From positions 1-64,000 of the forward strand of contig JAFVRJ010000005.1 of assembly GCA_017504305.1 (NCBI GenBank): a stretch of 64,000 bases of DNA. The letters run 5' to 3'. Below the pieces are notes generated by a model. It searched no databases. It was not told the DNA's origin and saw nothing but the letters and a program-made list of their open reading frames with translations. Each line of letters opens with the position of its first letter. Position 1 is the first letter of the stretch. The stretch is from Clostridia bacterium. Lineage in GTDB: Bacteria > Bacillota > Clostridia > Christensenellales > DTU072. This document shows positions 1 through 64,000 of the stretch, piece after piece. The position numbers were made by a program, and so were the translations under genes.

Positions 1-437
1 CAGATTCCTCGTGTCCTGTGGTACTCTGGATACACTCCACTCAATCAGCATTTCGCTTACGGGGATATTACCCTCTCTGTCCAAACTTTCCAGCTTTGTT
101 CAACTATACTGATTTGATGATTATGAGTGTCCGTCACCCCTCCCAATATCACTATCGGTCGGTTTGGGCTCTTTCCCTTTCGCTCACCACTACTCAGGAA
201 ATCGATTGTTTTCTTTCTCTTCCTCCGGGTACTAAGATGTTTCAGTTCCCCGGGTTCCCTTCCATACCCTATGGATTCAAGTATGGATAACATAACATTA
301 CTTATGTTGGGTTCCCCCATTCGGAAATCTGCGGATCATAAGTCATTTGCACTTCCCCGCAGCTTATCGCAGCTTGTCACGTCCTTCTTCGGCGCCTAGT
401 GCCAAGGCATCCACCCTACGCTCTTTATAGCTTAATC
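1..437 (-). rRNA. rrl: 23S ribosomal RNA, 5' part (runs off the window)
   Basis: Read on the minus strand, the segment begins with the classic 23S 5' end (GATTAAGCTATAAAGAG followed by the GGTGGATGCCTTGGC block) and continues through the conserved 5' domain (GGCGCCGAAGAAGGACGTG, GATTTCCGAATGGGG). Only about the first 437 nt are present, and the gene leaves the window at position 1. The 5' end is placed by similarity to the usual 23S start and may be off by a few nt. Short open frames across this stretch are not genes. It lies downstream of tRNA-Ala and tRNA-Ile in the same orientation. Confidence 0.97.
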
Positions 438-632
438 TCGTCTTAAAATCTCGATTCAAAAGAACATTTTATTTTTTGGATTTTCCTCAGCAAAATATCT
501 CGCATTTTTTCCAGCTTAACTATACGTTTATCGTATTACTCAAACTTTTATTTTTTTAAGATATTTTTAGATTTTGTCTACTCTATCTGTATGCAGTTGT
601 CAAGGTGCAAGGTACCACACTTAAAAAAGTTA
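438..632 (-). other. Internal transcribed spacer between tRNA-Ile and 23S
   Basis: This A+T-rich spacer of about 195 nt lies between the 3' end of tRNA-Ile and the 23S 5' end. No open frame, promoter or strong hairpin stands out. It presumably carries processing signals of the pre-rRNA. Confidence 0.7.
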
Positions 633-710
633 TGGTAGGCTGAAGTGGACTCGAACCACCGACCTCGCGCTTATCAGGCGCGTGCTCTAACCTGCTGAGC
701 TACCAGCCTA
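633..710 (-). tRNA. tRNA-Ile (GAT)
   Basis: The minus strand folds as a 78-nt cloverleaf. The acceptor stem TAGGCTG pairs with CAGCCTA, followed by an encoded CCA. The anticodon loop reads CTGATAA (anticodon GAT) and the T arm GGTTCGAGTCC is intact. It sits between tRNA-Ala and 23S, as in a classical rRNA spacer. Confidence 0.97.
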
Positions 711-712
711 TG

Positions 713-788
713 TGGTGGAGATATGCGGATTCGAACCGCAGACTTCCTGCTTGCAAAGCAGGCGCTCTACCAACTGAGCTATACCCCC
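713..788 (-). tRNA. tRNA-Ala (TGC)
   Basis: The minus strand gives a 76-nt tRNA starting GGGGGTATAGCTCAG, with anticodon loop TTTGCAA (anticodon TGC), T arm GGTTCGAATCC and an encoded CCA. It is the first gene of the tRNA-Ala/tRNA-Ile/23S unit and lies about 47 nt downstream of the predicted transcription start. No 16S gene precedes it. Confidence 0.97.
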
Positions 789-841
789 ATGCGTTTTTGT
801 TAAGGTGCGTACGAATACTGTCGTTTTGCGACAGCTTTGAT

Positions 842-870
842 ATAATACCACCTTATGATAGCGTTGTCAA
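842..870 (-). promoter_or_regulatory. Sigma-A promoter of the tRNA-Ala/tRNA-Ile/23S operon
   Basis: On the minus strand, TTGACA (865-870) and TATTAT (842-847) are separated by exactly 17 nt. The start would fall near 835, about 47 nt before tRNA-Ala. A terminator for the upstream protein gene lies at 980-1008, so this promoter appears to start the operon independently. Confidence 0.8.
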
Positions 871-979
871 ACTTTTTAACGCAAATTTTTATAATTTTTT
901 TTATGAATTTTTTTAAGGCACAATATCTACCGATTACGGCAAAATATTGATACTTTTTTAACACACTATTTATTCTAAT

Positions 980-1008
980 AAAAACAAAAAGCGCTCTCGC
1001 GAGCGCTT
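980..1008 (-). terminator. Rho-independent terminator after the LURP-one-like gene
   Basis: The stem GCGCTC/GAGCGC (991-996 with 1001-1006, loop TCGC) is followed on the minus strand by the run TTTTTGTTTTT. It ends the 1027-1536 transcript before the tRNA/23S promoter. Confidence 0.85.
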
Positions 1009-1026
1009 GTCCTTAATAGGTGTAAA

Positions 1027-1536
1027 TTATTTTACCAAGTCCTTTTGGAGTCTTTCCGCCGCAAGACAAATCATGAATACGTAGAATAGATTGCCTTTCT
1101 CGTGAATTTGTACTTGGTAAACCTCTTCGTCTTGAGGATAAGGAATAACGCTTGCAACTTTTTCGGAACCATCGAAGATATCGTAGCCATACTCGGACGG
1201 TTTACCCCAAACGCTAAATTTATAGGTTTGCTTACCCTTAACGTTTGCTATATAAGCATCGTCACCCTTTTCGATAACGTTAGTTGCGAACTCGAAATTA
1301 TCTAAGCCATTGCAAATCATTTTGACTGCGCCGGGATAAACGGGGTTGGGTGTAACGATTGAAAGAGAAGCCGTATTACCCTCGAATACTACTTGCGCTA
1401 CTTGCTCGCCGTACTTATTATAAATATAATAACCGGAGTTAAGATAAGCTGCTTTGCAAATTAAGTCGCCAAGCTCTGTGCGGAGAGCGAAGTCCCCTGC
1501 TTTTGCATATAACTTCTTAAGAATTCTAAAGATCAT
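1027..1536 (-). CDS. LURP-one-like (tubby C-terminal-like) domain protein, probable
   Basis: This 169-residue protein has no signal peptide. It is built of short beta strands with repeated aromatic/Gly turns, ending in a single hydrophobic helix (around residues 148-165, LFYVFMICLAAERLQKD). That pattern of a beta barrel around a C-terminal helix is typical of LURP-one/scramblase-like proteins. A clearer homologue of similar length lies at 10305-10808. The promoter at 1560-1588 and a weak AGAGG site support the ATG at 1536. The cellular role is unknown. The gene is monocistronic with its own terminator, and the family assignment is tentative. Confidence 0.55.
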   Translation of the reverse strand: MIFRILKKLYAKAGDFALRTELGDLICKAAYLNSGYYIYNKYGEQVAQVVFEGNTASLSIVTPNPVYPGAVKMICNGLDNFEFATNVIEKGDDAYIANVKGKQTYKFSVWGKPSEYGYDIFDGSEKVASVIPYPQDEEVYQVQIHEKGNLFYVFMICLAAERLQKDLVK

Positions 1537-1559
1537 AGTACCATACCTCTCTATTTGCC

Positions 1560-1588
1560 ATTTTACAATAAATACGGCGCTATGTCAA
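1560..1588 (-). promoter_or_regulatory. Sigma-A promoter for the 1027-1536 gene
   Basis: TTGACA (1583-1588) and TAAAAT (1560-1565) are separated by 17 nt on the minus strand, about 17 nt before a plausible start at position 1553 and just upstream of the ATG at 1536. Confidence 0.75.
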
Positions 1589-1666
1589 GACTAAATCGCG
1601 TTGATTGAGCCTTAATTATAATATGTATCGCGCGCACGTTACGCGCGTGTAATGTTTTTTGCAAAC

Positions 1667-1695
1667 AAAAACGACTCCCAATGGGAGTCGTTTTT
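1667..1695 (-). terminator. Terminator of the paralogous membrane-protein operon
   Basis: CGACTCCC/GGGAGTCG (1672-1679 with 1683-1690) is flanked by A5 and T5, about 20 nt after the stop of the 1716-3017 gene. The T run is on the minus strand after the stem; the hairpin could work in both directions. Confidence 0.85.
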
Positions 1696-1715
1696 ATCAT
1701 ACGCCAAGCGTGTTA

Positions 1716-3017
1716 TTACATCTTATTGCGTGCTCTGGTTGCGGTGAGGAACGCTTTTTCATAAGGGTTCTTAGCGACTACGGGTTGATCGTCGTCATCA
1801 TCCTCATCGTCTTCTACTTCTTCTTTTTTGCCACCGAACTCCTTAAGACGGAGTGCGCCAACTGCGAGGGATGCGAATATTACGATACCGCCCCAAATGT
1901 AAAGCCATTGACGTGCGGGGAAGATAGAGATAACTGCGAATAAGAGGTTGTTGCTGTTGAGCCAAGCAGAACTTTGATATCCGTGCATACCACGACCTTG
2001 TACAGCAGAAGTAAGAACAAGATCATAATGGCCTTCAGTTGCATCAAGACCGATATAAATCTCGCTACCTGCTACGTTAGGATCTGCGATAACGTCTTTA
2101 ACGGAGGTAAGAATTGACTCGAGAATGGGTTGCATGGTTATAGCCAATAAATCAACGATTCCTTTTACCTTAGGATCTGCGGCAAGGCTATCAAGATTGA
2201 TTGTCATGCTACCACCTTGCATATCAAGGATGGTCCAATGAACGGCTACTTCTTGGTCTTCTTCGTCACGAACGACGGCATCGTTGTAATCCATATTGTC
2301 GCCTTCTGCATCAGTCTTAACAAGGTTAGGAGTTACGTCCGCAACGAGGGTGAAAGTAATTTCCTCGTTAAATTTTCTCTCATTAAGAAGAAGGTGAACG
2401 AGTACCGGGATGGTAAGGCGGTTATCATTAGCAAGGTTAATCCAAGGACCATTAGAAGTAAACGTTACATAGCCGTTTTGATCCATAGACTTAAAGTTAT
2501 GAGCAATGAGCTCTTTAACTTCGGGTGCGGAGTAACCTAATTCAATCCACTCCTCTCTGCTATGAAGATCTTCGCTCAAGTTGCCGTTGTCAACGTTCCA
2601 GCCGATCCAATCGTCGAGGAGCTTGCCGTGAACGGTGGCAAGAGAGTTGTAGTCTTCTCTACCATCGTCAAAGCCTAAAGTACCGGAAGTTGCGGTGTTA
2701 AGGATATCGGGAAGAACCATCGGTATATCGATAACAAGCCAAATACCTGCGGTAAGTACAAAAGCAATAATAACGAGAGTAGCGACACTCTTCATTACCT
2801 TTTTACGATTACCCCTGTTTTTCTTAGAATTCTTGCCGGTTACGATGAATACGATGGTATAAACGAGCAAGCAAACTGCAGCGATAATGGTACCGATAAA
2901 AGGCCAGAAGCCGTAAGTGGAGCCCTCCTCAATAACATACAAGCTGTTATAAACAACAAGTGCGAGGAGTGCAGGGAAGCCGATAATATATAATAATGTT
3001 TTAAGAACTTTTTTCAT
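1716..3017 (-). CDS. Membrane protein with large external domain and acidic tail, unknown function
   Basis: The protein has 433 residues. Hydrophobic helices lie at about residues 6-25, 36-58 and 75-97, followed by an outside domain of roughly 250 residues. A last helix at about 368-387 precedes a cytoplasmic tail with a run of Glu/Asp. The architecture matches the upstream gene (3017-4513), so the two look like paralogues. The start ATG overlaps the upstream stop (TAATG), indicating translational coupling. I do not recognise the family. Likely acts as a membrane partner of its neighbour, which is inference from layout only. Confidence 0.75.
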   Translation of the reverse strand: MKKVLKTLLYIIGFPALLALVVYNSLYVIEEGSTYGFWPFIGTIIAAVCLLVYTIVFIVTGKNSKKNRGNRKKVMKSVATLVIIAFVLTAGIWLVIDIPMVLPDILNTATSGTLGFDDGREDYNSLATVHGKLLDDWIGWNVDNGNLSEDLHSREEWIELGYSAPEVKELIAHNFKSMDQNGYVTFTSNGPWINLANDNRLTIPVLVHLLLNERKFNEEITFTLVADVTPNLVKTDAEGDNMDYNDAVVRDEEDQEVAVHWTILDMQGGSMTINLDSLAADPKVKGIVDLLAITMQPILESILTSVKDVIADPNVAGSEIYIGLDATEGHYDLVLTSAVQGRGMHGYQSSAWLNSNNLLFAVISIFPARQWLYIWGGIVIFASLAVGALRLKEFGGKKEEVEDDEDDDDDQPVVAKNPYEKAFLTATRARNKM

Positions 3018-4513
3018 TATTTGTTACCTCCCTTCTTAAGTTTAAGTTGAGCATATTGCTCATCGATTTTTGCAGTAAAGAAGTATGCAGCTGCGATACA
3101 GAATACGATAACTGCGCTCATCTTCAAGCAAATTGCACGTACTGAGAAGATGGGATAGAAATTATTGAGGAGCTCGGTTTGGAATTCCCAATAAAGTTTT
3201 TGGTTAAGAAGTTGTTCGCCGGTATAAGCGTTGGGCGTACCGGTCATGTTATCAAGGTTCTTTAAGCCTACGTAGTCGCCTACGAGAACAGCACCTACTT
3301 TGCCACCATGAATATTTGCATAGTAATTAGCATATGCATATTCTCTTAATGCCTCGTCCTCGATGAAATAGAATACGGGGTAAGTGGTGGGTGATTGATA
3401 GTTAGAATAACCTTCTAAAAGATTGAACAAATCAGCTTTGGTAAGTTCGGTTGCGCCTTCGTTGCCGAGGAGGCCTGCGAGGGTTGCGCCAAGACCGAGA
3501 CCGTTTACAACGCCGAGAAGTTGATCAACGGAAAGGTTTTCGCTGAGAAGGGCATTGATATCAAGACCTTCGGGAAGAGCACCACCAAGAAGTCCTAAAA
3601 GACCGCTGATGTCTGGGTTGGCGCCCAAAGTTCCGCCAAGCACGCTTAAGATGGTGTCAAGGCGAGCTTCGGTTACGTAATACTTGGTTGCAGTACCATT
3701 TTCGCCATAAGCAAGTTCATACTCGTCTTGAGAAGAAACATATTCAAATCCTTCCATGCTGAAAGAGCTTTCGCTTGCGCCTGCTTTATACTTATTCCAA
3801 TCGGAATTCATATCGGACTTGAGCGCTAAGATAGCATTGGCAAGTTCTTGATCGATATCGCGTCCTTCTGCAGCAAAAGCGAGCTTATTGCTATAGTAAG
3901 CTTCTTGAACAGCAAGAGCTTGTTTAAAGCTAAAGAGGTAACCATCACCAAACATGCCATTGGAGCTATACCATGCTTGATCTTCTTCATTAAGCTCAGA
4001 CTCGGTACCATCGGTGTTGATTGCACTGTAAGTTTTGCCTTCGATAGCTTCAATTTCGAGGTTATATAATTCCATATAAGCCTCGATATTAGCGTTCATT
4101 TCTTCAGCGTAAGAAGCATAGTTGGTGATTTGATCTTCGTAGTTGGTAAAGTCTTTTTCGGTTAAACCGAGCTCGATGTACTTGTCAACGAGTTCGTCGT
4201 ATTGACCTTTAACAACAAAATCGGAGTAAACGATGGGAGCGATGGTAATAATAGCAGCAATGAGTGCTACAAGTACCGCTCTGGTCATGCGGTTCTTCCT
4301 ACAAATAGCCCTAAATAATAATTGGGCGAGGATTACGACTACCCAAAGTGCTGCAGCAATAATGATAGCAAGATAACCGTTGTTTGCTACTAAAGAATCA
4401 GCGGTAGATCTGTTTGCTAACATTACCATGTGCAAAAACAGAGGGAAGCCGAGTGCGTAAAATACGACTTGCAAAACGCGTAATATGGTAATTTTTCTTC
4501 TGACTTTAACCAT
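3017..4513 (-). CDS. Membrane protein with large external domain, unknown function (paralogue of the downstream gene)
   Basis: The start is taken at the internal ATG at 4513, giving 498 residues. A strong AAGAAGGAGA site precedes it, and the predicted transcription start (near 4570) rules out the longer frame. Helices lie near residues 10-30, 43-66 and 75-98. An external domain of about 360 residues follows, with an Asp/Gly/Leu-rich stretch (GLLGLLGGALPEGLD). A final helix near 462-482 leads to a short basic tail. It forms a two-gene operon with its paralogue at 1716-3017. No known family is recognised; a two-component envelope complex is plausible but unproven. Confidence 0.75.
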   Translation of the reverse strand: MVKVRRKITILRVLQVVFYALGFPLFLHMVMLANRSTADSLVANNGYLAIIIAAALWVVVILAQLLFRAICRKNRMTRAVLVALIAAIITIAPIVYSDFVVKGQYDELVDKYIELGLTEKDFTNYEDQITNYASYAEEMNANIEAYMELYNLEIEAIEGKTYSAINTDGTESELNEEDQAWYSSNGMFGDGYLFSFKQALAVQEAYYSNKLAFAAEGRDIDQELANAILALKSDMNSDWNKYKAGASESSFSMEGFEYVSSQDEYELAYGENGTATKYYVTEARLDTILSVLGGTLGANPDISGLLGLLGGALPEGLDINALLSENLSVDQLLGVVNGLGLGATLAGLLGNEGATELTKADLFNLLEGYSNYQSPTTYPVFYFIEDEALREYAYANYYANIHGGKVGAVLVGDYVGLKNLDNMTGTPNAYTGEQLLNQKLYWEFQTELLNNFYPIFSVRAICLKMSAVIVFCIAAAYFFTAKIDEQYAQLKLKKGGNK

Positions 4514-4576
4514 TTCGCAATCTCCTTCTTCATTTTTGTAAAAGCCACTCTTGGCGAAAAGCTCGTACATACAATG

Positions 4577-4605
4577 ATTATATAAAATATTCGCGCGCGT
4601 GTCAA
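4577..4605 (-). promoter_or_regulatory. Perfect consensus sigma-A promoter
   Basis: TTGACA (4600-4605), a 17-nt spacer starting with alternating CGCGCGCG, and TATAAT (4577-4582) lie on the minus strand. Transcription should start near 4570, giving a leader of about 57 nt to the ATG at 4513. Confidence 0.9.
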
Positions 4606-4674
4606 TAGGGAATTTTTAAAGATAGCCCGTGAAAGAATAGTAATATTATGTTTACACGTATGAATTTTACAATA

Positions 4675-4712
4675 AAAAATCGCGCTTTTTTTGCGCGGTT
4701 TTTTAATTTCAA
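4675..4712 (-). terminator. Terminator after the ECF S-component gene
   Basis: CGCGC and GCGCG arms separated by a T run, with A6 before and T6 after, lie about 60 nt downstream of the stop at 4773. It ends the pgk-distal FAD oxidoreductase/ECF transcript. Confidence 0.7.
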
Positions 4713-4772
4713 GATAAATATCTTTGGGTTAGGTATACTATATGGTCGGGCAAGGTAACCCAAACAATAGCT

Positions 4773-5324
4773 TTACTCTTTTATCTTTTGCTCACTTCTT
4801 TTTGATTTAAAGCGAACGTTTTCTTTAAGAGTGTTAAAATGTTTTACTTTTTTTAATGCAAAAATCATGATCAAACCTACTGGAATTGTTATTGCAGGCT
4901 GTATAATTTGGGCGGGAAGATTAGCAATTGCTGCCCCCCAACCATAATAAAAGCCCTCGAAAACAAAGTAAACCCCTACCATGACCAAGCCCGCTATTAT
5001 CGCCCCTACTATGTAACGATATAGCTTTACACCGTTTTTGTAGTAAGCAAGCGAACAAATAAGTGCCATAAGCGCTTTGGCTACAAGGGTAATCGGCATA
5101 TATATAACGTATCCGGCAAGCAGGTCTGCAAACATGCCACCGAGCGCCGCCGCTATAACGGCATATCCCATTGGTAGCGTAAAAGCACCTACAATAATAA
5201 ATACGTCTCCAAGATTAACGTAACCAAGTGAAATCGGCACACGCGCATAACTCGTCGTCACAAAAATTAATGCGGTAAATAATGCCGTTAGGGATAGTGC
5301 GTAAACATTGCTTTTGGTTTTCAT
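4773..5324 (-). CDS. ECF transporter S component (riboflavin-type S family), substrate unknown
   Basis: The protein has 183 residues from the ATG at 5324, which is preceded by GGAGC; the longer frame would overlap the upstream gene. It has five to six membrane helices. The conserved block GYVNLGDVFIIVGAF followed by the ALGGMFADLLAGYVIYMP region is typical of energy-coupling-factor substrate-binding subunits that bind a vitamin-like ligand and share an EcfAAT module encoded elsewhere. It sits 1 nt behind a flavoprotein gene, which makes a flavin-related substrate conceivable, but the sequence does not prove it. The C-terminal tail is basic. Confidence 0.8.
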   Translation of the reverse strand: MKTKSNVYALSLTALFTALIFVTTSYARVPISLGYVNLGDVFIIVGAFTLPMGYAVIAAALGGMFADLLAGYVIYMPITLVAKALMALICSLAYYKNGVKLYRYIVGAIIAGLVMVGVYFVFEGFYYGWGAAIANLPAQIIQPAITIPVGLIMIFALKKVKHFNTLKENVRFKSKRSEQKIKE

Positions 5325-5325
5325 A

Positions 5326-6888
5326 TTATAGCTCCTTTTCCTTTGCATAAATTGAGAGCGCAGTTTTTATGCCGTCTACAGCAGATGAGGTTATACCTCC
5401 GGCATACCCAGCACCCTCTCCACAAGGATAAATTCCCTCTATAGTACTTTCCCCTTTATCGTTCCTTTCCATGCGAATCGGACAGGAAGAGTGTGTTTCC
5501 ATACCGATAAGCAAGGCGTCGTCACTATTAAAACCTTTAATTTTTCTACCAAAAACGGCAAGACCTTCCTTCAATCCGGAGGCTATATATGCGGGCATTG
5601 CTATATTTAAATCTTGTCCGCTAACGCTTGGGAGATAAGAACTTCTGATATTGCCGTCGGTAGGCTTACCTAATATAAAATCCTTATAATATTGTGCAGG
5701 AGCTTTATATCCACCGCCGCCAAGCTCGTAAGCTTTACGCTCCATCACTTTTCTTGCGTGAAAGCCGTCGAATAGCCCTTGGCCAAAATCACTTTGAGTA
5801 ACCGATACAAGCACCGCCGAATTTGCATACTCGTTATCACGAGCACGGTTGCTCATGCCATTGGTAATAATGGTGCCTTCCTCGCAAGAAGAACAAACCA
5901 CTTCACCGCCGGGACACATACAGAAAGTATAAACTCCCCTACCGTTGTTCAAGTGCGTGCTGAGCTTATAATCTGCCGGAGGAAGCTTATTCCACGCCTC
6001 TCCGTATTGAGCTTTGCTGATAAACTCTTGTTTATGTTCAATTCTAACACCTATCGAAAATGGCTTGGGGCTCATTATTATGCCCTTGCGATTTAACATA
6101 GTGATAGTATCTTCTGCGCTTTGACCGATTGCAACTACCAAATAATCAACGGGAACCTTTCGAGTATCGTTGATTTCGACTTCGGTAATTCTACCCTCTT
6201 TTACGATAATATCGGTGAGTTTTGAGTGAGTTAATAACTCTACTCCCAATTCTTTAAGCTTAAGACGGAAGTTCTTCACGACCTTGCGAAGCTCGTCCGT
6301 CCCAACGTGCGGGTTGGCCTCGTATTCGATATCTTCCGGAGCACCCGCTTTAATTAACTCACCAAAAACTACTGCTGTATATTCTTTGCTGATGCCGGTA
6401 TTTAGCTTACCATCGGAAAAAGTACCGGCTCCGCCTTCTCCAAACTGAACGTTGGTTTCAGTATCAAGAATACCCGCCTCGCGTAATCCGTTGATTTTTT
6501 GTATGCGTTCTTCAACGCTACCGCCACGCTCGATTATCGTGGGACTAAAGCCGAGCTCTGCAAGAGTAAGCGCCGCAAACAAACCTGCCGGCCCACTACC
6601 AACGACCATCACTCTTTTATCGGATTTAATGGGGCTATAGCCAAGTTCTTTTATGCTACGGGGAGGTGCTACGTACTCATCAGCACGTATGCCCTTATGG
6701 GAATTGAGTTCTACGGCAACGGTAATAACGTAAAGAACGTTGTGTTTATAGCGCGCGTCAATGCTTCGGTGAATAATTTTTACCGATTTAAGATTATCTT
6801 TATAGGTATTTAGTTTTTTAAGGACCGCCCTTTTTAGGTCGTCTTCGGTGTACCCTACGGGAAGCCTTATGCCTGATATCTTATACAT
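5326..6888 (-). CDS. FAD-dependent dehydrogenase (COG2509-like)
   Basis: The protein has 520 residues. The N-terminal 80 or so residues form a small alpha/beta domain. The dinucleotide-binding motif GSGPAGLFAALTLAELG follows at about residues 97-113. Further conserved FAD blocks (QFGEGGAGTFSDGKLNTG, VAIGQSAEDT) and the C-terminal YPCGEGAGYAGGITSSAVDG complete the family signature. Members are uncharacterised oxidoreductases predicted to be cytoplasmic. The gene overlaps the upstream flavoprotein gene by 8 nt and leads directly into the ECF S component, forming one operon. The substrate is unknown. Confidence 0.85.
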   Translation of the reverse strand: MYKISGIRLPVGYTEDDLKRAVLKKLNTYKDNLKSVKIIHRSIDARYKHNVLYVITVAVELNSHKGIRADEYVAPPRSIKELGYSPIKSDKRVMVVGSGPAGLFAALTLAELGFSPTIIERGGSVEERIQKINGLREAGILDTETNVQFGEGGAGTFSDGKLNTGISKEYTAVVFGELIKAGAPEDIEYEANPHVGTDELRKVVKNFRLKLKELGVELLTHSKLTDIIVKEGRITEVEINDTRKVPVDYLVVAIGQSAEDTITMLNRKGIIMSPKPFSIGVRIEHKQEFISKAQYGEAWNKLPPADYKLSTHLNNGRGVYTFCMCPGGEVVCSSCEEGTIITNGMSNRARDNEYANSAVLVSVTQSDFGQGLFDGFHARKVMERKAYELGGGGYKAPAQYYKDFILGKPTDGNIRSSYLPSVSGQDLNIAMPAYIASGLKEGLAVFGRKIKGFNSDDALLIGMETHSSCPIRMERNDKGESTIEGIYPCGEGAGYAGGITSSAVDGIKTALSIYAKEKEL

Positions 6889-7978
6889 TGTTACCTACCG
6901 CCATGCCGGATGCACAAGCCCACATAATATTAAATCCGCCACACTCGCCGTCAACGTCCAAAACTTCGCCGATTGCGTATAAACCCTTTTGATATTTTGA
7001 TTCCAAAGTTATATCATCAAATCCGTCAACCTTTAGTCCACCGCTTGCTACTTGGGCAAGTTCCATCGAACCGAGTCGAGCATTTTCAAGAGGATAAGAT
7101 TTAATAAGTGAAGCAAGTTTGCCTATCTCACCGCCACATAGTTTAATGAGGTTGTTGGCAATTTCCTTATGGAATATGCCGTCTATACCGCCGTAGTCGG
7201 AAATAATATTCTCGATTTGTTCCTTGGTATAATCGGGCATAAAGTCTATTATGAGTTTTGCAGGCTTACCGCCAAGACGGGCAAGCGTTTGCGAAACGTT
7301 GAATACCGCAGTGCCTGACACACCGTTATCTTTAAAAATAATCTCATCTGAGCTTTCGGTTACGTATCTATTGTCAACGTAAAGTTTAAGTTTTACTTTA
7401 GTGCGTACACCGCGTAATCCTTTGATGTTATCAGTTGAGGTTAAAATCGGAACAAGGGCAGGCAGTATTTTGGAGTTTAGGTGACCAAATCGCTCGTATA
7501 GGTATCCGCTTTCTGTGCCAAACGTTGCTTTGCTACCTGTTGCCAAAACCACCTTAAGAGCCTTCAAACCGCCTATGGTAAATCCTTTTTCTACGTTGGT
7601 AACTTGCTCTGAAGTTATAACCCTAACGTTAAGCTTATCAAGTTCTACGCGCATTGCATTAAGCACCACGGACGCTTGTTCGCTATAAGGGAAATATCTA
7701 CCGTCAACCTCTTTCACAAGCACTCCTAATGAAGCGTAAAAAGCGAGTTGTTTTTCAAGAGGATATTGCTCCAAAATCTTATCAACAAAACTTGTATTAT
7801 ATTTACCGACGGTGCTATCGGCGTTTGCAAGGTTACACTTGCCGTTGCCCGTTGCGAGCAACTTTTTGCCTATTTTATCGTTCTTTTCCAAAATCGCAAC
7901 CGATTTTCCGCGACGAGCTGCCGTTATGGCACATACCATACCGCTAATTCCGCCACCGATAATAACAACGTCGTACAT
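6881..7978 (-). CDS. HI0933/YhiN-like flavoprotein (COG2081)
   Basis: The protein has 365 residues, slightly shorter than the usual 390-420. An N-terminal FAD motif GGGISGMVCAITAARRG (about residues 8-24) is followed by EKNDKIGKKLLATGNGKCNLAN, diagnostic of the HI0933/BaiN-type flavoproteins. The C-terminal block GEVLDVDGECGGFNIMWA closes the FAD site. It is probably a cytoplasmic oxidoreductase of unknown substrate. The ATG at 7978 is preceded by TTAGAGG. It is the first gene of the three-gene flavoprotein/ECF operon, directly behind a pgk terminator-like hairpin. Confidence 0.88.
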   Translation of the reverse strand: MYDVVIIGGGISGMVCAITAARRGKSVAILEKNDKIGKKLLATGNGKCNLANADSTVGKYNTSFVDKILEQYPLEKQLAFYASLGVLVKEVDGRYFPYSEQASVVLNAMRVELDKLNVRVITSEQVTNVEKGFTIGGLKALKVVLATGSKATFGTESGYLYERFGHLNSKILPALVPILTSTDNIKGLRGVRTKVKLKLYVDNRYVTESSDEIIFKDNGVSGTAVFNVSQTLARLGGKPAKLIIDFMPDYTKEQIENIISDYGGIDGIFHKEIANNLIKLCGGEIGKLASLIKSYPLENARLGSMELAQVASGGLKVDGFDDITLESKYQKGLYAIGEVLDVDGECGGFNIMWACASGMAVGNNV

Positions 7979-7994
7979 AATACCTCTAACGAAA

Positions 7995-8013
7995 AGCCCG
8001 TTTAAAACGGGCT
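7995..8013 (-). terminator. Terminator-like hairpin after pgk
   Basis: AGCCCGTT/AACGGGCT with a 3-nt loop is followed on the minus strand by TTTTCGTT. The T run is short, and the next gene starts only 16 nt on, so partial readthrough into the flavoprotein operon is likely. No separate promoter was seen. Confidence 0.6.
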
Positions 8014-8018
8014 CTATT

Positions 8019-9257
8019 TTATTTTGAATTTAACATTGCTTCTATGAGCGGTAAGCGTTTTCCGCTTAAGAAGCGTACCATTGCTCCGCCCGCGGTACAA
8101 ACGTAATCGATACTCTTAAGATCAATAAACTTTGCCGCAGCGGTTACCGTATCACCGCCACCTATTACGGAGTATGCAGGGCTATTTGCAATCGCGTTCC
8201 AAATCTTATCGGTGCCGTATGCAAATATCGGATTTTCATATACCCCTGCAGGACCGTTAACGAATATCGTACCGGCTTTCATAAGTTCATCTTTGAATAT
8301 TCCAACCGATTTTGCGCCGATGTCAAGAAGCATCGCTTGATCGTTTAATAAATCCTCAAGATCCAGCTCTACTCTAACGCCATCCTTTTCATATGCAAAG
8401 TCAACGGGGAGTACGAATTTGTCGCCGTAATTTGCAAGTAGCTCTTTTGCCGGAGCCACAAATGCAAGCAAATCTCTATCGGCAAGCCATTTTTCGTAGT
8501 TAGCACCGATTTTATAGCCTTGCGCAAGGCGCATAACTACGCCCGTTACGCCTGCGGTTATAATTTTATCGGCAACACCGTCCTTTAAAACCTTGCCCAT
8601 CATACCAAACGCATCGGAAATCTTTGCGCCTCCAAGTACGAATACCAAGGGCTTGTTTGCAGAAGTCATTACCTTATTAAGAGCCTCGTATTCTTTGAAG
8701 AATAAAGGGCCTGCGTAAGAGGGCATAAGTCGCTCGAAAGCAACCATGCTGGGAGCGTTACGGTGCGCTGCCGAAAAAGCATCGTTAACGTACACGTCAC
8801 ATAAAGGCGCGAGCCTACGTACAAGGTATGTAGAAGCCATTTGCTCGGCAGTTAATTTAACGTCCTTTTCAAAGGTAGAAACCTCTTCGGTAAGGTAACG
8901 TAGATTGCCAAGCAACACAACCTCACCTTCTTCAAGCGACTTGATTTTATCAAGTGCCGCGTCACCGCAAACGTCGTCGATATAGTCGACTTTAATACCG
9001 CTAATTTCGGTAAGCCTATCGGCATGCGCTTGCATGGACATGAGGTTTTGGTAATCCAAAGTGTCGCCTTGGTGTGCTATAATCGCCACTTTTGCGCCAC
9101 CATCTACCAAATACTTTAAAGTCGGTACGGTTGCATTAAGGCGGTTATCGTTGACGATAACTCCGTTTTTTACGGGTGAGTTTATATCGGGGCGGAAGAG
9201 CACAGTTTTGCCCTTGACGTCCACCCCTATTATACTTTTAATTTTTACTTCTTCCAT
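8019..9257 (-). CDS. pgk: Phosphoglycerate kinase, archaeal type
   Basis: The protein has 412 residues and catalyses 1,3-bisphosphoglycerate + ADP to 3-phosphoglycerate + ATP. It follows the archaeal rather than the bacterial pattern: DINSPV where bacteria have DFNVP, AHQG where bacteria have SHLGRP, and NDAFSAAHRNAPSMVAF. FVLGGAKISDA, LPVDFAYEKDGVRVE, VNGPAGVYENPIFAYGT and VIGGGDTVTAAAKF also match archaeal PGKs as I know them. It overlaps the archaeal-type GAPDH gene by 13 nt, so the two are co-translated. Base composition looks like the neighbours, so any transfer would be old. Whether a bacterial-type pgk exists elsewhere cannot be seen. Confidence 0.93.
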   Translation of the reverse strand: MEEVKIKSIIGVDVKGKTVLFRPDINSPVKNGVIVNDNRLNATVPTLKYLVDGGAKVAIIAHQGDTLDYQNLMSMQAHADRLTEISGIKVDYIDDVCGDAALDKIKSLEEGEVVLLGNLRYLTEEVSTFEKDVKLTAEQMASTYLVRRLAPLCDVYVNDAFSAAHRNAPSMVAFERLMPSYAGPLFFKEYEALNKVMTSANKPLVFVLGGAKISDAFGMMGKVLKDGVADKIITAGVTGVVMRLAQGYKIGANYEKWLADRDLLAFVAPAKELLANYGDKFVLPVDFAYEKDGVRVELDLEDLLNDQAMLLDIGAKSVGIFKDELMKAGTIFVNGPAGVYENPIFAYGTDKIWNAIANSPAYSVIGGGDTVTAAAKFIDLKSIDYVCTAGGAMVRFLSGKRLPLIEAMLNSK

Positions 9258-10276
9258 TTGCCAATACCAAGGTTTGCGTTGGTAGCTTGGGTTGCTTCTT
9301 CAGAAGTTTGTTGCATACCCATTACTGCACGGATACCGTCCATAGTTTCGGGGATGGTAACTGCTTCTTGAGGGATGTTGATTGCATACATAATGCTATC
9401 ACCGCTTTCTACGATGCTATCTTCCCAAAGAGCAATTTCATACATATCGCCACGGGGATTGCCGAGGTCGCGAGCGTAACGAAACAAGGAGGCGTTGCCA
9501 AGGAAGCCGTCCTTAATGCTTACGATACGGATACGCGGATGCTTTTTGAAAGCTTCAAGGGCCATTTCTTTGGTGATCTTTTGCTTGCCGGTTGCAACTA
9601 CGGTGATGATATGTCCGTGAGTGATGGGGGTATGTACCAAAATGCCGGTTGCTTCTACATGAGGCATTATGGTCATAAGGTCAACCGCTTGGTGCGAAGG
9701 AGCTTTATCGATTTGCAAAGCGTTGGTTAAACCTCTATGGTAATCACCGGGATCTGCTACACGACGTATAATGGTGATAGCTACTCTATCGATGCCGTAT
9801 GCTCTATCGAGGCAGTCAACGCTACGGATAAGACCGGTAGTGTTGCAAGAGGTGAGTTTTAAAAAGTCTTTATTGAGGCCTTTTTCGTAGTTAGCGTATC
9901 CGTGGAAAAATACGTCGGCAACGCTGTTCTTTTCGCCACCTTGGAAAATCGCCTTTTTGCCAAGTCTTTCATAAAGCTCTTTATTGCGAGCGCCGATACC
10001 GCCGGGCGAGGAGTCGAGTACTACGTCACACTTTTTAACCATGTCTTCCATGGTACCCGCGACGGGAATACCAAGTGCTTCAAACTCTGCGCGCTTGTCT
10101 TCACTTGCAAGATAAAGATCGTAAGGCATGCCCTTTTCAAACAATGCTCTTACTGCAAGAGTGGGTGCTACGTCAGCTACGCCAACGAGTTCCATATCTT
10201 TTTGCAAAGCTACACCATCAGCCAAACGTTGACCGATTACGCCATAACCGGCAACACCAACTTTAACTTTTGCCAT
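9245..10276 (-). CDS. gap: Glyceraldehyde-3-phosphate dehydrogenase, archaeal type (class II)
   Basis: The 343-residue protein has an N-terminal Rossmann motif (GYGVIGQRLADGV, about residues 10-22). The class II GAPDH signatures include SSPGGIGARNKELYE, AIFQGGEKNSVADV and the catalytic SCNTTGL with Cys144, followed by IRRVADPGDYHRG. Bacterial class I GAPDH has SCTTNC instead. Archaeal homologues oxidise GAP with NAD(P) to 1,3-bisphosphoglycerate (EC 1.2.1.59). A clear AAGGAGATATTT site precedes the ATG. The next gene is archaeal-type pgk, so consecutive glycolytic steps are encoded as a unit. It lies 28 nt behind the LURP-one gene and is probably cotranscribed with it. Confidence 0.94.
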   Translation of the reverse strand: MAKVKVGVAGYGVIGQRLADGVALQKDMELVGVADVAPTLAVRALFEKGMPYDLYLASEDKRAEFEALGIPVAGTMEDMVKKCDVVLDSSPGGIGARNKELYERLGKKAIFQGGEKNSVADVFFHGYANYEKGLNKDFLKLTSCNTTGLIRSVDCLDRAYGIDRVAITIIRRVADPGDYHRGLTNALQIDKAPSHQAVDLMTIMPHVEATGILVHTPITHGHIITVVATGKQKITKEMALEAFKKHPRIRIVSIKDGFLGNASLFRYARDLGNPRGDMYEIALWEDSIVESGDSIMYAINIPQEAVTIPETMDGIRAVMGMQQTSEEATQATNANLGIGKWKK

Positions 10277-10304
10277 AAATATCTCCTTCAGTCAGTTAAT
10301 ATGA

Positions 10305-10808
10305 TTAATGTTTTTTATGATATAAATAGTCGAGAATAATGCAAAGGGTTAACATAAAGGAATCCTTACCTTGAACAACGTTGATATCATAGGTATCGGC
10401 AACCTTGAAAATATGTTTTTCCATAGTAGCGCAAATATCACCATGCTTATCGTTAGCGTGAATATTGAAAGTCCATCCGTGATAACCCCTGATATAGAAA
10501 TCACCGTAAACGTCACTGTAAACCTTGAGCTTACGTCCGACAAATGCGTATTTAACCTTGACTTTTGCAACTAAACCGCCGGATTTATCCTCACCTTTAT
10601 AGATATTGAAAACCGGATAGCCGAGCCAATGTATCATTTTACGTCTTACGTAATAGAGGGGCTTACCGTTAGAATTTTGTAGCCAGAACTTTTTAGGAAC
10701 GGTAATTAACTTGCTTTCGCATTGATATCTTGCATAACCGCTTTCATCGGTAATGTCAAAGGTATCGTTAAGCGCAAAATACTTTTGTTTAATTTTATAA
10801 CGTGCCAT
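10305..10808 (-). CDS. LURP-one-related domain protein
   Basis: The 167-residue protein is rich in beta strands. It has the pattern of the LURP-one/tubby-like family: YKIKQKYFALNDTFDITDESG at the start, repeated strand-turn units (NGKPLYYVRRKMI, VAKVKVKYAFVGRKLKV, GDFYIRGYHGWTFNI), and a C-terminal hydrophobic helix (DSFMLTLCIILDYLYH). Bacterial members have no established function. The start has AAAGGAGAAC upstream. It leads the GAPDH-PGK transcript with only a 28-nt gap, and no terminator intervenes. A related protein lies at 1027-1536. Confidence 0.72.
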   Translation of the reverse strand: MARYKIKQKYFALNDTFDITDESGYARYQCESKLITVPKKFWLQNSNGKPLYYVRRKMIHWLGYPVFNIYKGEDKSGGLVAKVKVKYAFVGRKLKVYSDVYGDFYIRGYHGWTFNIHANDKHGDICATMEKHIFKVADTYDINVVQGKDSFMLTLCIILDYLYHKKH

Positions 10809-10838
10809 AAATGTTCTCCTTTATTTTAAATTTATATA

Positions 10839-10867
10839 ATAATATCACGGGCGCGCGCAAAAATCAA
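10839..10867 (-). promoter_or_regulatory. Promoter of the LURP-gap-pgk transcript
   Basis: TTGATT (10862-10867), a 17-nt spacer containing GCGCGCGC, and TATTAT (10839-10844) lie on the minus strand, about 30 nt before the ATG at 10808. Confidence 0.72.
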
Positions 10868-10889
10868 CGATTATTTTCAAGTCCCAATA

Positions 10890-12614
10890 TTAAACGGTTT
10901 GATCGTAAAGCTTTTTGTACCTTCCGCCAAGCGCCAAAAGCTCGCTGTGATTTCCCCTTTCAACCACCTCGCCGTCCTCAATAACAAGAATTTGGTTAGC
11001 GTTACGGATGGTAGATAGTCTATGCGCTATAGCTATAACGGTATGATTTCCATACAATCCTTCGATTGCTTGCTGTATGCGCCTTTCGGTATGAGAGTCA
11101 ACCGCAGCGGTTGCTTCATCCAAAATAATAATAGGAGCGTCCCTTAAAATTGCACGTGCTATCGCCATACGTTGCTTTTGCCCGCCGGATAGCTTTAATC
11201 CACGCTCGCCAACCTTTGATTCATAGCCTTGGGGCATGTCTAAAATTTCCGCATGTATCTCCGCTTTGGTAGCTGAAGCTACTATTTCTTCCCTATTTGC
11301 TTCCGGCTTGGCATAGGCAATATTTTCCGCAACGGTACCGTTGAACAAGAAAGTATCTTGCAAAACCGGTGCAATATTTTTACGCAAACACTTGAGCGTT
11401 AGGTCTTTAATATCTACGCCGTCAATAAGTATTTGTCCGCCGTCCGGCTCGTAAAAGCGAGGTATCAACTGCGTTATTGTTGTCTTACCCGCGCCGGTCG
11501 CGCCTACAAGCGCAACCGTTTCGCCCGCTTTACAGCTGAACGATACGTTCTTAAGTACTTCAACGCCGTCGATATAACTAAACGATACGTTCCTAAACTC
11601 AATATCCCCTCTGACTCTGCCGATATCTTTAGCACCTTCGCTATCTTTGATTTCGATGGGAGTATCAAGGATTTCCATAACTCTTTCACCGGAGGCAAGC
11701 GCCGTTTGTGCGCTTTCGGTAAGTCTTGCCAATCCCTCGATTGGCGCAAATAACAATGATAGGTAAAGTAGGAAAGCCACTATCGACTCTACGTCCATAC
11801 CGCCTTCGTAGGCAAAGTAACCACCGACACCCACAACAAGTACCGTCGCCATCGATGAGGTAAACTCAATCAAAGGATGGAAGAAGCCCGAGAGCTTAAG
11901 AGCACTGATGATTGCGTGACTATGTTTATCGGTACGCTCTTTGACGTCAACGTGCTCGTGATCCTCTTGACCGAAAGCTTGTATCTCGTGAATACCGCTA
12001 AAGTTATCTTGCATTTCTGCAGATATCTCGCCCGTTAATTTTTGTGCCTTGCGGAAGTTAGGGCGAACCTTCTTTGAGTAATAAAAACTTGCTACTGCAA
12101 CAAGGGGCATTATTACGCTTGCAATAAGGGTAAGCTTCCAGTTGACGGTAAATAGAATTACGAGTACGCCCGCAAACATTATTACGTTGGTGATGCTCTC
12201 GGGTATAACGTGAGCGTAAAGCATTTCGAAGTTAGCGGTATCGTTTATGACGCGTGACAAAAGATCTCCCGTCTGCTTGTCGCTAAAATACGACATCGAG
12301 GAAGATTGAATATGGTCGTAAACTTTAACGCGCATGTTGTTAACCAGTCTCCAAGCCGCAAAGTGAAGTAAATAAGTGGATAAAAATCTGGTTATCAACT
12401 TTACAAGATAAAGCCCAAGCAAAGCAACGGCAAGCGTTATAATTTGCTTAAATCCATCCGCGCTAACGCCTTTTGATACTATACCGGTCATGTTCGAAAG
12501 GAGTTTGGGCGCCGTCAAGCTGACCGCAGAAGTCATTACTACCGCCAAAATTCCGACGACGTAATACTTCATATATTTTTTTGCTTCTTTTCCGATACGT
12601 AATAACAGTTTCAT
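10890..12614 (-). CDS. ABC exporter half-transporter (membrane domain fused to ATPase)
   Basis: About 574 residues from the ATG at 12614. Six membrane helices fill the first 310 or so residues. An ATPase domain follows with Walker A GATGAGKTT, signature LSGGQKQRMAIAR, Walker B IIILDEATAAVD and switch IAHRLS. The architecture is that of MsbA/BmrA-type lipid or drug exporters, which act as dimers; a single gene suggests a homodimer. The longer frame with its start at 12647 is rejected because the -10 box (12621-12626) lies between the two starts. The -10 is only 6 nt before the ATG, so the mRNA is probably leaderless. The substrate is unknown. Confidence 0.88.
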   Translation of the reverse strand: MKLLLRIGKEAKKYMKYYVVGILAVVMTSAVSLTAPKLLSNMTGIVSKGVSADGFKQIITLAVALLGLYLVKLITRFLSTYLLHFAAWRLVNNMRVKVYDHIQSSSMSYFSDKQTGDLLSRVINDTANFEMLYAHVIPESITNVIMFAGVLVILFTVNWKLTLIASVIMPLVAVASFYYSKKVRPNFRKAQKLTGEISAEMQDNFSGIHEIQAFGQEDHEHVDVKERTDKHSHAIISALKLSGFFHPLIEFTSSMATVLVVGVGGYFAYEGGMDVESIVAFLLYLSLLFAPIEGLARLTESAQTALASGERVMEILDTPIEIKDSEGAKDIGRVRGDIEFRNVSFSYIDGVEVLKNVSFSCKAGETVALVGATGAGKTTITQLIPRFYEPDGGQILIDGVDIKDLTLKCLRKNIAPVLQDTFLFNGTVAENIAYAKPEANREEIVASATKAEIHAEILDMPQGYESKVGERGLKLSGGQKQRMAIARAILRDAPIIILDEATAAVDSHTERRIQQAIEGLYGNHTVIAIAHRLSTIRNANQILVIEDGEVVERGNHSELLALGGRYKKLYDQTV

Positions 12615-12620
12615 ACCGCG

Positions 12621-12649
12621 ATTATAGCACACTCGCGCGCGTTGCACAA
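12621..12649 (-). promoter_or_regulatory. Promoter giving a leaderless ABC exporter mRNA
   Basis: TTGTGC (12644-12649), a 17-nt spacer with CGCGCGCG, and TATAAT (12621-12626) lie on the minus strand. The ATG begins 6 nt after the -10 box, with no Shine-Dalgarno possible. Confidence 0.72.
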
Positions 12650-12688
12650 ATAAATTGCGCGCACCCGTGCGTAAATTTTTTCTTTTGT

Positions 12689-12717
12689 TTGACTATTATG
12701 TTATACTGTGTTATATT
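12689..12717 (+). promoter_or_regulatory. Promoter of the glutamine synthetase III operon
   Basis: TTGACT (12689-12694), 17 nt, and TATATT (12712-12717) are followed about 30 nt later by the GGAGC site and ATG at 12751. Confidence 0.75.
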
Positions 12718-12750
12718 TATAGAAATATAACGTGAAACAGGAGCAACATA

Positions 12751-14847
12751 ATGGCTATTGATATACCGTCGATTTACGGAAGTCTCGTATTTAACGATAA
12801 CGTAATGCGCGAGCGCCTCCCTGTAGAGGTCTATACTTCGTTGAAGCAAGCTGTCGAAGACGGTACTCCCCTTACCCTCGATATCGCTAACGAAGTAGCT
12901 AAAGCTATGAAAGAGTGGGCACTTGAAAACGGAGCCACTCACTATACCCATTGGTTCCAACCGATGACCGGTATCACCGCGGAAAAACACGATAGCTTCC
13001 TCGATATCAATAAGCAAGGCAACGTCATTATGAAGTTCAACGGCAAAGCCCTTATAAAGGGCGAGCCGGATGCTTCAAGCTTCCCGAGTGGCGGATTACG
13101 CGCTACTTTTGAAGCTCGCGGATATACCGCATGGGACGCATCAAGCTACGCGTTTATTAAAGACGGAAGCCTTTGTATCCCTACCGCGTTTTGCTCTTAT
13201 GGTGGCGAGATATTGGACAAAAAGACTCCCTTACTCCGCTCTATGGATGCCCTAAACAAGCAATCTTTGCGTATCGTTAAGTTATTCGGTAATGATACGG
13301 TTAAAAAGATTAGTGCGACCGTAGGCGCCGAGCAAGAGTACTTTTTGATAGATAAAAAGATTTCAGAGAGTCGCCTTGACATCATCCATTGTGGTCGCAC
13401 GTTATTCGGCGCCAAGCCCCCAAAGGGACAGGAAATGGAAGACCATTATTTCGGCGCAATCAAACATAGAGTATCGGAGTTTATGAAGGATCTCGATAAA
13501 GAGCTTTGGAAGCTCGGAGTACCTTCTAAAACCAAACATAACGAGGCTGCTCCCGCTCAGCACGAGCTTGCGCCGGTATTTACTACCGTAAATATTGCAA
13601 CCGACCAAAACCAATTGACAATGGAGCTGATGAAGAGCCTTGCCCACAAGCATGGCATGGTTTGTCTATTGCATGAAAAACCCTTTGCAGCCGTTAACGG
13701 TAGCGGTAAGCATAACAACTGGTCTATATCTACCGATACGGGTAAAAATCTTTTAGAGCCGGGTGATAACCCCTATGAAAACGCTCAATTCTTACTATTC
13801 CTCACCGCAGTTATAAAGGCGGTTGACGAGTATCAAGATTTGTTAAGACTTTCCGCAGCAAGCGCCGGCAACGACCACCGTCTTGGCGGAAACGAAGCGC
13901 CCCCCGCCATCGTTTCGATATTCCTCGGCGACGAGCTTACCGAAATACTCGAAGCGGTTGAAAAACACGCAAAATACAAGGGTAAAAAGAAATCCGATAT
14001 GAAAATCGGCGTTTCGGTACTGCCCTCTTTCCCCAAAGATACCACCGATAGAAACCGCACCTCTCCCATGGCGTTTACCGGTAATAAATTCGAGTTCCGT
14101 ATGCTTGGTAGTAGCTTCTCAATCGCTTGCACCAACTACATTATGAACACCATCGTTGCCGAAGCGCTCAAAGAGTTTGCCGATGCGTTAGAAGGTGCCG
14201 AAGACTTTAATACCGCTCTTACCGACTTAATCGCCAAGGCTTATAAGAAGCACAAACGCATTATTTATAACGGCAACAGCTATTCGCAAGAGTGGGTGGA
14301 AGAAGCTCGTAAACGCGGTTTATCTAACTATATTTCCACCGTTGACGCGCTTCCGCATTTCACCGATGAAAAGAACGTCAAGTTGCTTGAAAGTCACGGT
14401 ATCTTAAGCAAAAACGAAATCGTCTCTCGTACCGAAATACTACTTGATAGCTACTCGAAGACCGTCAATATCGAAGCTCTCACCATGCTCGAAATGGCAA
14501 AGAAGCAAATTTTACCCTCCGTTCTTTCTTATGAAAGAAGGCTTGTGGAAATGGCCCTTAACAAAAAACGCCTTGACGAAGCTATCGATCGCTCGGTAGA
14601 GGTTGATTTAATCAATAAGCTCTCTGCTCTGACCGCAAAATTATACGATGCTATCGACAAGTTGGAATGCGATACGTTAAATTGCAATAAAGGTAATAAC
14701 GCCCTTGAAATTGCTAAATTCTATCATAACGTAGTATGTGTTGAAATGAAGAATTTACGCGAGGCGGCAGACTCGCTTGAAGGACTTGTTGGCAAAAAGC
14801 ATTGGCCATTCCCCACCTATGCAGACTTACTATATTCGATAAATTAA
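12751..14847 (+). CDS. glnN: Glutamine synthetase, type III
   Basis: The 698-residue length is characteristic of the GSIII class, against about 450 for GSI. It ligates ammonia to glutamate using ATP. Class features visible are the N-terminal GSIII block (VFNDNVMRERLP and THYTHWFQPMTG), the metal-site stretch VGAEQEYFLID, the NEAAPAQHELAPVF substrate region, GNDHRLGGNEAPPAI, and RNRTSPMAFTGNKFEFRMLG. A long helical C-terminal extension follows the catalytic core, as is typical. The start is supported by GGAGC 7 nt upstream and a promoter. It heads a plus-strand run with the C_GCAxxG_C_C protein and the glycerophosphodiesterase. Confidence 0.95.
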   Translation: MAIDIPSIYGSLVFNDNVMRERLPVEVYTSLKQAVEDGTPLTLDIANEVAKAMKEWALENGATHYTHWFQPMTGITAEKHDSFLDINKQGNVIMKFNGKALIKGEPDASSFPSGGLRATFEARGYTAWDASSYAFIKDGSLCIPTAFCSYGGEILDKKTPLLRSMDALNKQSLRIVKLFGNDTVKKISATVGAEQEYFLIDKKISESRLDIIHCGRTLFGAKPPKGQEMEDHYFGAIKHRVSEFMKDLDKELWKLGVPSKTKHNEAAPAQHELAPVFTTVNIATDQNQLTMELMKSLAHKHGMVCLLHEKPFAAVNGSGKHNNWSISTDTGKNLLEPGDNPYENAQFLLFLTAVIKAVDEYQDLLRLSAASAGNDHRLGGNEAPPAIVSIFLGDELTEILEAVEKHAKYKGKKKSDMKIGVSVLPSFPKDTTDRNRTSPMAFTGNKFEFRMLGSSFSIACTNYIMNTIVAEALKEFADALEGAEDFNTALTDLIAKAYKKHKRIIYNGNSYSQEWVEEARKRGLSNYISTVDALPHFTDEKNVKLLESHGILSKNEIVSRTEILLDSYSKTVNIEALTMLEMAKKQILPSVLSYERRLVEMALNKKRLDEAIDRSVEVDLINKLSALTAKLYDAIDKLECDTLNCNKGNNALEIAKFYHNVVCVEMKNLREAADSLEGLVGKKHWPFPTYADLLYSIN

Positions 14848-14848
14848 T

Positions 14849-15271
14849 ATGGATTACGTACAAAGAGCAAAAGATTACTTCACCGAAGGATACAATTGCG
14901 CGCAAGCAGTTGCTATGGCACTTGCTCCAGCAGTAAATCAAACCGAAGACCATATGCGCGCTATAGCAAACCCCTTTGGCGGTGGCTTCACAAGACTACG
15001 CGAGGTCTGCGGAGCAGTTAGCGGTATGATGATGATCATAGGTCTTAAGCATCCCGAGATGACCAAGCAAGAGATGTACGAGTTCGGCCGTAAAGCTATA
15101 GAGGAGTTCAAAGAAATTTGCGGATCCTATATCTGTAAAGACCTTATAAACGCAACGGACAACAAATCCACCACCCCCGAAACTCGTACCGCAAGCTACT
15201 ACGCCAAGCGCCCCTGTTTGGAGATAGTAGAAATAGCTACCAAAATAACCTTAAAATATATTGCCGATTAA
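14849..15271 (+). CDS. C_GCAxxG_C_C family redox-type protein
   Basis: The 140-residue protein carries the family signature: YNCAQAV near residue 15, then FGGGFTRLREVCGAVSGMMM in the middle, followed by spaced Cys residues (ICGSYICKDL and the C-terminal RPCLEIV). These conserved cysteines suggest a metal- or redox-active centre; no member has a firm biochemical role. It starts 1 nt after the glnN stop and is therefore translationally coupled to glutamine synthetase. Confidence 0.85.
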   Translation: MDYVQRAKDYFTEGYNCAQAVAMALAPAVNQTEDHMRAIANPFGGGFTRLREVCGAVSGMMMIIGLKHPEMTKQEMYEFGRKAIEEFKEICGSYICKDLINATDNKSTTPETRTASYYAKRPCLEIVEIATKITLKYIAD

Positions 15272-15289
15272 CTCAAGGAGGAAGATAAA

Positions 15290-15991
15290 ATGACAAGATT
15301 TATCGCACACCGTGGCTTAAGCGCTGTATACTATCAAAACAGCGAAAAGGCTTTCCAAGCAGCTGCAGATAGCTCGTTCTTCTACGGCATCGAAACCGAC
15401 GTATGGTTTACTTCCGACAACAAATGGGTATGTTGCCACGATAACAATCCGTTCGCAAATGAAGCGATTTCGGTATCCAAAATAACTTTAGAGGAAGCCC
15501 TAAAGCTCCCTATGAACTTAAACAAGATCGGTAGTGCAAAAATCGAAGGCGAGAGCTACATCTGCACTTTAGAGAAATATCTTAAAATTTGCAAAGGTGG
15601 CGACAAAGTTCCCGTAATTGAGTTAAAGTGTACTCCCTCCCGTGAGCAACTTAAGGATTTAGTAGCCATAGTAGATAGCATCATCGGTATCGAAAACGTA
15701 GTGTTTATCAGCTTCCATTATATAAACATGGCACGCTTAAGGTCCCTCAATAAAAAGATACGTCTTCAAGTGCTCGGCAGATACCCTACGTCGGGAAGAG
15801 CCTTCTTATCCAAAGGTTACGACGTTGACCTTATGTGGAACTTCTGTCCGGCAAGGCTTATCCGCAAAGCACATCGCATGGGACATGAGGTTAATATTTG
15901 GACTGTAAACCAACTTGCAGTTGTTAGACATTTTATGTACTATGCCGTTGACTACATTACCACCAATAAAGACTTTAGCGGAAAAATTTAA
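15290..15991 (+). CDS. Glycerophosphodiester phosphodiesterase family protein
   Basis: The 233-residue protein shows the GDPD pattern: IAHRGL at residues 5-10, the metal-binding ETDVWFTSDNKWVCCHD (about residues 34-50), a middle PVIELK, and a C-terminal VNIWTVN. Members hydrolyse glycerophosphodiesters to glycerol-3-phosphate and an alcohol. There is no signal peptide, so it is probably cytoplasmic. A strong AAGGAGGAAG precedes the ATG. It is last in the glnN operon, before a bidirectional terminator. Confidence 0.9.
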   Translation: MTRFIAHRGLSAVYYQNSEKAFQAAADSSFFYGIETDVWFTSDNKWVCCHDNNPFANEAISVSKITLEEALKLPMNLNKIGSAKIEGESYICTLEKYLKICKGGDKVPVIELKCTPSREQLKDLVAIVDSIIGIENVVFISFHYINMARLRSLNKKIRLQVLGRYPTSGRAFLSKGYDVDLMWNFCPARLIRKAHRMGHEVNIWTVNQLAVVRHFMYYAVDYITTNKDFSGKI

Positions 15992-16008
15992 TATCAAAAA
16001 GCATAAAA

Positions 16009-16038
16009 AAGCACGCCGAACGGCGTGCTTGTTTTTTT
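16009..16038 (+). terminator. Bidirectional terminator between convergent genes
   Basis: AAGCACGCCG/CGGCGTGCTT with a 2-nt loop has T7 after it on the plus strand and A6 before it. It ends both the glnN operon and the minus-strand gene at 16048-16290. Confidence 0.9.
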
Positions 16039-16047
16039 AAAATACAA

Positions 16048-16290
16048 TTATTTTTTATACCAATCGGAGTAATCAAAGCCGATTGCTTCGGGATTGGGCT
16101 TAATACGTAGTTGAAGTTGGCCGTTCTCGTCAGCGCCAAAACTCATCGTGGGATTAAGCTTAAATTTGGGGAGGGGCATTTGGATGGGCGCAGTCATACC
16201 TTGTGATGCGCTCAAACGGAATTTTTTACCGCCGTATTCGATAACTTGACCATCTAACGAATTGTGTTCGGGAGCTTTAAATCCTGCCAT
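16048..16290 (-). CDS. Small protein of unknown function
   Basis: The 80-residue protein is soluble-looking, rich in Pro, Gly and Lys, and has no membrane helix or signal peptide. The ATG at 16290 is preceded by AGAGAGGTGG. The gene is bounded by a convergent terminator, and its upstream region contains a perfect 18-bp palindrome (16321-16338). No family is recognised. It could be expressed with the DUF218 gene or from its own promoter. Confidence 0.6.
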   Translation of the reverse strand: MAGFKAPEHNSLDGQVIEYGGKKFRLSASQGMTAPIQMPLPKFKLNPTMSFGADENGQLQLRIKPNPEAIGFDYSDWYKK

Positions 16291-16320
16291 AATCCACCTC
16301 TCTAAACAAATATATAATTA

Positions 16321-16338
16321 GTTTAACATATGTTAAAC
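16321..16338. promoter_or_regulatory. Perfect 18-bp palindrome, possible operator
   Basis: GTTTAACATATGTTAAAC is self-complementary over its whole length and lies in the 84-nt gap upstream of the 80-residue gene. Its position fits an operator over a promoter spacer, but no convincing hexamers were found. Confidence 0.4.
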
Positions 16339-16374
16339 GTAAATTCAATAACAAATTTTGGATTTTTGCAAAAA

Positions 16375-16800
16375 TTAGTCGTTGGTATAAACTTCGAGTT
16401 TAATATCGGTTGCTTTGTACTTTCGCATGTAGCCTTTGAAAAGCCTTACCGGATTAAGATACCATCTCTTAATATGCTCTTTGGTGGAGCATAAAACCAA
16501 CGTATCGGCGTTGAGTTCCTTGCACTTCGGTACTGAAAACTCTGCATTTTGCTTGGTGGTTAAAGATTGGTCCTCCTTAATAATAACCTCTTGCGGAACG
16601 CCCGATGCTAAAAGATACTCTTCCATCTTATCCGCTTCGGCAACACCTGCTATTTTGTTAGCTATGCCACCGGAAACGATAATATAATCGGGCTTATGGT
16701 CGTTATAATACTTAACGCATAGTTCGAGTCTAAGGCGCATCAAATCGGATATAGTTCCGTCGTCGCGCATTCTGTTGCCAAGTAATACGAATACCTTCAT
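16375..16800 (-). CDS. YdcF/ElyC-like DUF218 protein
   Basis: The 141-residue protein has the DUF218 fold signature: an N-terminal strand MKVFVLLGNRM, the middle PDYIIVSGGIAN with the conserved Ser-Gly-Gly, then EDQSLTTKQNAEFS and LVLCSTKEHIKRW. Some relatives are linked to envelope carbohydrate metabolism. It lacks the membrane anchor seen in many family members. Its start overlaps the PPC gene stop by 4 nt, so it belongs to the AGE-PPC operon. Confidence 0.8.
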   Translation of the reverse strand: MKVFVLLGNRMRDDGTISDLMRLRLELCVKYYNDHKPDYIIVSGGIANKIAGVAEADKMEEYLLASGVPQEVIIKEDQSLTTKQNAEFSVPKCKELNADTLVLCSTKEHIKRWYLNPVRLFKGYMRKYKATDIKLEVYTND

Positions 16801-17213
16801 AGTACCATTAGGTTAATACCTATCTCCTCATCCATTTTTCTATCGACCTTAAGGTCGATTACGTCCACAATTATTTCAGCCGTTACGCTTATTACCGCCC
16901 TATTTAAGTGACCGCCGTATACGCCGTTGAAACCTGCAAGATTTATGTGCAAATGCAGATATGGGGCGCCGTTTTGTCTTGTTAAGTTACCCACAAGCGA
17001 AGTTATTTCCATATCTTCTTTAAGGTCATACTTAACGTATTTCTTATTGCTTGCCTTATATATACCAATGGTGGCATCATCTGTTGCGCCTATGCCTGAA
17101 ACGGAAGCACAGCTAATATTAAGCTCCTCCATAAGATTATAAAGGGAACTTATAATCTCGTCCCCTTTATTAAGTCTAACAACTACTTTAGTGCCGGATA
17201 CCTTGTATTCCAT
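16797..17213 (-). CDS. PPC (DUF296) domain protein
   Basis: The 138-residue protein is a single PPC/DUF296 domain. It has a strand-rich N-terminus with ISSLYNLMEELNISCASVSGIGA and the typical histidine motif APYLHLHINLAG, which in structures coordinates a metal. Bacterial members are trimers; a DNA-binding role is proposed but not shown. It starts 1 nt after the AGE epimerase stop and overlaps the DUF218 gene by 4 nt. Its function in a sugar operon is unknown. Confidence 0.85.
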   Translation of the reverse strand: MEYKVSGTKVVVRLNKGDEIISSLYNLMEELNISCASVSGIGATDDATIGIYKASNKKYVKYDLKEDMEITSLVGNLTRQNGAPYLHLHINLAGFNGVYGGHLNRAVISVTAEIIVDVIDLKVDRKMDEEIGINLMVL

Positions 17214-17214
17214 A

Positions 17215-18396
17215 CTATAAGGTTTTTAAAATTTCGATGCCGGTAACAAGCATACGCAATACGTGGAACGGTCCTTTATATGTGTGTCCTTTGCACGCCG
17301 GTTTGGTGGGGCGACCGTCACGTCTTAGATAGCCGTACCACTCGCCGTATTTGAAGTCTGAGAAGTGTTTGAAGGCATAGTCTGCAACGCGCTCGAAAAT
17401 ATCGAAGTATTTTTCGTTGCCCGTTTGTTTATATAGCTTTAAGCTTGCTATAACCGCTTCGTTATGAGGCCACCAAAGCTTCATATCGTGCTCGTATGCT
17501 TCGACAGGATAACCTTCGAGATCTTTGAAATATAATATGCCACCGTACTCGGTGTCCCAACCAAAGTTATAGGCAGTATCGAATACGTAACGAGCAAAAT
17601 CAAATAGCTCTTGATCGTCCGAGTACTTTGCCTCGTCCATGAGGAACCATGCAAGCTCGATGGAGTGCCCGGGGTTGATTACTCTTGCAGAAGCAGTTTC
17701 TTTATAGTACTCACCGTTAAGACCTACGCTTTCGAGCATAAAGCCGGTACCTGCAACGTTAAAAGACTTGATTTCCTTAACAAGTTCCTTCGCAACTTCG
17801 TTGTAGTAGGAAGTGCGCTCCTTATCGCAATCCCTCAATACGCTGGTTACGTTGAGTAAAATCATCGGAACGTTAAGTGCTTTGGTGTCGCGAGTGCCGG
17901 GAATTTGCTTGGGGGTGATTTTATAGGGATCCGTCGAAGGATCGCGGTACATGCCAAGGCAAAAATCGTAATACTTACGAGCGTTTGCGAGGCACTCTTT
18001 ATCGCCGGTTGCCTTATAGTACTCGGCACAAGCTATGATATAGAAAGTTTCCGAGAACATATAACGTCTTTTGCGGAGCGGTTTACCATCGCCGGTTACT
18101 GTAAAATACATTCTGCCATCGGTATCGATGCAGTGAGCATTAATAAAATCTATACAGCTCTTGGATACTTTTAGCCACTCCTCGTTCGGGCCGAATACGT
18201 TGCTTAATTTTGCAAACATATAGCCCGCTCTACCTTGCATCCATACGCCTTTATCGGTAGAATAGATGTTGCCTTCTCTATCCAAAGAAGTATAGATACC
18301 GCCGTTTACGGTATCAACGCCGTATTTTAGCCAAAAAGGAATACAGCTTTCAAACAATTCAGTTTCAAATAAATGTAAATAGTCTTTCTTTTCCAT
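17215..18396 (-). CDS. AGE family epimerase (N-acylglucosamine 2-epimerase-like)
   Basis: The 393-residue (alpha/alpha)6-barrel protein has family blocks GVWMQGRAGYMFAKL, MFSETFYIIACAEYY, NPGHSIELAWFLMDEA (active-site His), DMKLWWPHNEAVIA and the C-terminal KGPFHVLRML. Members interconvert GlcNAc and ManNAc or epimerise other sugars such as cellobiose or mannose. NanA at 37832 makes a sialic acid or ManNAc role reasonable, but it is not adjacent. The promoter -10 lies 7 nt before the ATG with no Shine-Dalgarno, suggesting a leaderless mRNA. It heads the AGE-PPC-DUF218 operon. Confidence 0.85.
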   Translation of the reverse strand: MEKKDYLHLFETELFESCIPFWLKYGVDTVNGGIYTSLDREGNIYSTDKGVWMQGRAGYMFAKLSNVFGPNEEWLKVSKSCIDFINAHCIDTDGRMYFTVTGDGKPLRKRRYMFSETFYIIACAEYYKATGDKECLANARKYYDFCLGMYRDPSTDPYKITPKQIPGTRDTKALNVPMILLNVTSVLRDCDKERTSYYNEVAKELVKEIKSFNVAGTGFMLESVGLNGEYYKETASARVINPGHSIELAWFLMDEAKYSDDQELFDFARYVFDTAYNFGWDTEYGGILYFKDLEGYPVEAYEHDMKLWWPHNEAVIASLKLYKQTGNEKYFDIFERVADYAFKHFSDFKYGEWYGYLRRDGRPTKPACKGHTYKGPFHVLRMLVTGIEILKTL

Positions 18397-18403
18397 ATTC
18401 GGT

Positions 18404-18432
18404 ATTATACAACACTATTTTATATATTTCAA
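18404..18432 (-). promoter_or_regulatory. Promoter of the AGE operon, probably leaderless
   Basis: TTGAAA (18427-18432), 17 nt, and TATAAT (18404-18409) lie on the minus strand. Only 7 nt separate the -10 box from the ATG at 18396. Confidence 0.75.
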
Positions 18433-18463
18433 TAGTTAATTTAGAGTTATAAGGGATAAATCA

Positions 18464-18493
18464 TTGACAAATTACCGCCTATAATGCTATTAT
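18464..18493 (+). promoter_or_regulatory. Promoter of trpB2
   Basis: TTGACA (18464-18469) and TATTAT (18488-18493) are separated by 18 nt. The strong CAAGGAGGTAA site and ATG at 18523 follow. Confidence 0.72.
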
Positions 18494-18522
18494 CTTTAAA
18501 AATCTCAAGGAGGTAAAAACCT

Positions 18523-19878
18523 ATGGCAAAAATTCCAACAAAAATATATTTATCTGAAGAAGAGTTGCCCAAGTGCTGGTACAACCTCCGCGCAGATATG
18601 GAAAAACTCCCCCCTATGCTCAACCCCGTCACCAAAGAGCCTTGCACCAAGGAAGAACTTGAACAAATCTTTTGTAAGGGTTGCGTAGAGCAAGAATTAA
18701 ACGACACCGATAGATTCATACCCATCCCCGACGAGGTACGCGAGTTCTATAAAATGTATCGTCCCTCTCCCTTGGTACGCGCCTATTGGTTGGAAAAAGC
18801 TTTGGGTACTCCCGCAGAAATTTACTATAAGTCGGAAGGCAACAATACTTCGGGCTCGCATAAGTTAAACTCCGCGGTTGCTCAAGCATACTATGCAAAG
18901 CAAGAAGGCCTAACCTCCCTCACCACCGAAACCGGCGCCGGACAATGGGGTACCGCACTCTCGATGGCTTGTGCTTTTTACGGATTAGACTTAACGGTAT
19001 TTATGGTTAAGGTATCAAGCGAACAAAAGCCCCACCGTAGAGAAGTTATGCGCACTTACGGCGCTAACGTAATTCCCTCTCCCTCCGAAACCACTGAAGT
19101 TGGCAGAAAGATTTTAGAGCGTCATCCCGGCACGGGCGGTTCGTTAGGTTGCGCTATCTCCGAAGCAGTCGAAAAGGCAAAGTCCACTCCCAACTGCCGT
19201 TATGGATTGGGTAGTGTTTTGAACCACGTTCTATTGCACCAATCGGTTATCGGATTGGAAGCACAAACTGCACTTAATAAGTATGGCGTAACTCCTGATA
19301 TCATTATCGGATGCGCAGGTGGTGGTTCTAACCTCGGCGGACTCATTGCTCCGTTTATGGGTGAAAAACTCCGTGGTGAACGCGACTATAGATTTATAGC
19401 AGTCGAGCCGAAATCATGCCCCTCGTTAACTCGTGGATCATACGTTTACGACTTTGGCGACACCGGCAATATTACTCCCTTAATGAAGATGTATACTCTC
19501 GGTCACGACTTTATACCCTCCTCAAGCCACTCCGGCGGACTCCGCTACCACGGCATGAACACCGTAATAAGCGACCTTTACGACAAAGGCTATATGGAGG
19601 CAACTTCCGTTGAACAAACCAAGGTTTTCGAAGCGGCAAAGCTATTTGCCAGAACGGAAGGTATACTCCCCGCCCCCGAGTCTTCGCACGCAATTAGAGT
19701 TGCTATCGACGAAGCACTTAAGTGCAAGGAAAGCGGTGAAAAGAAAGTTATACTCTTTGGTCTTACCGGAACGGGCTATTTCGATTTAGTAGCTTATAAA
19801 AAGTTTAACGACGGCGAGATGGGCGACTATATCCCCACCGATGAAGAAATACAAGCATCATTAGCAAAACTTAAATAA
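18523..19878 (+). CDS. trpB: Tryptophan synthase beta-like, TrpB2 type
   Basis: The 451-residue protein has the TrpB2-specific N-terminal extension and RPSPLVRAYWLEKALGTPAEIYYK. The PLP-lysine motif is GSHKLNSAVAQ, followed by ETGAGQWG and the phosphate-binding GCAGGGSNLGG. It condenses indole with serine to give tryptophan. No trpA or other trp gene is nearby, as is common for TrpB2, which often salvages indole. The preceding AAGGAGG site fixes the start. The gene faces the MacAB operon, with a hairpin-repeat region between them. Confidence 0.92.
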   Translation: MAKIPTKIYLSEEELPKCWYNLRADMEKLPPMLNPVTKEPCTKEELEQIFCKGCVEQELNDTDRFIPIPDEVREFYKMYRPSPLVRAYWLEKALGTPAEIYYKSEGNNTSGSHKLNSAVAQAYYAKQEGLTSLTTETGAGQWGTALSMACAFYGLDLTVFMVKVSSEQKPHRREVMRTYGANVIPSPSETTEVGRKILERHPGTGGSLGCAISEAVEKAKSTPNCRYGLGSVLNHVLLHQSVIGLEAQTALNKYGVTPDIIIGCAGGGSNLGGLIAPFMGEKLRGERDYRFIAVEPKSCPSLTRGSYVYDFGDTGNITPLMKMYTLGHDFIPSSSHSGGLRYHGMNTVISDLYDKGYMEATSVEQTKVFEAAKLFARTEGILPAPESSHAIRVAIDEALKCKESGEKKVILFGLTGTGYFDLVAYKKFNDGEMGDYIPTDEEIQASLAKLK

Positions 19879-19899
19879 TTGGTTTAGATTTTAGTATTT

Positions 19900-19932
19900 A
19901 AAACCCCACTCGCACAGAGTGGGGTTTTGTTT
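19900..19932 (+). terminator. Terminator of trpB2, related to the adjacent hairpin repeats
   Basis: AAAACCCCACTC/GAGTGGGGTTTT with a GCACA loop is followed by TTTTGTTTATTT. The right arm and the next 60 nt resemble the right half of the repeat hairpin at 20193-20316, as if the conserved apical core had been lost. Confidence 0.85.
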
Positions 19933-20316
19933 ATTTATGCGGTATTACAAAGCCTACACATGGGATATAGACCACGGAGAAGCAAGCAAGACGAACAAAT
20001 ACAAAAACCCACGACGGGAGTGTACTTGACGTGCATGACCGAGCATATTGTAAAGCCCTTGTAGGATGTAGACCGCGAAGAAGCGAGCAAGACGAAGAAA
20101 ACGGCGCACTCCCCGATATGAGCGTACTTGGTCGTACGTGATTGAGGGGGTACGCCTGTTTGATGAAGTATTGCGAAGCCTATGCGTGGGATTAGACCGC
20201 GGAGAAGCAAGCAAGACGAACAAATACAAAACCCCACGACGGGAGTGTACTTAACGTACATGACCGAGTGGGTTTTTGTTTATTTGTGAAGTATTGCGCC
20301 GCTTATACGCGGTCTA
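19933..20316 (-). repeat. Cluster of three core-containing hairpin repeats (convergent gap)
   Basis: Between trpB2 and the ABC permease are three copies of a hairpin whose plus-strand core reads GACGGGAGYGTAC, a short linker, then CGTACRTGACCGAG. The cores are at 20013-20043, 20115-20146 (diverged) and 20238-20268. The last copy is complete: the outer arms TAGACCGCG (20193-20201) and CGCGGTCTA (20308-20316) pair, the inner stem is CCCAC/GTGGG, and the outer arm includes the TAG stop of the permease. In the first copy the right arm is missing. Nothing else coding is seen in this gap. Confidence 0.85.
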
Positions 20317-21510
20317 CTGCGCGCGAAGAGCATCTATAGGATTCAACTTCGCCGCCTTGCGGGCTGGGAGAATACCGAAGATAAGACCGACGGTAACGGA
20401 AAAACCTACGGCGAGTAAAACGGTGGTCGCTTGGAAGGCAAATGCATAGCCGATTAGGATGGAAGCCACGTAGGCAATGGCGGCGCCGAAAGCTACGCCT
20501 AAAACGCCACCGAACATACTGATTATTACAGCTTCGACCAAGAATTGAACCATTATGACGGAGGGTTTTGCGCCAAGGGCTTTACGTAGTCCAATTTCCA
20601 CGGTGCGCTCAGAAACGGATACGAGCATCATGTTCATTATGCCGATACCGCCTACTAACAACGCAATCGCTGCGATACCTGCGAGCATACCCAATACCAA
20701 GTCGGTTATGGTAACTACTATATCCATAACCTCTTGTTGGTTTACCACGGAGTAGCCGGAAGTCGAACCCATAATTTCGGCGCATCTATCGTCGATTTGG
20801 CTTACTACTATATCCATATCTTCGCTCGCTGACACAACGGCATCAAAGGTCTTTACCAAACCTATTTGAAGATCGCGCATCGCAGTGGTATAGGGTACTA
20901 TTAGGGAGTGGTTACCCGCCGTATCCAAACCGACAAGTTCACTCATAATGCCAACGATGACAAAATCCATATTATAGATTTTGATTGTTTCACCTATCGG
21001 ATTATAGTTGCCGTACAATCTCTTCCAAAGAGTATGTCCAAGTACTACTACGTGTGTTGCGTTATCTATGTCGTCGTCGGTAATGGCACGACCGGCTTTT
21101 ATTACGTCGTTAGCGACCAATTGGAAGTAGTAGTTATTAACGCCCATAACTCTTGTAGTTGAGTTATAAACCACGTTATAGTTGGAGTTCGTTTCGCCGG
21201 GCACGAGGGTATATACCATATTCTTACGAACGGTGGGCGATACGCCGTCAACGCCAGTGATTTCCAAAAAGGATTCCATCTCCGCATCGGTAAAGCCTTT
21301 ACGAACGGTGGTATTGGTGATTTCGACGGTAACACGGTTACCGCCAAGACCGGAAAGCTGATCTATAACGGAACTCGTAACGCCTTGACCTATGGTAATA
21401 AGCGCAATGATCGAGGTAATACCAATAACAATACCAAGAGTGGTTAAGAAGGTACGCATCTTGTTCATCGCAAGGTTTTTGAAGCTCATTTTTATGATGT
21501 CTTTAAACAT
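20314..21510 (-). CDS. MacB-like ABC transporter permease (FtsX family)
   Basis: The protein has 398 residues from the ATG at 21510, which has AGAAGGAGG upstream; the longer frame extends into the ATPase gene without a site. TM1 lies near residues 20-42, followed by an external domain of about 220 residues. The C-terminal FtsX core has three helices (VLGMLAGIAAIALLVGGIGIMNMMLVSVSERTVEIGLRKALGAK is the hallmark). It pairs with the ATPase and adaptor upstream as a MacAB-like exporter of peptides, antibiotics or lipids. The stop lies inside a repeat hairpin arm. Confidence 0.9.
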   Translation of the reverse strand: MFKDIIKMSFKNLAMNKMRTFLTTLGIVIGITSIIALITIGQGVTSSVIDQLSGLGGNRVTVEITNTTVRKGFTDAEMESFLEITGVDGVSPTVRKNMVYTLVPGETNSNYNVVYNSTTRVMGVNNYYFQLVANDVIKAGRAITDDDIDNATHVVVLGHTLWKRLYGNYNPIGETIKIYNMDFVIVGIMSELVGLDTAGNHSLIVPYTTAMRDLQIGLVKTFDAVVSASEDMDIVVSQIDDRCAEIMGSTSGYSVVNQQEVMDIVVTITDLVLGMLAGIAAIALLVGGIGIMNMMLVSVSERTVEIGLRKALGAKPSVIMVQFLVEAVIISMFGGVLGVAFGAAIAYVASILIGYAFAFQATTVLLAVGFSVTVGLIFGILPARKAAKLNPIDALRAQ

Positions 21511-22291
21511 TTGCGAGCCTCCTTCTGCGACGTTCTTTGATGGTGGGACGTTCTTCACGTTCCGTCCACTTTACACCGTCTTCGTCGTAAATTCTTTCAT
21601 ACTCCTCTTGCGAGTAAATTCTACCGTCTAAAATATGCACGATTCGTCCCGCTTGCCTTGCAATCTTGGGATCGTGAGTTATCATTATGATGGTTTTGCC
21701 CTCGCTGTTGAGTTGCTTGAATAGCTCGATGATTTGAGCGCCCGTCGCTTGATCCAACGCGCCTGTAGGCTCGTCTGCAAGAATTATTGCAGGATCGGTT
21801 ACCATTGCGCGCGCAATAGCGACACGCTGTTGTTGCCCGCCGGAAAGTTGCTTGGGCTTGTTCATAACCTTGTCGCCAAGGCCAACCTTATTGAGCAGTA
21901 CCATCGCCCTTTGTTTGCGCTCTTTAGCGGGAACTTTGGCGTAGATAAGCGGTAGCACTACGTTATCGATGCTGGACATACGCGGTAAAAGTTGAAAGGA
22001 CTGGAATACGAATCCGATATCCCTATTACGAACGCTCGCAAGCTCCTTATCTTTTAATTTACTTATGTCTTTTCCGTTCAAGATATAAGTTCCCGATGAA
22101 GCAACGTCCAAGCAACCAATTATGTTCATTAGGGTACTCTTTCCTGAGCCGGAGGGTCCCAAAATCGATACAAACTCACGTTGGTACACTTCGAAGTTTA
22201 CGTCAAAGAGTACCTGCAACGAGCTATCGCCCATTGGGTACGACTTATTGATATTCTTCATCGAAAGTAATACTTTTTTTGCGTTTAACAT
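21503..22291 (-). CDS. MacB-like ABC transporter ATP-binding protein
   Basis: The 262-residue ATPase has Walker [11 protein letters not shown]-loop [12 protein letters not shown], signature [15 protein letters not shown], Walker [14 protein letters not shown] and switch MITHDP. This sequence is that of the LolD/MacB class that drives FtsX-type permeases by a mechanical cycle. A basic, Glu/Arg-rich C-terminal extension of about 30 residues follows the domain. It overlaps the permease start by 8 nt and begins 2 nt after the adaptor stop. Confidence 0.92.
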
Positions 22292-22293
22292 AA

Positions 22294-23706
22294 CTAACCT
22301 AATATCGAACTAATAAGAGAACTATCTGCTTGGTAGATAATTTTATCGCCATCAGAAAGCTTGCCTTCGTCCTTATCGTCCTTAACCTCAACCGCCGCTT
22401 CAGAGCCGGTAGAAAGGAGAACTTTGATATAAACGCGAACTTCTTTATTATCGCGCTTTACGAGAACGTAAGGCGTTTTGGAGTCGTCGTAGAAAATACA
22501 CTTGGTGGGTATAACAAGCTTATCGATAACCGCAGTTTTTTGTACTTTGATCGTTACCGAGTAGTTAGTAAGCACTTCGGCGCGCTCTACGATATCGGTA
22601 ATATTGATGCCCAAAGACTCTACCTTTTCAGGCGTTAAATAGGGATCGTAATACTCAAACGATGCGTATTTAAGTTCCGTTTTACCCTTATTCTTCGCGA
22701 CTTGCGCAGCAGAGGAATGTAGGTTGCTTTCAATGGTTAAATCCAAAGTCTTTTCGACGCCAAAAATAATTTTTGCCTTTACTGAATAATAAGCTATACC
22801 CGAGCTGTAGTTACCTTTGATAATCTCTTGGATTTCGGCAACAACCTTACGTCCGCCTAAAGCATTAATGGTAACGCCTGCGTATACCTTTTCGCCCGAA
22901 CGAAGTTTTTTATCGATATCCGCTACGTCGTATTCGGTTACGGCAAAACTTGTGTAGAGCTGACTCAATGATAGCTTAAATATATTGGTTTTTGCAGTAA
23001 CGGAAGCACCTTCCAATACGCTCAAGTTGGAAATTGAATACTCTATAACACCGCTTTCTTCCAAAGATGCAGCCTTTTTAACTATTCTCTTTAAGTAGTT
23101 GGTGTTGATGGTAACTTCTTTTTCGGGATCGGATGAAAGCTCCAAATACTCTGCGGGAATATCAAACGGATCGTCTTGATTGGTAAAAATAAGCATCATC
23201 AAATAGTCTGCGGTAGTGGAGCCTGCCGGCATATCGCCGTTAAGTATCGCTTCGTTTTTAGCATCGTCAAGCTTTGACCAGTTGATAAAATAAGGTGCAA
23301 CCTTCATAATAACGACGTTTTCGTCCTCGGTGGTGAAGGTCGTTTTGACGTTACGAAGCTCGGAATTGACGTAAGTTACTTTGTATGCAATCGGGGTGGA
23401 CGTGCTGTTTAATAGAGCGTACGTCCAATCAAAATCGTCGCCGGAATAATCAATAATAGTATCGATATCGGTAATACGATTAACTGCAACAAATAGCGGT
23501 AAATACTCCGAAATCCCTACGTCAGCGACCACACCGCTTGCATTGATGCTTGTAGCAAGCGATCCGCGTGTGACGGATGCCTCGGACGTTTTAACTTCGT
23601 TTTTGCCGACCGCCATAACTACTATAGCTGCCACCAAAGCGAGAACAACTATGCTTACTATGACGAGTATGATAATATTCTTTTTGGTAAAAACCTTGTT
23701 TTGCAT
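22294..23706 (-). CDS. MacA/HlyD-like membrane-anchored adaptor subunit
   Basis: The 470-residue protein has a single N-terminal membrane helix (about residues 10-33), then SVTRGSLATSINASGVV, the start of an adaptor barrel-sandwich domain. It ends with PTKCIFYDDSKTPYVLVKRDNKEVRVYIK and LSDGDKII, typical C-terminal strands of MacA-like adaptors. The middle 300 residues are longer and more diverged than usual. In a Gram-positive cell it would help an FtsX-type exporter on the outer face of the membrane. It is the first gene of the operon. A 25-bp inverted repeat lies just upstream (23744-23768). Confidence 0.8.
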   Translation of the reverse strand: MQNKVFTKKNIIILVIVSIVVLALVAAIVVMAVGKNEVKTSEASVTRGSLATSINASGVVADVGISEYLPLFVAVNRITDIDTIIDYSGDDFDWTYALLNSTSTPIAYKVTYVNSELRNVKTTFTTEDENVVIMKVAPYFINWSKLDDAKNEAILNGDMPAGSTTADYLMMLIFTNQDDPFDIPAEYLELSSDPEKEVTINTNYLKRIVKKAASLEESGVIEYSISNLSVLEGASVTAKTNIFKLSLSQLYTSFAVTEYDVADIDKKLRSGEKVYAGVTINALGGRKVVAEIQEIIKGNYSSGIAYYSVKAKIIFGVEKTLDLTIESNLHSSAAQVAKNKGKTELKYASFEYYDPYLTPEKVESLGINITDIVERAEVLTNYSVTIKVQKTAVIDKLVIPTKCIFYDDSKTPYVLVKRDNKEVRVYIKVLLSTGSEAAVEVKDDKDEGKLSDGDKIIYQADSSLISSILG

Positions 23707-23743
23707 CGTAACCTCTCAATTTTTAATGCATTTATAATAACAT

Positions 23744-23768
23744 ATGCTACCTTATGATAAGGTAGCAT
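23744..23768. promoter_or_regulatory. 25-bp perfect inverted repeat upstream of the MacA-like gene
   Basis: The arms ATGCTACCTTA and TAAGGTAGCAT are 11 bp with a TGA centre. It lies 38 nt before the ATG at 23706 and beside a TATTAT-like -10. T-runs are absent, so an operator overlapping the promoter is more likely than a terminator. Confidence 0.45.
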
Positions 23769-23820
23769 TTTGGCAAATAAATAAAATAATTTTACTTTAG
23801 TTTTATAGGTAGATGCGATA

Positions 23821-24312
23821 CTACTGCACCTTACGGATTTCGTTACCGTCAACAATTTCATAGCCCACCAAATGCCCCTCTCGAACCATACCGCCAAGAG
23901 CACGCAGGAATTCATATTTATTGCGCTTTTTCATTTTGACCATTAGGTCGCCTACCGTTTTGCACTCACCGCTTTCGAGTAGCGACATTACCTTTTTGCA
24001 CTCGCGCGCATGATTGAGCATTGCAAAACTTGCAAGGCCACCAAGCGCAAAACAAACTATACCTGCTACCTTATATCCTTCAATTAGGAACCCAATCAAG
24101 ATACCTGCGATACTCAAAACGCCAAATATCGCACCGGAAACATATTCCTTTGTATAGGGCTTGCTCGTTAGGTTAGCTTTGATGTTTTCGCTAACGCCCG
24201 TTGGTGCTTTTTCTTCTTTCGGCTGAATATCGGGAAGTTCCTCAATTTCCACCTTAACCGCTTCGGAAGACGTTTTCTCTTCGATGGGTGTTATTTCGTA
24301 ATTGGTTTTCAT
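23821..24312 (-). CDS. Membrane protein of unknown function
   Basis: The 163-residue protein has an acidic N-terminal segment (first 55 residues). Two adjacent hydrophobic helices lie near residues 58-77 and 80-98. A basic C-terminal domain follows, with a pattern compatible with a small winged-helix-like fold (LLESGECKTVGDLMVKMKK, ALGGMVREGHLVGYEI). The start overlaps the phosphatase stop (TAATG), so the two are coupled. No family is recognised; a sensory or regulatory role is only a guess. Confidence 0.65.
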   Translation of the reverse strand: MKTNYEITPIEEKTSSEAVKVEIEELPDIQPKEEKAPTGVSENIKANLTSKPYTKEYVSGAIFGVLSIAGILIGFLIEGYKVAGIVCFALGGLASFAMLNHARECKKVMSLLESGECKTVGDLMVKMKKRNKYEFLRALGGMVREGHLVGYEIVDGNEIRKVQ

Positions 24313-24779
24313 TACTCCTCCATAAGTCTATTGGCATATCTATCAACGTAGTCGCCTACTATCGCCATACATTTATTGTACTCATCTTGCGACTTTGCAA
24401 GAAAGGGATCGGGGATGGCTTTATATTTGTCACCGGCAACTTCGGATAGGTTGACGTACTTCTTGCGAAGCCCAAACGGTAAACACCATTTATGCCAACG
24501 CGTCATACCGATTATAACGTCGCTTTCTTTAAATAACCTTAAATTAAACCATATATATTTTGCACGATGTGCTTTGAGCATCTCGGGATCATACCCCTCC
24601 GCTACCATGCAGTCGTACGCTTTTTTATGTAGCTTAAAAGATATATTAAAGACCGCTCCCGAATTTACTTCCGTGATAATGCTATTTAGCCTCTCGTTTT
24701 GAGAGAGTATCCTCTTGAACCTAAATTCGCAATACGGACTACGGCAGACGTTACTGCTACAAACGAACAATACTTTCAT
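24312..24779 (-). CDS. Low molecular weight protein tyrosine phosphatase
   Basis: The 155-residue protein has the active-site P-loop at the N-terminus: Cys7-SSNVC-Arg13 fits CX5R, followed by SPY. An acid loop AIPDPF provides the conserved Asp. The family dephosphorylates phosphotyrosine, and in Gram-positives often modulates exopolysaccharide kinases. It is coupled to the downstream membrane protein, which may be its partner. It overlaps the GH78 gene stop by 4 nt. Confidence 0.88.
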   Translation of the reverse strand: MKVLFVCSSNVCRSPYCEFRFKRILSQNERLNSIITEVNSGAVFNISFKLHKKAYDCMVAEGYDPEMLKAHRAKYIWFNLRLFKESDVIIGMTRWHKWCLPFGLRKKYVNLSEVAGDKYKAIPDPFLAKSQDEYNKCMAIVGDYVDRYANRLMEE

Positions 24780-27010
24780 AATTCTACCTCGTTTTCTCCA
24801 ACGGACAGTTGGGTTAAGTTTCCTTTATAATCAAGCGTTGCCTTGATGCCGTCAGGAACGATAATTTTAACTAAATTGCCTTTCCTCTCGGTACTAACCA
24901 CGCCACCTATCGTACGATACCACGCCTTTACGTAATTAAGACCACTCGGAATACAGGGCTTAATAACCACCTCACGTGCATCATGCCCACTTGGATTAAC
25001 GCATATACCACCAAGATACTTTATCATCCATGCACTTATATCACCCCAGAAATGATGGTTTAAGGAGTAATGTCTTAACGCTTTCTTGTCTTTTCTACTC
25101 AACTCTGCACAGTTATTGAGTATTGTGAATTCTTCGCGCATCGTTGTTGCACCCTCTTTAATCCACTGTGCAAACGATAACTTTTCCTTTTGCGCAATAA
25201 GCTTGTAGGCAAGATCAACGTCGCCCATATCACTCAAAAGACGGAATAATACGCGGTTACCTAAAACGCCAATCTTGATTTGACCTCCGTCACGCTCGAT
25301 GTATTTTTTTAACCACTTGTATGCGGTGGGTACTTCTTCCTTTTCAAAGGCGCCGTAATATATTGCCATCGCCTGCGCCGTTTGCGCGCTACCTTTTACC
25401 TCAAGCTCTTTGGAAATTAAGTGCGTGCGGAAACCATTACGCAATCTTGTCGAAAGCTCACGTGCTTTTTGAGCACCCTCTTTATCTCCAACAACTTCGA
25501 GCATAATCGATGCCTTGATGGTAAAATCAATCGCCGCTAAAGTATCGCTTACGACTATTGGCGTATCATACTCACGGTGCTTAACACCTATTTGGCACCA
25601 GTCGCCCAAACCGTATTCGACGGTGTTCTCGGCGGATATTTTGCTCTCCAAATATCCAAGATATTTTACCATTGCATCGGCGGTTAATTCTATTATCGAC
25701 TTATCGCCATAGTACTTGTAAATTACGTACGGAAGCTCGAAAAGCGCAGCATCCCAGTTGGGACCGCTACCCCATCCGTACCCCCAATTATCAGTAGGCA
25801 CGATAGCAGGAATTCTACCATCTGCACGCTGTGCGTCAACCATAGCTTTAAGCCAGTTTATAAAGGCCTTTTGCGTATCGTGATTAAGGGTGAGTTGCTC
25901 GGCAGATAAATTCGCATCACCCGTCCAACCGTTCTTTTCGCGTTGCGGGCAGTCCGTCGGGAAGTGATAATAGTTGGCCTTGTTAGAGCGGACAACCATC
26001 TCTTGCAACTTGTTGAGCACCTCGTCGTCTGAAATGAAATCACCGGCTTTTTCAAAATCGGTATTCATAACAAGGAAGGTCAAAGTATCTTCGTTAATTT
26101 GAGAGGGCTTTAACCCTTTGACAGTTACGTAACGACCGCCAAAATAGGTAAAAGACGGAGTGTATTCCTCGCTATTCCCAGCCGAAATATAAATTATATT
26201 TTGAAAATAATTCTTGGGAACTTGATTTCGACTGAACTTGAGATTGGATTGACAAGCACGGTTTTTATATAGTGTTTCACCAATTGTAAACAATAACTTT
26301 TGACCGTATATGCCATTTAACTTTAAACGCACAACTCCTGCTGTATTTACCCCAAAATCAAATGTACAGTAGCCCAAACCTCGAATTATACGAACAGGCT
26401 TAAGTTCATCAGTCACCCTAATCGGAGGAATATCATTGTAGGTTGGGCGACCTTTTGGAGTGGTCGCAAGTAGCGCTTGAGTCCACTTACTGTCATCATA
26501 TCCGTAAAGGCTAAAGCCGACCTTTTCTTGACGGGCATCATAGTACTCGCCGGAGCGTAAATCGTCATACGTGATAGGTGAATTTGCACACTTGAAGCTC
26601 TCGTCCGCCTCCATAAAAAGTGCGTCATCGAGCTCTAAAGCAAGGGCTAATTTAGGTGCAGAGCGGAAGGATGCCTTATGAAAATCCCACTGTTTAAAGT
26701 CTGTATTCTGCATACCGTTACCAAGCACGAAAGCAATTGCGTTACCACCCACTTTAAGATGCTCGGTGATATCGTAGTTATCGTAATACAGGGTGTTATC
26801 GGGATTTGTAATGTTGGGTGAAAGCGCCCCTCTCGTTAGCTTTTTACCATTTAGATAAAACTCGTAAAAACCAAGAGCCGTTATAGTTAGCTCCGCCTTT
26901 TCGGGTAACTTATCAAGTAAAAATTCCTTTCGCAATATAGGCGCGTTAACGTGCTTTGAATAAGTGTTATATTGTTGTGTTCCAGAAATAAACTTTTTGG
27001 AATATATCAT
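24776..27010 (-). CDS. Alpha-L-rhamnosidase family GH78 glycoside hydrolase
   Basis: The protein has about 744 residues from the ATG at 27010. An N-terminal beta domain contains ALGFYEFYLNGKKL, and the catalytic (alpha/alpha)6 barrel contains FPTDCPQREKNGWTGD near residue 355, the GH78 acid motif. The C-terminal beta domain follows. There is no signal peptide, so the enzyme is cytoplasmic and would release rhamnose from imported oligosaccharides or glycosides. The start lacks a Shine-Dalgarno but lies 5 nt after the stop of the upstream gene, so reinitiation is likely; TTG/GTG starts upstream would overlap it. Confidence 0.9.
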   Translation of the reverse strand: MIYSKKFISGTQQYNTYSKHVNAPILRKEFLLDKLPEKAELTITALGFYEFYLNGKKLTRGALSPNITNPDNTLYYDNYDITEHLKVGGNAIAFVLGNGMQNTDFKQWDFHKASFRSAPKLALALELDDALFMEADESFKCANSPITYDDLRSGEYYDARQEKVGFSLYGYDDSKWTQALLATTPKGRPTYNDIPPIRVTDELKPVRIIRGLGYCTFDFGVNTAGVVRLKLNGIYGQKLLFTIGETLYKNRACQSNLKFSRNQVPKNYFQNIIYISAGNSEEYTPSFTYFGGRYVTVKGLKPSQINEDTLTFLVMNTDFEKAGDFISDDEVLNKLQEMVVRSNKANYYHFPTDCPQREKNGWTGDANLSAEQLTLNHDTQKAFINWLKAMVDAQRADGRIPAIVPTDNWGYGWGSGPNWDAALFELPYVIYKYYGDKSIIELTADAMVKYLGYLESKISAENTVEYGLGDWCQIGVKHREYDTPIVVSDTLAAIDFTIKASIMLEVVGDKEGAQKARELSTRLRNGFRTHLISKELEVKGSAQTAQAMAIYYGAFEKEEVPTAYKWLKKYIERDGGQIKIGVLGNRVLFRLLSDMGDVDLAYKLIAQKEKLSFAQWIKEGATTMREEFTILNNCAELSRKDKKALRHYSLNHHFWGDISAWMIKYLGGICVNPSGHDAREVVIKPCIPSGLNYVKAWYRTIGGVVSTERKGNLVKIIVPDGIKATLDYKGNLTQLSVGENEVEL

Positions 27011-27014
27011 AATA

Positions 27015-28046
27015 TTAATGGATGTTGTTGTAGAGTTTAATTTCTTCACCAATCACTGCCACGATGCCATTGTAATCGCCAGTAGCGTACGTGGGGGTAC
27101 GACTGTTCATAACCAATCGGAACAATACGGTAACGGTTGCTTTACTGCGGTTGTTAGTAAGTATTGCAAGCTTGGGTTGAGTTTTAGATAGGAAAGGTGT
27201 GCCGGTTGAGTAACCGTAACCGTGATGACCTACTTTAAGCAGGTCAACCTTGCCGATTTCCTTTGCAATTTTTTGCTCGTCGCCGTCAAGATAATTACAA
27301 TCCCCCATAAGAAGAATTTTCTTATTGCCGTCGGTTACGTAAACTACAAGAGAGTTCTCATTTTCGCCAACGACTTTGGTAGGCTTTGCGGTATTTAAAA
27401 GTCTTAAGGTATATCCACCTAAAACCATCTCGGCGGTAGGAATATCTTGGATAAGCTCGAAGCCTCTTGCCTTGACCGCACTTACCATTTGGTTGTAAAC
27501 TTCTTCGTTATCCCACTCGACAACTTCTTCCTCTTTGATTAAGCCGGGCACGTAATACTTAAGGAATACCTTGCCGACGTTAATATCCATATCTGAAAGC
27601 AAGGTATCGAATCCACCGATGTGGTCGGAGTGTGCGTGCGTACCTATTATAAAATCAAAATACACTTTACCATTTGCGTCTGCAAAATTAGACTTGACGT
27701 AATCGATAACTTTTTGCTCGTAACCTTCAAGTTCAAGTTCTTCAAATCCTCTTGGGTTATCGGAGTCTTCAGCGCAATCAATCATTGCAAGATGGCCTTG
27801 ACTTTCGAGGATTATACAGTCGGAGCTTCCTGTCGAAAGAAAATGAATTTTGTTTAAACTTGTATCTTTAGCTACCGATTCCGTGTAATTTTCGATCTTA
27901 TACTCTTTTTGAACAACAGCATAAATTATGCCGTAGGAACCAAGTATAATACCTACACCTATGACAAAAATCATAAAGCAAGCGATAATTATTGCAATAG
28001 CTTTTTTGCCTTTTGACAAAGATGCGTATTTTGACTTTATACTCAT
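27015..28046 (-). CDS. Membrane-anchored MBL-fold hydrolase (ComEC-like)
   Basis: The 343-residue protein has a basic N-terminus and one membrane helix (about residues 16-40). A metallo-beta-lactamase domain outside the membrane follows, with LSTGSSDCIILE near the start and the metal motif HAHSDH at about residue 137. LLMGDCN and KVGHHG blocks are also present, as in ComEC-associated and related extracellular MBL proteins. The substrate is unknown. A promoter at 28076-28105 and AAGGAG precede the ATG. It is followed by GH78 with 4 nt between. Confidence 0.82.
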   Translation of the reverse strand: MSIKSKYASLSKGKKAIAIIIACFMIFVIGVGIILGSYGIIYAVVQKEYKIENYTESVAKDTSLNKIHFLSTGSSDCIILESQGHLAMIDCAEDSDNPRGFEELELEGYEQKVIDYVKSNFADANGKVYFDFIIGTHAHSDHIGGFDTLLSDMDINVGKVFLKYYVPGLIKEEEVVEWDNEEVYNQMVSAVKARGFELIQDIPTAEMVLGGYTLRLLNTAKPTKVVGENENSLVVYVTDGNKKILLMGDCNYLDGDEQKIAKEIGKVDLLKVGHHGYGYSTGTPFLSKTQPKLAILTNNRSKATVTVLFRLVMNSRTPTYATGDYNGIVAVIGEEIKLYNNIH

Positions 28047-28075
28047 AACGTACTCCTTAATTACTTTGTAAATTT

Positions 28076-28105
28076 ATTATACTATAGTAAATAAAATCGT
28101 GTCAA
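28076..28105 (-). promoter_or_regulatory. Promoter of the MBL-GH78-LMWPTP operon
   Basis: TTGACA (28100-28105), an 18-nt spacer, and TATAAT (28076-28081) lie on the minus strand, upstream of the AAGGAG site and ATG at 28046. Confidence 0.8.
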
Positions 28106-28120
28106 TATGGGTTTGCGATA

Positions 28121-28144
28121 TAAAAAATAGGAGCTTGGCTCCTA
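28121..28144 (-). terminator. Terminator of the aroB-aroQ-WYL operon
   Basis: TAGGAGC/GCTCCTA directly follows the WYL stop codon and is followed on the minus strand by T6. It separates this operon from the MBL promoter. Confidence 0.88.
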
Positions 28145-29113
28145 TTAGCATTTTGATAGATGTTCGTAATACTTCTTTTTAACTTCTTCAGGTGCAAATA
28201 TTTTTATGCTTCCGCCCCCGGTTGCAAGCCATCCGAAAAAAGCAGGACTAATTTTAACTTTTACCTTAACGCGCAACTTGCCGTTTGGAAGCTTAAGCAT
28301 GTTTACTCTTTCACCAAATCGGTCGACTACGGCGTCGATAGCTTGCTCCTCGCAAAGCAATGACACCTCCGTAGTATCGCCATGGAACATTGAAAATGCT
28401 TGCTTGCGATAATCGTTGATATCAAAATTTAGAAGCTCGTTGTTTTTTGAAATATCGCTTTCTTCTTTTTGTACTTGCGCCATCTTGTCTACTCGGTAGG
28501 TCGAGACGTTGCCGTACTTATCGTGATAGCCGAGCAGGTAGTAGTTATCTTCGCTAAAAATCAACGTCAACGGATTAACCAAATAGCGCGACTTATTTTT
28601 GCGGTAAACGCGGTTACCCTCTCCGTCGTAATCAAAATACAGGAAGGAGCATTGTTTGTTTGAAGCAAGAGCTTCCTCAATAACTTCAACTGCATCAAAT
28701 ACCGAATCGTTGGTGTGCTTGAGCCCACGAGATACTGCCACTCTGCGCTTAATAAGCTCGGCGCGATGCTTTCCGCCAAGAGCCGAAATCTTGTTGACGA
28801 GAGCGTGCGTTTTAGATTCAGTGATAAACCCTGCCGCTTGTACGGCATCAATTAAAATTTTTAACTCCGAGGTTTCAAAGCTATTATCCTCTACGTAATA
28901 AGCTATTCCGTCCGGTTGGTTTATGCTCTTGACCTCAAATCCGTACTCGTTAAGTAGCTTAATAGATTCCGTAAGGTCTTTAAGGTCGACGTTGACGTTA
29001 TAGGCTTTAAGCTTTTTGATGATTGAGTCGCTCGTCAAAGGATGCTCAAGATCGGTTTCTTCCTTGAGCATTTGATTAATAAGTAATAGTTTTACCTTCT
29101 TGGCTTCTAACAT
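28145..29113 (-). CDS. WYL-domain transcriptional regulator
   Basis: The 322-residue protein has an N-terminal region with a helix-turn-helix-like segment (SDSIIKKLKAYNVNVDLKDL) and a central WYL domain (YLVNPLTLIFSEDNYYLLGYHDKYGNVSTYRVDKM). A C-terminal extension ends it. WYL proteins sense ligands, sometimes nucleotides, and regulate transcription. It is the last gene of the aroB-aroQ operon (1-nt overlap), so it may sense a metabolite of that pathway; that is inference. Confidence 0.88.
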   Translation of the reverse strand: MLEAKKVKLLLINQMLKEETDLEHPLTSDSIIKKLKAYNVNVDLKDLTESIKLLNEYGFEVKSINQPDGIAYYVEDNSFETSELKILIDAVQAAGFITESKTHALVNKISALGGKHRAELIKRRVAVSRGLKHTNDSVFDAVEVIEEALASNKQCSFLYFDYDGEGNRVYRKNKSRYLVNPLTLIFSEDNYYLLGYHDKYGNVSTYRVDKMAQVQKEESDISKNNELLNFDINDYRKQAFSMFHGDTTEVSLLCEEQAIDAVVDRFGERVNMLKLPNGKLRVKVKVKISPAFFGWLATGGGSIKIFAPEEVKKKYYEHLSKC

Positions 29114-29550
29114 CAGTTAAGTTTTTCCTTTAAGTAATCGATTGCTTCGGCGTACCCCAAAAAGCCTTTACCGCATATAACCTTTTCTGCATAAAGCGAT
29201 ACGTAACTCCACTTACGGAACTCATCGCGAGCGTTTATATCGCTTAAATGCACTTCAACCGTCGGTAGGCCTACCGCCTTTAATGCATCCAATATTGCAA
29301 CGCTTGTATGAGTGTAAGCCGCCGCGTTTATTACTATCGCATCGTATACGTTAAGTGCTTGTTGAATCATCGTCACTAATTCACCCTCGTGGTTGCTTTG
29401 GGCTACCGTAACGTCGATTTCGGATGCCTTTGCATGGTTTTTGATATATTCAACCAAGGCAGAATAGGAGTTGGATCCGTAGATGGCCGGTTCGCGAATA
29501 CCAAGCATATTTAGGTTAGGTCCGTTTAATACTAAAATCTTCAAACTCAT
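29113..29550 (-). CDS. aroQ: 3-dehydroquinate dehydratase, type II
   Basis: The 145-residue protein has all type II blocks: VLNGPNLNMLGIREPAIYG with the catalytic Tyr, VAQSNHEGELVTMIQQA, VINAAAYTHTSVAILDAL, and VEVHLSDINARDEFR. It dehydrates 3-dehydroquinate to 3-dehydroshikimate in the shikimate pathway. It overlaps aroB by 4 nt and the WYL regulator by 1 nt. The other shikimate genes are at 41.5-46.9 kb. Confidence 0.96.
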   Translation of the reverse strand: MSLKILVLNGPNLNMLGIREPAIYGSNSYSALVEYIKNHAKASEIDVTVAQSNHEGELVTMIQQALNVYDAIVINAAAYTHTSVAILDALKAVGLPTVEVHLSDINARDEFRKWSYVSLYAEKVICGKGFLGYAEAIDYLKEKLN

Positions 29551-30587
29551 TTGAAATACTCCTCTAAAGCATCAAGGGCGGTGTTTTGAACACGGCAGTT
29601 GCCGATGCCGTCCATTACTACAAGCTTTATGTTCTTACCACTTGCTTTCTTATCGACGCATGCTACTTTAACAAGCTCGCTTATGCCGTAAGGAAGCTCT
29701 GTATCAAGGCCGTATAGTTCATAAAGTGATAACAGTTTATCGTAATCGGTTTGGCTTAATTTATTTAACTTCAGTTGAGCTTTCGCGATAGCAATAATAC
29801 CGAGTGAAACCGCCTTACCATGTGTGAAGCTGTAGCCGGATAACTGCTCGATACCATGGGCAAGAGTATGACCAAGGTTGAGGAAAGTCCTAACACCGTT
29901 TTCCTTTTCGTCCGCTTCAACTATATCACGCTTGTATTGGATTGAAAGCTCTATAACTCTTTCGAGCGCTTTACCAAAGCCGTTTGCAACTATGTCAAAC
30001 GTTTCGCCACCGATAAGACAGGCGTATTTAATCAACTCACCCAAGCCGTTTTCAATTTCTTTATCAGGTAAACTTTGGAGCGTATCGACGTCGGCTATAA
30101 CTAAACTCGGTTGCCAAAAAGCTCCAACAAGGTTTTTGCCTGCATCTAAATCTATTGCCGTTTTACCGCCTACACTACTATCGATTTGACTTAATAGTGT
30201 GGTGGGAATTTGCACAAACTCAATACCACGCAAATAAGTTGCGGCAACAAATCCCGCTAAATCGCCTACAACGCCGCCACCGAGCGCGACTATAGCATCG
30301 GTTCGCGTATATGCTTTGTCTGCAAGATAGTCGAGTATGGCACCGTATACCGGCAAGGACTTACTCTTTTCGCCGTTCTCTATGATAAAAAAGTCTACTT
30401 CATAACCTGCTTCTATTAGACTATTTCGCACGATTTCTCCGTACAATGCGACGACGATATCATCGGTAATTACCATTAGACGGGGTGCTTTAATAACCTC
30501 TTTTATCAAGTTGCCGGCGCTTGCAATAAGCCCTGAACCAAGCAATACTTTATATGGTCTTGAAGTTTTTACTTCGATAGCTTTCAT
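29547..30587 (-). CDS. aroB: 3-dehydroquinate synthase
   Basis: The 346-residue protein converts DAHP to 3-dehydroquinate using NAD and a metal. It shows GGGVVGDLAGFVAATYLRG, IPTTLLSQIDSSVGGKTAID, NLVGAFWQP and the metal-binding FLNLGHTLAHGIE. The start is preceded by AAGAGG and by a promoter at 30608-30636. It is first in the aroB-aroQ-WYL operon. Length and motifs are normal. Confidence 0.96.
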   Translation of the reverse strand: MKAIEVKTSRPYKVLLGSGLIASAGNLIKEVIKAPRLMVITDDIVVALYGEIVRNSLIEAGYEVDFFIIENGEKSKSLPVYGAILDYLADKAYTRTDAIVALGGGVVGDLAGFVAATYLRGIEFVQIPTTLLSQIDSSVGGKTAIDLDAGKNLVGAFWQPSLVIADVDTLQSLPDKEIENGLGELIKYACLIGGETFDIVANGFGKALERVIELSIQYKRDIVEADEKENGVRTFLNLGHTLAHGIEQLSGYSFTHGKAVSLGIIAIAKAQLKLNKLSQTDYDKLLSLYELYGLDTELPYGISELVKVACVDKKASGKNIKLVVMDGIGNCRVQNTALDALEEYFK

Positions 30588-30607
30588 AGTGTACCTCTTA
30601 AGTATAA

Positions 30608-30636
30608 ATGATACTCTCGCGCGCGCGTTTTGTCAA
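30608..30636 (-). promoter_or_regulatory. Promoter of aroB
   Basis: TTGACA (30631-30636), a 17-nt spacer with alternating CGCGCGCGCG, and TATCAT (30608-30613) lie on the minus strand, 20 nt before the ATG. Confidence 0.8.
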
Positions 30637-30660
30637 GAAAGACTTTATTTGAGAATACGT

Positions 30661-30688
30661 AAAAGAGAGAGCATTTGCTCTCTCTTTT
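30661..30688. terminator. Terminator between aroB promoter and the rubrerythrin 3' region
   Basis: AAAAGAGAGAGC/GCTCTCTCTTTT with an ATTT loop is a perfect 12-bp stem with a T run at its end. It is about 300 nt past the rubrerythrin stop. Confidence 0.75.
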
Positions 30689-30985
30689 ACTTAATACATT
30701 CATTGGAGGGGAAAAGTAATATAAAAATTGTTGTTTATTTAATTGTATAATTTATACCCTTATCATAGTATCAAACGGAGTATTGCATTTGACTTTACAA
30801 GGTTATCAATGCCTTCTAAACCTTGTTGGCGCGAGCTTTAAAAGCAGATAATTGGCTCTTATAAACCTTGGTTTTTTGATGAGATGCGCCGTAAAGCTCG
30901 TTAGAGGCGACGGGAGCGTACTTACGTACGTGACCGAGCATCGCACGAGCTTTACAATGCAGGTCGCAAAAAGACAAGGTTTATT
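30689..30985 (-). repeat. Hairpin repeat with conserved apical core, 3' of rubrerythrin
   Basis: This 300-nt gap has no gene. The core lies at 30909-30938 and is complete. Its stems differ from those of the other copies: an inner stem GTAAAGCTCGT (30891-30901) with ACGAGCTTTAC (30945-30955), and an outer AAACCTTG (30863-30870) with CAAGGTTT (30975-30982). On the minus strand the apical part is CGTAC-GTAA-GTACG, a GNRA-type tetraloop. A second AAACCTTG copy near 30814 suggests an older, degenerate unit. Confidence 0.75.
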
Positions 30986-31528
30986 CTATTTGAAGTAACG
31001 ATTATATAACCCAAGGAACGCCTTACCGTGACGAGCTTCGTCGCGAGCCATCTCGTGTACGGTGTCATGGATAGCGTCGAGGTTTAATTCCTTGGCGCGC
31101 TTTGCGAGATCAAACTTACCCATGGTAGCGCCGTTTTCTGCATCAATACGTAACTCGAGGTTCTTTTTGGTGGAGGGGGTAACGACTTCACCGAGGAGTT
31201 CTGCAAACTTGGATGCATGTTCTGCTTCTTCCCAAGCTGCCTTTTCCCAGTAAAGACCGATTTCCGGATAACCTTCGCGGTGAGCTACTCTTGCCATTGC
31301 AAGATACATACCCACTTCGGTGCACTCGCCTTCGAAGTTAGCGCGGAGATCCATAATAATATCTTCTCTTGCGCCTTGCGCTACGCCAACAACGTGCTCT
31401 GCTGCCCAGCTGAGTTCACCTTCTTGCTTGGTGAATTTGTCTTGGGGAGCTCTGCAGATGGGGCATGCTGCGGGAGCTTCGGTGCCTTCATGAGTATAAC
31501 CACAAACGTTACATACGTATTTTGCCAT
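30986..31528 (-). CDS. Reverse rubrerythrin (rubredoxin domain at the N-terminus)
   Basis: The 180-residue protein has an N-terminal rubredoxin-like Cys4 site ([10 protein letters not shown] and CPICRAP, residues 6-25), then a four-helix di-iron domain with [25 protein letters not shown] and [11 protein letters not shown]. Placing the Cys4 domain first is characteristic of reverse rubrerythrins, which reduce H2O2 and O2 in anaerobes. It lies 41 nt behind perR with no terminator, so both are likely one PerR-controlled transcript. Confidence 0.93.
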
Positions 31529-31569
31529 AATTTTTGTTCTCCTTTTTGTTGTATTTAGCGTTATTTTAT

Positions 31570-31941
31570 TTATTTACAATCGTTACAATGTCCTACGAAT
31601 AGTACCTCTGTTGTTTCAATTTGGTATCCCGTAGCGCCTTCAACGTAACTTTCCATTTGTTGCAGTGCTTCTGCCGGAACGTCCAATACTCGACCGCAGT
31701 GTTTACATCTGAAGTGAGCGTGCAAGCCTACCGTTTTATCATATCGATCACCTGCGTTTAATATGCTTACTTCTCTTATTTTACCAAGCTCTGCAAGCAC
31801 CTTTAAATTGCGGTAAACGGTACCAAGGCTTATATCCGGCATTATCTTACGACAGCGATCGTATACCGTTTCGGCAGTAGGATGGTCGCAAGACGAGAGC
31901 ACTACGTTAAGAACTGTTTCGCGCTGAACTGTGTTCCTCAC
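31570..31941 (-). CDS. perR: Fur-family peroxide regulator, PerR-like
   Basis: The 123-residue protein has an N-terminal winged helix ([30 protein letters not shown]) and a C-terminal [11 protein letters not shown] plus HCNDCK zinc-binding pair. Start is GTG at 31941 with AAAAGGAGG upstream. A perfect 15-bp palindrome abuts the -10 box, so it probably represses itself and the rubrerythrin gene behind it. PerR is preferred over Fur because of that target. Slightly shorter than usual at the N-terminus. Confidence 0.87.
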
Positions 31942-31966
31942 TTTGACCTCCTTTTCTTATCGCTAT

Positions 31967-31981
31967 TAGTAACTATTACTA
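31967..31981. promoter_or_regulatory. Probable PerR/Fur operator
   Basis: TAGTAA-CTA-TTACTA is a perfect inverted repeat touching the predicted -10 box (31981-31986) of perR. Position and A+T-rich arms suit a PerR box. Confidence 0.65.
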
Positions 31982-32009
31982 TTAAATCATAACTTAAAGC
32001 ATTTGTCAA
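31981..32009 (-). promoter_or_regulatory. Promoter of perR-rubrerythrin
   Basis: TTGACA (32004-32009), 17 nt, and TTTAAT (31981-31986) lie on the minus strand, overlapping the palindrome. Confidence 0.7.
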
Positions 32010-32072
32010 TAGATTTTATGAAAAATTTTTAAAAATTATTTCCAAATAAATTTTGGGCTTTATCACTACCCA

Positions 32073-32101
32073 TAAATAAAAAATAGAGCCTCCCGGCTCT
32101 A
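32073..32101 (-). terminator. Terminator of the XRE repressor gene
   Basis: TAGAGCC/GGCTCTA with a 4-nt loop is followed on the minus strand by T6ATTT, shortly after the stop at 32114. Confidence 0.85.
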
Positions 32102-32113
32102 ACATAATTTCCC

Positions 32114-32332
32114 CTAGATTTTATTACCAATTTCATCCTCAAGACCAAGCAAAAAATCGGCGCTGACAGCAAAAAACCTTGCCATTTTTGCAATATAGTT
32201 TGCTTTTGGCTCATAGATATCCCGTTCCCAATAGGATATAGAACTGACATCCACCCCTATTGCGTTTGCAATTTCCTTTTGAGAAACCCCTTTTGATATC
32301 CGTAATTCTTTCATTCTTTCGCCATATGTCAT
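32114..32332 (-). CDS. XRE-family helix-turn-helix regulator
   Basis: The 72-residue protein is a single lambda-repressor-type HTH (MTYGERMKELRISKGVSQKEIANAIGVDVSSISYWER), with a short C-terminal helix (FFAVSADFLLGLEDE). It is divergent from the BspA lipoprotein gene. The 105-nt gap holds several TGAG-N4-CTCA type sites, so it probably represses both genes. It belongs to an A+T-rich island of about 5 kb. Confidence 0.88.
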   Translation of the reverse strand: MTYGERMKELRISKGVSQKEIANAIGVDVSSISYWERDIYEPKANYIAKMARFFAVSADFLLGLEDEIGNKI

Positions 32333-32333
32333 A

Positions 32334-32413
32334 TTCTCATTATATGAGAAAACTCAATCTTAGTCTTGACATTAGAGTTTTCTCAATATACAATTTATTT
32401 GAGTAATCTCAAA
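32334..32413. promoter_or_regulatory. Operator array and BspA promoter in the divergent gap
   Basis: The plus-strand promoter is TTGACA (32366-32371), 17 nt, TACAAT (32389-32394). Inverted repeats are TTCTCAT-TAT-ATGAGAA (32334-32350), TGAG-AAAA-CTCA (32345-32356), GAG-TTTT-CTC (32375-32384, inside the spacer) and TTTGAG-TAAT-CTCAAA (32398-32413, near +1). Shared half-sites TGAG suggest cooperative binding of one repressor. Confidence 0.75.
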
Positions 32414-32437
32414 TAAAGGGGTAAGGAGATTGATAGA

Positions 32438-35400
32438 ATGTTCAAATTTCTAAAAAGAGCTATAATTTTATTTACGCTATTTATTTTTGCCATTTGCATT
32501 CTTACTGCTTGTAATAAAACTATAAAATTTAAGCTTAATTTTATCGTTGATGGAGCAATTTACTTTACTATAGATACTGAGGGCAACAATACGATTGAGC
32601 TCCCTACCAATCCTACCAAAGAAGGTTATTTCTTTGATGGCTGGTATTGGGATGAAAACACTTGGCAACGGCCCTTTACTGCAAACTCTCTTCTTGATGC
32701 ACCCCTATCCTCAGACATTAACGTCTACGCCAAGTTCAATCATAATCACAGTGATAATGATTGGCTAATTATTTCGACAATCCCTGCGACTGAAGATACT
32801 GATGGATATATAAACTATATTTGTCAAGTATGTAGTGAAACTAAAACTGAAACTATTAATAAATTAGTTCATGTACATAATTATTCTACTGAGTGGAGCA
32901 AAAACACTATCCAACATTGGCGTGAATGCATAAAAGACGGAGACAAGGTAGACCTTGCCGATCATATTTATGATTTAAGCGAGATTCTTTTACAGCCCAC
33001 CGAGGACACAACTGGCACTATTAAGTATACATGTTCAACTTGCAATTACTCTAAAACCGAGACGTTAGAAAAATTACCCCATACACATAAATATTCTAGC
33101 GATTGGCAAACCAATAGTACCCAGCATTGGCACGAGTGTCCAAAAGACGGAGATAAGTCTAATATCGCTAACCACGATTATGATAATGGATTTATCACTA
33201 AAGATCCTACGGAATTTGATTATGGTGAAATTGTCTATACCTGTTTAGTTTGTGAATATAAGAAATCCGAGCAACTTCCAAAGTTAATTATTGATAGATC
33301 AGGTGCCGAGCTGCTAAACGCTGAAGGTTTTGCATTTGTTGATAATAATGGTAAAATCTCTTTATCAAATGCTACTGAAACTTATTCTTTTATCAACCAA
33401 ATAACAGTTAGCGACTATGCTACTTGGACGATATCTACTGATATTTATGGAATAAATACTATAGTCACAAAAACTATACCTCTTGCTATCGGTGACAACG
33501 TGGTTTATTTGCTAATCACTTCCGGCGATGGTAACAATATATCTTTATATACTATGACCATTCGTCGTCGCCCTATTTACACCGTTTCATTTAACACAGG
33601 AATTGAAACAACCGTTCCAAATCAATACATAGAAGAAACTTATTGTGCAAGCGAGCCTATTGCACTGCATCGCGATGGATATAAATCATATGCATGGGAT
33701 CATTCTTTTGAAAATCCTATCATGCAAGAAACAACCATCAATGCCATTTGGACACCAAACACAAACACGAAATACCAAGTAGAATATTACCATCAAAACC
33801 TTGAAAACGACGATTTTAGTCTGATTACAACAGATACACTTGAGGGTACAACTGATACCATCATAAACGCTAACATTAAAGAATATCAACACTTTACTTT
33901 GAATGAAACAATTAGCACTTTGTCAGGAAACCTTAACGGAGATGAAAGCACTGTACTTAAGGTCTACTATAATAGAAACAGTTACAAGGTCACCATATCT
34001 TCAACCGCCAACGTAACCATAAACAATCCTATTGATGGTTACTATAAATATGGATATACTATACCATCAACTACTGCAACTTTTAACAATTTCCTTGGAT
34101 ATGACTACTTGGGTTGGTTTAAGAATGATGTTTACATTAGCGATCACACAATCCCAAGCTTTGGTGTAAATGAAACAGTAGAATACATCGCTAAAGATAA
34201 AATTAGAGATGATATTTCCTCATTTGCCTTTACTTCTACAACCAAAGAATGCATCATCACTGGACTTCTTAACAAAACTTTAACAGATGTCGATTTGCCA
34301 AATTATGCTACAGAAATAAGTGAACAAGCATTCTCCAATTGCAACAATCTAACAAACATAAAAATCCCCAACTCCATAACGGGCATAGGAAGCGGAGCTT
34401 TTACTGGTTGCTCATCCCTTGAAAGTATGACATTGCCATTTGTCGGTGAGTCTGCAAGTGCAACAAGTGCATCAAGTAATACATTGTTTGGATATATATT
34501 TGGAACTTCATCATATGAGGGTGGCGTTTCAACAAAACAAACTTATAATGGTTACAGTTATACAACATATCATATACCAAGTTCACTTAAATCAGTAACA
34601 ATAACTGGTGGCAAAAATCTATTTGGTGCTTTCTATGGTTGCGAGAATCTCATAAGCATACAAATCCCCGACTCCGTAACGAGCATAGGAGATTATGCCT
34701 TCCGTTATTGCAGTAGTCTAACGAGCGTAACAATCCCCGACTCCGTAACGAGCATAGGATGGTATGCATTCTATGGTTGCAGTAGTCTAACGAGCGTAAC
34801 AATCCCCGACTCCGTAACGAGCATAGGATGGTATGCCTTCGAAGGTTGCAGTAGTCTCACAAGCGTAACAATCGGCAGCTCCGTAACGAGCATAGGAAGT
34901 GATGCATTCTATGATTGCCCCAAGCTTGTAGAAGTCTATAATCTATCCACACTTAGCATAACTAAAGGAAGTTCAAGCGATGGTTACGTGGGATACTATG
35001 CAAAGAACGTATATACAACAACGTCTGGTGAAAGCAAACTATCAACGGATAGTAATGGTTATATAATCTATACCGATGGAAAGGAAAAGATACTTATAGG
35101 ATATACCGGCAATGAAACCGAGTTAACCCTACCAAAGGATATATCTGAAATATATAAAAACGCATTCCGTGGTTGCAGTAGTCTAACGAGCGTAACAATA
35201 GGTAACTCCGTAACGAGCATAGGAAGTTCTGCCTTCTATAATTGCACCAGTTTAACGAGCGTAGATTACACAGGAACAATAGACCAATGGGTACAAATAA
35301 AGTTTGGTTCTTATTCTTCAAATCCAATATATTATGCTAAAAACCTATATATAAGCAATGAATTAGTAACTGAAGCAAATATAACGACAGCAACAAGTAT

Positions 35401-36145
35401 CAATGCTTATGCATTCTATGGTTGCAGTAGTCTAACAAGAGTAGTAATCCCTGATCTCGTAACGAGCATAGGAAGTTATGCCTTCGAAGGTTGCAGTAGT
35501 CTCACAAGCGTAACAATCGGTGACTCCGTAACGAGCATAGGAAGGTCTGCCTTCGAAGGTTGCAGTAGTCTAACGAGCGTAGTAATCCCTGATCTCGTAA
35601 CGAGCATAGAAGATGATGCCTTCCGTTATTGCAGTAGTCTAACGAGCGTAGTAATCGGTAACTCCGTAACGAGCATAGGATGGTCTGCCTTCTATGGTTG
35701 CAGTAGTCTAACGAGCGTAACTATTGGCAACTCGGTAACGAGCATAGGAAATTCTGCATTCTATGGTTGCAGTAGTCTAACGAGCGTAGTAATCGGTGAC
35801 TCCGTAACGAGCATAGGAGGTTCTGCCTTCTCTGGTTGCAGTAGTCTAACAAGAGTAGTAATCCCTGATTTGGTAACAAGCATAGGAAGTTATGCATTCT
35901 GTGATTGCACCAGTTTAACGAGCGTAACGATAGGGAACTCCGTAACGAGCATAGGAGATTATGCCTTCTATAAATGCAGTAGTCTAACGAGCATTACTTT
36001 TGAAGACCCCACTACTTGGTATTATACGCCAGACTGGTTGCAATGGGATAAGAGAACAGGAGGGTCACGTTATAATGTTTCCTCCCCTACAAAGAATGCT
36101 GAACAATTTGTATACTACAAAGAATTTTATTGGTATAAAAAATAA
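32438..36145 (+). CDS. BspA-type leucine-rich repeat surface lipoprotein
   Basis: The 1235-residue protein has a signal peptide with lipobox LTAC (Cys25). An InlB-type B-repeat follows at about residues 30-100, then three Cys-X2-Cys modules of about 50 residues (roughly 115-280). Further beta domains lead to about 18 BspA-type LRRs (residues 620-1190; consensus TSVTIGDSVTSIGxxAFxGCSSL). It would be anchored to the outer membrane leaflet facing out; such proteins often bind host or other cells. The LRR-coding DNA has 69-bp near-identical units that could recombine. It is A+T-richer than the surrounding genes. Confidence 0.93.
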   Translation: MFKFLKRAIILFTLFIFAICILTACNKTIKFKLNFIVDGAIYFTIDTEGNNTIELPTNPTKEGYFFDGWYWDENTWQRPFTANSLLDAPLSSDINVYAKFNHNHSDNDWLIISTIPATEDTDGYINYICQVCSETKTETINKLVHVHNYSTEWSKNTIQHWRECIKDGDKVDLADHIYDLSEILLQPTEDTTGTIKYTCSTCNYSKTETLEKLPHTHKYSSDWQTNSTQHWHECPKDGDKSNIANHDYDNGFITKDPTEFDYGEIVYTCLVCEYKKSEQLPKLIIDRSGAELLNAEGFAFVDNNGKISLSNATETYSFINQITVSDYATWTISTDIYGINTIVTKTIPLAIGDNVVYLLITSGDGNNISLYTMTIRRRPIYTVSFNTGIETTVPNQYIEETYCASEPIALHRDGYKSYAWDHSFENPIMQETTINAIWTPNTNTKYQVEYYHQNLENDDFSLITTDTLEGTTDTIINANIKEYQHFTLNETISTLSGNLNGDESTVLKVYYNRNSYKVTISSTANVTINNPIDGYYKYGYTIPSTTATFNNFLGYDYLGWFKNDVYISDHTIPSFGVNETVEYIAKDKIRDDISSFAFTSTTKECIITGLLNKTLTDVDLPNYATEISEQAFSNCNNLTNIKIPNSITGIGSGAFTGCSSLESMTLPFVGESASATSASSNTLFGYIFGTSSYEGGVSTKQTYNGYSYTTYHIPSSLKSVTITGGKNLFGAFYGCENLISIQIPDSVTSIGDYAFRYCSSLTSVTIPDSVTSIGWYAFYGCSSLTSVTIPDSVTSIGWYAFEGCSSLTSVTIGSSVTSIGSDAFYDCPKLVEVYNLSTLSITKGSSSDGYVGYYAKNVYTTTSGESKLSTDSNGYIIYTDGKEKILIGYTGNETELTLPKDISEIYKNAFRGCSSLTSVTIGNSVTSIGSSAFYNCTSLTSVDYTGTIDQWVQIKFGSYSSNPIYYAKNLYISNELVTEANITTATSINAYAFYGCSSLTRVVIPDLVTSIGSYAFEGCSSLTSVTIGDSVTSIGRSAFEGCSSLTSVVIPDLVTSIEDDAFRYCSSLTSVVIGNSVTSIGWSAFYGCSSLTSVTIGNSVTSIGNSAFYGCSSLTSVVIGDSVTSIGGSAFSGCSSLTRVVIPDLVTSIGSYAFCDCTSLTSVTIGNSVTSIGDYAFYKCSSLTSITFEDPTTWYYTPDWLQWDKRTGGSRYNVSSPTKNAEQFVYYKEFYWYKK
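34660..36000 (+). repeat. 69-bp tandem LRR-coding repeats in the BspA gene
   Basis: Units such as TCCGTAACGAGCATAGGA and GGTTGCAGTAGTCTAACGAG recur in blocks at about 34670-34920, 35170-35260 and 35400-35990, separated by unique segments. The near-identity at DNA level points to recent duplication or conversion. Confidence 0.85.
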
Positions 36146-36200
36146 TTACCATTAACATAGTGCTGCTTATTTCACATAACAAAAAACAAAGGAGAAAACA

Positions 36201-36671
36201 ATGACTGAAAATATAGCTAGCGCCATTATTGGTGCTATTGTAGGATTTATCGCATCAGCTTTAACATTGCGATTCAGTTATAAGCAATTGTTTGCACAAA
36301 CAGTATCCAAAAACCGTATGGATTGGATTAACAACTTTCGAGAAGAACTTTCCATAGTGGTAGGTACTGCAAAATATCTTAATTATATCAATCAACAAAA
36401 TAATTATTCAGACATAGAGGGAAACACATACCAACCCAGTGAACAAGTATTATCTGCTGAAAAAGCGAGGATCAAACTTTTAACAAGATTAAACACTAAT
36501 TCTACTAAAGAAGGCAACGAGTATCATGACTTGTTTACTGAAATGATAAACATGTTAGAATTCAAAGGAAACGACAATTTATCTTTGATTAAAAACATAG
36601 AGGAAACAGCGAAACTTATCTTAGAACCCGAATGGAAAAGAGTAAAAAAGGAGGCAAAAGGAGATGCGTAA
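36201..36671 (+). CDS. Small membrane-anchored protein of unknown function
   Basis: The 156-residue protein has one N-terminal helix (about residues 6-26) and a soluble, helical, Lys/Glu-rich remainder (VSKNRMDWINNFREELS follows directly). A single-helix anchor with a motif like NRxxWI is common among small accessory proteins of unknown role. GGAG precedes the ATG, and it overlaps the next gene by 8 nt. Base composition is as A+T-rich as in the BspA gene before it. No function is proposed. Confidence 0.65.
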   Translation: MTENIASAIIGAIVGFIASALTLRFSYKQLFAQTVSKNRMDWINNFREELSIVVGTAKYLNYINQQNNYSDIEGNTYQPSEQVLSAEKARIKLLTRLNTNSTKEGNEYHDLFTEMINMLEFKGNDNLSLIKNIEETAKLILEPEWKRVKKEAKGDA

Positions 36672-36975
36672 AAACAACACAAACAAACATAACCAAACTT
36701 ATTTTAATTGTTGGATTTGGGTCCCTATTGGCGTAATCATATTTGTTATTATTGTTTCTGCTATATTGACAGTAATTCTAAATACAAATCTTTATATCAT
36801 CATTCTTGCTGGCATTATACTTAGCGTTTCAATTATATGTATTACTATTATTATATTAAAGTTAATTGAATTTACCAAAACAAGCGTAAGTCATTATTTT
36901 ACTATCAAAAAAGTAAAAGAATTAGAAAAAGAAATAGAAACAATAAAACAAGAAATTAAAAAAGATAGTCAGTAA
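36664..36975 (+). CDS. Small two-helix membrane protein with coiled coil
   Basis: The 103-residue protein has two membrane helices (about residues 15-38 and 41-66). A C-terminal charged coiled coil follows (KKVKELEKEIETIKQEIKK). It overlaps the previous gene by 8 nt with AAAGGAG upstream, so the two are probably co-translated. The topology suggests a small membrane oligomer. No family is recognised; the pair might be a regulatory or stress module of the island. Confidence 0.65.
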   Translation: MRKNNTNKHNQTYFNCWIWVPIGVIIFVIIVSAILTVILNTNLYIIILAGIILSVSIICITIIILKLIEFTKTSVSHYFTIKKVKELEKEIETIKQEIKKDSQ

Positions 36976-37013
36976 TATTGCGCAACAAATATGAAATAAT
37001 AACCAACCACAAC

Positions 37014-37045
37014 AAGCACTCCAACCGGAGTGCTTTTATTTTATC
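37014..37045 (+). terminator. Terminator of the island operon
   Basis: GCACTCC/GGAGTGC with an AACC loop is followed by TTTTATTTTA. It separates the small membrane genes from the hemolysin III promoter. Confidence 0.85.
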
Positions 37046-37064
37046 ATTTATTTTTATAGGTTTG

Positions 37065-37093
37065 TTTACATTTTGGTGGGGGTGGAGTATAAT
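37065..37093 (+). promoter_or_regulatory. Promoter of the hemolysin III homologue
   Basis: TTTACA (37065-37070), 17 nt, and TATAAT (37088-37093) lie inside the longer open frame. They indicate that translation starts at the ATG at 37113. Confidence 0.75.
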
Positions 37094-37112
37094 GAGTGGT
37101 GGAGAATTTTGT

Positions 37113-37787
37113 ATGGTTGACGAACTAACATTAAAAGCTGAATATGAAAAATATGGGCTACGATACTATACCCCGAACGAAGAGTTGTGGAATGCAATTA
37201 CTCATGGTATAGGGGCTCCTATTGCGCTTGCGTTTATGATTTATCTACTCGTGATTGCTTCTTCAGCCGTAGAAATTGCTACTGCCTTTTTACTCTGCAT
37301 CCCCGCACTTGCCGTTTATACCACCTCATGCGTATATCATGCCTTAACTAACTTCAAGGCAAAGAGCGTTGCAAGACGTATTGATCACGCAAACATTGCT
37401 TTTTTAGTTACCGCTTGCGGAGTACCGCACTCGCTTTTGTTTGGTGATCATATTATAAATTATATCGGCATCGGCATTTGCTTTTCGCTTGCTATATTTA
37501 ACGCCTTCCTGTGCGTATACGATCTTATTAGATTTAAGCGCGCAGGCGTTATATTAGATGCTGTAATCGGCGGTATACTTCTTGTTCTTTATATCATCAA
37601 CTTAAATTCCCCATATGCAACCCTTACCGTCAACGCGCTATTCTTGATCGGTTTTTGCTTTTGCCTTGCCGGGCTTTTACTTTACCCTATCAAACGTAAA
37701 TTTATACATACGATATTCCACGTCGTTACCTTGATAGGACCACTACTTATGATGGTGGGTGCAATTATAGTTTTCAATATGGCATAA
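37113..37787 (+). CDS. Hemolysin III / PAQR family membrane protein
   Basis: The protein has 224 residues from the ATG at 37113, chosen because the promoter lies between it and the upstream frame start and GGTGGAG precedes it. Seven helices are visible. Typical family blocks are NEELWNAITHGIGAPIALA, CVYHALTNFKAKSVARRIDHANIAFLVTACGV and FHTIFHVVTLIGP-like C-terminal His residues. Members are widespread with poorly defined function. It faces nanA with a bidirectional terminator. Confidence 0.88.
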   Translation: MVDELTLKAEYEKYGLRYYTPNEELWNAITHGIGAPIALAFMIYLLVIASSAVEIATAFLLCIPALAVYTTSCVYHALTNFKAKSVARRIDHANIAFLVTACGVPHSLLFGDHIINYIGIGICFSLAIFNAFLCVYDLIRFKRAGVILDAVIGGILLVLYIINLNSPYATLTVNALFLIGFCFCLAGLLLYPIKRKFIHTIFHVVTLIGPLLMMVGAIIVFNMA

Positions 37788-37801
37788 ATATTTTTGCTAT
37801 T

Positions 37802-37830
37802 AAAAAAGGCATCTTGCGATGCCTTTTTTT
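37802..37830. terminator. Bidirectional terminator between hlyIII and nanA
   Basis: AAAAAAGGCATC/GATGCCTTTTTT with a 4-nt loop is a textbook bidirectional terminator between two convergent stops. Confidence 0.9.
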
Positions 37831-37831
37831 G

Positions 37832-38704
37832 TTATTTAAGTTCTTTTGCAATCTTCTTTGCAACTTCCCAGCCTTCTTGAGATAAGGGAGTGAAAGGCTT
37901 ACGGCAATTACCCATCGGAATACCGAGCTCGGTAAGGATGGCCTTTTCCATAGCAAATACGCCGTAAGGAATCATTGCATCGATAATGCGGTTAGCTTTA
38001 TTTTGAGCCGCTTGTGCCGCCGCCATATCGCCTTTATTAAATGCGTTATAGATATCAAGGATAATCTTACCCATGAAGTTATAGGTGGAGCCGATACCGC
38101 CGTCTGCCCCCATTGATAATCCACCAATAAGCATCTCGTCAAAGCCGTTGAATACAACAAGGGGCTTCTTGAGGTTTTTGAAACGCTCTAAATCGAAAAG
38201 GTTTACCGAGGTGTGTTTTACGCCAACAAGTTTGGGCTCGTCAATAAGCTCGTTAACCATATCCAGCATACCGTTGAAACCGCTTGAACCGGGGAAGTTA
38301 TAGATAACCATCGGTAAAGAGGTTGCAGCGATTATATCTTTATAGTAGCCCTTAATAGCTTCTGCGCTGAACGAGAAATAGAAAGGTACTACTGCGCTAA
38401 CTGCATCGTATGCACATTGCTCTGCAACTTTTGCCATGCGAACTGCAGAATCGGTGCTGATGGTACCAACGTGAGCTATTAATTTAATTCTGCCGTTAAC
38501 TACTTTTGCAACGTGGCGCAAAATAGCAATACGTTCTTCCTCACTCATAAGAGGACTTTCTCCGGTGGAACCGCAAACGTATAATCCGTGCAAGCCTTGA
38601 GCGATATTAAACTCTACGAGTTTAGTGATAGAATCAAAATTGATACTTCCGTCATCGTTGAACGGAGTTAAAAGTGCTGCATAAATACCTTTAAGATCTT
38701 TCAT
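37832..38704 (-). CDS. nanA: N-acetylneuraminate lyase (DapA/NanA family)
   Basis: The 290-residue protein is a TIM barrel with GLYVCGSTGESPLMSEEE near residue 40, VIYNFPG (catalytic Tyr) and LVGVKHTS (Schiff-base Lys). GGIGSTYNFMG near residue 207 is more typical of NanA than DapA. It cleaves sialic acid to ManNAc and pyruvate. A GPH-type transporter is divergently transcribed from the same gap, so it may supply the sugar. Promoter and AAGGAGA are in place. Confidence 0.88.
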   Translation of the reverse strand: MKDLKGIYAALLTPFNDDGSINFDSITKLVEFNIAQGLHGLYVCGSTGESPLMSEEERIAILRHVAKVVNGRIKLIAHVGTISTDSAVRMAKVAEQCAYDAVSAVVPFYFSFSAEAIKGYYKDIIAATSLPMVIYNFPGSSGFNGMLDMVNELIDEPKLVGVKHTSVNLFDLERFKNLKKPLVVFNGFDEMLIGGLSMGADGGIGSTYNFMGKIILDIYNAFNKGDMAAAQAAQNKANRIIDAMIPYGVFAMEKAILTELGIPMGNCRKPFTPLSQEGWEVAKKIAKELK

Positions 38705-38727
38705 AATTTAATCTCCTTTTATTGGCT

Positions 38728-38756
38728 AAAGTATACAACCGTACATTTCAAGTGTC
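38728..38756 (-). promoter_or_regulatory. Promoter of nanA
   Basis: TTGACA, 17 nt, and TATACT lie on the minus strand about 25 nt upstream of the GGAGAT site. Hexamer coordinates are accurate to within about 2 nt. Confidence 0.7.
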
Positions 38757-38779
38757 AAGCGTTAAAAAAAAGTTAACTC

Positions 38780-38808
38780 ATATTGACTTATTATTTATAG
38801 TAAACTAT
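38780..38808 (+). promoter_or_regulatory. Promoter of the GPH symporter gene
   Basis: TTGACT, 17 nt, and TATAAT lie on the plus strand, followed by AAGGAGA and ATG at 38861. Hexamer coordinates are accurate to within about 4 nt. Confidence 0.7.
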
Positions 38809-38860
38809 AATAATTTTACTATAAGAGGGATTATTATAAATAATTTTTAAGGAGATTATT

Positions 38861-40414
38861 ATGTCCGACAACCAAAACGTTGCCGTCGAAACGTTGGCTC
38901 AAGACGCCCAGAACGTGCCAGTCCCCAAAGAAAAACAGGTCAAAAATAAGGAGTTAATCATATTCCTTACCTCTGTTTTCTTCTATACCATGATTACCGG
39001 TATGGTAGGCTCTTATAGACAAGAGTACCTCACTACTTTTGTTGGCGCCAAAATCCTTACCGAAGACCATATATCTACTATCAACTCGATAGTAAGTATC
39101 GTGGGCTATTTCATAAGCTTCGCCATGGCTTTGGTAATCGATAGAAGTCGCTCCAAAATCGGCAAGTTCCGTCCCCTCATTATGATAGTTTCGGTACCTC
39201 TTGCAGTGGTAACCTCCCTCTCGTTCTATCTCCCCGGATTCCTTTCCGACTCCGCTACCAAGATAATGGTTTACTTCTGCATATTGTTCATTATTTACGG
39301 CGGATTAACCAACGTTGGTAACTCTATAAACCTTGTCGCGATGGTTATGAGTACCGACGATAAAGAACGCAACAGCGTTATGAGTTGGCGTAGTATAGTA
39401 AGTGCCGTAGGTAACTCTGCTCCCCTCGTCGTCGTGTTGGTAATCGGCATGCTCCGTAAACCAGGCATTATTAAAAACGACGAAATCATGTACCTTGTAA
39501 GCGCCATACTTTGCTCGGTAATCGGTATGATAACCATGTTGCTTGGCGCAAAAGTTATTCGTGAGCGTACAACCTACGATAAAAAGTCGGAAAACCCCCT
39601 TAAGAACATTAAGTCTATCGTAACCAATAAACACGCTATCTTGGTTATCATAAGCGAGTTCTTAAAAGCTTTCCGTGGCCTTGCAAGCTATATGATGCCC
39701 TTCCTTGCCATCATTTACTTTGGCAAATCCGGTCAAACTTTGTTCTTCGGAATTTGTACCGGTGTAGGAACCTTCGTCGGTATGTTCATCATTAAAGAAC
39801 TCATGAAAAGGTTTAGCAAGCGTGTGCTTTATATCGCATCCGGCGTTTACTCCGTTTGCATCAACGCCATATCCTTCTTGGTCGGCTACTTCGCTTTCTC
39901 TAACCCCTCGAACGTATTCTTGACCATACTATTCTTCCTATGTATGTTCTTGGTCGGATTCCAATACGGAGCATCCAACCTACTCCCCACCTTGTTCGGT
40001 GCTGATATTATCGAGGAAATCGAAGCTAAAACCGGCAAACGTAACGATGCAAGCTATACTTGGATAGTTGCTCTCGGTAGCTCGATTAGCGGTATAATCG
40101 TGCAAACCATCGCTCCTATCATACTCCTTCGCGAGAATTTGATAGGCTATCTCCCCCACTACACCAACGATTTGGGCGTAACCATTTATCCTCAAAACAG
40201 TCTTAAAACCGCACTTTGGATGCTTGCGTTCTATACCATATTCCACGGCATTTGTATGCTTGCCGCAGGTATCCCCTTCTTCTTCTACGACCTCACCGGC
40301 AAGAAGCTCGAAGCAGTACACCAAGCCGCCCTTGCAAAGCGTGAAGAAATCCGCCTTGCTCAAGAAGCCGAAGAACAAGCCGCTGCAACTATGAGCGAAG
40401 GTAGCGCAGAATAA
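38861..40414 (+). CDS. Sugar:cation symporter, GPH/MFS_2 family
   Basis: The 517-residue protein has about 12 helices. A 30-residue cytoplasmic N-terminus is followed by VGSYRQEYLTTF and ALVIDRSRSKIGKFRPLIM, a typical GPH loop 2-3 motif, and DKERNSVMSWRS. The family imports glycosides, sugars or related compounds with H+ or Na+. The C-terminus has a Glu/Ala-rich tail. It is divergent from nanA, so sialic acid or a sialylated or other host glycan sugar is a candidate; the specificity is not proven. Confidence 0.85.
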   Translation: MSDNQNVAVETLAQDAQNVPVPKEKQVKNKELIIFLTSVFFYTMITGMVGSYRQEYLTTFVGAKILTEDHISTINSIVSIVGYFISFAMALVIDRSRSKIGKFRPLIMIVSVPLAVVTSLSFYLPGFLSDSATKIMVYFCILFIIYGGLTNVGNSINLVAMVMSTDDKERNSVMSWRSIVSAVGNSAPLVVVLVIGMLRKPGIIKNDEIMYLVSAILCSVIGMITMLLGAKVIRERTTYDKKSENPLKNIKSIVTNKHAILVIISEFLKAFRGLASYMMPFLAIIYFGKSGQTLFFGICTGVGTFVGMFIIKELMKRFSKRVLYIASGVYSVCINAISFLVGYFAFSNPSNVFLTILFFLCMFLVGFQYGASNLLPTLFGADIIEEIEAKTGKRNDASYTWIVALGSSISGIIVQTIAPIILLRENLIGYLPHYTNDLGVTIYPQNSLKTALWMLAFYTIFHGICMLAAGIPFFFYDLTGKKLEAVHQAALAKREEIRLAQEAEEQAAATMSEGSAE

Positions 40415-40427
40415 TCTCGTTTCTAAT

Positions 40428-40459
40428 AATAGAGCCCGTCGAAATCGACGGGCTCTATT
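40428..40459. terminator. Bidirectional terminator between the symporter and azlD
   Basis: AATAGAGCCCGTCGA/TCGACGGGCTCTATT is a 15-bp perfect stem with a 2-nt loop between two converging genes. It ends the long aro operon. Confidence 0.9.
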
Positions 40460-40466
40460 TTATAAG

Positions 40467-40790
40467 TTAAATCAAATAAACTATTACAAGCTCGGAGCAA
40501 AGGACGGCGATACTTGCAAGGATTGCGACCACTACGAGAGAGCGTTTTGTAAAGGATGCAATAAGCGCTACCGCAGTGCCTATCGCTGCCGATACGATAT
40601 GCCCGGAACTAAATATAATAAATGGGAAGGTCATTGCCGATAGTACCGCATAAGGAATATAGTATAAAAGGCTATTTATAAAACGGTTTTTTATTTTCTT
40701 TTTAAATAATACCATAGGTATTAATCTTATTAAATACGTTATGACCGCCATAGCGGAAACCATCAAGAAGGCGTAACCGATTTTAACCAT
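40467..40790 (-). CDS. azlD: AzlD-like small transporter subunit
   Basis: The protein has 107 residues from the ATG at 40790, which has a near-perfect AAAGGAGGCG upstream. Four helices are visible (YAFLMVSAMAVITYLIRLIPM first), matching the AzlD family that pairs with AzlC. The AzlCD exporter acts on branched-chain amino acids and azaleucine where studied. Here it is the last gene of an aromatic amino acid operon, so aromatic amino acid export is a reasonable inference. It overlaps azlC by 8 nt. Confidence 0.88.
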   Translation of the reverse strand: MVKIGYAFLMVSAMAVITYLIRLIPMVLFKKKIKNRFINSLLYYIPYAVLSAMTFPFIIFSSGHIVSAAIGTAVALIASFTKRSLVVVAILASIAVLCSELVIVYLI

Positions 40791-41514
40791 TTTCCGCCTC
40801 CTTTTCGGTATTATCATCATCTTTAATTGGGAAGAAGATAGCCCCTATTACCGATGCTACTACCGCGCAAATTATATATGCAATACCTGCAGAAACCTTA
40901 TTAAGGTAGGGTGTGAAATAGAATAAGCAACTCAAAGCTATACTTATTGCGACAACAATAAACACCTTTTTGTTTTGGAGTCCTGCGGGAATTACTATTG
41001 CAATAAACATTGCGTATAAAGCGATACTCAATGAATCCAATACTATTTTAGGTAAAAAGTTGCCGGCAATAGCACCCGTCAACGTACCAAGCGTCCAAGA
41101 AATCAGAGGCAATAAAATTAGCCCGTACATAAACTCCTTGGTAATGGGTTGCTTTTGCGAAGCGGCAACGCCAAAAATCTCATCGGTTATGCCATAGGAA
41201 ATTAAAAACCTATCAAATAAAGTAACCTTTTCATCCAAGCGTTGCGACAACGTTACACCCATTAAAAAGTATCTTGCGTTGATAACTATTTGCGTCAACA
41301 ACACTTCAAAAACAGTCCCTGAAGCCAAAATTACCGCAGCTCCTGCGAATTGACCGGCGGAGGTCAAATTGGTAAAGGACATTATGGTTGCAATAAACCA
41401 CGGAAGCCCTTGGCTTACCACGGATACGCCAAAAGCAAAGGATACCGCAAAGTATCCAAGTGCAATGGGTATACCACCCTTCAATCCGTTTTTGTAAGTA
41501 AGTTTAGGTTCCAT
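40783..41514 (-). CDS. azlC: AzlC-like amino acid export permease
   Basis: The 243-residue protein has about six to seven helices and the family blocks GLKGGIPIALGYFAVSFAFG and QFAGAAVILASG, and INARYFLMGVTLS. It pairs with AzlD. It starts 1 nt after the AroEK stop, which places it in the aro operon and under the same leader control. The substrate is uncertain. Confidence 0.9.
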   Translation of the reverse strand: MEPKLTYKNGLKGGIPIALGYFAVSFAFGVSVVSQGLPWFIATIMSFTNLTSAGQFAGAAVILASGTVFEVLLTQIVINARYFLMGVTLSQRLDEKVTLFDRFLISYGITDEIFGVAASQKQPITKEFMYGLILLPLISWTLGTLTGAIAGNFLPKIVLDSLSIALYAMFIAIVIPAGLQNKKVFIVVAISIALSCLFYFTPYLNKVSAGIAYIICAVVASVIGAIFFPIKDDDNTEKEAENG

Positions 41515-41515
41515 T

Positions 41516-42760
41516 TTATTTTAATAGTTCCATAATCGTATCAACTGCCTCGTCTATAACGGTATCTTTGCCGGTAGCAATGGTAATATCGGCAAAATCA
41601 CGGTAGATCGGCTCGCGCTCGGCATAGAGCTTACCAACACCATGCTCTTGACTCAACGGTCTACCGTTTGAAGGCAAAAGCGTAATATCTCTATCGATAA
41701 ATACCACCGTTCCGTTTGCCTTAAGGCGTTTACGATTGACTTCCAGCAATACGCTACCGCCACCGGTAGATATTACCGCACCAAGTCGAGCAGATAGCGA
41801 TGCTATAACCTCGCTTTCCATATCGCGGAAGGTAGGCTCACCTTTGGTAGTGATCACCTCTGCAGGCGTTACGCCAAAGGTATTAAAAAACTCCTCGTCA
41901 GCATCGTAAAAATCTTTATTGAGCTTATTTGCAATACGTTTGCCGTAGGTAGACTTGCCACAACCGGGCATGCCGATCAACACCACGTTGCGTTTATCGG
42001 AGTAAATCTCGTTAAGTATATTTTGGGCAACCTCATCCGAACATTTGGAATCCGTATAAAGCTCATATGCCTTTATACCTTGCCATACCAACATACCCAA
42101 TCCGTTGCCGGCCTTTAATCCTAAAGCCTTTGCTTCGGTTACGATTGCCGTGGTCAAAGGGTTGTAGACTACGTCGTAAAGTTCCTTAACGGACGGCAGT
42201 CTTTTAAGATCGATAACCTTTGATTCTACGTTAGGAAACATACCTACCGGAGTGGTATTTATTATAACTTCCGCATCATTATCGCGGTATAAATCATCGT
42301 AACGATACTCTCCGCTTCTTGAGCATATATTAACCGATTTTGCGCCGAGCTTGACTGCAACGTACTGCGCGCATTTGGCGGTGCCCCCACTACCCAATAT
42401 AACCACCTTTTTACCGCCGATTACTATGCCGTACTCCTCAAATCCCTTTTGCATACCATAGCAGTCGGTGTTATATCCATATAGCTTTCCGTTACGGTTT
42501 ACAACGGTATTAACCGCACCGATTTCCTTGGCTTCTTCAGAAATATAATCAAGGCATGGTATTACCGTTTGTTTGTACGGTATGGTTACGTTAATACCAT
42601 CATAGCTCCTACTATTAACGTAACTGACAAATTCATCCTCGGTCGGGAACTCCTTTACGCCGTAATTAAGCCCAAGTCTGGTATAAATATCCGGCGACAT
42701 GGTGTGCGGTAAGCTTTTGCCCGTAACGTAATATTCACCTTTTAATAAGGTCTTATCCAT
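41516..42760 (-). CDS. aroEK: Bifunctional shikimate dehydrogenase-shikimate kinase
   Basis: The 414-residue protein is a fusion. Residues 1-250 are shikimate dehydrogenase (SLPHTMSPDIYTRLG, NVTIPYKQTVIPCLD and the Rossmann VVILGSGGTAKC). Residues 255-414 are shikimate kinase (P-loop GMPGCGKST near 265, DADEEFF, FRDMESEV, STGGGSV). It reduces 3-dehydroshikimate and then phosphorylates shikimate. It starts 4 nt after aroC. Both domains look complete. Confidence 0.93.
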   Translation of the reverse strand: MDKTLLKGEYYVTGKSLPHTMSPDIYTRLGLNYGVKEFPTEDEFVSYVNSRSYDGINVTIPYKQTVIPCLDYISEEAKEIGAVNTVVNRNGKLYGYNTDCYGMQKGFEEYGIVIGGKKVVILGSGGTAKCAQYVAVKLGAKSVNICSRSGEYRYDDLYRDNDAEVIINTTPVGMFPNVESKVIDLKRLPSVKELYDVVYNPLTTAIVTEAKALGLKAGNGLGMLVWQGIKAYELYTDSKCSDEVAQNILNEIYSDKRNVVLIGMPGCGKSTYGKRIANKLNKDFYDADEEFFNTFGVTPAEVITTKGEPTFRDMESEVIASLSARLGAVISTGGGSVLLEVNRKRLKANGTVVFIDRDITLLPSNGRPLSQEHGVGKLYAEREPIYRDFADITIATGKDTVIDEAVDTIMELLK

Positions 42761-42764
42761 AACT

Positions 42765-43820
42765 TTATTCCTGTTCGTTTAACTTTTTGTATATCGCAAT
42801 TGCGACTGCACTTTCGATGGCGGCAACAGCTCTCGGCACTATGCACCCATCGTGCCTACCCTTAACAGAGATTTTGGTGGGTTCGTTTGTAATGAGGTCA
42901 ACGCTATCTTGCTCTTTTGCGATGGAGGGCGTAGGACGTAGCGCTACGCGCAAGGTAATGGGCATACCATTAGAAATACCACCGTTGATACCTCCGCTTC
43001 TATTCGTTAGCATGGTAGGATGACCATCCTTTAACACGATACCATCGTTTGCCATGCTACCGCGCATCTCCGATAAACCAAAGCCTTCACCAAACTCTAC
43101 GCCTTTAACTCCCGGCACACCGTAAACTTCATATGCTATAGCGCCCTCCAAACCATTTGAAAGGTTGTCGCCAATACCTATCGGCATACCGTAAACGATA
43201 CATTCAACCGTACCACCAACGCTATCGAGTTCACCTCTTGCCTTAATAACTTCTTCGGTCATTGCATCTGCGTTTTTAAGAGTAGGTAAGGCGTTTTGAT
43301 GAGCATTTTCAATTTCTTCAAGGGTGATTTCATCTTTTTTATAGGACTTACCCTCTATAGCACCAATCGAACTGACGTACGCGCCAAGCTCAATCCCCTC
43401 CTTTTTTAAAAGGGATTTGCAAATAGCACCGGCAATACATAAAGGTGCGGTAAGCCTACCGGAAAATTTTCCGCCACCGGTAAATATTTTGCCGTACTTA
43501 TAAAAAGATACGTAGTCTGCGTGGGAGGGGCGGGGCACGCTTAACACGTTCGAGTAATCTTGAGGACGGGTATTTTTATTCTCGATTTCGGCAATAATGA
43601 GCTCTCCCGTTGCCACTCCGTCAATCACACCGGAGCGTAAAATAACTTCATCCGCTTCCTTTCTTGGTGTAGACCAAGGCGAAGATGACGCTCCACGACG
43701 ACGAAGCATCTCGTTAATTTCAGCCATATCGATGAGGCTTCCTTTTGGGATGCCACTTATGCTTACACCTATAACGCCCTCGTGCGAGGCACCGTAAATT
43801 TTGACTTCTACGTTATTCAT
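42765..43820 (-). CDS. aroC: Chorismate synthase
   Basis: The 351-residue protein makes chorismate from EPSP using reduced FMN. Family blocks are GASHEGVIGVSISGIP, RRGASSSPWSTPRKEAD, RPSHADYVSFYKYG, GGGKFSGRLTAPL and the C-terminal GRHDGCIVPRAVAAIE. It overlaps aroA by 4 nt. The length is normal. Confidence 0.95.
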   Translation of the reverse strand: MNNVEVKIYGASHEGVIGVSISGIPKGSLIDMAEINEMLRRRGASSSPWSTPRKEADEVILRSGVIDGVATGELIIAEIENKNTRPQDYSNVLSVPRPSHADYVSFYKYGKIFTGGGKFSGRLTAPLCIAGAICKSLLKKEGIELGAYVSSIGAIEGKSYKKDEITLEEIENAHQNALPTLKNADAMTEEVIKARGELDSVGGTVECIVYGMPIGIGDNLSNGLEGAIAYEVYGVPGVKGVEFGEGFGLSEMRGSMANDGIVLKDGHPTMLTNRSGGINGGISNGMPITLRVALRPTPSIAKEQDSVDLITNEPTKISVKGRHDGCIVPRAVAAIESAVAIAIYKKLNEQE

Positions 43821-45073
43821 ACTATCTTACCACCTAAATTTAGGTAATCTTTTACAAAGTCGGGATACGATTTTGCCGTACACTCCGTGCCGAGTATAGT
43901 AGTGACTTCATCGATAAGGGAGCCGAGAATCATACCGCTCATAGCAATACGATGGTCGTTGACACTATCGATTACTCCACCGTGGAGAGTAGCGCCACCG
44001 TATATCTTCATATGGTTTTCGCCAATCTCGGTTTTGATACCGACCGCGCTTAACATATCGGCTACCGCCTTTACCCTATCGCTTTCCTTGATTTTTAAAC
44101 GCGCGGTGCCCGTTATTAAAGAGTCGCCGTTTGCTTGCGACAAAGCAACGGCAAGTATCGGTACGATATCCGGTGAGCCGTCCGCATCAAACTCGATTGC
44201 TTTTAACGTGCTCTTTTTAGCATATAGAACGCCCTCTTTAAAACTGACGTTACCACCCGCTTTTTTGAGAACGTCAACTATAATGCTATCCGGTTGACTA
44301 TCGGGATAGTTTAATCCCTTTATTGCTATATCACCACTTAAAACGCCGGCAACTGCCCAAAAGCAAGCACTCGACCAATCACCGTTAACGTTAACTACTT
44401 TAGGGGAAACAAATCCGTTAGGTGCGCTGATAGTAAAAGTCTTTTCACTTTCACTATAATCGACCGCTACTCCGTATGCTTTTAGTACCCCGGTGGTTAT
44501 ATCGATATATCCTTTAGAAGTAAGCGTTCCTTCAATCTTAAGTTTACCGCCACCAAGCTTTGCAATGGTATATAAAAGCCCCGTTACGTATTGAGAACTT
44601 TCAGTAGCGTTGACGGTAAAATCACACTTGTCGTAGCTACCTTCAACCGTTACCGGTATATAATCGCCCGATACCTTAACGCCACATGCTTCCATTGCCG
44701 TTTTAAGACTTTTTATCGGGCGTTCGCCTATTCTGCCTGCGCCTTTAATACTAAAGTTACTGCGGTAAATGGGTAATACCGGAAGTAAAAAGCGAAGTGT
44801 AGACCCACTCTCGTTTACGTCAAAAGTATTCGCTTCGCCCATTAGCTTCGTAGCATCTATTATAGCTCCGTCTTTTGTGTAATTAACCTTTGCGCCAAGG
44901 GCTTCCATGCAACCAAGAGTTGCCTTTATATCTTTGGAGTTTAGGTTACCAATAACCGTACTGCAAGCACCTGAAAGCACGCTTGCAATAATCATGCGGT
45001 GTGCTACAGATTTTGACGACGGTATGGTAACATTACCGTTAAATGAAGATTTAAAAACCTTTAAATCAGTCAT
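43817..45073 (-). CDS. aroA: 3-phosphoshikimate 1-carboxyvinyltransferase (EPSP synthase)
   Basis: The protein has 418 residues from the ATG at 45073, set by AAGGAGAAA; it overlaps tyrA by 8 nt. Motifs are PSSKSVAHRMIIASVL, NESGSTLRFLLPVL, the SSQYVTGLLY region, KESDRVKAVADML and SVNDHRIAMSG. It transfers enolpyruvate to shikimate-3-phosphate. It contains the features of class II-like Gram-positive enzymes, but I make no claim on inhibitor sensitivity. Confidence 0.95.
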   Translation of the reverse strand: MTDLKVFKSSFNGNVTIPSSKSVAHRMIIASVLSGACSTVIGNLNSKDIKATLGCMEALGAKVNYTKDGAIIDATKLMGEANTFDVNESGSTLRFLLPVLPIYRSNFSIKGAGRIGERPIKSLKTAMEACGVKVSGDYIPVTVEGSYDKCDFTVNATESSQYVTGLLYTIAKLGGGKLKIEGTLTSKGYIDITTGVLKAYGVAVDYSESEKTFTISAPNGFVSPKVVNVNGDWSSACFWAVAGVLSGDIAIKGLNYPDSQPDSIIVDVLKKAGGNVSFKEGVLYAKKSTLKAIEFDADGSPDIVPILAVALSQANGDSLITGTARLKIKESDRVKAVADMLSAVGIKTEIGENHMKIYGGATLHGGVIDSVNDHRIAMSGMILGSLIDEVTTILGTECTAKSYPDFVKDYLNLGGKIV

Positions 45074-45926
45074 CTTTTCTCCTTGCAAGTTTATCCGCGG
45101 TTTCCTTACACTCGGTGCCGTACTGAAGTAACTCCATCAATTGTTTTTCATCCCCACTTGCAATCGCCTCGCGGTACTCATGAATACGAGCTTCAAGGTC
45201 GTCGATTGCTTCGATGAGATACTCTTTATTCGCCATAAAAAGCTCCGTCCACATCGCTGGATTTAGTTTAGCTACTCTCGTTAAATCTCTAAAGCTACCT
45301 GCCGAGTATCCAACGTGCTCTTTATGCATGGGATTTTTAATGTACGAAGATGAAACGACGTGCGCAAGTTGAGAGGTATAAGCAATAATTCTATCATGCT
45401 TTGCGTAGCTCGATAAGGTTATGCCTTCACACTTAACTTCTTTAAAAAACTCTTTTATGCGACCAAGTGCTCCTATATCGTCCATATCAACGGGCGTAAG
45501 AATAATATATGCCTTTTCAAACAAGGTTGCAGTTGAGTGACTTACACCCGAGAACTCTCTGCCTGCCATAGGATGTCCACCAACGAAGAATACGTCGGGG
45601 CGAACTTCCTTAAGGGCTTCCATATGCTTTATGACGTCCTTTTTTACGCCGGCGCAGTCAACGATGATTGCTCCGCTCTTGATGCGCGGTACTACCTTAT
45701 CGAGCGTTGATAGCGTTGCGCGCGGATTAACCGCGATTATAAGTATATCAACGTCGATAACGTCGGCATCAACATCCAAAATATCGTGGTAAGCGTTTAA
45801 TAACGCTCCTTTTTTTAATACTTCGTCACTTATGTCGTAAGCATATACGGTATGCTCGGTGTTGCGCATAATTTGTCTTGCAAGCGAGCCACCTATTAAG
45901 CCGAGACCAACTACACCGATTTTCAT
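45066..45926 (-). CDS. tyrA: Prephenate dehydrogenase
   Basis: The 286-residue protein has an N-terminal Rossmann motif GVVGLGLIGGSLARQI, the central FVGGHPMAGREFSGVSHSTATLFEKAYIILTP and a helical C-terminal domain with YSAGSFRDLTRVA. It makes 4-hydroxyphenylpyruvate from prephenate, committing to tyrosine. There is no ACT domain. It starts directly after aroF (no gap). pheA and chorismate mutase are not in this operon. Confidence 0.94.
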   Translation of the reverse strand: MKIGVVGLGLIGGSLARQIMRNTEHTVYAYDISDEVLKKGALLNAYHDILDVDADVIDVDILIIAVNPRATLSTLDKVVPRIKSGAIIVDCAGVKKDVIKHMEALKEVRPDVFFVGGHPMAGREFSGVSHSTATLFEKAYIILTPVDMDDIGALGRIKEFFKEVKCEGITLSSYAKHDRIIAYTSQLAHVVSSSYIKNPMHKEHVGYSAGSFRDLTRVAKLNPAMWTELFMANKEYLIEAIDDLEARIHEYREAIASGDEKQLMELLQYGTECKETADKLARRKDD

Positions 45927-46937
45927 TTAACGCTCCTTGTTAACAAGAGGTAACATGACGTCGATAGCCTTGACTACGTCGTCGAATTGCTCGGGACGGA
46001 GGGATTGTGCGCCGTCGCAAAGAGCTTTTGCAGGATTATTGTGAACCTCAATAATAAGACCGTCTGCACCTGCGCCTACCGATGCGAGCGACATGGGCTT
46101 AACAAGACGACTTAAGCCTGATGCGTGCGACGGATCGACTATGACGGGAAGGTGAGTTTTTTCTTTAAGAATCGGGATTGCACTTAAGTCAAGGGTGTTA
46201 CGAGTGTATGGCTCGAAGGTACGAATACCACGCTCGCAAAGAATAATATTATCATTGCCTTCACTCATAATATACTCAGCACTCATAAGCCACTCTTGGA
46301 TGGTGTTAGCAAGACCGCGCTTTAAAAGAACGGGTTTGCCCAGTCTACCAACCGCCTTGAGAAGGTCGAAGTTTTGCATATTACGCGCACCGATTTGTAC
46401 GAGGTCGACGTCTTGGAAATCATCGATAAATTTTTCGCTCATGATTTCGGTAACGATGGGAAGTCCGGTGATTTCCCTTGCTTTTCTCAAAATATCAAGG
46501 CCCTTAACGCCCATGCCTTGGAAAGCGTAAGGTGAGGTACGAGGCTTAAACGCACCACCACGCAAAAGGGTTGCGCCCGATGCTTTAACAGCCTCGGCGA
46601 TAGCAATAACTTGAGCTTCACTTTCAACAGAACAAGGTCCTGCGATAATCGGGAAGTGCTTACCGCCAAACTTAACGCCACTTACGTCAATAATTGAGTC
46701 TTGAGGGTGGAACTTACGGTTGGCGTTTTTAAAAGGTTCTTGAATTCTTGTAACCGCCTCAACCATTTCGAGAGATTGGAGTAACTCCATATCGACCTTA
46801 CTGGTATCACCGATAAGACCAATAACCGTTTGGTTAGCACCTTGGCTTAAATGAGTATCCAGTCCAAGGCTTTTAATCCAAGAAATAAGTTTATCAAACT
46901 CACGTTGACTGCATTGACTTTTAACTGTTACTATCAT
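45927..46937 (-). CDS. aroF: DAHP synthase (3-deoxy-7-phosphoheptulonate synthase), type I-beta with regulatory N-domain
   Basis: The 336-residue protein has a ferredoxin-like N-terminal domain (residues 1-70), which in relatives mediates Tyr/Phe feedback. The KDO8P-type catalytic barrel follows with IAGPCSVES (99-106), LRGGAFKPRTSPYAFQG, VQIGARNMQNFDLL and VIVDPSHASG. It performs the first step of the shikimate pathway and is the first gene of the seven-gene operon. It is preceded by GAGG and by the leader-peptide attenuator at 46983-47143. Confidence 0.95.
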   Translation of the reverse strand: MIVTVKSQCSQREFDKLISWIKSLGLDTHLSQGANQTVIGLIGDTSKVDMELLQSLEMVEAVTRIQEPFKNANRKFHPQDSIIDVSGVKFGGKHFPIIAGPCSVESEAQVIAIAEAVKASGATLLRGGAFKPRTSPYAFQGMGVKGLDILRKAREITGLPIVTEIMSEKFIDDFQDVDLVQIGARNMQNFDLLKAVGRLGKPVLLKRGLANTIQEWLMSAEYIMSEGNDNIILCERGIRTFEPYTRNTLDLSAIPILKEKTHLPVIVDPSHASGLSRLVKPMSLASVGAGADGLIIEVHNNPAKALCDGAQSLRPEQFDDVVKAIDVMLPLVNKER

Positions 46938-46982
46938 AATTACCTCGTTGTTTGAGTTATTTATATTTTAAATCCGTTTATG

Positions 46983-47007
46983 AAAACGACCACGCTAAGC
47001 GTGGTCG
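46983..47007 (-). terminator. Attenuator terminator in the aroF leader
   Basis: CGACCACGC/GCGTGGTCG (arms 46999-47007 and 46987-46995) with a TTA loop is followed on the minus strand by TTTT. GCGTGG at 47036-47041 is complementary to the first arm, making an alternative antiterminator. AATCCG/CGGATT outside the hairpin can extend the structure. The T run is short, so termination may be partial. Confidence 0.75.
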
Positions 47008-47045
47008 ATATCGGATTAATTATACCTAAATAAAGCCACGCCAAA

Positions 47046-47108
47046 TTATACCGTCTTGCGGTAAAAGTAATAAAAAGCGTAAAACTTTGCATAAATGGAC
47101 TTTTTCAT
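47046..47108 (-). CDS. Phe/Tyr-rich leader peptide of the aro operon
   Basis: This 20-residue open frame starts with ATG at 47108 and ends with TAA at 47046-47048. Residues 6-16 read YAKFYAFYYFY, so eight of twenty residues are Tyr or Phe. It is too short for ordinary gene tracks. The stop codon ends 3 nt before the putative antiterminator strand (47035-47042), the layout expected for ribosome-controlled attenuation. The -10 box ends 6 nt before the ATG, so the transcript is probably leaderless. Confidence 0.82.
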   Translation of the reverse strand: MKKSIYAKFYAFYYFYRKTV

Positions 47109-47114
47109 AGTTCG

Positions 47115-47143
47115 ATTATATTCCTCTAAAAAGCGCTTGTCAA
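47115..47143 (-). promoter_or_regulatory. Consensus sigma-A promoter of the aro operon
   Basis: TTGACA (47138-47143), 17 nt, and TATAAT (47115-47120) lie on the minus strand. The predicted start coincides with the A of the leader peptide ATG, or lies within 1-2 nt of it. Confidence 0.88.
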
Positions 47144-47170
47144 GAGCTGTTTTAATTTTATCAAATTAAT

Positions 47171-49786
47171 TTATCCTTTTTTAAAGGTAAACGTCTTGGT
47201 TTCGCCGGCGTTAAACTGTGCTTTTTCAGCACTTCCACCGTATACTGAAACAATTATATCTTGCAAACAATCACTTGTTACGGAAACCGTTACTTCGGTT
47301 TTAGTCCACGATACGTCCACTTTCGCGTTAGTGCGTGCCCTTAATCCTTTAATACTGCCCTCGTCCCAATCTTTAGGTAATGCAGGCAGTGCCTCGATAA
47401 CCCCATTATTGGAATAAAGCAATGCTTCATTGATAATACCAACCATGCCGATACCGGTATCGGTGCAATACACGCCAAGCCTACGGTCTAAGTTATGATC
47501 GGTCATCATCGAAGTGTAGTATATATTGCTACTTACAAGAGTATAGAGCGAAAAGTTTATAGAATCTTGATCTTTTAGCCTTGCTCCAACCAACGCTTTA
47601 TGCACCCATCCATGAGAGGCCGTGTCATCGTGACCTTTATTTTCACGATTACGATTTTCAATCGCTATGCGACATGCATCCGCTAACGCCTCGTTCGTTT
47701 GCGTTTCGTAGGCAGGCCACGCGGGATATAAATGACTTACGTGGCGGTGCTTGTTGTTTTCTTGATACTCTGCCATCGCCCACTCGCACAGAGCTCCGGT
47801 ATCATCAAATTTATACTCGGGAAGTTTATCAAGGAGCTGTTCCCATTTCGCTACTCGATCTTCGAAGCCCTCTGCTTTTACCGCCTTTTCCATAGCGATA
47901 GTCATGTTAAGACCATCGCGCGCCGCCGAAATATCCATGGTAGCGTTTGCGGTTATGGTTGAGCTATATCCTATTGGGTTGTTTTCCGGCGAATAGCTCG
48001 GTATAATGAGGTACCTTTCCCCCTCAAAAAGGGACGTTTTGCCTTGCTCATAGGTTGCTTTACCATTTATATCGGTAAAATACTCGGGAGTGCAAAGTTG
48101 AAACCAAAAGTTTGCTTGCTTGGTAAGTAGTGGTAAAAGGATATCCTTTTCAAGATCCATCATTTTACCTTCATACTCTATTTGAGTATTACCAAAACAT
48201 TGCCAAAACTCGTATATAGGAAGAAGTAGCCAACTTGCGCCTGCGTTCCAATACTCAAAAGGATACCACTTGTCATACTCTACCATCATCGCCCTATCGC
48301 CATCGGTATTGACGGGGGCTTGGATAGCATCAACCATGCCGTAAACCTTTTCAGCGTTATCTTCCCAATCGGGGATTTGCCTTAAAATAAACTTAATATA
48401 TCCAACACCCGCATCATATACGTTACCCGTATTCATGCCCGATACTTGCAAGTTTACGTTGGCATCCATGGTATAGATACTGCGCCAACCGGGGTTCCAC
48501 TCACCCGTCCACATGCCATAGAGTCTTGGAGCTAAAGAACCTGCACAGCAAATTTGATTATATCTACCTTGATTATAAGCAAGTTCAATAAAATCTTCCT
48601 CGATTTTATTAGATTTACGTTGAGCTTTAAGGAGCTTTTCGTTTGACAATAAATCTCTCTCTTGGTTACCAATCTCAAACTCTACCGCATTAAACATTTT
48701 ACCGTGCTTTTCCGCGTGAGGAGCAAGCGCCTTATCGTAATTAAATTTACCACCTTCGCAATATTTATCCGCAACCGCTTGTGTGCGAGCATAAAGCTCA
48801 TCCAATAACGCATAACTTGAGCTTGTAGTAAAATCTGCATATTCGCCCATATCCCAAGTGCGATCAGATGCAGTTATAAGATACACCTCGCTTGCATCGG
48901 TTATTTTGATTGCGCTGTTGCTACTTACGCATTGTAAATCTTTTGAGTCCTTTAAATTAATTTTGCTCTTGGTACCACCAACGACTATAACTTGAGTAAA
49001 CCCAACGTATCCGCCATGTTTTAATTCGCTCAACTCGTACGAAGGGTAATGTGCTACTTCGGCAATATAGTTTGCATTATCGTCAACAAGCTTTTTATAA
49101 AGCATATTGCATTCATCGCCTCTACCGAAGTTTGGCATAGCGGAGTTATCATCTATACTCAAAGTGATATTTATTTTAGCACCTTTATCCGACTCGGTTA
49201 TTTTAGTAATGGTAACGTTATCTTCCCTTGAACTGAAGCTTACGCGCTCCCAAGTTCCCAATCTATCGGTATACTTAACGCCTACTTCTGCGGTTGAATA
49301 ATCGGTATAACGAACGTAGTTGCGATAAATGCGCTTTTTAGCGGAAATCCTCAATCTATGTGAAGGATGAAAGTTATAATCAAAAGTGCGGTTACGTCCG
49401 TTTACGTCCCACGTATCATCGTAGTTAATTACAGCTTGCCTTGCATCATGCAACTCTTCCCCTACTTCTTCCGGTGTATATCGAGGATCGGGAGAAGGCA
49501 TAAGAAAATAAATATTTTGATATATGTGGGTATCATTATATGGTGCGCCGGCAACGACTACGCCGTTTTCACCGTTACCACTCACCATGCCCTCTTGCCA
49601 CTTTCCGCCACCGCTTGCACCTAACTCGTAATAAGTGTTGGAGTAGGCAATTTTACCATTTCTATTAATCATATTATAATCTCCGTATAAAACGCCGTGT
49701 TTTATACTTATCAAAAGGCCGCTTGCCATAATCGTGCAAGCGACCATTAATACTGATAAAACAAATAAGCGTTTTATAGCCTTCAT
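47171..49786 (-). CDS. GH95-family glycoside hydrolase (alpha-fucosidase-like), secreted
   Basis: The protein has about 871 residues from the ATG at 49786. A signal peptide or anchor spans residues 5-27. An N-terminal beta domain is followed by an (alpha/alpha)6 catalytic barrel with GMWTGEWNPGWRSIYTMDANVNLQ, HRHVSHLYPAWP and SHGWVHKALVGARL. A C-terminal beta domain closes it (EALPALPKDWDEGSIKGLRAR). GH95 members release fucose or galactose from glycans. It begins 1 nt after the DUF2804 stop and has no strong ribosome site, so it is probably coupled. Confidence 0.88.
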   Translation of the reverse strand: MKAIKRLFVLSVLMVACTIMASGLLISIKHGVLYGDYNMINRNGKIAYSNTYYELGASGGGKWQEGMVSGNGENGVVVAGAPYNDTHIYQNIYFLMPSPDPRYTPEEVGEELHDARQAVINYDDTWDVNGRNRTFDYNFHPSHRLRISAKKRIYRNYVRYTDYSTAEVGVKYTDRLGTWERVSFSSREDNVTITKITESDKGAKINITLSIDDNSAMPNFGRGDECNMLYKKLVDDNANYIAEVAHYPSYELSELKHGGYVGFTQVIVVGGTKSKINLKDSKDLQCVSSNSAIKITDASEVYLITASDRTWDMGEYADFTTSSSYALLDELYARTQAVADKYCEGGKFNYDKALAPHAEKHGKMFNAVEFEIGNQERDLLSNEKLLKAQRKSNKIEEDFIELAYNQGRYNQICCAGSLAPRLYGMWTGEWNPGWRSIYTMDANVNLQVSGMNTGNVYDAGVGYIKFILRQIPDWEDNAEKVYGMVDAIQAPVNTDGDRAMMVEYDKWYPFEYWNAGASWLLLPIYEFWQCFGNTQIEYEGKMMDLEKDILLPLLTKQANFWFQLCTPEYFTDINGKATYEQGKTSLFEGERYLIIPSYSPENNPIGYSSTITANATMDISAARDGLNMTIAMEKAVKAEGFEDRVAKWEQLLDKLPEYKFDDTGALCEWAMAEYQENNKHRHVSHLYPAWPAYETQTNEALADACRIAIENRNRENKGHDDTASHGWVHKALVGARLKDQDSINFSLYTLVSSNIYYTSMMTDHNLDRRLGVYCTDTGIGMVGIINEALLYSNNGVIEALPALPKDWDEGSIKGLRARTNAKVDVSWTKTEVTVSVTSDCLQDIIVSVYGGSAEKAQFNAGETKTFTFKKG

Positions 49787-49787
49787 T

Positions 49788-50807
49788 TTACCACTTGTTA
49801 TACATCTTCTCACAGAAGGCGTACATATCCTTAATTTCCAAAACGGTGCCGTCGTCGAGAGTTACCGTGCCGTTCCAATAGCCGTGTACTTGGTGGCAAA
49901 CTGTCTTTGCGACGCCTACGTTTAACGGATTGAAGTTATCAAAGAAAGGTGTCATAACAAGATCAAGTCTACCATCATCAGACTTAAAGTGCCAAGGTTC
50001 AAGCCATCTTCCGTCCGGTTGATCCACTACGTCTACCACACCGATCTTATGTGCCTTACCATCATAGAAAAGGCAAGTTTCGGTAGCGTTATCCTCGATT
50101 CCGATACCCCAAGTAAGCTCAAAACCGAAAAGCTTGCCATCCGGTAAACGGGTGGAACCGTTTGCCCAATACCACATGTTCTTATAGGGCCAAGGTCCTC
50201 TACCCCAATCGAGTACCATATAGCTATTGGACTTGTCAAAAGCATAAACTTCCTTACCGTCCTCCTTTATGGTACCTTCGGTCGGCATGCAGTTTATCTT
50301 GTTGGTAAGGAAAAATCTCGTTTTGTTTTTGAAGGGGGTTGCTATGGTAATGCTTTCGGCGTTAGGATCACGCTCTGCAATAAGTTCAACCTCCAAAGAT
50401 TTGTTCTTGAAATAAAGTCGTCTTTCCGTTTCGGTAACGTCTACTTTATAGAGCTTCGAGCCTTGTCTGTCCTCAAAGGAATATGGAGCGTCGCCATTGC
50501 GGTTTACTTGGTGGCTGTTAACCGTCAATAGATGGAACATCATATCGTTCCAACGCTTGCCCGTCTGCATATCAAACACTTCCACTTGACCAACGGAGGC
50601 AATTGAAATATTAAAGAAGTTCATTTGAACAACGAATCTGCCGTCGCTAACTTGGTAAAAGTCCCACTCCTTTATGCGCAATTTAGGAGCTTTGATGCTT
50701 TCTCTATTGTAAATAAATAGGTTGCGCTTGCAGTAACCGGGTTGAGTTAAGCTACCGTCTTCCTTAAGTAATAAAGTGGGTTTGGTAATCTCGATTTGTT
50801 TAGACAT
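49788..50807 (-). CDS. DUF2804 family protein
   Basis: The 339-residue protein has the DUF2804 pattern: an N-terminal PGYCKRNLFIYNRESIKAPKLRIKEWDFY, central LDWGRGPWPYKNMWYWANG, and the C-terminal CHQVHGYWNGTVTL plus AFCEKMYNKW. The fold is largely beta; the function is unknown, but members often sit near carbohydrate or lipid enzymes. It overlaps the hydrolase by 8 nt and is followed by GH95. Confidence 0.85.
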   Translation of the reverse strand: MSKQIEITKPTLLLKEDGSLTQPGYCKRNLFIYNRESIKAPKLRIKEWDFYQVSDGRFVVQMNFFNISIASVGQVEVFDMQTGKRWNDMMFHLLTVNSHQVNRNGDAPYSFEDRQGSKLYKVDVTETERRLYFKNKSLEVELIAERDPNAESITIATPFKNKTRFFLTNKINCMPTEGTIKEDGKEVYAFDKSNSYMVLDWGRGPWPYKNMWYWANGSTRLPDGKLFGFELTWGIGIEDNATETCLFYDGKAHKIGVVDVVDQPDGRWLEPWHFKSDDGRLDLVMTPFFDNFNPLNVGVAKTVCHQVHGYWNGTVTLDDGTVLEIKDMYAFCEKMYNKW

Positions 50808-51471
50808 TTTTACCTCCTTGATTGATAAACTCTTTTATAATCGGATAAAGTTTTTTGCTTTTTATAACGTAACTGCCGTGGTTTTCACCTTTTAGAATTT
50901 TAAGGACGGCACCTTCGATACTATCTCTTATAAACTCGCTATGCGCTTTGGTTATAATATCCTTTTCTCCGGCAAGTATTAGCGTTTTCGCAGTGATTTT
51001 AGATAAATCATCCCTATTGATATTCGGTCCCGTAAGCATCAGAGTATATAGCTCGTCAGACTTAATGGCATTACGCAGTTTGCAATAAAATCGGAATGCC
51101 CTTGAAAGGTCGCGTGGAGTAAGGTTTGCTCCGCTCGAAACAACGTGAGATATAAGATTCGGATGCATATAAGCAACTATCAGAGCGATTATTCCACCGT
51201 CGGAAAAACCATACAATAACGGAGCCTCCGACAACTCGCTTTCAATAAAGCATCTGACGTCTTCGGCCATAACGTAATAGTCCAAGTGCCCTTTGTCGCT
51301 TTTGCCGTGAGAACGACTATCTATAGCGTAGACTTTATACTCCTTTGATAGCTCCTCAATGAGTGGTAAAAAGATGATATGGTCCTCTCCGTTACCGTGC
51401 AAAAGCACGATTGGCTTGCCTTCACCAAAAACTTCATAATTGAGCTCTATTCCGTTAAAAACCTTCCTCAT
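50800..51471 (-). CDS. Alpha/beta hydrolase
   Basis: The 223-residue protein has the oxyanion motif HGNGED (residues 25-30), the nucleophile elbow GFSDGG with Ser90, an acid LAGEKDIIT and a catalytic GENHGSY. The substrate is unknown. It heads the operon with DUF2804 and GH95, so it could act on an ester of the same glycan. The -10 box is 8 nt before the ATG; no Shine-Dalgarno is present. Confidence 0.88.
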   Translation of the reverse strand: MRKVFNGIELNYEVFGEGKPIVLLHGNGEDHIIFLPLIEELSKEYKVYAIDSRSHGKSDKGHLDYYVMAEDVRCFIESELSEAPLLYGFSDGGIIALIVAYMHPNLISHVVSSGANLTPRDLSRAFRFYCKLRNAIKSDELYTLMLTGPNINRDDLSKITAKTLILAGEKDIITKAHSEFIRDSIEGAVLKILKGENHGSYVIKSKKLYPIIKEFINQGGKNV

Positions 51472-51479
51472 ACTCTATA

Positions 51480-51508
51480 ATTTTACCACAGCTCTTTGTA
51501 AACTGCAA
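51480..51508 (-). promoter_or_regulatory. Promoter of the hydrolase-DUF2804-GH95 operon, probably leaderless
   Basis: TTGCAG (51503-51508), 17 nt, and TAAAAT (51480-51485) lie on the minus strand, with the ATG 8 nt downstream of the -10 box. Confidence 0.6.
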
Positions 51509-51607
51509 TATCGATTAAAATTTTTAAAAAATTGTATTCATATTATTGCAATTATAAATATAATTGTATTATTATATTTACAAATTTTTATTTTTAGGAG
51601 ATAATAT

Positions 51608-52873
51608 ATGGATAAAGCATATAATCCTTTTGACAACTTTTGTTCCGTTCTTGATAAAGCAGCGGCAGCTATCGATATGCCCGCTAACGATTACGAAATT
51701 CTTAAGCACCCCGAAAAAGAATTGAAAGTTGCAGTTCCCGTTGTAATGGATGACGGCAGCCTTAAGGTTTTTGAGGGCTTCCGCGTACAACATAGCTCCC
51801 TTCGTGGTCCTTGCAAGGGCGGTATCCGTTACCACCAAAACGTTAACATCGACGAAGTTAAAGCACTCTCCGCTTGGATGACCTTCAAATGCGCAGTTGC
51901 AGATATCCCCTACGGTGGCGGTAAAGGCGGTATCACCGTTGATCCTCGCACCCTTTCCACAAAGGAACTCGAAAGAATGACCCGTAAGTTCACCGCAGCT
52001 ATATCTTCCATCGTTGGTCCTTACCAAGACGTACCCGCTCCGGACGTAAACACCAACGCTCAAATCATGGACTGGTTCGTAGATACTTATAGCACCATTA
52101 AGGGCTATGATGCACGTGCCGTTGTTACCGGTAAGTCATTAGCAACCGGTGGTTCTTTAGGACGTCCCGACGCAACCGGCAGAGGCGTTTCTATCGTAAC
52201 CAAAGCTCTCTTGGACGTTAATGGTATCGATCCCAAAGCAACCCGCATCGCTATCCAAGGTATGGGTAACGTAGGTAGCGTTGCTGCAAGAATTATCGAT
52301 AGCGAAGTTGGCGCAAAAATCGTTGCAGTTTCCGACGTAAGCGGTGGTATCTATAACCCCAACGGTCTTAACATCCCCGCTATTTACGCTCACGTAAGCC
52401 AACGCAAGCTCCTTAAGGACTACGAAGAAGCAGGCATGACTCGCATCAATAACTACGAGCTTCTCACCTGTGACTGCGACGTTCTCATCCCCGCAGCTCT
52501 CGAAAACCAAATCAACGTTGAAGTTGCCGAGAACCTCAAAGCAAAGATTATCGTTGAAGCAGCTAACGGCCCCACTACCGTTGAAGCAGACGCAGTTCTC
52601 GAAGCACGTGGTATCCAAGTTCTTCCCGACATCCTCGCAAACGCCGGTGGCGTAGTAGTTTCCTACTTCGAGTGGTGCCAAAACCTCCAATGCTACTACT
52701 GGAGCGAAGAAGAAGTTAATGAAAAGCTCAATGTCAAGATGACCAAAGCTTTCGGCGACGTTATCGCTACTGCAAAGAAGTACAACTTAAGCTACCGCCT
52801 CGCTGCATACGCTGTTGCTCTTAACAGACTCGTAAGCGTATCTAAAGCAAAAGGCATCATCTTCGGAGCATAA
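51608..52873 (+). CDS. gdhA: Glutamate dehydrogenase
   Basis: The 421-residue protein interconverts glutamate and 2-oxoglutarate with ammonia. It has the substrate pocket RGPCKGGIRYH, the catalytic-lysine stretch PYGGGKGG, PAPDVNTNAQIMDW, the Rossmann GMGNVGSVAARI, and EAANGPTT. The length fits the hexameric catabolic-type class. TTAGGAGA precedes the ATG. The gene has strong codon bias, so it is likely highly expressed. It is coupled to the phosphoesterase behind it. Confidence 0.95.
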   Translation: MDKAYNPFDNFCSVLDKAAAAIDMPANDYEILKHPEKELKVAVPVVMDDGSLKVFEGFRVQHSSLRGPCKGGIRYHQNVNIDEVKALSAWMTFKCAVADIPYGGGKGGITVDPRTLSTKELERMTRKFTAAISSIVGPYQDVPAPDVNTNAQIMDWFVDTYSTIKGYDARAVVTGKSLATGGSLGRPDATGRGVSIVTKALLDVNGIDPKATRIAIQGMGNVGSVAARIIDSEVGAKIVAVSDVSGGIYNPNGLNIPAIYAHVSQRKLLKDYEEAGMTRINNYELLTCDCDVLIPAALENQINVEVAENLKAKIIVEAANGPTTVEADAVLEARGIQVLPDILANAGGVVVSYFEWCQNLQCYYWSEEEVNEKLNVKMTKAFGDVIATAKKYNLSYRLAAYAVALNRLVSVSKAKGIIFGA

Positions 52874-52875
52874 TC

Positions 52876-54033
52876 GTGTTACGTAGGATAAGCGTTACAA
52901 TAGTCACCTTACTTATTGCTTTTACCTTTGCATTAGGTTACGTTAGCTTTAACGCTCCTATTAAAAATAACGATCAATCCAACAATACCGATATTAACGA
53001 CGATATGGCGGAGCAGTTTTCTCCGCCATTAGTCTTTGATGAAGATGGTAATTTTACCATATTGCACTTAACCGACTTCCACGAGTGGATGGGTATTGAA
53101 AAAACCATTGGCGTTTCCGTTCAGGATACCCTTAAGCCAATTTTGGAGTCCTATATATCCGATATTGTTAATACTGTTAAGCCCGATCTTGTCGTGCTCG
53201 GCGGTGATAATATCTTTAGCTTAAGTTATATTTACGACTACCTTAACAGCATTGCGCTCAACACTTATAAGCGTTTTGCAGAGATATTTGAAGGACTCAA
53301 TCAATACTGGACTTTGACCTTTGGCAACCACGACAGCGAGTCGGCAAGCGACAAGTACGACTTTTTAGACGCTATCAAAGATTATCCCCACTTTATCGGC
53401 GGAGTTGAAAGCGGTAAGTATCATACCACTTGCGTAGTCAAAGCGGCTGAAGGCGAAAGCGATTACGTAAGCAACTTCTCTATCCCCGTTTATTCAAACG
53501 ATAAAAGTAGCGTCAAATATAACCTATTTATACTTGACTCCGGCAGTTTCGATTACGTTGAAAAGGACAAAGGGTATCGCTCCATAAGACAAGAACAAGT
53601 CGATTGGTATGCAAGCGAAATCAACAAGCTTAATGCCGGTTACGGTGGAGTTATCCCCTCCTTAATGTTCACTCACATCCCCTTCCCCGAAATGTTCGAC
53701 GTATATTTAGCCGGTGGCGGTATAGGCGAGTATACCAATCTCTCCCCCTCTTACGAGCCGAGCAATATGCTTAACGAGTGCGTAAAACAAGGCTCCACTC
53801 GCGGTATATTCTTCGGACACAATCACTCCAACAGCTACACCGGTTTTTATAAGAGCGGTGAAAGTAAAATCATGATGGGCGTTACCCCTTGCGCACAAGC
53901 ACTTTCTTACGACGACGCAACTTCTATCATGAACGCTCGCGTCGTAATTATCAATGATCAAGGAGGACTCTCCACTTACATCACCAAAGGTAGGAGCGGT
54001 GAGCCCTATAAACAACAAATTTTGATTTATTAA
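52876..54033 (+). CDS. Exported metallophosphoesterase
   Basis: The 385-residue protein starts with GTG at 52876, 2 nt after the gdhA stop, with CGGAG inside the gdhA 3' end. An N-terminal signal helix (about residues 5-25) is followed by a calcineurin-type domain with TDFHEW, GGDNIF, GNHDSES and the C-terminal THIPFPE and GHNHSN metal motifs. It would act outside the membrane on phosphoesters. The link with GDH is unexplained. Confidence 0.88.
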   Translation: MLRRISVTIVTLLIAFTFALGYVSFNAPIKNNDQSNNTDINDDMAEQFSPPLVFDEDGNFTILHLTDFHEWMGIEKTIGVSVQDTLKPILESYISDIVNTVKPDLVVLGGDNIFSLSYIYDYLNSIALNTYKRFAEIFEGLNQYWTLTFGNHDSESASDKYDFLDAIKDYPHFIGGVESGKYHTTCVVKAAEGESDYVSNFSIPVYSNDKSSVKYNLFILDSGSFDYVEKDKGYRSIRQEQVDWYASEINKLNAGYGGVIPSLMFTHIPFPEMFDVYLAGGGIGEYTNLSPSYEPSNMLNECVKQGSTRGIFFGHNHSNSYTGFYKSGESKIMMGVTPCAQALSYDDATSIMNARVVIINDQGGLSTYITKGRSGEPYKQQILIY

Positions 54034-54052
54034 ATTCTATAATTTAATAACA

Positions 54053-54081
54053 TTGACTTTTACACTCTTTTGTGATACTAT
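54053..54081 (+). promoter_or_regulatory. Promoter of the malate dehydrogenase-malic enzyme operon
   Basis: TTGACT (54053-54058), 17 nt, and TACTAT (54076-54081) lie within the longer frame, so translation begins at the ATG at 54111. Confidence 0.72.
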
Positions 54082-54110
54082 TCAAGTTAGTACGACAAAG
54101 GAGTTTTTTT

Positions 54111-55223
54111 ATGCCTAAAATCACAGTTGATTGGAATACCGTTATCAATTTTGTAACCGACGCTTTCGTTGGCGTTGGCGTACCCCGCGAAGATGCAAAA
54201 ATCGTCACTGACGTTCTAGTTGAGTCCGACCGCAGAGGCATCGAGTCTCACGGCGTAAACCGCTTTAAGCCCATCTATATCGATAGAATTAAAGCCGGCA
54301 TCCAAAACCCTGTAACTAATTTTGAAATCGTTCGCGAAACCCCCACCACCGCCGTTGTAGACGGACACAATGGTATGGGTCAAGTAATAGGATATAAAGC
54401 CATGTCCATGGCAATCGAAAAAGCAAAGCAATATGGTATGGGTATGGTTGCTGTACGCAACTCTTGCCACTATGGTATTGCAGGTTACTATGCATCGATG
54501 GCAGCTAACGCAGGTTGCATCGGCATGACCGGTACTAACGCTCGCCCCTCCGTAGCACCTACTTTTGGTGTTGAAGGTATGTTTGGTACCAACCCCTTCA
54601 CCGTAGGTATCCCCACCGATGAAGAATTCAACTTTATCTTCGACTGCGCTACCTCTATTACCCAAAACGGTAAGATCGAGTACTACGAGCGTATCGGCGA
54701 AGCAGTTCACCCCGGCACCATCATCGATAGCGAAGGTAACGCTGTTGAAGGCGATGCAGGCGCAGCTCTTAAGGCAATCCGTAAAGGCACCGCAGCTCTT
54801 ACCCCTCTCGGTGGTATCGGCGAAGATTTAGGCGGATATAAAGGTTATGGATTCACCATGATCGTTGAATTCCTCTCTTGCATACTTCAAGACGGTATCT
54901 TCGGTAAGGCTCTTGACGGTAAAGATGAAAACGGCAACATCAAGCCCTATCAACTCGGTCACTACTTTATCGCTATCGACACCAACCACTTCCTCGGCGA
55001 AGAACTCGCTCGTAAAAAAGCAGGTGACGTTATCCGTGCTACCCGCGCTTCCAAGAAAGCTCCCGGCGCTGAAAGAATTTACACCGCAGGTGAAAAAGAG
55101 TGGCTCGTATGGCAACAACGTAAGGACGTAGGCGTACCGATCAATGAATCCGTTCAACAAGAAATGATCAACGTTCGTGACGAACTCGGTTTAACTCAAT
55201 ACGTATTCCCGTGGGAAAAATAA
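54111..55223 (+). CDS. Malate/lactate dehydrogenase of the Ldh_2 family, probable malate dehydrogenase
   Basis: The protein has 370 residues from the ATG at 54111, with AAAGGAG upstream. Family blocks include the catalytic VESDRRGIESHGVNRF, VDGHNGMGQVIGYKAM, RNSCHYGIAGYYASMA and GTNPFTVGIPTDEEF. Members of this non-Rossmann family oxidise malate, lactate or other 2-hydroxy acids. The malic enzyme gene is next (10-nt gap), so malate is the favoured substrate, by context. Confidence 0.9.
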   Translation: MPKITVDWNTVINFVTDAFVGVGVPREDAKIVTDVLVESDRRGIESHGVNRFKPIYIDRIKAGIQNPVTNFEIVRETPTTAVVDGHNGMGQVIGYKAMSMAIEKAKQYGMGMVAVRNSCHYGIAGYYASMAANAGCIGMTGTNARPSVAPTFGVEGMFGTNPFTVGIPTDEEFNFIFDCATSITQNGKIEYYERIGEAVHPGTIIDSEGNAVEGDAGAALKAIRKGTAALTPLGGIGEDLGGYKGYGFTMIVEFLSCILQDGIFGKALDGKDENGNIKPYQLGHYFIAIDTNHFLGEELARKKAGDVIRATRASKKAPGAERIYTAGEKEWLVWQQRKDVGVPINESVQQEMINVRDELGLTQYVFPWEK

Positions 55224-55233
55224 GGAGTATAAT

Positions 55234-56406
55234 ATGGATTACGCAAAAGAATCTTTAAAATGTCACTACAATTGGAAAGGTAAAATCGAAGTTGTTCCGC
55301 GCGCAACCGTTTCTTCCAAAGAAGAACTTTCGCTCGCATACACTCCCGGTGTTGCTCAACCCTGCCTTGAAATCCAAAAGGATATTAATAAGTCCTACGA
55401 GCTTACCCGTCGCTGGAACCTCGTTGCCGTTATAACCGACGGTACCGCAGTTTTGGGCCTTGGCGATATCGGTCCCGAAGCAGGCATGCCCGTTATGGAA
55501 GGCAAGTGCGTACTATTCAAGGCCTTTGCAGACGTTGACGCTTTCCCTCTTTGCGTTAAGAGCAAGGACGTTGATGAAATCGTTAGAACCATCTCTTTGA
55601 TTTCCGGCTCTTTTGGTGGCATCAACCTCGAAGATATTGCCGCTCCCCGTTGCTTTGAAATCGAAAGAAAACTCAAAGAGTGCACCGATATTCCGATTTT
55701 CCACGACGACCAACACGGCACCGCAGTCGTTTGTGCAGCTGCAGTTCTTAACGCAGTTAAAGTTGTTGGCAAGAAACTCGAAGATTGTACCGTAGCTTTT
55801 AGTGGTGCAGGTGCAGCAGGTTGCGCTATTGCAAAGCTCTTCCTTAAGCTCGGCGTTAAAGATATCTATATGTGCGACCGCCAAGGTATCTTGAACATAG
55901 ACGATCCCAACGTTATGGAATCCAAAAAGGATATCGCATCTATCACCAACTTTGCACGTAAGAGTGGTTCTCTTGCAGACGCAATGAAGGGTGCAGATAT
56001 CTTTGTTGGCGTAAGCGCTCCCGGCGTAGTTACTGAAGAAATGGTTGCTTCCATGGCTCCCGGCGCTATCGTAATGCCCATGGCTAACCCCGTACCGGAA
56101 ATCATGCCCGACCTCGCAAAGAAGGCAGGAGCTGCAGTTGTTGGTACCGGTAGAAGCGATTACCCCAACCAAATCAATAACGTTTTAGCTTTCCCCGGCA
56201 TCTTCCGCGGAGCATTAGACGTACGTGCTAAAGATATTAACGAGGAAATGAAGATAGCTGCTGCAAAGGCAATTGCTTCCCTTGTATCTGACGAAGAACT
56301 TTCCGCCGACTACATCATCCCCAAAGCATTTGATGAAAGAGTTGGTAAGACCGTAGCCGCAGCGGTTGCAGAAGCCGCAAGAAAGACCGGCGTTAACAGA
56401 ATCTAA
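55234..56406 (+). CDS. mae: Malic enzyme
   Basis: The 390-residue protein decarboxylates malate to pyruvate with NAD(P). It shows YTPGVAQPCLEI, VITDGTAVLGLGDIGPEAGMPVMEGK, the metal site LEDIAAPRCFEIE and FHDDQHGTA, and Rossmann FSGAGAAGCAIAKL. AAGGAG precedes the ATG. It is paired with malate dehydrogenase. The cofactor preference cannot be read with confidence. Confidence 0.94.
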   Translation: MDYAKESLKCHYNWKGKIEVVPRATVSSKEELSLAYTPGVAQPCLEIQKDINKSYELTRRWNLVAVITDGTAVLGLGDIGPEAGMPVMEGKCVLFKAFADVDAFPLCVKSKDVDEIVRTISLISGSFGGINLEDIAAPRCFEIERKLKECTDIPIFHDDQHGTAVVCAAAVLNAVKVVGKKLEDCTVAFSGAGAAGCAIAKLFLKLGVKDIYMCDRQGILNIDDPNVMESKKDIASITNFARKSGSLADAMKGADIFVGVSAPGVVTEEMVASMAPGAIVMPMANPVPEIMPDLAKKAGAAVVGTGRSDYPNQINNVLAFPGIFRGALDVRAKDINEEMKIAAAKAIASLVSDEELSADYIIPKAFDERVGKTVAAAVAEAARKTGVNRI

Positions 56407-56417
56407 ACTAAACGTAT

Positions 56418-56447
56418 GAGAGCCCGAGTCAAATGATTCGGGCTCTC
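56418..56447. other. Hairpin between malic enzyme and mntP
   Basis: GAGAGCCCGA/TCGGGCTCTC is a 10-bp stem with extra TCA/TGA pairing in the loop. It is followed by AAATTAACAAT, without a T run, and ends 11 nt before the mntP ATG. It may not terminate; it could be a translational or 3'-protecting hairpin. Confidence 0.6.
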
Positions 56448-56458
56448 AAATTAACAAT

Positions 56459-57049
56459 ATGACGCTTGATATAATGTTCTTTGTAAACAGCTTGCTCCTT
56501 GGGTTAGGGCTTGCTATGGATGCTTTTTCCGTTTCGCTTGCGAACGGTCTTTGCAACCAGAATATTAAATTCCCAAAAGCGAGTTTGATAGCCGGCGTTT
56601 TCGGATTCTTCCAATTTTTGATGCCCTTTATAGGCTGGGTACTTGTTACAACCGTAGCAAAATACTTTAGCTTTATAGAAGTAGCAATACCGTATATCGC
56701 ATTGATACTACTGTGCTTTATCGGTGGCAAAATGATTTACGAGGGTGTTAAGAAGGGTGACGAAAAAGAGGAGTGCCCTATTAAACCGTTATCTTTTGGA
56801 CTATTGATAGTACAGGGTATTGCAACAAGCATCGATGCCCTATCGGTAGGATTTACCATATCAAATTATAACGTATGGGAAGCGTTATTATCTGCAGGCA
56901 TTATCGGAGTACTTACCGTTGGCATCTGCCTTGCCGGCGTATATATAGGTAAAGCAATCGGTTTGAAGTTCAAAAACAAAGCTTCGATATTCGGTGGCGT
57001 TATCCTTATATTAATAGGACTTGAGATTTTTATAACCAGCTTCTTTTAA
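56459..57049 (+). CDS. mntP: MntP-like manganese efflux membrane protein
   Basis: The 196-residue protein has six helices in two repeats, each with an acidic motif (GLAMDAFSVSLANG near residue 18 and IATSIDALSVGFTI near 118), as in MntP. It exports Mn2+ when in excess. No yybP-ykoY-type riboswitch or ribosome site is seen; the hairpin ends 11 nt before the ATG. The start might be ATG at 56474 instead. It is followed by a terminator. Confidence 0.85.
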   Translation: MTLDIMFFVNSLLLGLGLAMDAFSVSLANGLCNQNIKFPKASLIAGVFGFFQFLMPFIGWVLVTTVAKYFSFIEVAIPYIALILLCFIGGKMIYEGVKKGDEKEECPIKPLSFGLLIVQGIATSIDALSVGFTISNYNVWEALLSAGIIGVLTVGICLAGVYIGKAIGLKFKNKASIFGGVILILIGLEIFITSFF

Positions 57050-57093
57050 AAACATCGATTTTGCTTAAAATGTGGTTTAATTATATAAGTGAA

Positions 57094-57122
57094 ACAGACA
57101 AGGTGTCCCTTGTCTGTTTTTT
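57094..57122 (+). terminator. Terminator of mntP
   Basis: ACAGACAAGG/CCTTGTCTGT with a 4-nt loop is followed by TTTTTT on the plus strand. Confidence 0.88.
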
Positions 57123-57651
57123 GTTGCTATCAAGCTATTCGCAATTTATGCGTGTAATAGTACTACGCTATGATTTAATTCAGGTAAGACGCGATAGTTA
57201 TGATGAAGAACGAGTAAAATTAAAAATCCCACCGATGGGAGCGTACTTGGCGTACATGACCAAGGTGGGATTTAATTTTATAAAGTTATTCACTTAAATG
57301 CGCGACTTCGAAGCTGCGTACTTTGAGTTTCTGTTTCAGCAAGTGAAGCTCCAGGTAAGACGCGATAGTTATGATGAAGAACGAGTAAAATTAAAAATCC
57401 CACCGACGGGAGCGTACTTGGCGTACGTAACCAAGGTGGGATTTGTTTTGTGAAGTTATTCGCTTAAATGCGCGAGACTTCGAAGCTGCATACTTTGAGT
57501 TTCTGTTTCAGTAAGTGAAGCTCTAGGTAAGACGCGATAGTTATGATGAAGAACGAGTAAAATTAAAAATCCCACCGACGGGAGTGTACTTATACGTACA
57601 TGACCGAGGTGGGATTTAATTTTATAAAGTTATTCGCTTAAATATCGCGTC
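57123..57651 (-). repeat. Three tandem 171-172-bp hairpin repeats with conserved core, 3' of the EF-G paralogue
   Basis: Units start with AGGTAAGACGCGATAG at 57182, 57353 and 57525. The cores are at 57234-57264, 57405-57435 and 57577-57608. The inner stem is AAATCCCACC/GGTGGGATTT in every unit. The last unit ends in ATCGCGTCTTAC, the complement of its GTAAGACGCGAT start, and this outer arm runs into the TAA stop of the EF-G gene. On the minus strand the inner stem is followed by ATTTTTAATTTT, so each unit reads as a terminator. The 528-nt gap holds no gene that I can support. Confidence 0.85.
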
Positions 57652-59709
57652 TTACTTTTCTGCTGCTGCGAGACGCTTCTTATAATCCTCGATTATCTTT
57701 GCTGCTTGCGTTGCGGGAACTTCTTCGTAACGCTCGAAAGCGAGGGTGAACTTACCGCGACCTTGAGTCATGGAACGGAGGTCGGTAGCGTATTTTGCGA
57801 GTTCAACTTGAGGAGCTTCAGCGGAAACAACGGTCTTACCGGATACGGAGTTGGTACCGAGGATACGGCCACGACGTTTGCTCATGTCGCCCATAACGTC
57901 TCCCATGTAGTTATCGGGAACGATTACGTCAACGTGCATAACGGGCTCGAGGAAGATGGGGCTTGCTTTTGCACAACCATCTGCGAAAGCGAGTTTAGCA
58001 GCGGTGATGAAGGCGATTTCCTTACTATCAACGGGGTGATATTTACCATCGAATACGGTGCACTTGATGTTGATAACGGGGTAGTCTGCTTGGATGCCCT
58101 TGGGAGCAGCTTCGCGGAGGCCCTTTTCAACTGCGGGGATAAATTGACGCGGAATAGCACCACCAACAACTGCATCTACGAATTCGAAGATACCGTCTTC
58201 TGCACCGGGCTCGAAGCGAACGGAACATTGACCGAATTGTCCAGCACCACCGGATTGCTTCTTATGTTTACCTTCAGCTTCAACCATCTTGCGGATAGTT
58301 TCGCGGTAAGCGATACGAGGCTCACGGAGTTCTGCTTTAGCGTTGAACTTATTCTTAACTTTCTTGCAAATGATATCGAGTTGCATTTCGCCGATACCGG
58401 AAAGGATCATTTCGTTGGTTTCAGCATTCTTCTCGAGTTTGAAGGTGCTGTCTTCGTCCATCAACTTATAAAGACCTGCGAAAACTTTATCTTCGGAATT
58501 CTTATCTGCGCTGGATACTGCGAAGCTGATAACGGGAGCGGGGAACTCGATGGGTGCGCACTTAACAACTGCGGTAGGATCGCAAAGAGTGTTGTTGGTT
58601 TGGGTATAGTTGAGTTTTGCGAAAGCGCCCATATCGCCTGCGTAAATGGTGTCCATAGCATCTTGCTTTTTACCACGGAGTGCAACGATAGAGGAAATCT
58701 TTTCGTTTTCGTCTTTTTCAACGTTGAGAACGACGTCACCGTTGGAAACTTTACCACGGAGAACCTTGAACATAAGGAGCTTACCTACGAACGGGTCAAC
58801 GATGGTTTTGAATACTTGAGCAACAAACTTGCCGTTTTCATCACAAACGAGTTCGCCTGCATCGGAAGCGGTCTTGATGGATTCGCCGGGAGCGGGGAAG
58901 AAGTCGATGATGTGGTCGAGGAGTCCGGTAATTTGAGCGTTACCTACTGCAACACCTGCCATAACGGGGAACTTTTCTGCATTAACAAAGAGGCTCTTAA
59001 GACCTGCTTTCTTTTCTTCTGCGCTGATTTCTTCACCGCCGAAGAATTTTTCCATAAGTTCTTCACTGGACTCTGCAACGGACTCGAGCAATACGCCGTC
59101 TTCTTCTTGATATTTACCCTCGAGGTTAGCGGGGATAGCGATTTCGGCCTTGTTTACGTCGTAAGCTTTGCCTTCTAAAATATCAACGTGACCAACGAGG
59201 TTGTTGCCGTTCATGATGGGGAGTTCGATAGCTACAACCTTGCTACCATACTTGTTTTTGTATGCGTCGAGGGTTGCATCGAAACTGGAGTTTTCTTTAT
59301 TAACGCCGTTAACCCAGATAAGAGTGGGAACACCCTTTTCTTGGCAATACTCGAGTGCCTTTTCTGCACCAACGGGTACGGTGCCGTTTGCGCCGGTAAC
59401 AACGATAGCTGCATCGGCTACCGAAAGAGCTGCAACCATTTCGCCTTCGAAATCGAAGAAGCCGGGAACGTCGAGAACGTTGATTTTATAATCTTTATAG
59501 TTAACATACGCCATCGAAAGGCTTATGGACATTTTACGAGCAATTTCTTCTTGATCGTAGTCGGATACGGAGTTGCCGTCGTCTACCTTGCCAAGACGAT
59601 CGATAGCCTTGGTTTTATAAAGCATTGCTTCGAGAAGGGAGGTTTTACCTTCGCCGCCGTGTCCAATCAACGCGATGTTTCTAATGTTTTCTTTGTGAAA
59701 TACTGCCAT
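57652..59709 (-). CDS. fusA2: Elongation factor G-like GTPase, divergent paralogue
   Basis: The 685-residue protein has the five-domain EF-G layout. G1 is GHGGEGKTS (16-24). G3 is DVPGFFDF (80-87), lacking the catalytic His of DTPGHVDF. G4 aligns as NGVN (134-137), where NKMD is expected. Domain IV has QSGGAGQFGQC and domain V PVMHVDVIVPDNYMGDVMGDMSKRRGRI, both well kept. It belongs to the EF-G2-type paralogues; a canonical EF-G is expected elsewhere. AAGGAG precedes the ATG. Loss of guanine-specificity residues means GTP use is uncertain. Confidence 0.85.
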   Translation of the reverse strand: MAVFHKENIRNIALIGHGGEGKTSLLEAMLYKTKAIDRLGKVDDGNSVSDYDQEEIARKMSISLSMAYVNYKDYKINVLDVPGFFDFEGEMVAALSVADAAIVVTGANGTVPVGAEKALEYCQEKGVPTLIWVNGVNKENSSFDATLDAYKNKYGSKVVAIELPIMNGNNLVGHVDILEGKAYDVNKAEIAIPANLEGKYQEEDGVLLESVAESSEELMEKFFGGEEISAEEKKAGLKSLFVNAEKFPVMAGVAVGNAQITGLLDHIIDFFPAPGESIKTASDAGELVCDENGKFVAQVFKTIVDPFVGKLLMFKVLRGKVSNGDVVLNVEKDENEKISSIVALRGKKQDAMDTIYAGDMGAFAKLNYTQTNNTLCDPTAVVKCAPIEFPAPVISFAVSSADKNSEDKVFAGLYKLMDEDSTFKLEKNAETNEMILSGIGEMQLDIICKKVKNKFNAKAELREPRIAYRETIRKMVEAEGKHKKQSGGAGQFGQCSVRFEPGAEDGIFEFVDAVVGGAIPRQFIPAVEKGLREAAPKGIQADYPVINIKCTVFDGKYHPVDSKEIAFITAAKLAFADGCAKASPIFLEPVMHVDVIVPDNYMGDVMGDMSKRRGRILGTNSVSGKTVVSAEAPQVELAKYATDLRSMTQGRGKFTLAFERYEEVPATQAAKIIEDYKKRLAAAEK

Positions 59710-59735
59710 TGTACTTTCTCCTTAATAAAGTGCGT

Positions 59736-59764
59736 AAGTATATAATACTATATAAATAGAAAAA
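59736..59764 (-). promoter_or_regulatory. Promoter of the EF-G paralogue
   Basis: TTGTAA, 17 nt, and TATTAT on the minus strand lie about 30 nt upstream of AAGGAG and the ATG at 59709. Hexamer coordinates are accurate to within about 6 nt. Confidence 0.6.
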
Positions 59765-59822
59765 TTACAATGATTTTTTTAACCTTATCGATATTCTTTT
59801 CTATAATTTTTGTCCTATTTTA

Positions 59823-60530
59823 CTAAATCTGCACAAAAAGCTCGGCGTATTTTTGTTCTTCACGCTTTCCACTGAAAATAAAGGATGGGTAATCCCCTTC
59901 TTGTAAGCGGTTTTTAGCTGGATTTTTATTTATAAACGGCGTGATTTCTTTTAGCAATTTATCGTAGCCGTCCGTCGTTTGGGCGCCTGTAATTCTTTCG
60001 ATGACGTCTTTGAGATAAACGTAGTGAGTACAGCCAAGGCTTACTCTATCAACTTTAAAAGGGCTTAACTCCTTTATGAGATATGGCTCGAGTTTATCAA
60101 AGTCGGGTGCAACTTCTTCTATCATTTTGGCAAGACGGGCGTTTGCGTAAACGCTTGCACCGTTTTTTACGTACTTTTTAACCGTCGACGAGTCGGCGGT
60201 AAGCGGAGTACAAGTAATAAGCGTACGACTATACGGCGGTGATAAAAATGGTTTTACTCCGAAAATCGGAGCAGATATATGTTTTCGCAAATGGGTAAGG
60301 GCGGTGGTAGAGGCGGTGTTGCAAGCTAAAACTACCGCACTTGCGCCTTGGGTAAAAAAGGTGTTGCATAGTAGCTCAAGGTGCTCTTTTAGCTCGCGTG
60401 CATCCATATCGCCGTAAGGATGATAGGCGTTGTCCGCATAGTAGCGATAGGTCACGTGGGGATAGGCTTTTATCAGCCTTTTTAGTAGCGTCAAACCGCC
60501 TATCCCCGAATCCACCAATACGATATTCAT
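59823..60530 (-). CDS. murI: Glutamate racemase
   Basis: The 235-residue protein, shorter than the usual 260-280, makes D-glutamate for peptidoglycan. It shows VDSGIGGLTLLKRL, YRYYADNAYHPYGDM, VLACNTASTTAL with a catalytic Cys, and VSLGCTHYVYLKD with the second Cys. A TATAAT lies 5 nt before the ATG, which could give a leaderless mRNA, although its -35 is weak. It lies 26 nt behind gpr. The C-terminus is atypical (KREEQKYAELF). Confidence 0.87.
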   Translation of the reverse strand: MNIVLVDSGIGGLTLLKRLIKAYPHVTYRYYADNAYHPYGDMDARELKEHLELLCNTFFTQGASAVVLACNTASTTALTHLRKHISAPIFGVKPFLSPPYSRTLITCTPLTADSSTVKKYVKNGASVYANARLAKMIEEVAPDFDKLEPYLIKELSPFKVDRVSLGCTHYVYLKDVIERITGAQTTDGYDKLLKEITPFINKNPAKNRLQEGDYPSFIFSGKREEQKYAELFVQI

Positions 60531-60556
60531 GGTAGATTATATGCCGTTGGTTAAAC

Positions 60557-61387
60557 TTAATGACCATGTACTGCAAGATTGATTCCTTTTGCAATTATGC
60601 GAGCGGTTTTATTGACGATAATATCTATTTCTTTTGATGTCACAAGCACGCCGTTGAACTCTGAAAGACTGAAGTTTTTACTGTTTTCAGTACTGGCAAT
60701 ATGATTATTTTTTGCCAAAAACTTCCCTATGACGTCTTGCATATATATCACTAATGGGACACCTATTGCCAAAACAGGGATACCTAAAGTCTTATTATTT
60801 AGCGATATTTGTGCGTTACCGACACCGGCTCCGGGAGTAAGGCCGGCGGTAGATATTTGTATGGTACGATTAAGCCTATTTACATCTTTACAACAAAGGG
60901 TATCTATCGCTATAATAAGACTTGGCGACGTTGCCTTAATAAGCGCTTTAATGACCTTAAACGAGCTTATCCCCGTAACGCCGGAAACGCCTGCGCCAAA
61001 TCCTGCAAGACGACCACGACCGCGCAGTCTTTCCTTACCCTCGTGCAAATGCTCCGTAACCACTAAATGCTCAAGTGTTTTGGCACCTAACGCATCTGCC
61101 GTCAAGCCTTCGTTGCCTACACCTATAACCAATACTAAATCTTTTTTGCATATCTTGTATTTTTGTAAAGAACGTTTTACCGCCCTTTCCACACAAGCTA
61201 CTATTTCTTCTTCTCGTTCGTCATCACAAAGACTGGTTTCTAAAAAGTTAACCGCGTACACCTCGCTACTTTGGCGTTTATGATAAAAAAGCTCCGTTCC
61301 GCTACTAAAATACGGCGGTATTTTGCGCTCGAGAACACCGTTTACTCCCTCAAAAGCCGCTTCATATACTCTAAAAATTCTATTCAT
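60557..61387 (-). CDS. gpr: GPR spore germination protease
   Basis: The 276-residue protein is short for the family (about 320-370); the N-terminal propeptide region is reduced. Signatures are GVGNEGLTADALGAKT (with the aspartate of the acid protease pair), GVTGISSFKVIKAL, SLIIAIDTLCCKD (second Asp) and IQISTAGLTPGAGVGNAQ. GPR degrades small acid-soluble proteins during germination, so the organism is probably a spore former. It is divergent from rpsT, an arrangement also known in Bacillus. No strong ribosome site is seen. Confidence 0.9.
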   Translation of the reverse strand: MNRIFRVYEAAFEGVNGVLERKIPPYFSSGTELFYHKRQSSEVYAVNFLETSLCDDEREEEIVACVERAVKRSLQKYKICKKDLVLVIGVGNEGLTADALGAKTLEHLVVTEHLHEGKERLRGRGRLAGFGAGVSGVTGISSFKVIKALIKATSPSLIIAIDTLCCKDVNRLNRTIQISTAGLTPGAGVGNAQISLNNKTLGIPVLAIGVPLVIYMQDVIGKFLAKNNHIASTENSKNFSLSEFNGVLVTSKEIDIIVNKTARIIAKGINLAVHGH

Positions 61388-61441
61388 AAGTAAAGTGTTA
61401 ACTTTTTATATAAAAACTATATAAAAATAAGTTAAAAATAA

Positions 61442-61470
61442 TTGCCAAGTTAAAAACTTTATGATAATAT
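61442..61470 (+). promoter_or_regulatory. Promoter of rpsT
   Basis: TTGCCA (61442-61447), 17 nt, and TAATAT (61465-61470) are followed by TTAGGAGATA and the ATG at 61516. Confidence 0.7.
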
Positions 61471-61515
61471 ATTTAGGAACGCAAGACATATAGCAATAGC
61501 TTTTAGGAGATAATA

Positions 61516-61782
61516 ATGGCAAACATTAAATCGCAAAAAAAGAGAATTCTTATAACCAAGGAAGAGAACGCAAAAAACAATTCTCTCCGTACCATGTGCA
61601 AAAACGCTGTTAAGAAGTACGAAGCAGCTATCGCAGCTGGCGACGTTGCTCTTGCAACCGAACTTCTTCCCAAGACCGTTAGCACCATCACCAAGGCAGG
61701 CGTATATAAGGATAACACCGTAAGCCGTAAGGTTGCACGTCTTTCCAAGATGCTCAGCGACCTCCAAAAGGCAAACGCTTAA
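61516..61782 (+). CDS. rpsT: 30S ribosomal protein S20
   Basis: The 88-residue basic helical protein begins MANIKSQKKRILITKEENAKN-like, typical of bS20, and has a C-terminal VSRKVARLSKMLSDLQK. It binds 16S rRNA in the small subunit. The TTAGGAG site and codon bias suit high expression. Confidence 0.95.
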   Translation: MANIKSQKKRILITKEENAKNNSLRTMCKNAVKKYEAAIAAGDVALATELLPKTVSTITKAGVYKDNTVSRKVARLSKMLSDLQKANA

Positions 61783-61809
61783 TTGTTAACAACCGTCATT
61801 GACGGTTAA

Positions 61810-61886
61810 CTGGGTGTGGCGCAGCTTGGTAGCGCGCTTGAATGGGGTTCAAGAGGCCGGAAGTTCAAATCTTCTCACCCAGACCA
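61810..61886 (+). tRNA. tRNA-Pro (GGG)
   Basis: The 77-nt cloverleaf has acceptor CTGGGTG/CACCCAG, D arm GCGCAGCTTGGTAGCGC, anticodon stem-loop CTTGA-ATGGGGT-TCAAG (anticodon GGG) and an encoded CCA. It lies 27 nt after rpsT and is followed by a terminator, so it is likely cotranscribed with rpsT. Confidence 0.95.
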
Positions 61887-61922
61887 TAAAAAGACGTTTT
61901 CGAAAGAAAACGTCTTTTTTTA
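61887..61922 (+). terminator. Terminator after tRNA-Pro
   Basis: AAAGACGTTTT/AAAACGTCTTT with a 6-nt loop and a long T run is a bidirectional-type terminator between tRNA-Pro and the convergent ECF S gene. Confidence 0.9.
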
Positions 61923-61943
61923 TTATACGTAATTATATTTCTA

Positions 61944-62522
61944 CTACCGCACTTTTAGTATGCTTAAGAGTTTTACAACTATAGGGGAAAGTATAGCGTT
62001 GGTTGCAACTTCAAACAGAAAATTGCCCCCTACTAATCCTAAAAAAACGTATTCTAACGTGCTACCAAAACCAAATGCAGTACCCCACTCACGGATTGTA
62101 TCCAAAAAGAAAGCTACACATCCAAGTAAAAACACACCGGTATTAACCAACGGACAAAGGATTGCGGCAACAACGACAGCAACGTATTTATTCTTTTTTT
62201 CAATAAGCTTATAAGCAAAACCTGCTACTGCTCCGCAAGCGACGCCTTTTACTATTACCGTAACTACCGTACCGACTACGTTTATTGCCAAAAATGCTCC
62301 GGCATCGGTTGCAAGTACTATTCCACCGAATACAAGCCCCAACCAAGTACTTACTTTAGGACCGCCTATCGCGGCGCCGATTACTATAGGTATTAGAACC
62401 AAGGATATCGAAAAGGTACCAAAACGTATGAATTGTCCAAGATACTGCAGTACCACCACTATCGCCGTCAATAGCGCCGTTATAACTAAAATTTTTGATC
62501 TATTCCCCCTTGCTTCGCTCAT
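61944..62522 (-). CDS. ECF transporter S component (vitamin-type, substrate unknown)
   Basis: The 192-residue protein has about six helices. Typical S-component blocks are ILVITALLTAIVVVLQYLGQ, FSISLVLIPIVIGAAIGGPKVSTWLGLVFGG, and a C-terminal GNFLFEVATNAILSPIV. It would bind a small vitamin or precursor and pair with a shared EcfAAT complex encoded elsewhere. It is not closely similar to the S component at 4773. A hairpin precedes the gene (62549-62568). Confidence 0.83.
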   Translation of the reverse strand: MSEARGNRSKILVITALLTAIVVVLQYLGQFIRFGTFSISLVLIPIVIGAAIGGPKVSTWLGLVFGGIVLATDAGAFLAINVVGTVVTVIVKGVACGAVAGFAYKLIEKKNKYVAVVVAAILCPLVNTGVFLLGCVAFFLDTIREWGTAFGFGSTLEYVFLGLVGGNFLFEVATNAILSPIVVKLLSILKVR

Positions 62523-62535
62523 AACTTACATATTC

Positions 62536-62568
62536 CCTTAAAATACAAGTATCCCTCTACGGGGATAC
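62536..62568 (-). terminator. Terminator-like hairpin between the SH3 protein and ECF genes
   Basis: GTATCCC/GGGATAC (62562-62568 and 62549-62555) is followed on the minus strand by TTGTATTTT. It ends 14 nt before the ECF ATG, so it may act as terminator or attenuator. Confidence 0.65.
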
Positions 62569-62605
62569 GTCGACTTTATAATATACTTTGATAATAAACG
62601 TTCAA

Positions 62606-63241
62606 CTACTTCCCGCGCCTATTCTTGAAAAACTCAACGTTACGGCGGTAATAAGTTATTACAAGTATCAATACTACCGTGACCACGCAAATTATGCCTA
62701 TTGCAAGCGCAACGCGTTGATTATAGGATAGTCCGGTCGTAATACAATCATCGGTAACGTAACCCACTCCATCGTCGTAAATGACAACGTAAAAGCCTTC
62801 CTTTTCCGCTTTAGCTACGTTAAGCGTAGTTCCGTCGATAATCTCATCGATCACGCTCGATTTTACGTCAGGTGCGCTATAAACCTTGATGCTTTCGCCT
62901 ATGCCCTTGCCATATGCTCTTGCTACAAGAATTTCATACGAGCTCTTTTCGCCCGAAAAATATACGTATATCGATTTAACGTAGCCTACAACGTCACCAC
63001 ATGAAATCTTATAGTAATGATCCTTCTCTATCTTAACGGTATCCAATACTTCGACTTCAACGTGAGCGTCTAAACGGGCGATTACAGTGGTTAGATTTAT
63101 ATCGGAATAAACCTCTACGTTATCGTGAAGCACGTAAGAAGATAAGCCTTCAGCGTGCGCAGTTAACGGCGCCACGTTAAGGCTTAAAAGCATCGTTATT
63201 AACATCGCGATAACTATATACTTCTTCACTATACTATCCAA
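62606..63241 (-). CDS. Exported SH3-like domain protein with C-terminal membrane anchor
   Basis: The 211-residue protein has a signal peptide (residues 8-30, ending AHAEG). Two SH3-like repeats follow (about 35-95 and 105-170, each with a strand pattern such as DNVEVYSDINLTTVIARLD). A C-terminal helix (about 178-200) with a basic tail closes it. SH3-like domains of this type often bind cell wall. It overlaps the WG-repeat gene by 13 nt. The ligand is unknown. Confidence 0.75.
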   Translation of the reverse strand: MDSIVKKYIVIAMLITMLLSLNVAPLTAHAEGLSSYVLHDNVEVYSDINLTTVIARLDAHVEVEVLDTVKIEKDHYYKISCGDVVGYVKSIYVYFSGEKSSYEILVARAYGKGIGESIKVYSAPDVKSSVIDEIIDGTTLNVAKAEKEGFYVVIYDDGVGYVTDDCITTGLSYNQRVALAIGIICVVTVVLILVITYYRRNVEFFKNRRGK

Positions 63242-63987
63242 CGTATTTCATTGGGATTGGCTATGTAAAGCTCTCCCCACTTGCCTAAACGCTTAACACG
63301 ACAGTTGCCGTCTATAACGGCGGTGCCTGCATCGAATTGGTAATCTATTACCAAATTGTTTTGCTTGTCAATATAACCGCAATGCTCGCCCTTAAATACG
63401 CAAGCGTAGCCCTCGCTAAAGCTCATAGCTCCATCGTATTCGATGGGTATAACTATCTCGCCTTCGCGGTTAATAAAGCCGAATTTCTCTTCCTTTTCAA
63501 CGCAACAGTAATCTTCCTTGAAAAGATATACTTCATCGTAATCGGGCTTGATAACTTCCTTGCCGTCTCGAGTAGCAAAACCCCACTTACCGTTTTTGTT
63601 AATCTTTATGTACTTGTCGGAAGGATGTACCACTTCGGGGCGCTTGGGACGTAACTTTTCACGCTCCTCTTTGGTGCGCTTTTCCGATATAGCCTCGTAA
63701 GCGGATTTATCGCCCTTTTGGTTTTTGGGATTTTTAGCTTGCTCTGCGCGCGCATTTTGAGGTTTTGTATCTTGATGCTTATCCCGAGTGCGGTTTTCGT
63801 TTTTATTAGACGCACCGTTTTGAGTGCGATTGTTTTCCTTTTTAACGCCTTTATCTTCACGCTTTTGTTGTTGCGCGTTTTTATTTGAAGGCTTGTTTTC
63901 TTGCCCCTTTTGTTCTTGTACCTTTTCCCTTTGACCTTCCGCCTTTTGAGGTGCGGGAGCTACTTCAGGGTTGGGTTTTAAGCGCAT
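63229..63987 (-). CDS. WG-repeat protein with charged N-terminus (may extend beyond the window)
   Basis: The protein has 252 residues as seen. Residues 1-110 are Lys/Glu/Gln-rich low-complexity sequence. WG (KWG) repeats follow, including KYIKINKNGKWGFATRDGKEVI and FGFINREGEIVIPIEYD, to the C-terminus. No signal peptide is seen. The first ATG at 63987 has AAGAGG directly touching it, so the true start may be upstream; the frame stays open to the window end. Its role is unknown. It is coupled to the SH3 protein. Confidence 0.7.
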   Translation of the reverse strand: MRLKPNPEVAPAPQKAEGQREKVQEQKGQENKPSNKNAQQQKREDKGVKKENNRTQNGASNKNENRTRDKHQDTKPQNARAEQAKNPKNQKGDKSAYEAISEKRTKEEREKLRPKRPEVVHPSDKYIKINKNGKWGFATRDGKEVIKPDYDEVYLFKEDYCCVEKEEKFGFINREGEIVIPIEYDGAMSFSEGYACVFKGEHCGYIDKQNNLVIDYQFDAGTAVIDGNCRVKRLGKWGELYIANPNEIRWIV

Positions 63988-64000
63988 CCTCTTATTATTG

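Follow-up and report, generated by a model that had tools for sequence, protein, structure and literature searches.

In the classical myo-inositol pathway (IolG, E, D, B, C, J and A), the established steps of IolG, IolE, IolD and IolB lead from myo-inositol to 2-deoxy-5-keto-D-gluconate. A transketolase which cleaves a non-phosphorylated acidic six-carbon ketose and hands the two-carbon unit to glyceraldehyde 3-phosphate (GAP) has been described for the sulfo-TK pathway of sulfoquinovose breakdown (SqwGH; PMC9594981). Carnitine degradation is known to convert malic semialdehyde via D-malate to pyruvate (PMC11353897), and an engineered pathway to 2,4-dihydroxybutyrate leads from malate via malyl-phosphate to malate semialdehyde (PMC5481828, PMC12104201). 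In canonical phosphoglycerate kinase (PGK), finally, the 3-phosphate of 3-phosphoglycerate is held by Arg65, Arg122 and Arg170 (PMC7729029). Here we describe a gene pair encoding members of the GAPDH and PGK families which very likely belongs to an iolC-free inositol pathway in the genomes harbouring it. Within this alternative myo-inositol pathway, which would proceed via malic semialdehyde and malyl-phosphate, the pair probably constitutes the ATP-making step.

The gene pair and its active-site residues

The window, i.e. the whole stretch of DNA that was analysed (64,000 nucleotides), contains the gene of a type II GAPDH-family dehydrogenase (343 aa; 9245..10276, minus strand) and that of a PGK-family kinase (412 aa; 8019..9257, minus strand), both of archaeal type. 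The genes overlap by 13 nt (9245..9257, minus strand), the ATG of the PGK gene being placed inside the 3' end of the GAPDH gene, and overlaps of 10-16 nt are seen again in many relatives. The GAPDH gene possesses a Shine-Dalgarno sequence rated as good (AAGGAG; 10283..10288, minus strand), and a hairpin located between the PGK gene and the next gene (7995..8013) is terminator-like on the plus strand according to a consensus scan only. The dehydrogenase matches the type II GAPDH model NF003251 with 415 bits (E 1.9e-124; curated cut-off 185) and TIGR01546 with 312 bits (E 5.5e-93; curated cut-off 233), its closest solved structures being all archaeal (2czc, 1cf2, 1b7g and 2yyy). The kinase matches PF00162 above the gathering score (362 bits, E 4.5e-108) and is closest to the archaeal structure 2cun from Pyrococcus horikoshii. 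The AF2 models of GAPDH (pLDDT 87) and PGK (pLDDT 84) have 2czc (TM 0.87-0.90) and 2cun (TM 0.89-0.90), respectively, as top PDB matches. Family models and archaeal closest structures thus confirm the overlapping pair of archaeal-type enzymes recognised in the first-pass annotation.

The kinases of such pairs differ from canonical PGK at the position of Arg65 (HxGRP). While this position is occupied by Arg or Lys in 11/11 canonical PGKs, its equivalent is Asp in 48/48 and Ser or Gly in 45/45 pair PGKs, so that none of the 93 keeps the arginine; the kinase encoded in the window has Asp. Arg21, Asp23, Asn25, Arg36, His62, Arg118, Arg151, GGAK and GGGD (Thermotoga numbering) are kept in nearly all 93 sequences and the equivalents of Arg122 and Arg170 are likewise retained. 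As these two arginines are kept and the structure of a yeast R65Q PGK is known (1qpg), the loss of Arg65 alone is no proof of another substrate. Together with the retention of the other residues checked, it fits a putative substrate with the same reacting end and another head group.

In the pair GAPDHs the catalytic Cys (SCNTTG) and His are retained. Lys33 of the archaeal NADP-type enzymes is replaced by Asp35, which is located at the end of strand beta-2, in 94 of 97 sequences. Since aspartate in place of the NADP-type lysine is the usual mark of NAD use, this residue points to NAD as the probable cofactor. The changes comprise, in M. fervidus numbering, Lys33 to Asp, Leu217 to His, Met218 to Gly, His221 to Ile and His299 to Pro, nearly all of them invariant (n = 97), and the loop bearing the catalytic His is remodelled, TP(I/V)THGHII being present in place of the archaeal TTLMHxH. 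Judged from sequence, the exchanges in both enzymes are consistent with the function proposed below, although they do not prove it.

Occurrence of the pair and its genomic context

Of 118 near relatives, 28 possess the GAPDH of the pair, among them every genome of the same genus but one; of 398 genomes sampled from the phylum, only 9 do so, the window's own counted. Across GTDB genomes 468 relatives were confirmed, the best 80 of which are bacterial without exception (Clostridia, Spirochaetota, Anaerolineae), and relatives at 76-95% identity occur in three bacterial phyla. The pair is a bacterial subfamily which extends across Bacillota, Spirochaetota and Chloroflexota. A PGK of the same type is found near the GAPDH in 77 of the best 80 relatives, mostly downstream of it and, in most spirochaetes, upstream. 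The pair PGKs fall into two clades of 48 and 45 sequences, which are about 43% identical to each other; in the PGK tree they are monophyletic, sister to a single Pyrococcus PGK and separate from the bacterial PGKs. The pair GAPDHs make up one long-stemmed clade outside the four available archaeal sequences. The two PGK clades are intermixed on the GAPDH tree and partners have therefore been exchanged between them, for which reason we rejected simple co-inheritance of GAPDH and PGK as the whole story; the pairwise identities of both proteins are correlated with r 0.52. Archaeal sequences usable in the trees were few (four GAPDHs and five PGKs), so that these trees neither establish nor rule out an archaeal origin. 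The pair PGKs group with the Pyrococcus enzyme, and the pair GAPDHs are not nested in the archaeal sequences available. Transfer of the pair as a unit from an archaeon, as suggested in the first-pass annotation, is not supported in view of the position of the GAPDH clade, the relatives in three bacterial phyla and the swapped PGK partner.

Apart from the pairs, type II GAPDHs of the bacterial clade without an adjoining PGK were observed at four loci (L069, L094, L099 and L126), and in the genome of L069 class I GAPDH was not found either. Plasmid-borne type II GAPDHs of about 35% identity occur in Pseudomonadota, Actinomycetota and others (L114 and L115; matches H1-H37). The two which were read, L114 and L115, also have Asp for Lys33 and no PGK nearby, one of the loci being situated beside nifJ and a P-type ATPase gene. 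An ArsJ-type arsenic-resistance context was considered for these plasmid genes and rejected: no arsJ is annotated near L114 or L115, and they represent a separate, 35%-identical group.

The window's genome (1.80 Mb, 97% complete, assembly contamination 0.8%) also encodes the standard versions of both enzymes, class I GAPDH and bacterial PGK, on contig C24, which is not the window's; class I GAPDH was found in 34 of the 36 other pair-bearing genomes tested. This near-universal presence and the contamination value argue against a contaminant origin of the standard copies. The pair hence constitutes an additional module, and a role as the cell's sole GAPDH is rejected. Full bacterial copies elsewhere in the genome are what the first-pass annotation had itself named as evidence against its reading.

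Clustering of the flanking genes in relatives yields iolD, iolE, iolG, iolB, a split transketolase, the Ni-dependent malate racemase LarAH6 and malic enzyme. In two genomes of the same taxonomic order as the window's (L136 and L125) these genes and the pair make up a single ten-gene run consisting of iolG, GAPDH-II, PGK, tktN, tktC, malate racemase, malic enzyme, iolE, iolB and iolD, and similar runs are present at L122, L123 (Flexilinea flocculi) and L130. An iol, transketolase, malate racemase or malic enzyme gene lies at most 4 kb from the pair in 61 of the best 80 relatives (Bacillota 25/44, Spirochaetota 27/27, Chloroflexota 9/9), and across the same 80 loci neither iolC nor iolA occurs within 4 kb. 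Clearly, the genomic linkage of the pair to inositol and malate genes is strong. Two genomes of the window's own family (G015 and G025) have the genes of GAPDH, PGK and racemase adjacent; in its genus no pathway neighbour of the pair is present within 4 kb. As a separate observation, the inositol operon of G168 (L122) holds a 6-phosphofructokinase gene (14987-15952, plus strand) between malate racemase and malic enzyme, whose product might act on transketolase products.

Several pair-bearing genomes in which iolD was not found (e.g. G193, G229, G395, G540 and G543) imply either another upstream substrate there or an incomplete reading. At several pair loci of this kind (L131-L135) the malate racemase gene adjoins the pair. 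Three of them (L131, L132 and L135) encode an E1-E2-E3 complex resembling acetoin/2-oxo acid dehydrogenase upstream of pair, racemase and malic enzyme, instead of which a transketolase is found at L133 and L134. It is our guess that an acyloin-cleaving complex could release malic semialdehyde from a different ketose acid, which would be a possible second upstream route.

The presence of the pair goes along with the absence of iolC. Among the 118 near relatives, iolC occurs in 0/27 genomes possessing iolD and the pair versus 7/10 possessing iolD without the pair (Fisher 1.2e-5, uncorrected for relatedness), and the three iolC-less genomes of the latter group are incomplete or have pair-bearing sisters. 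In a second, partly overlapping genome set the corresponding values are 0/31 and 3/3. The window's genome has no match to iolC at E 1e-40. Its iol operon (transporter-iolB-iolD-iolE-iolG) is situated on a contig other than the window's and, in a search covering this operon only, is devoid of iolA; in two genomes of the same family which lack the pair (G024 and G036) the corresponding operon also includes iolC and iolA.

IolD (845 bits), IolE (411 bits) and IolG (472 bits) of the window's genome score above cut-off, whereas IolB is divergent and better termed IolB-like (80 bits versus a cut-off of 205). The malate racemase LarAH6 (NF052593; 557 bits, cut-off 500) is encoded on a third contig; among 39 pair-bearing genomes there were 7 in which the search for a malate racemase gave no match. 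Of the two split transketolases of the genome one resides on the contig of iolBDEG. Its assignment as a dedicated part of the pathway is unsupported, since similar transketolases occur in relatives without the pair and there is no linkage to the pair in the own genus. The malic enzyme, which is proposed to catalyse the last step from L-malate to pyruvate, is encoded in the window (55234..56406, plus strand; NF009501, 378 bits, E 7.4e-113) and is the genome's place of PF00390. Directly upstream lies the gene of an Ldh_2-type (malate/sulfolactate/lactate) dehydrogenase (54072..55223, plus strand), whose best NCBIfam model, L-sulfolactate dehydrogenase, is matched with 244 bits, i.e. under the cut-off of 500; by adjacency only, an accessory malate dehydrogenase is possible. 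The pathway parts are scattered in this genome, with the pair and the malic enzyme together on the window's contig. At a further site of the window (32438-36145, plus strand) we observed a gene whose product (1235 aa) resembles surface lipoproteins and contains many leucine-rich repeats of the BspA type (CSSLTSVTIGNSVTSIG); this stretch is low in GC (0.345 versus about 0.43 around it) and the gene was possibly acquired.

A proposed route from myo-inositol to pyruvate

In the route which we propose, IolG, IolE, IolD and IolB would convert myo-inositol to 2-deoxy-5-keto-D-gluconate with no participation of the IolC kinase. Viewed as a ketose, this compound is D-threo like fructose and xylulose, which makes it a plausible transketolase donor. 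If a transketolase passed its two-carbon end on to GAP or a similar acceptor, (R)-malic semialdehyde (OHC-CHOH-CH2-COO-) would remain, the carboxylate analogue of D-glyceraldehyde 3-phosphate with CH2-COO- replacing CH2-OPO3. Type II GAPDH would turn this aldehyde, with NAD and phosphate, into malyl-phosphate, and the PGK-like kinase would use malyl-phosphate and ADP to form D-malate and ATP. Gene content, linkage, the exclusion of iolC and the residue changes are observed, and the substrates and reactions of transketolase, GAPDH and PGK are inferred. As D-malate would require racemisation before an L-malate-specific malic enzyme could act, the Ni-dependent malate racemase, which the operons do hold, would supply L-malate for conversion to pyruvate by malic enzyme. 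We accordingly propose the GAPDH of the pair as a candidate NAD-dependent phosphorylating (R)-malic semialdehyde dehydrogenase and the PGK as a candidate malyl-phosphate:ADP phosphotransferase yielding D-malate and ATP. That malic semialdehyde and malyl-phosphate/D-malate are the exact substrates appears to us a good deal more plausible than not. With slightly less confidence we suggest that a GAPDH/PGK module re-purposed for malic semialdehyde makes up a natural malyl-phosphate pathway, which would provide substrate-level ATP and be fed by several upstream routes in three anaerobe phyla. The literature searched, mostly open-access and covering inositol with type II GAPDH, malate racemase, D-malate, transketolase and malic semialdehyde, contains no description of such a pathway.

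The operon link to the inositol genes would apply equally if the pair worked in the inositol pathway on ordinary GAP and 1,3-bisphosphoglycerate and collected triose phosphate returning from transketolase and pentose phosphate reactions, any malic semialdehyde being oxidised by another enzyme. Fold and most catalytic residues are indeed those of GAPDH and PGK. We nevertheless regard this alternative as unlikely, since class I GAPDH and bacterial PGK already serve such a role, Arg65 is lost throughout the pair PGKs, and the ten-gene operons contain no other candidate oxidant of malic semialdehyde, yet do contain malate racemase and malic enzyme. The use of another GAP-like aldehyde, e.g. erythrose 4-phosphate from the neighbouring transketolase, would account for transketolase genes beside the pair and recalls E. 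coli, in which pgk adjoins epd, the gene of erythrose-4-phosphate dehydrogenase. It would, however, give no reason for the malate racemase and malic enzyme genes beside the pair and invoke a phosphorylated substrate at odds with the loss of Arg65, so that we consider it highly improbable.

There remains the view of the first-pass annotation, according to which an archaeal-type glycolytic or gluconeogenic pair was moved as a unit and altered cofactor or direction of the main pathway. While the archaeal-type families, the conserved GAPDH/PGK pairing and the clustering of the PGKs with that of Pyrococcus are in its favour, it has to face the standard GAPDH and PGK copies, the strong link to iolD with exclusion of iolC, and a GAPDH not nested in the archaeal sequences available, which renders it doubtful, if anything a little more so than the use of ordinary GAP. 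A shift in cofactor use or towards gluconeogenesis in the main pathway is disfavoured by the exchange of the NADP-type Lys for an NAD-type Asp and by a gene context indicative of inositol catabolism. What persists of this view are the archaeal-type families kept together; sole enzymes, unit transfer from an archaeon and changed cofactor or direction find no support. It has mostly been displaced by the inositol-to-malate module.

If this module is true, hundreds of anaerobe genomes, many of them from animal guts, hold a pair which is annotated as glycolytic and has another role. Inositol catabolism would possess a new branch which skips an ATP-costing kinase and gains ATP from a carboxylate analogue of GAP, iol operons without iolC would be explained, and LarAH6 malate racemases would be given a physiological role. 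It would also be a warning that a type II GAPDH accompanied by a PGK in a bacterium should not readily be taken for archaeal glycolysis.

Comparison with described systems

With archaeal type II GAPDH (NF003251, TIGR01546; 1cf2, 2czc, 1b7g, 2yyy) the GAPDH of the pair has fold, Cys/His catalysis and length in common. It is, however, only 37-41% identical, carries Asp for Lys33 and a remodelled His loop, and is a bacterial protein encoded beside inositol and malate genes. The kinase shares fold, nucleotide site and most substrate residues with phosphoglycerate kinase (PF00162; 2cun), from which it differs by Asp, Ser or Gly in place of Arg65 of HxGRP in all 93 pair members.

The proposed transketolase step resembles that of the sulfo-TK pathway, which acts on a sulfonate instead of a carboxylate and for which the ATP step of GAPDH/PGK type proposed here is not described. 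A transketolase which may be dedicated to such a step is present in the operon of many relatives, whereas in the window's own genus it is neither linked nor distinctive. Carnitine degradation involves the same intermediates as proposed here but employs a non-phosphorylating aldehyde dehydrogenase and D-malate dehydrogenase, no ATP being formed at the aldehyde step. The malyl-phosphate pathway to 2,4-dihydroxybutyrate shares intermediates with our proposal; it is man-made and runs from malate to the semialdehyde, i.e. in the opposite direction. The engineered route uses the other carboxyl group of malate.

The classical myo-inositol pathway has IolG, IolE, IolD and an IolB-like protein in common with the system described here. 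In contrast to the classical set, there is no IolC and the own operon lacks IolA, and transketolase, enzymes of GAPDH and PGK type, malate racemase and malic enzyme are proposed as replacements.
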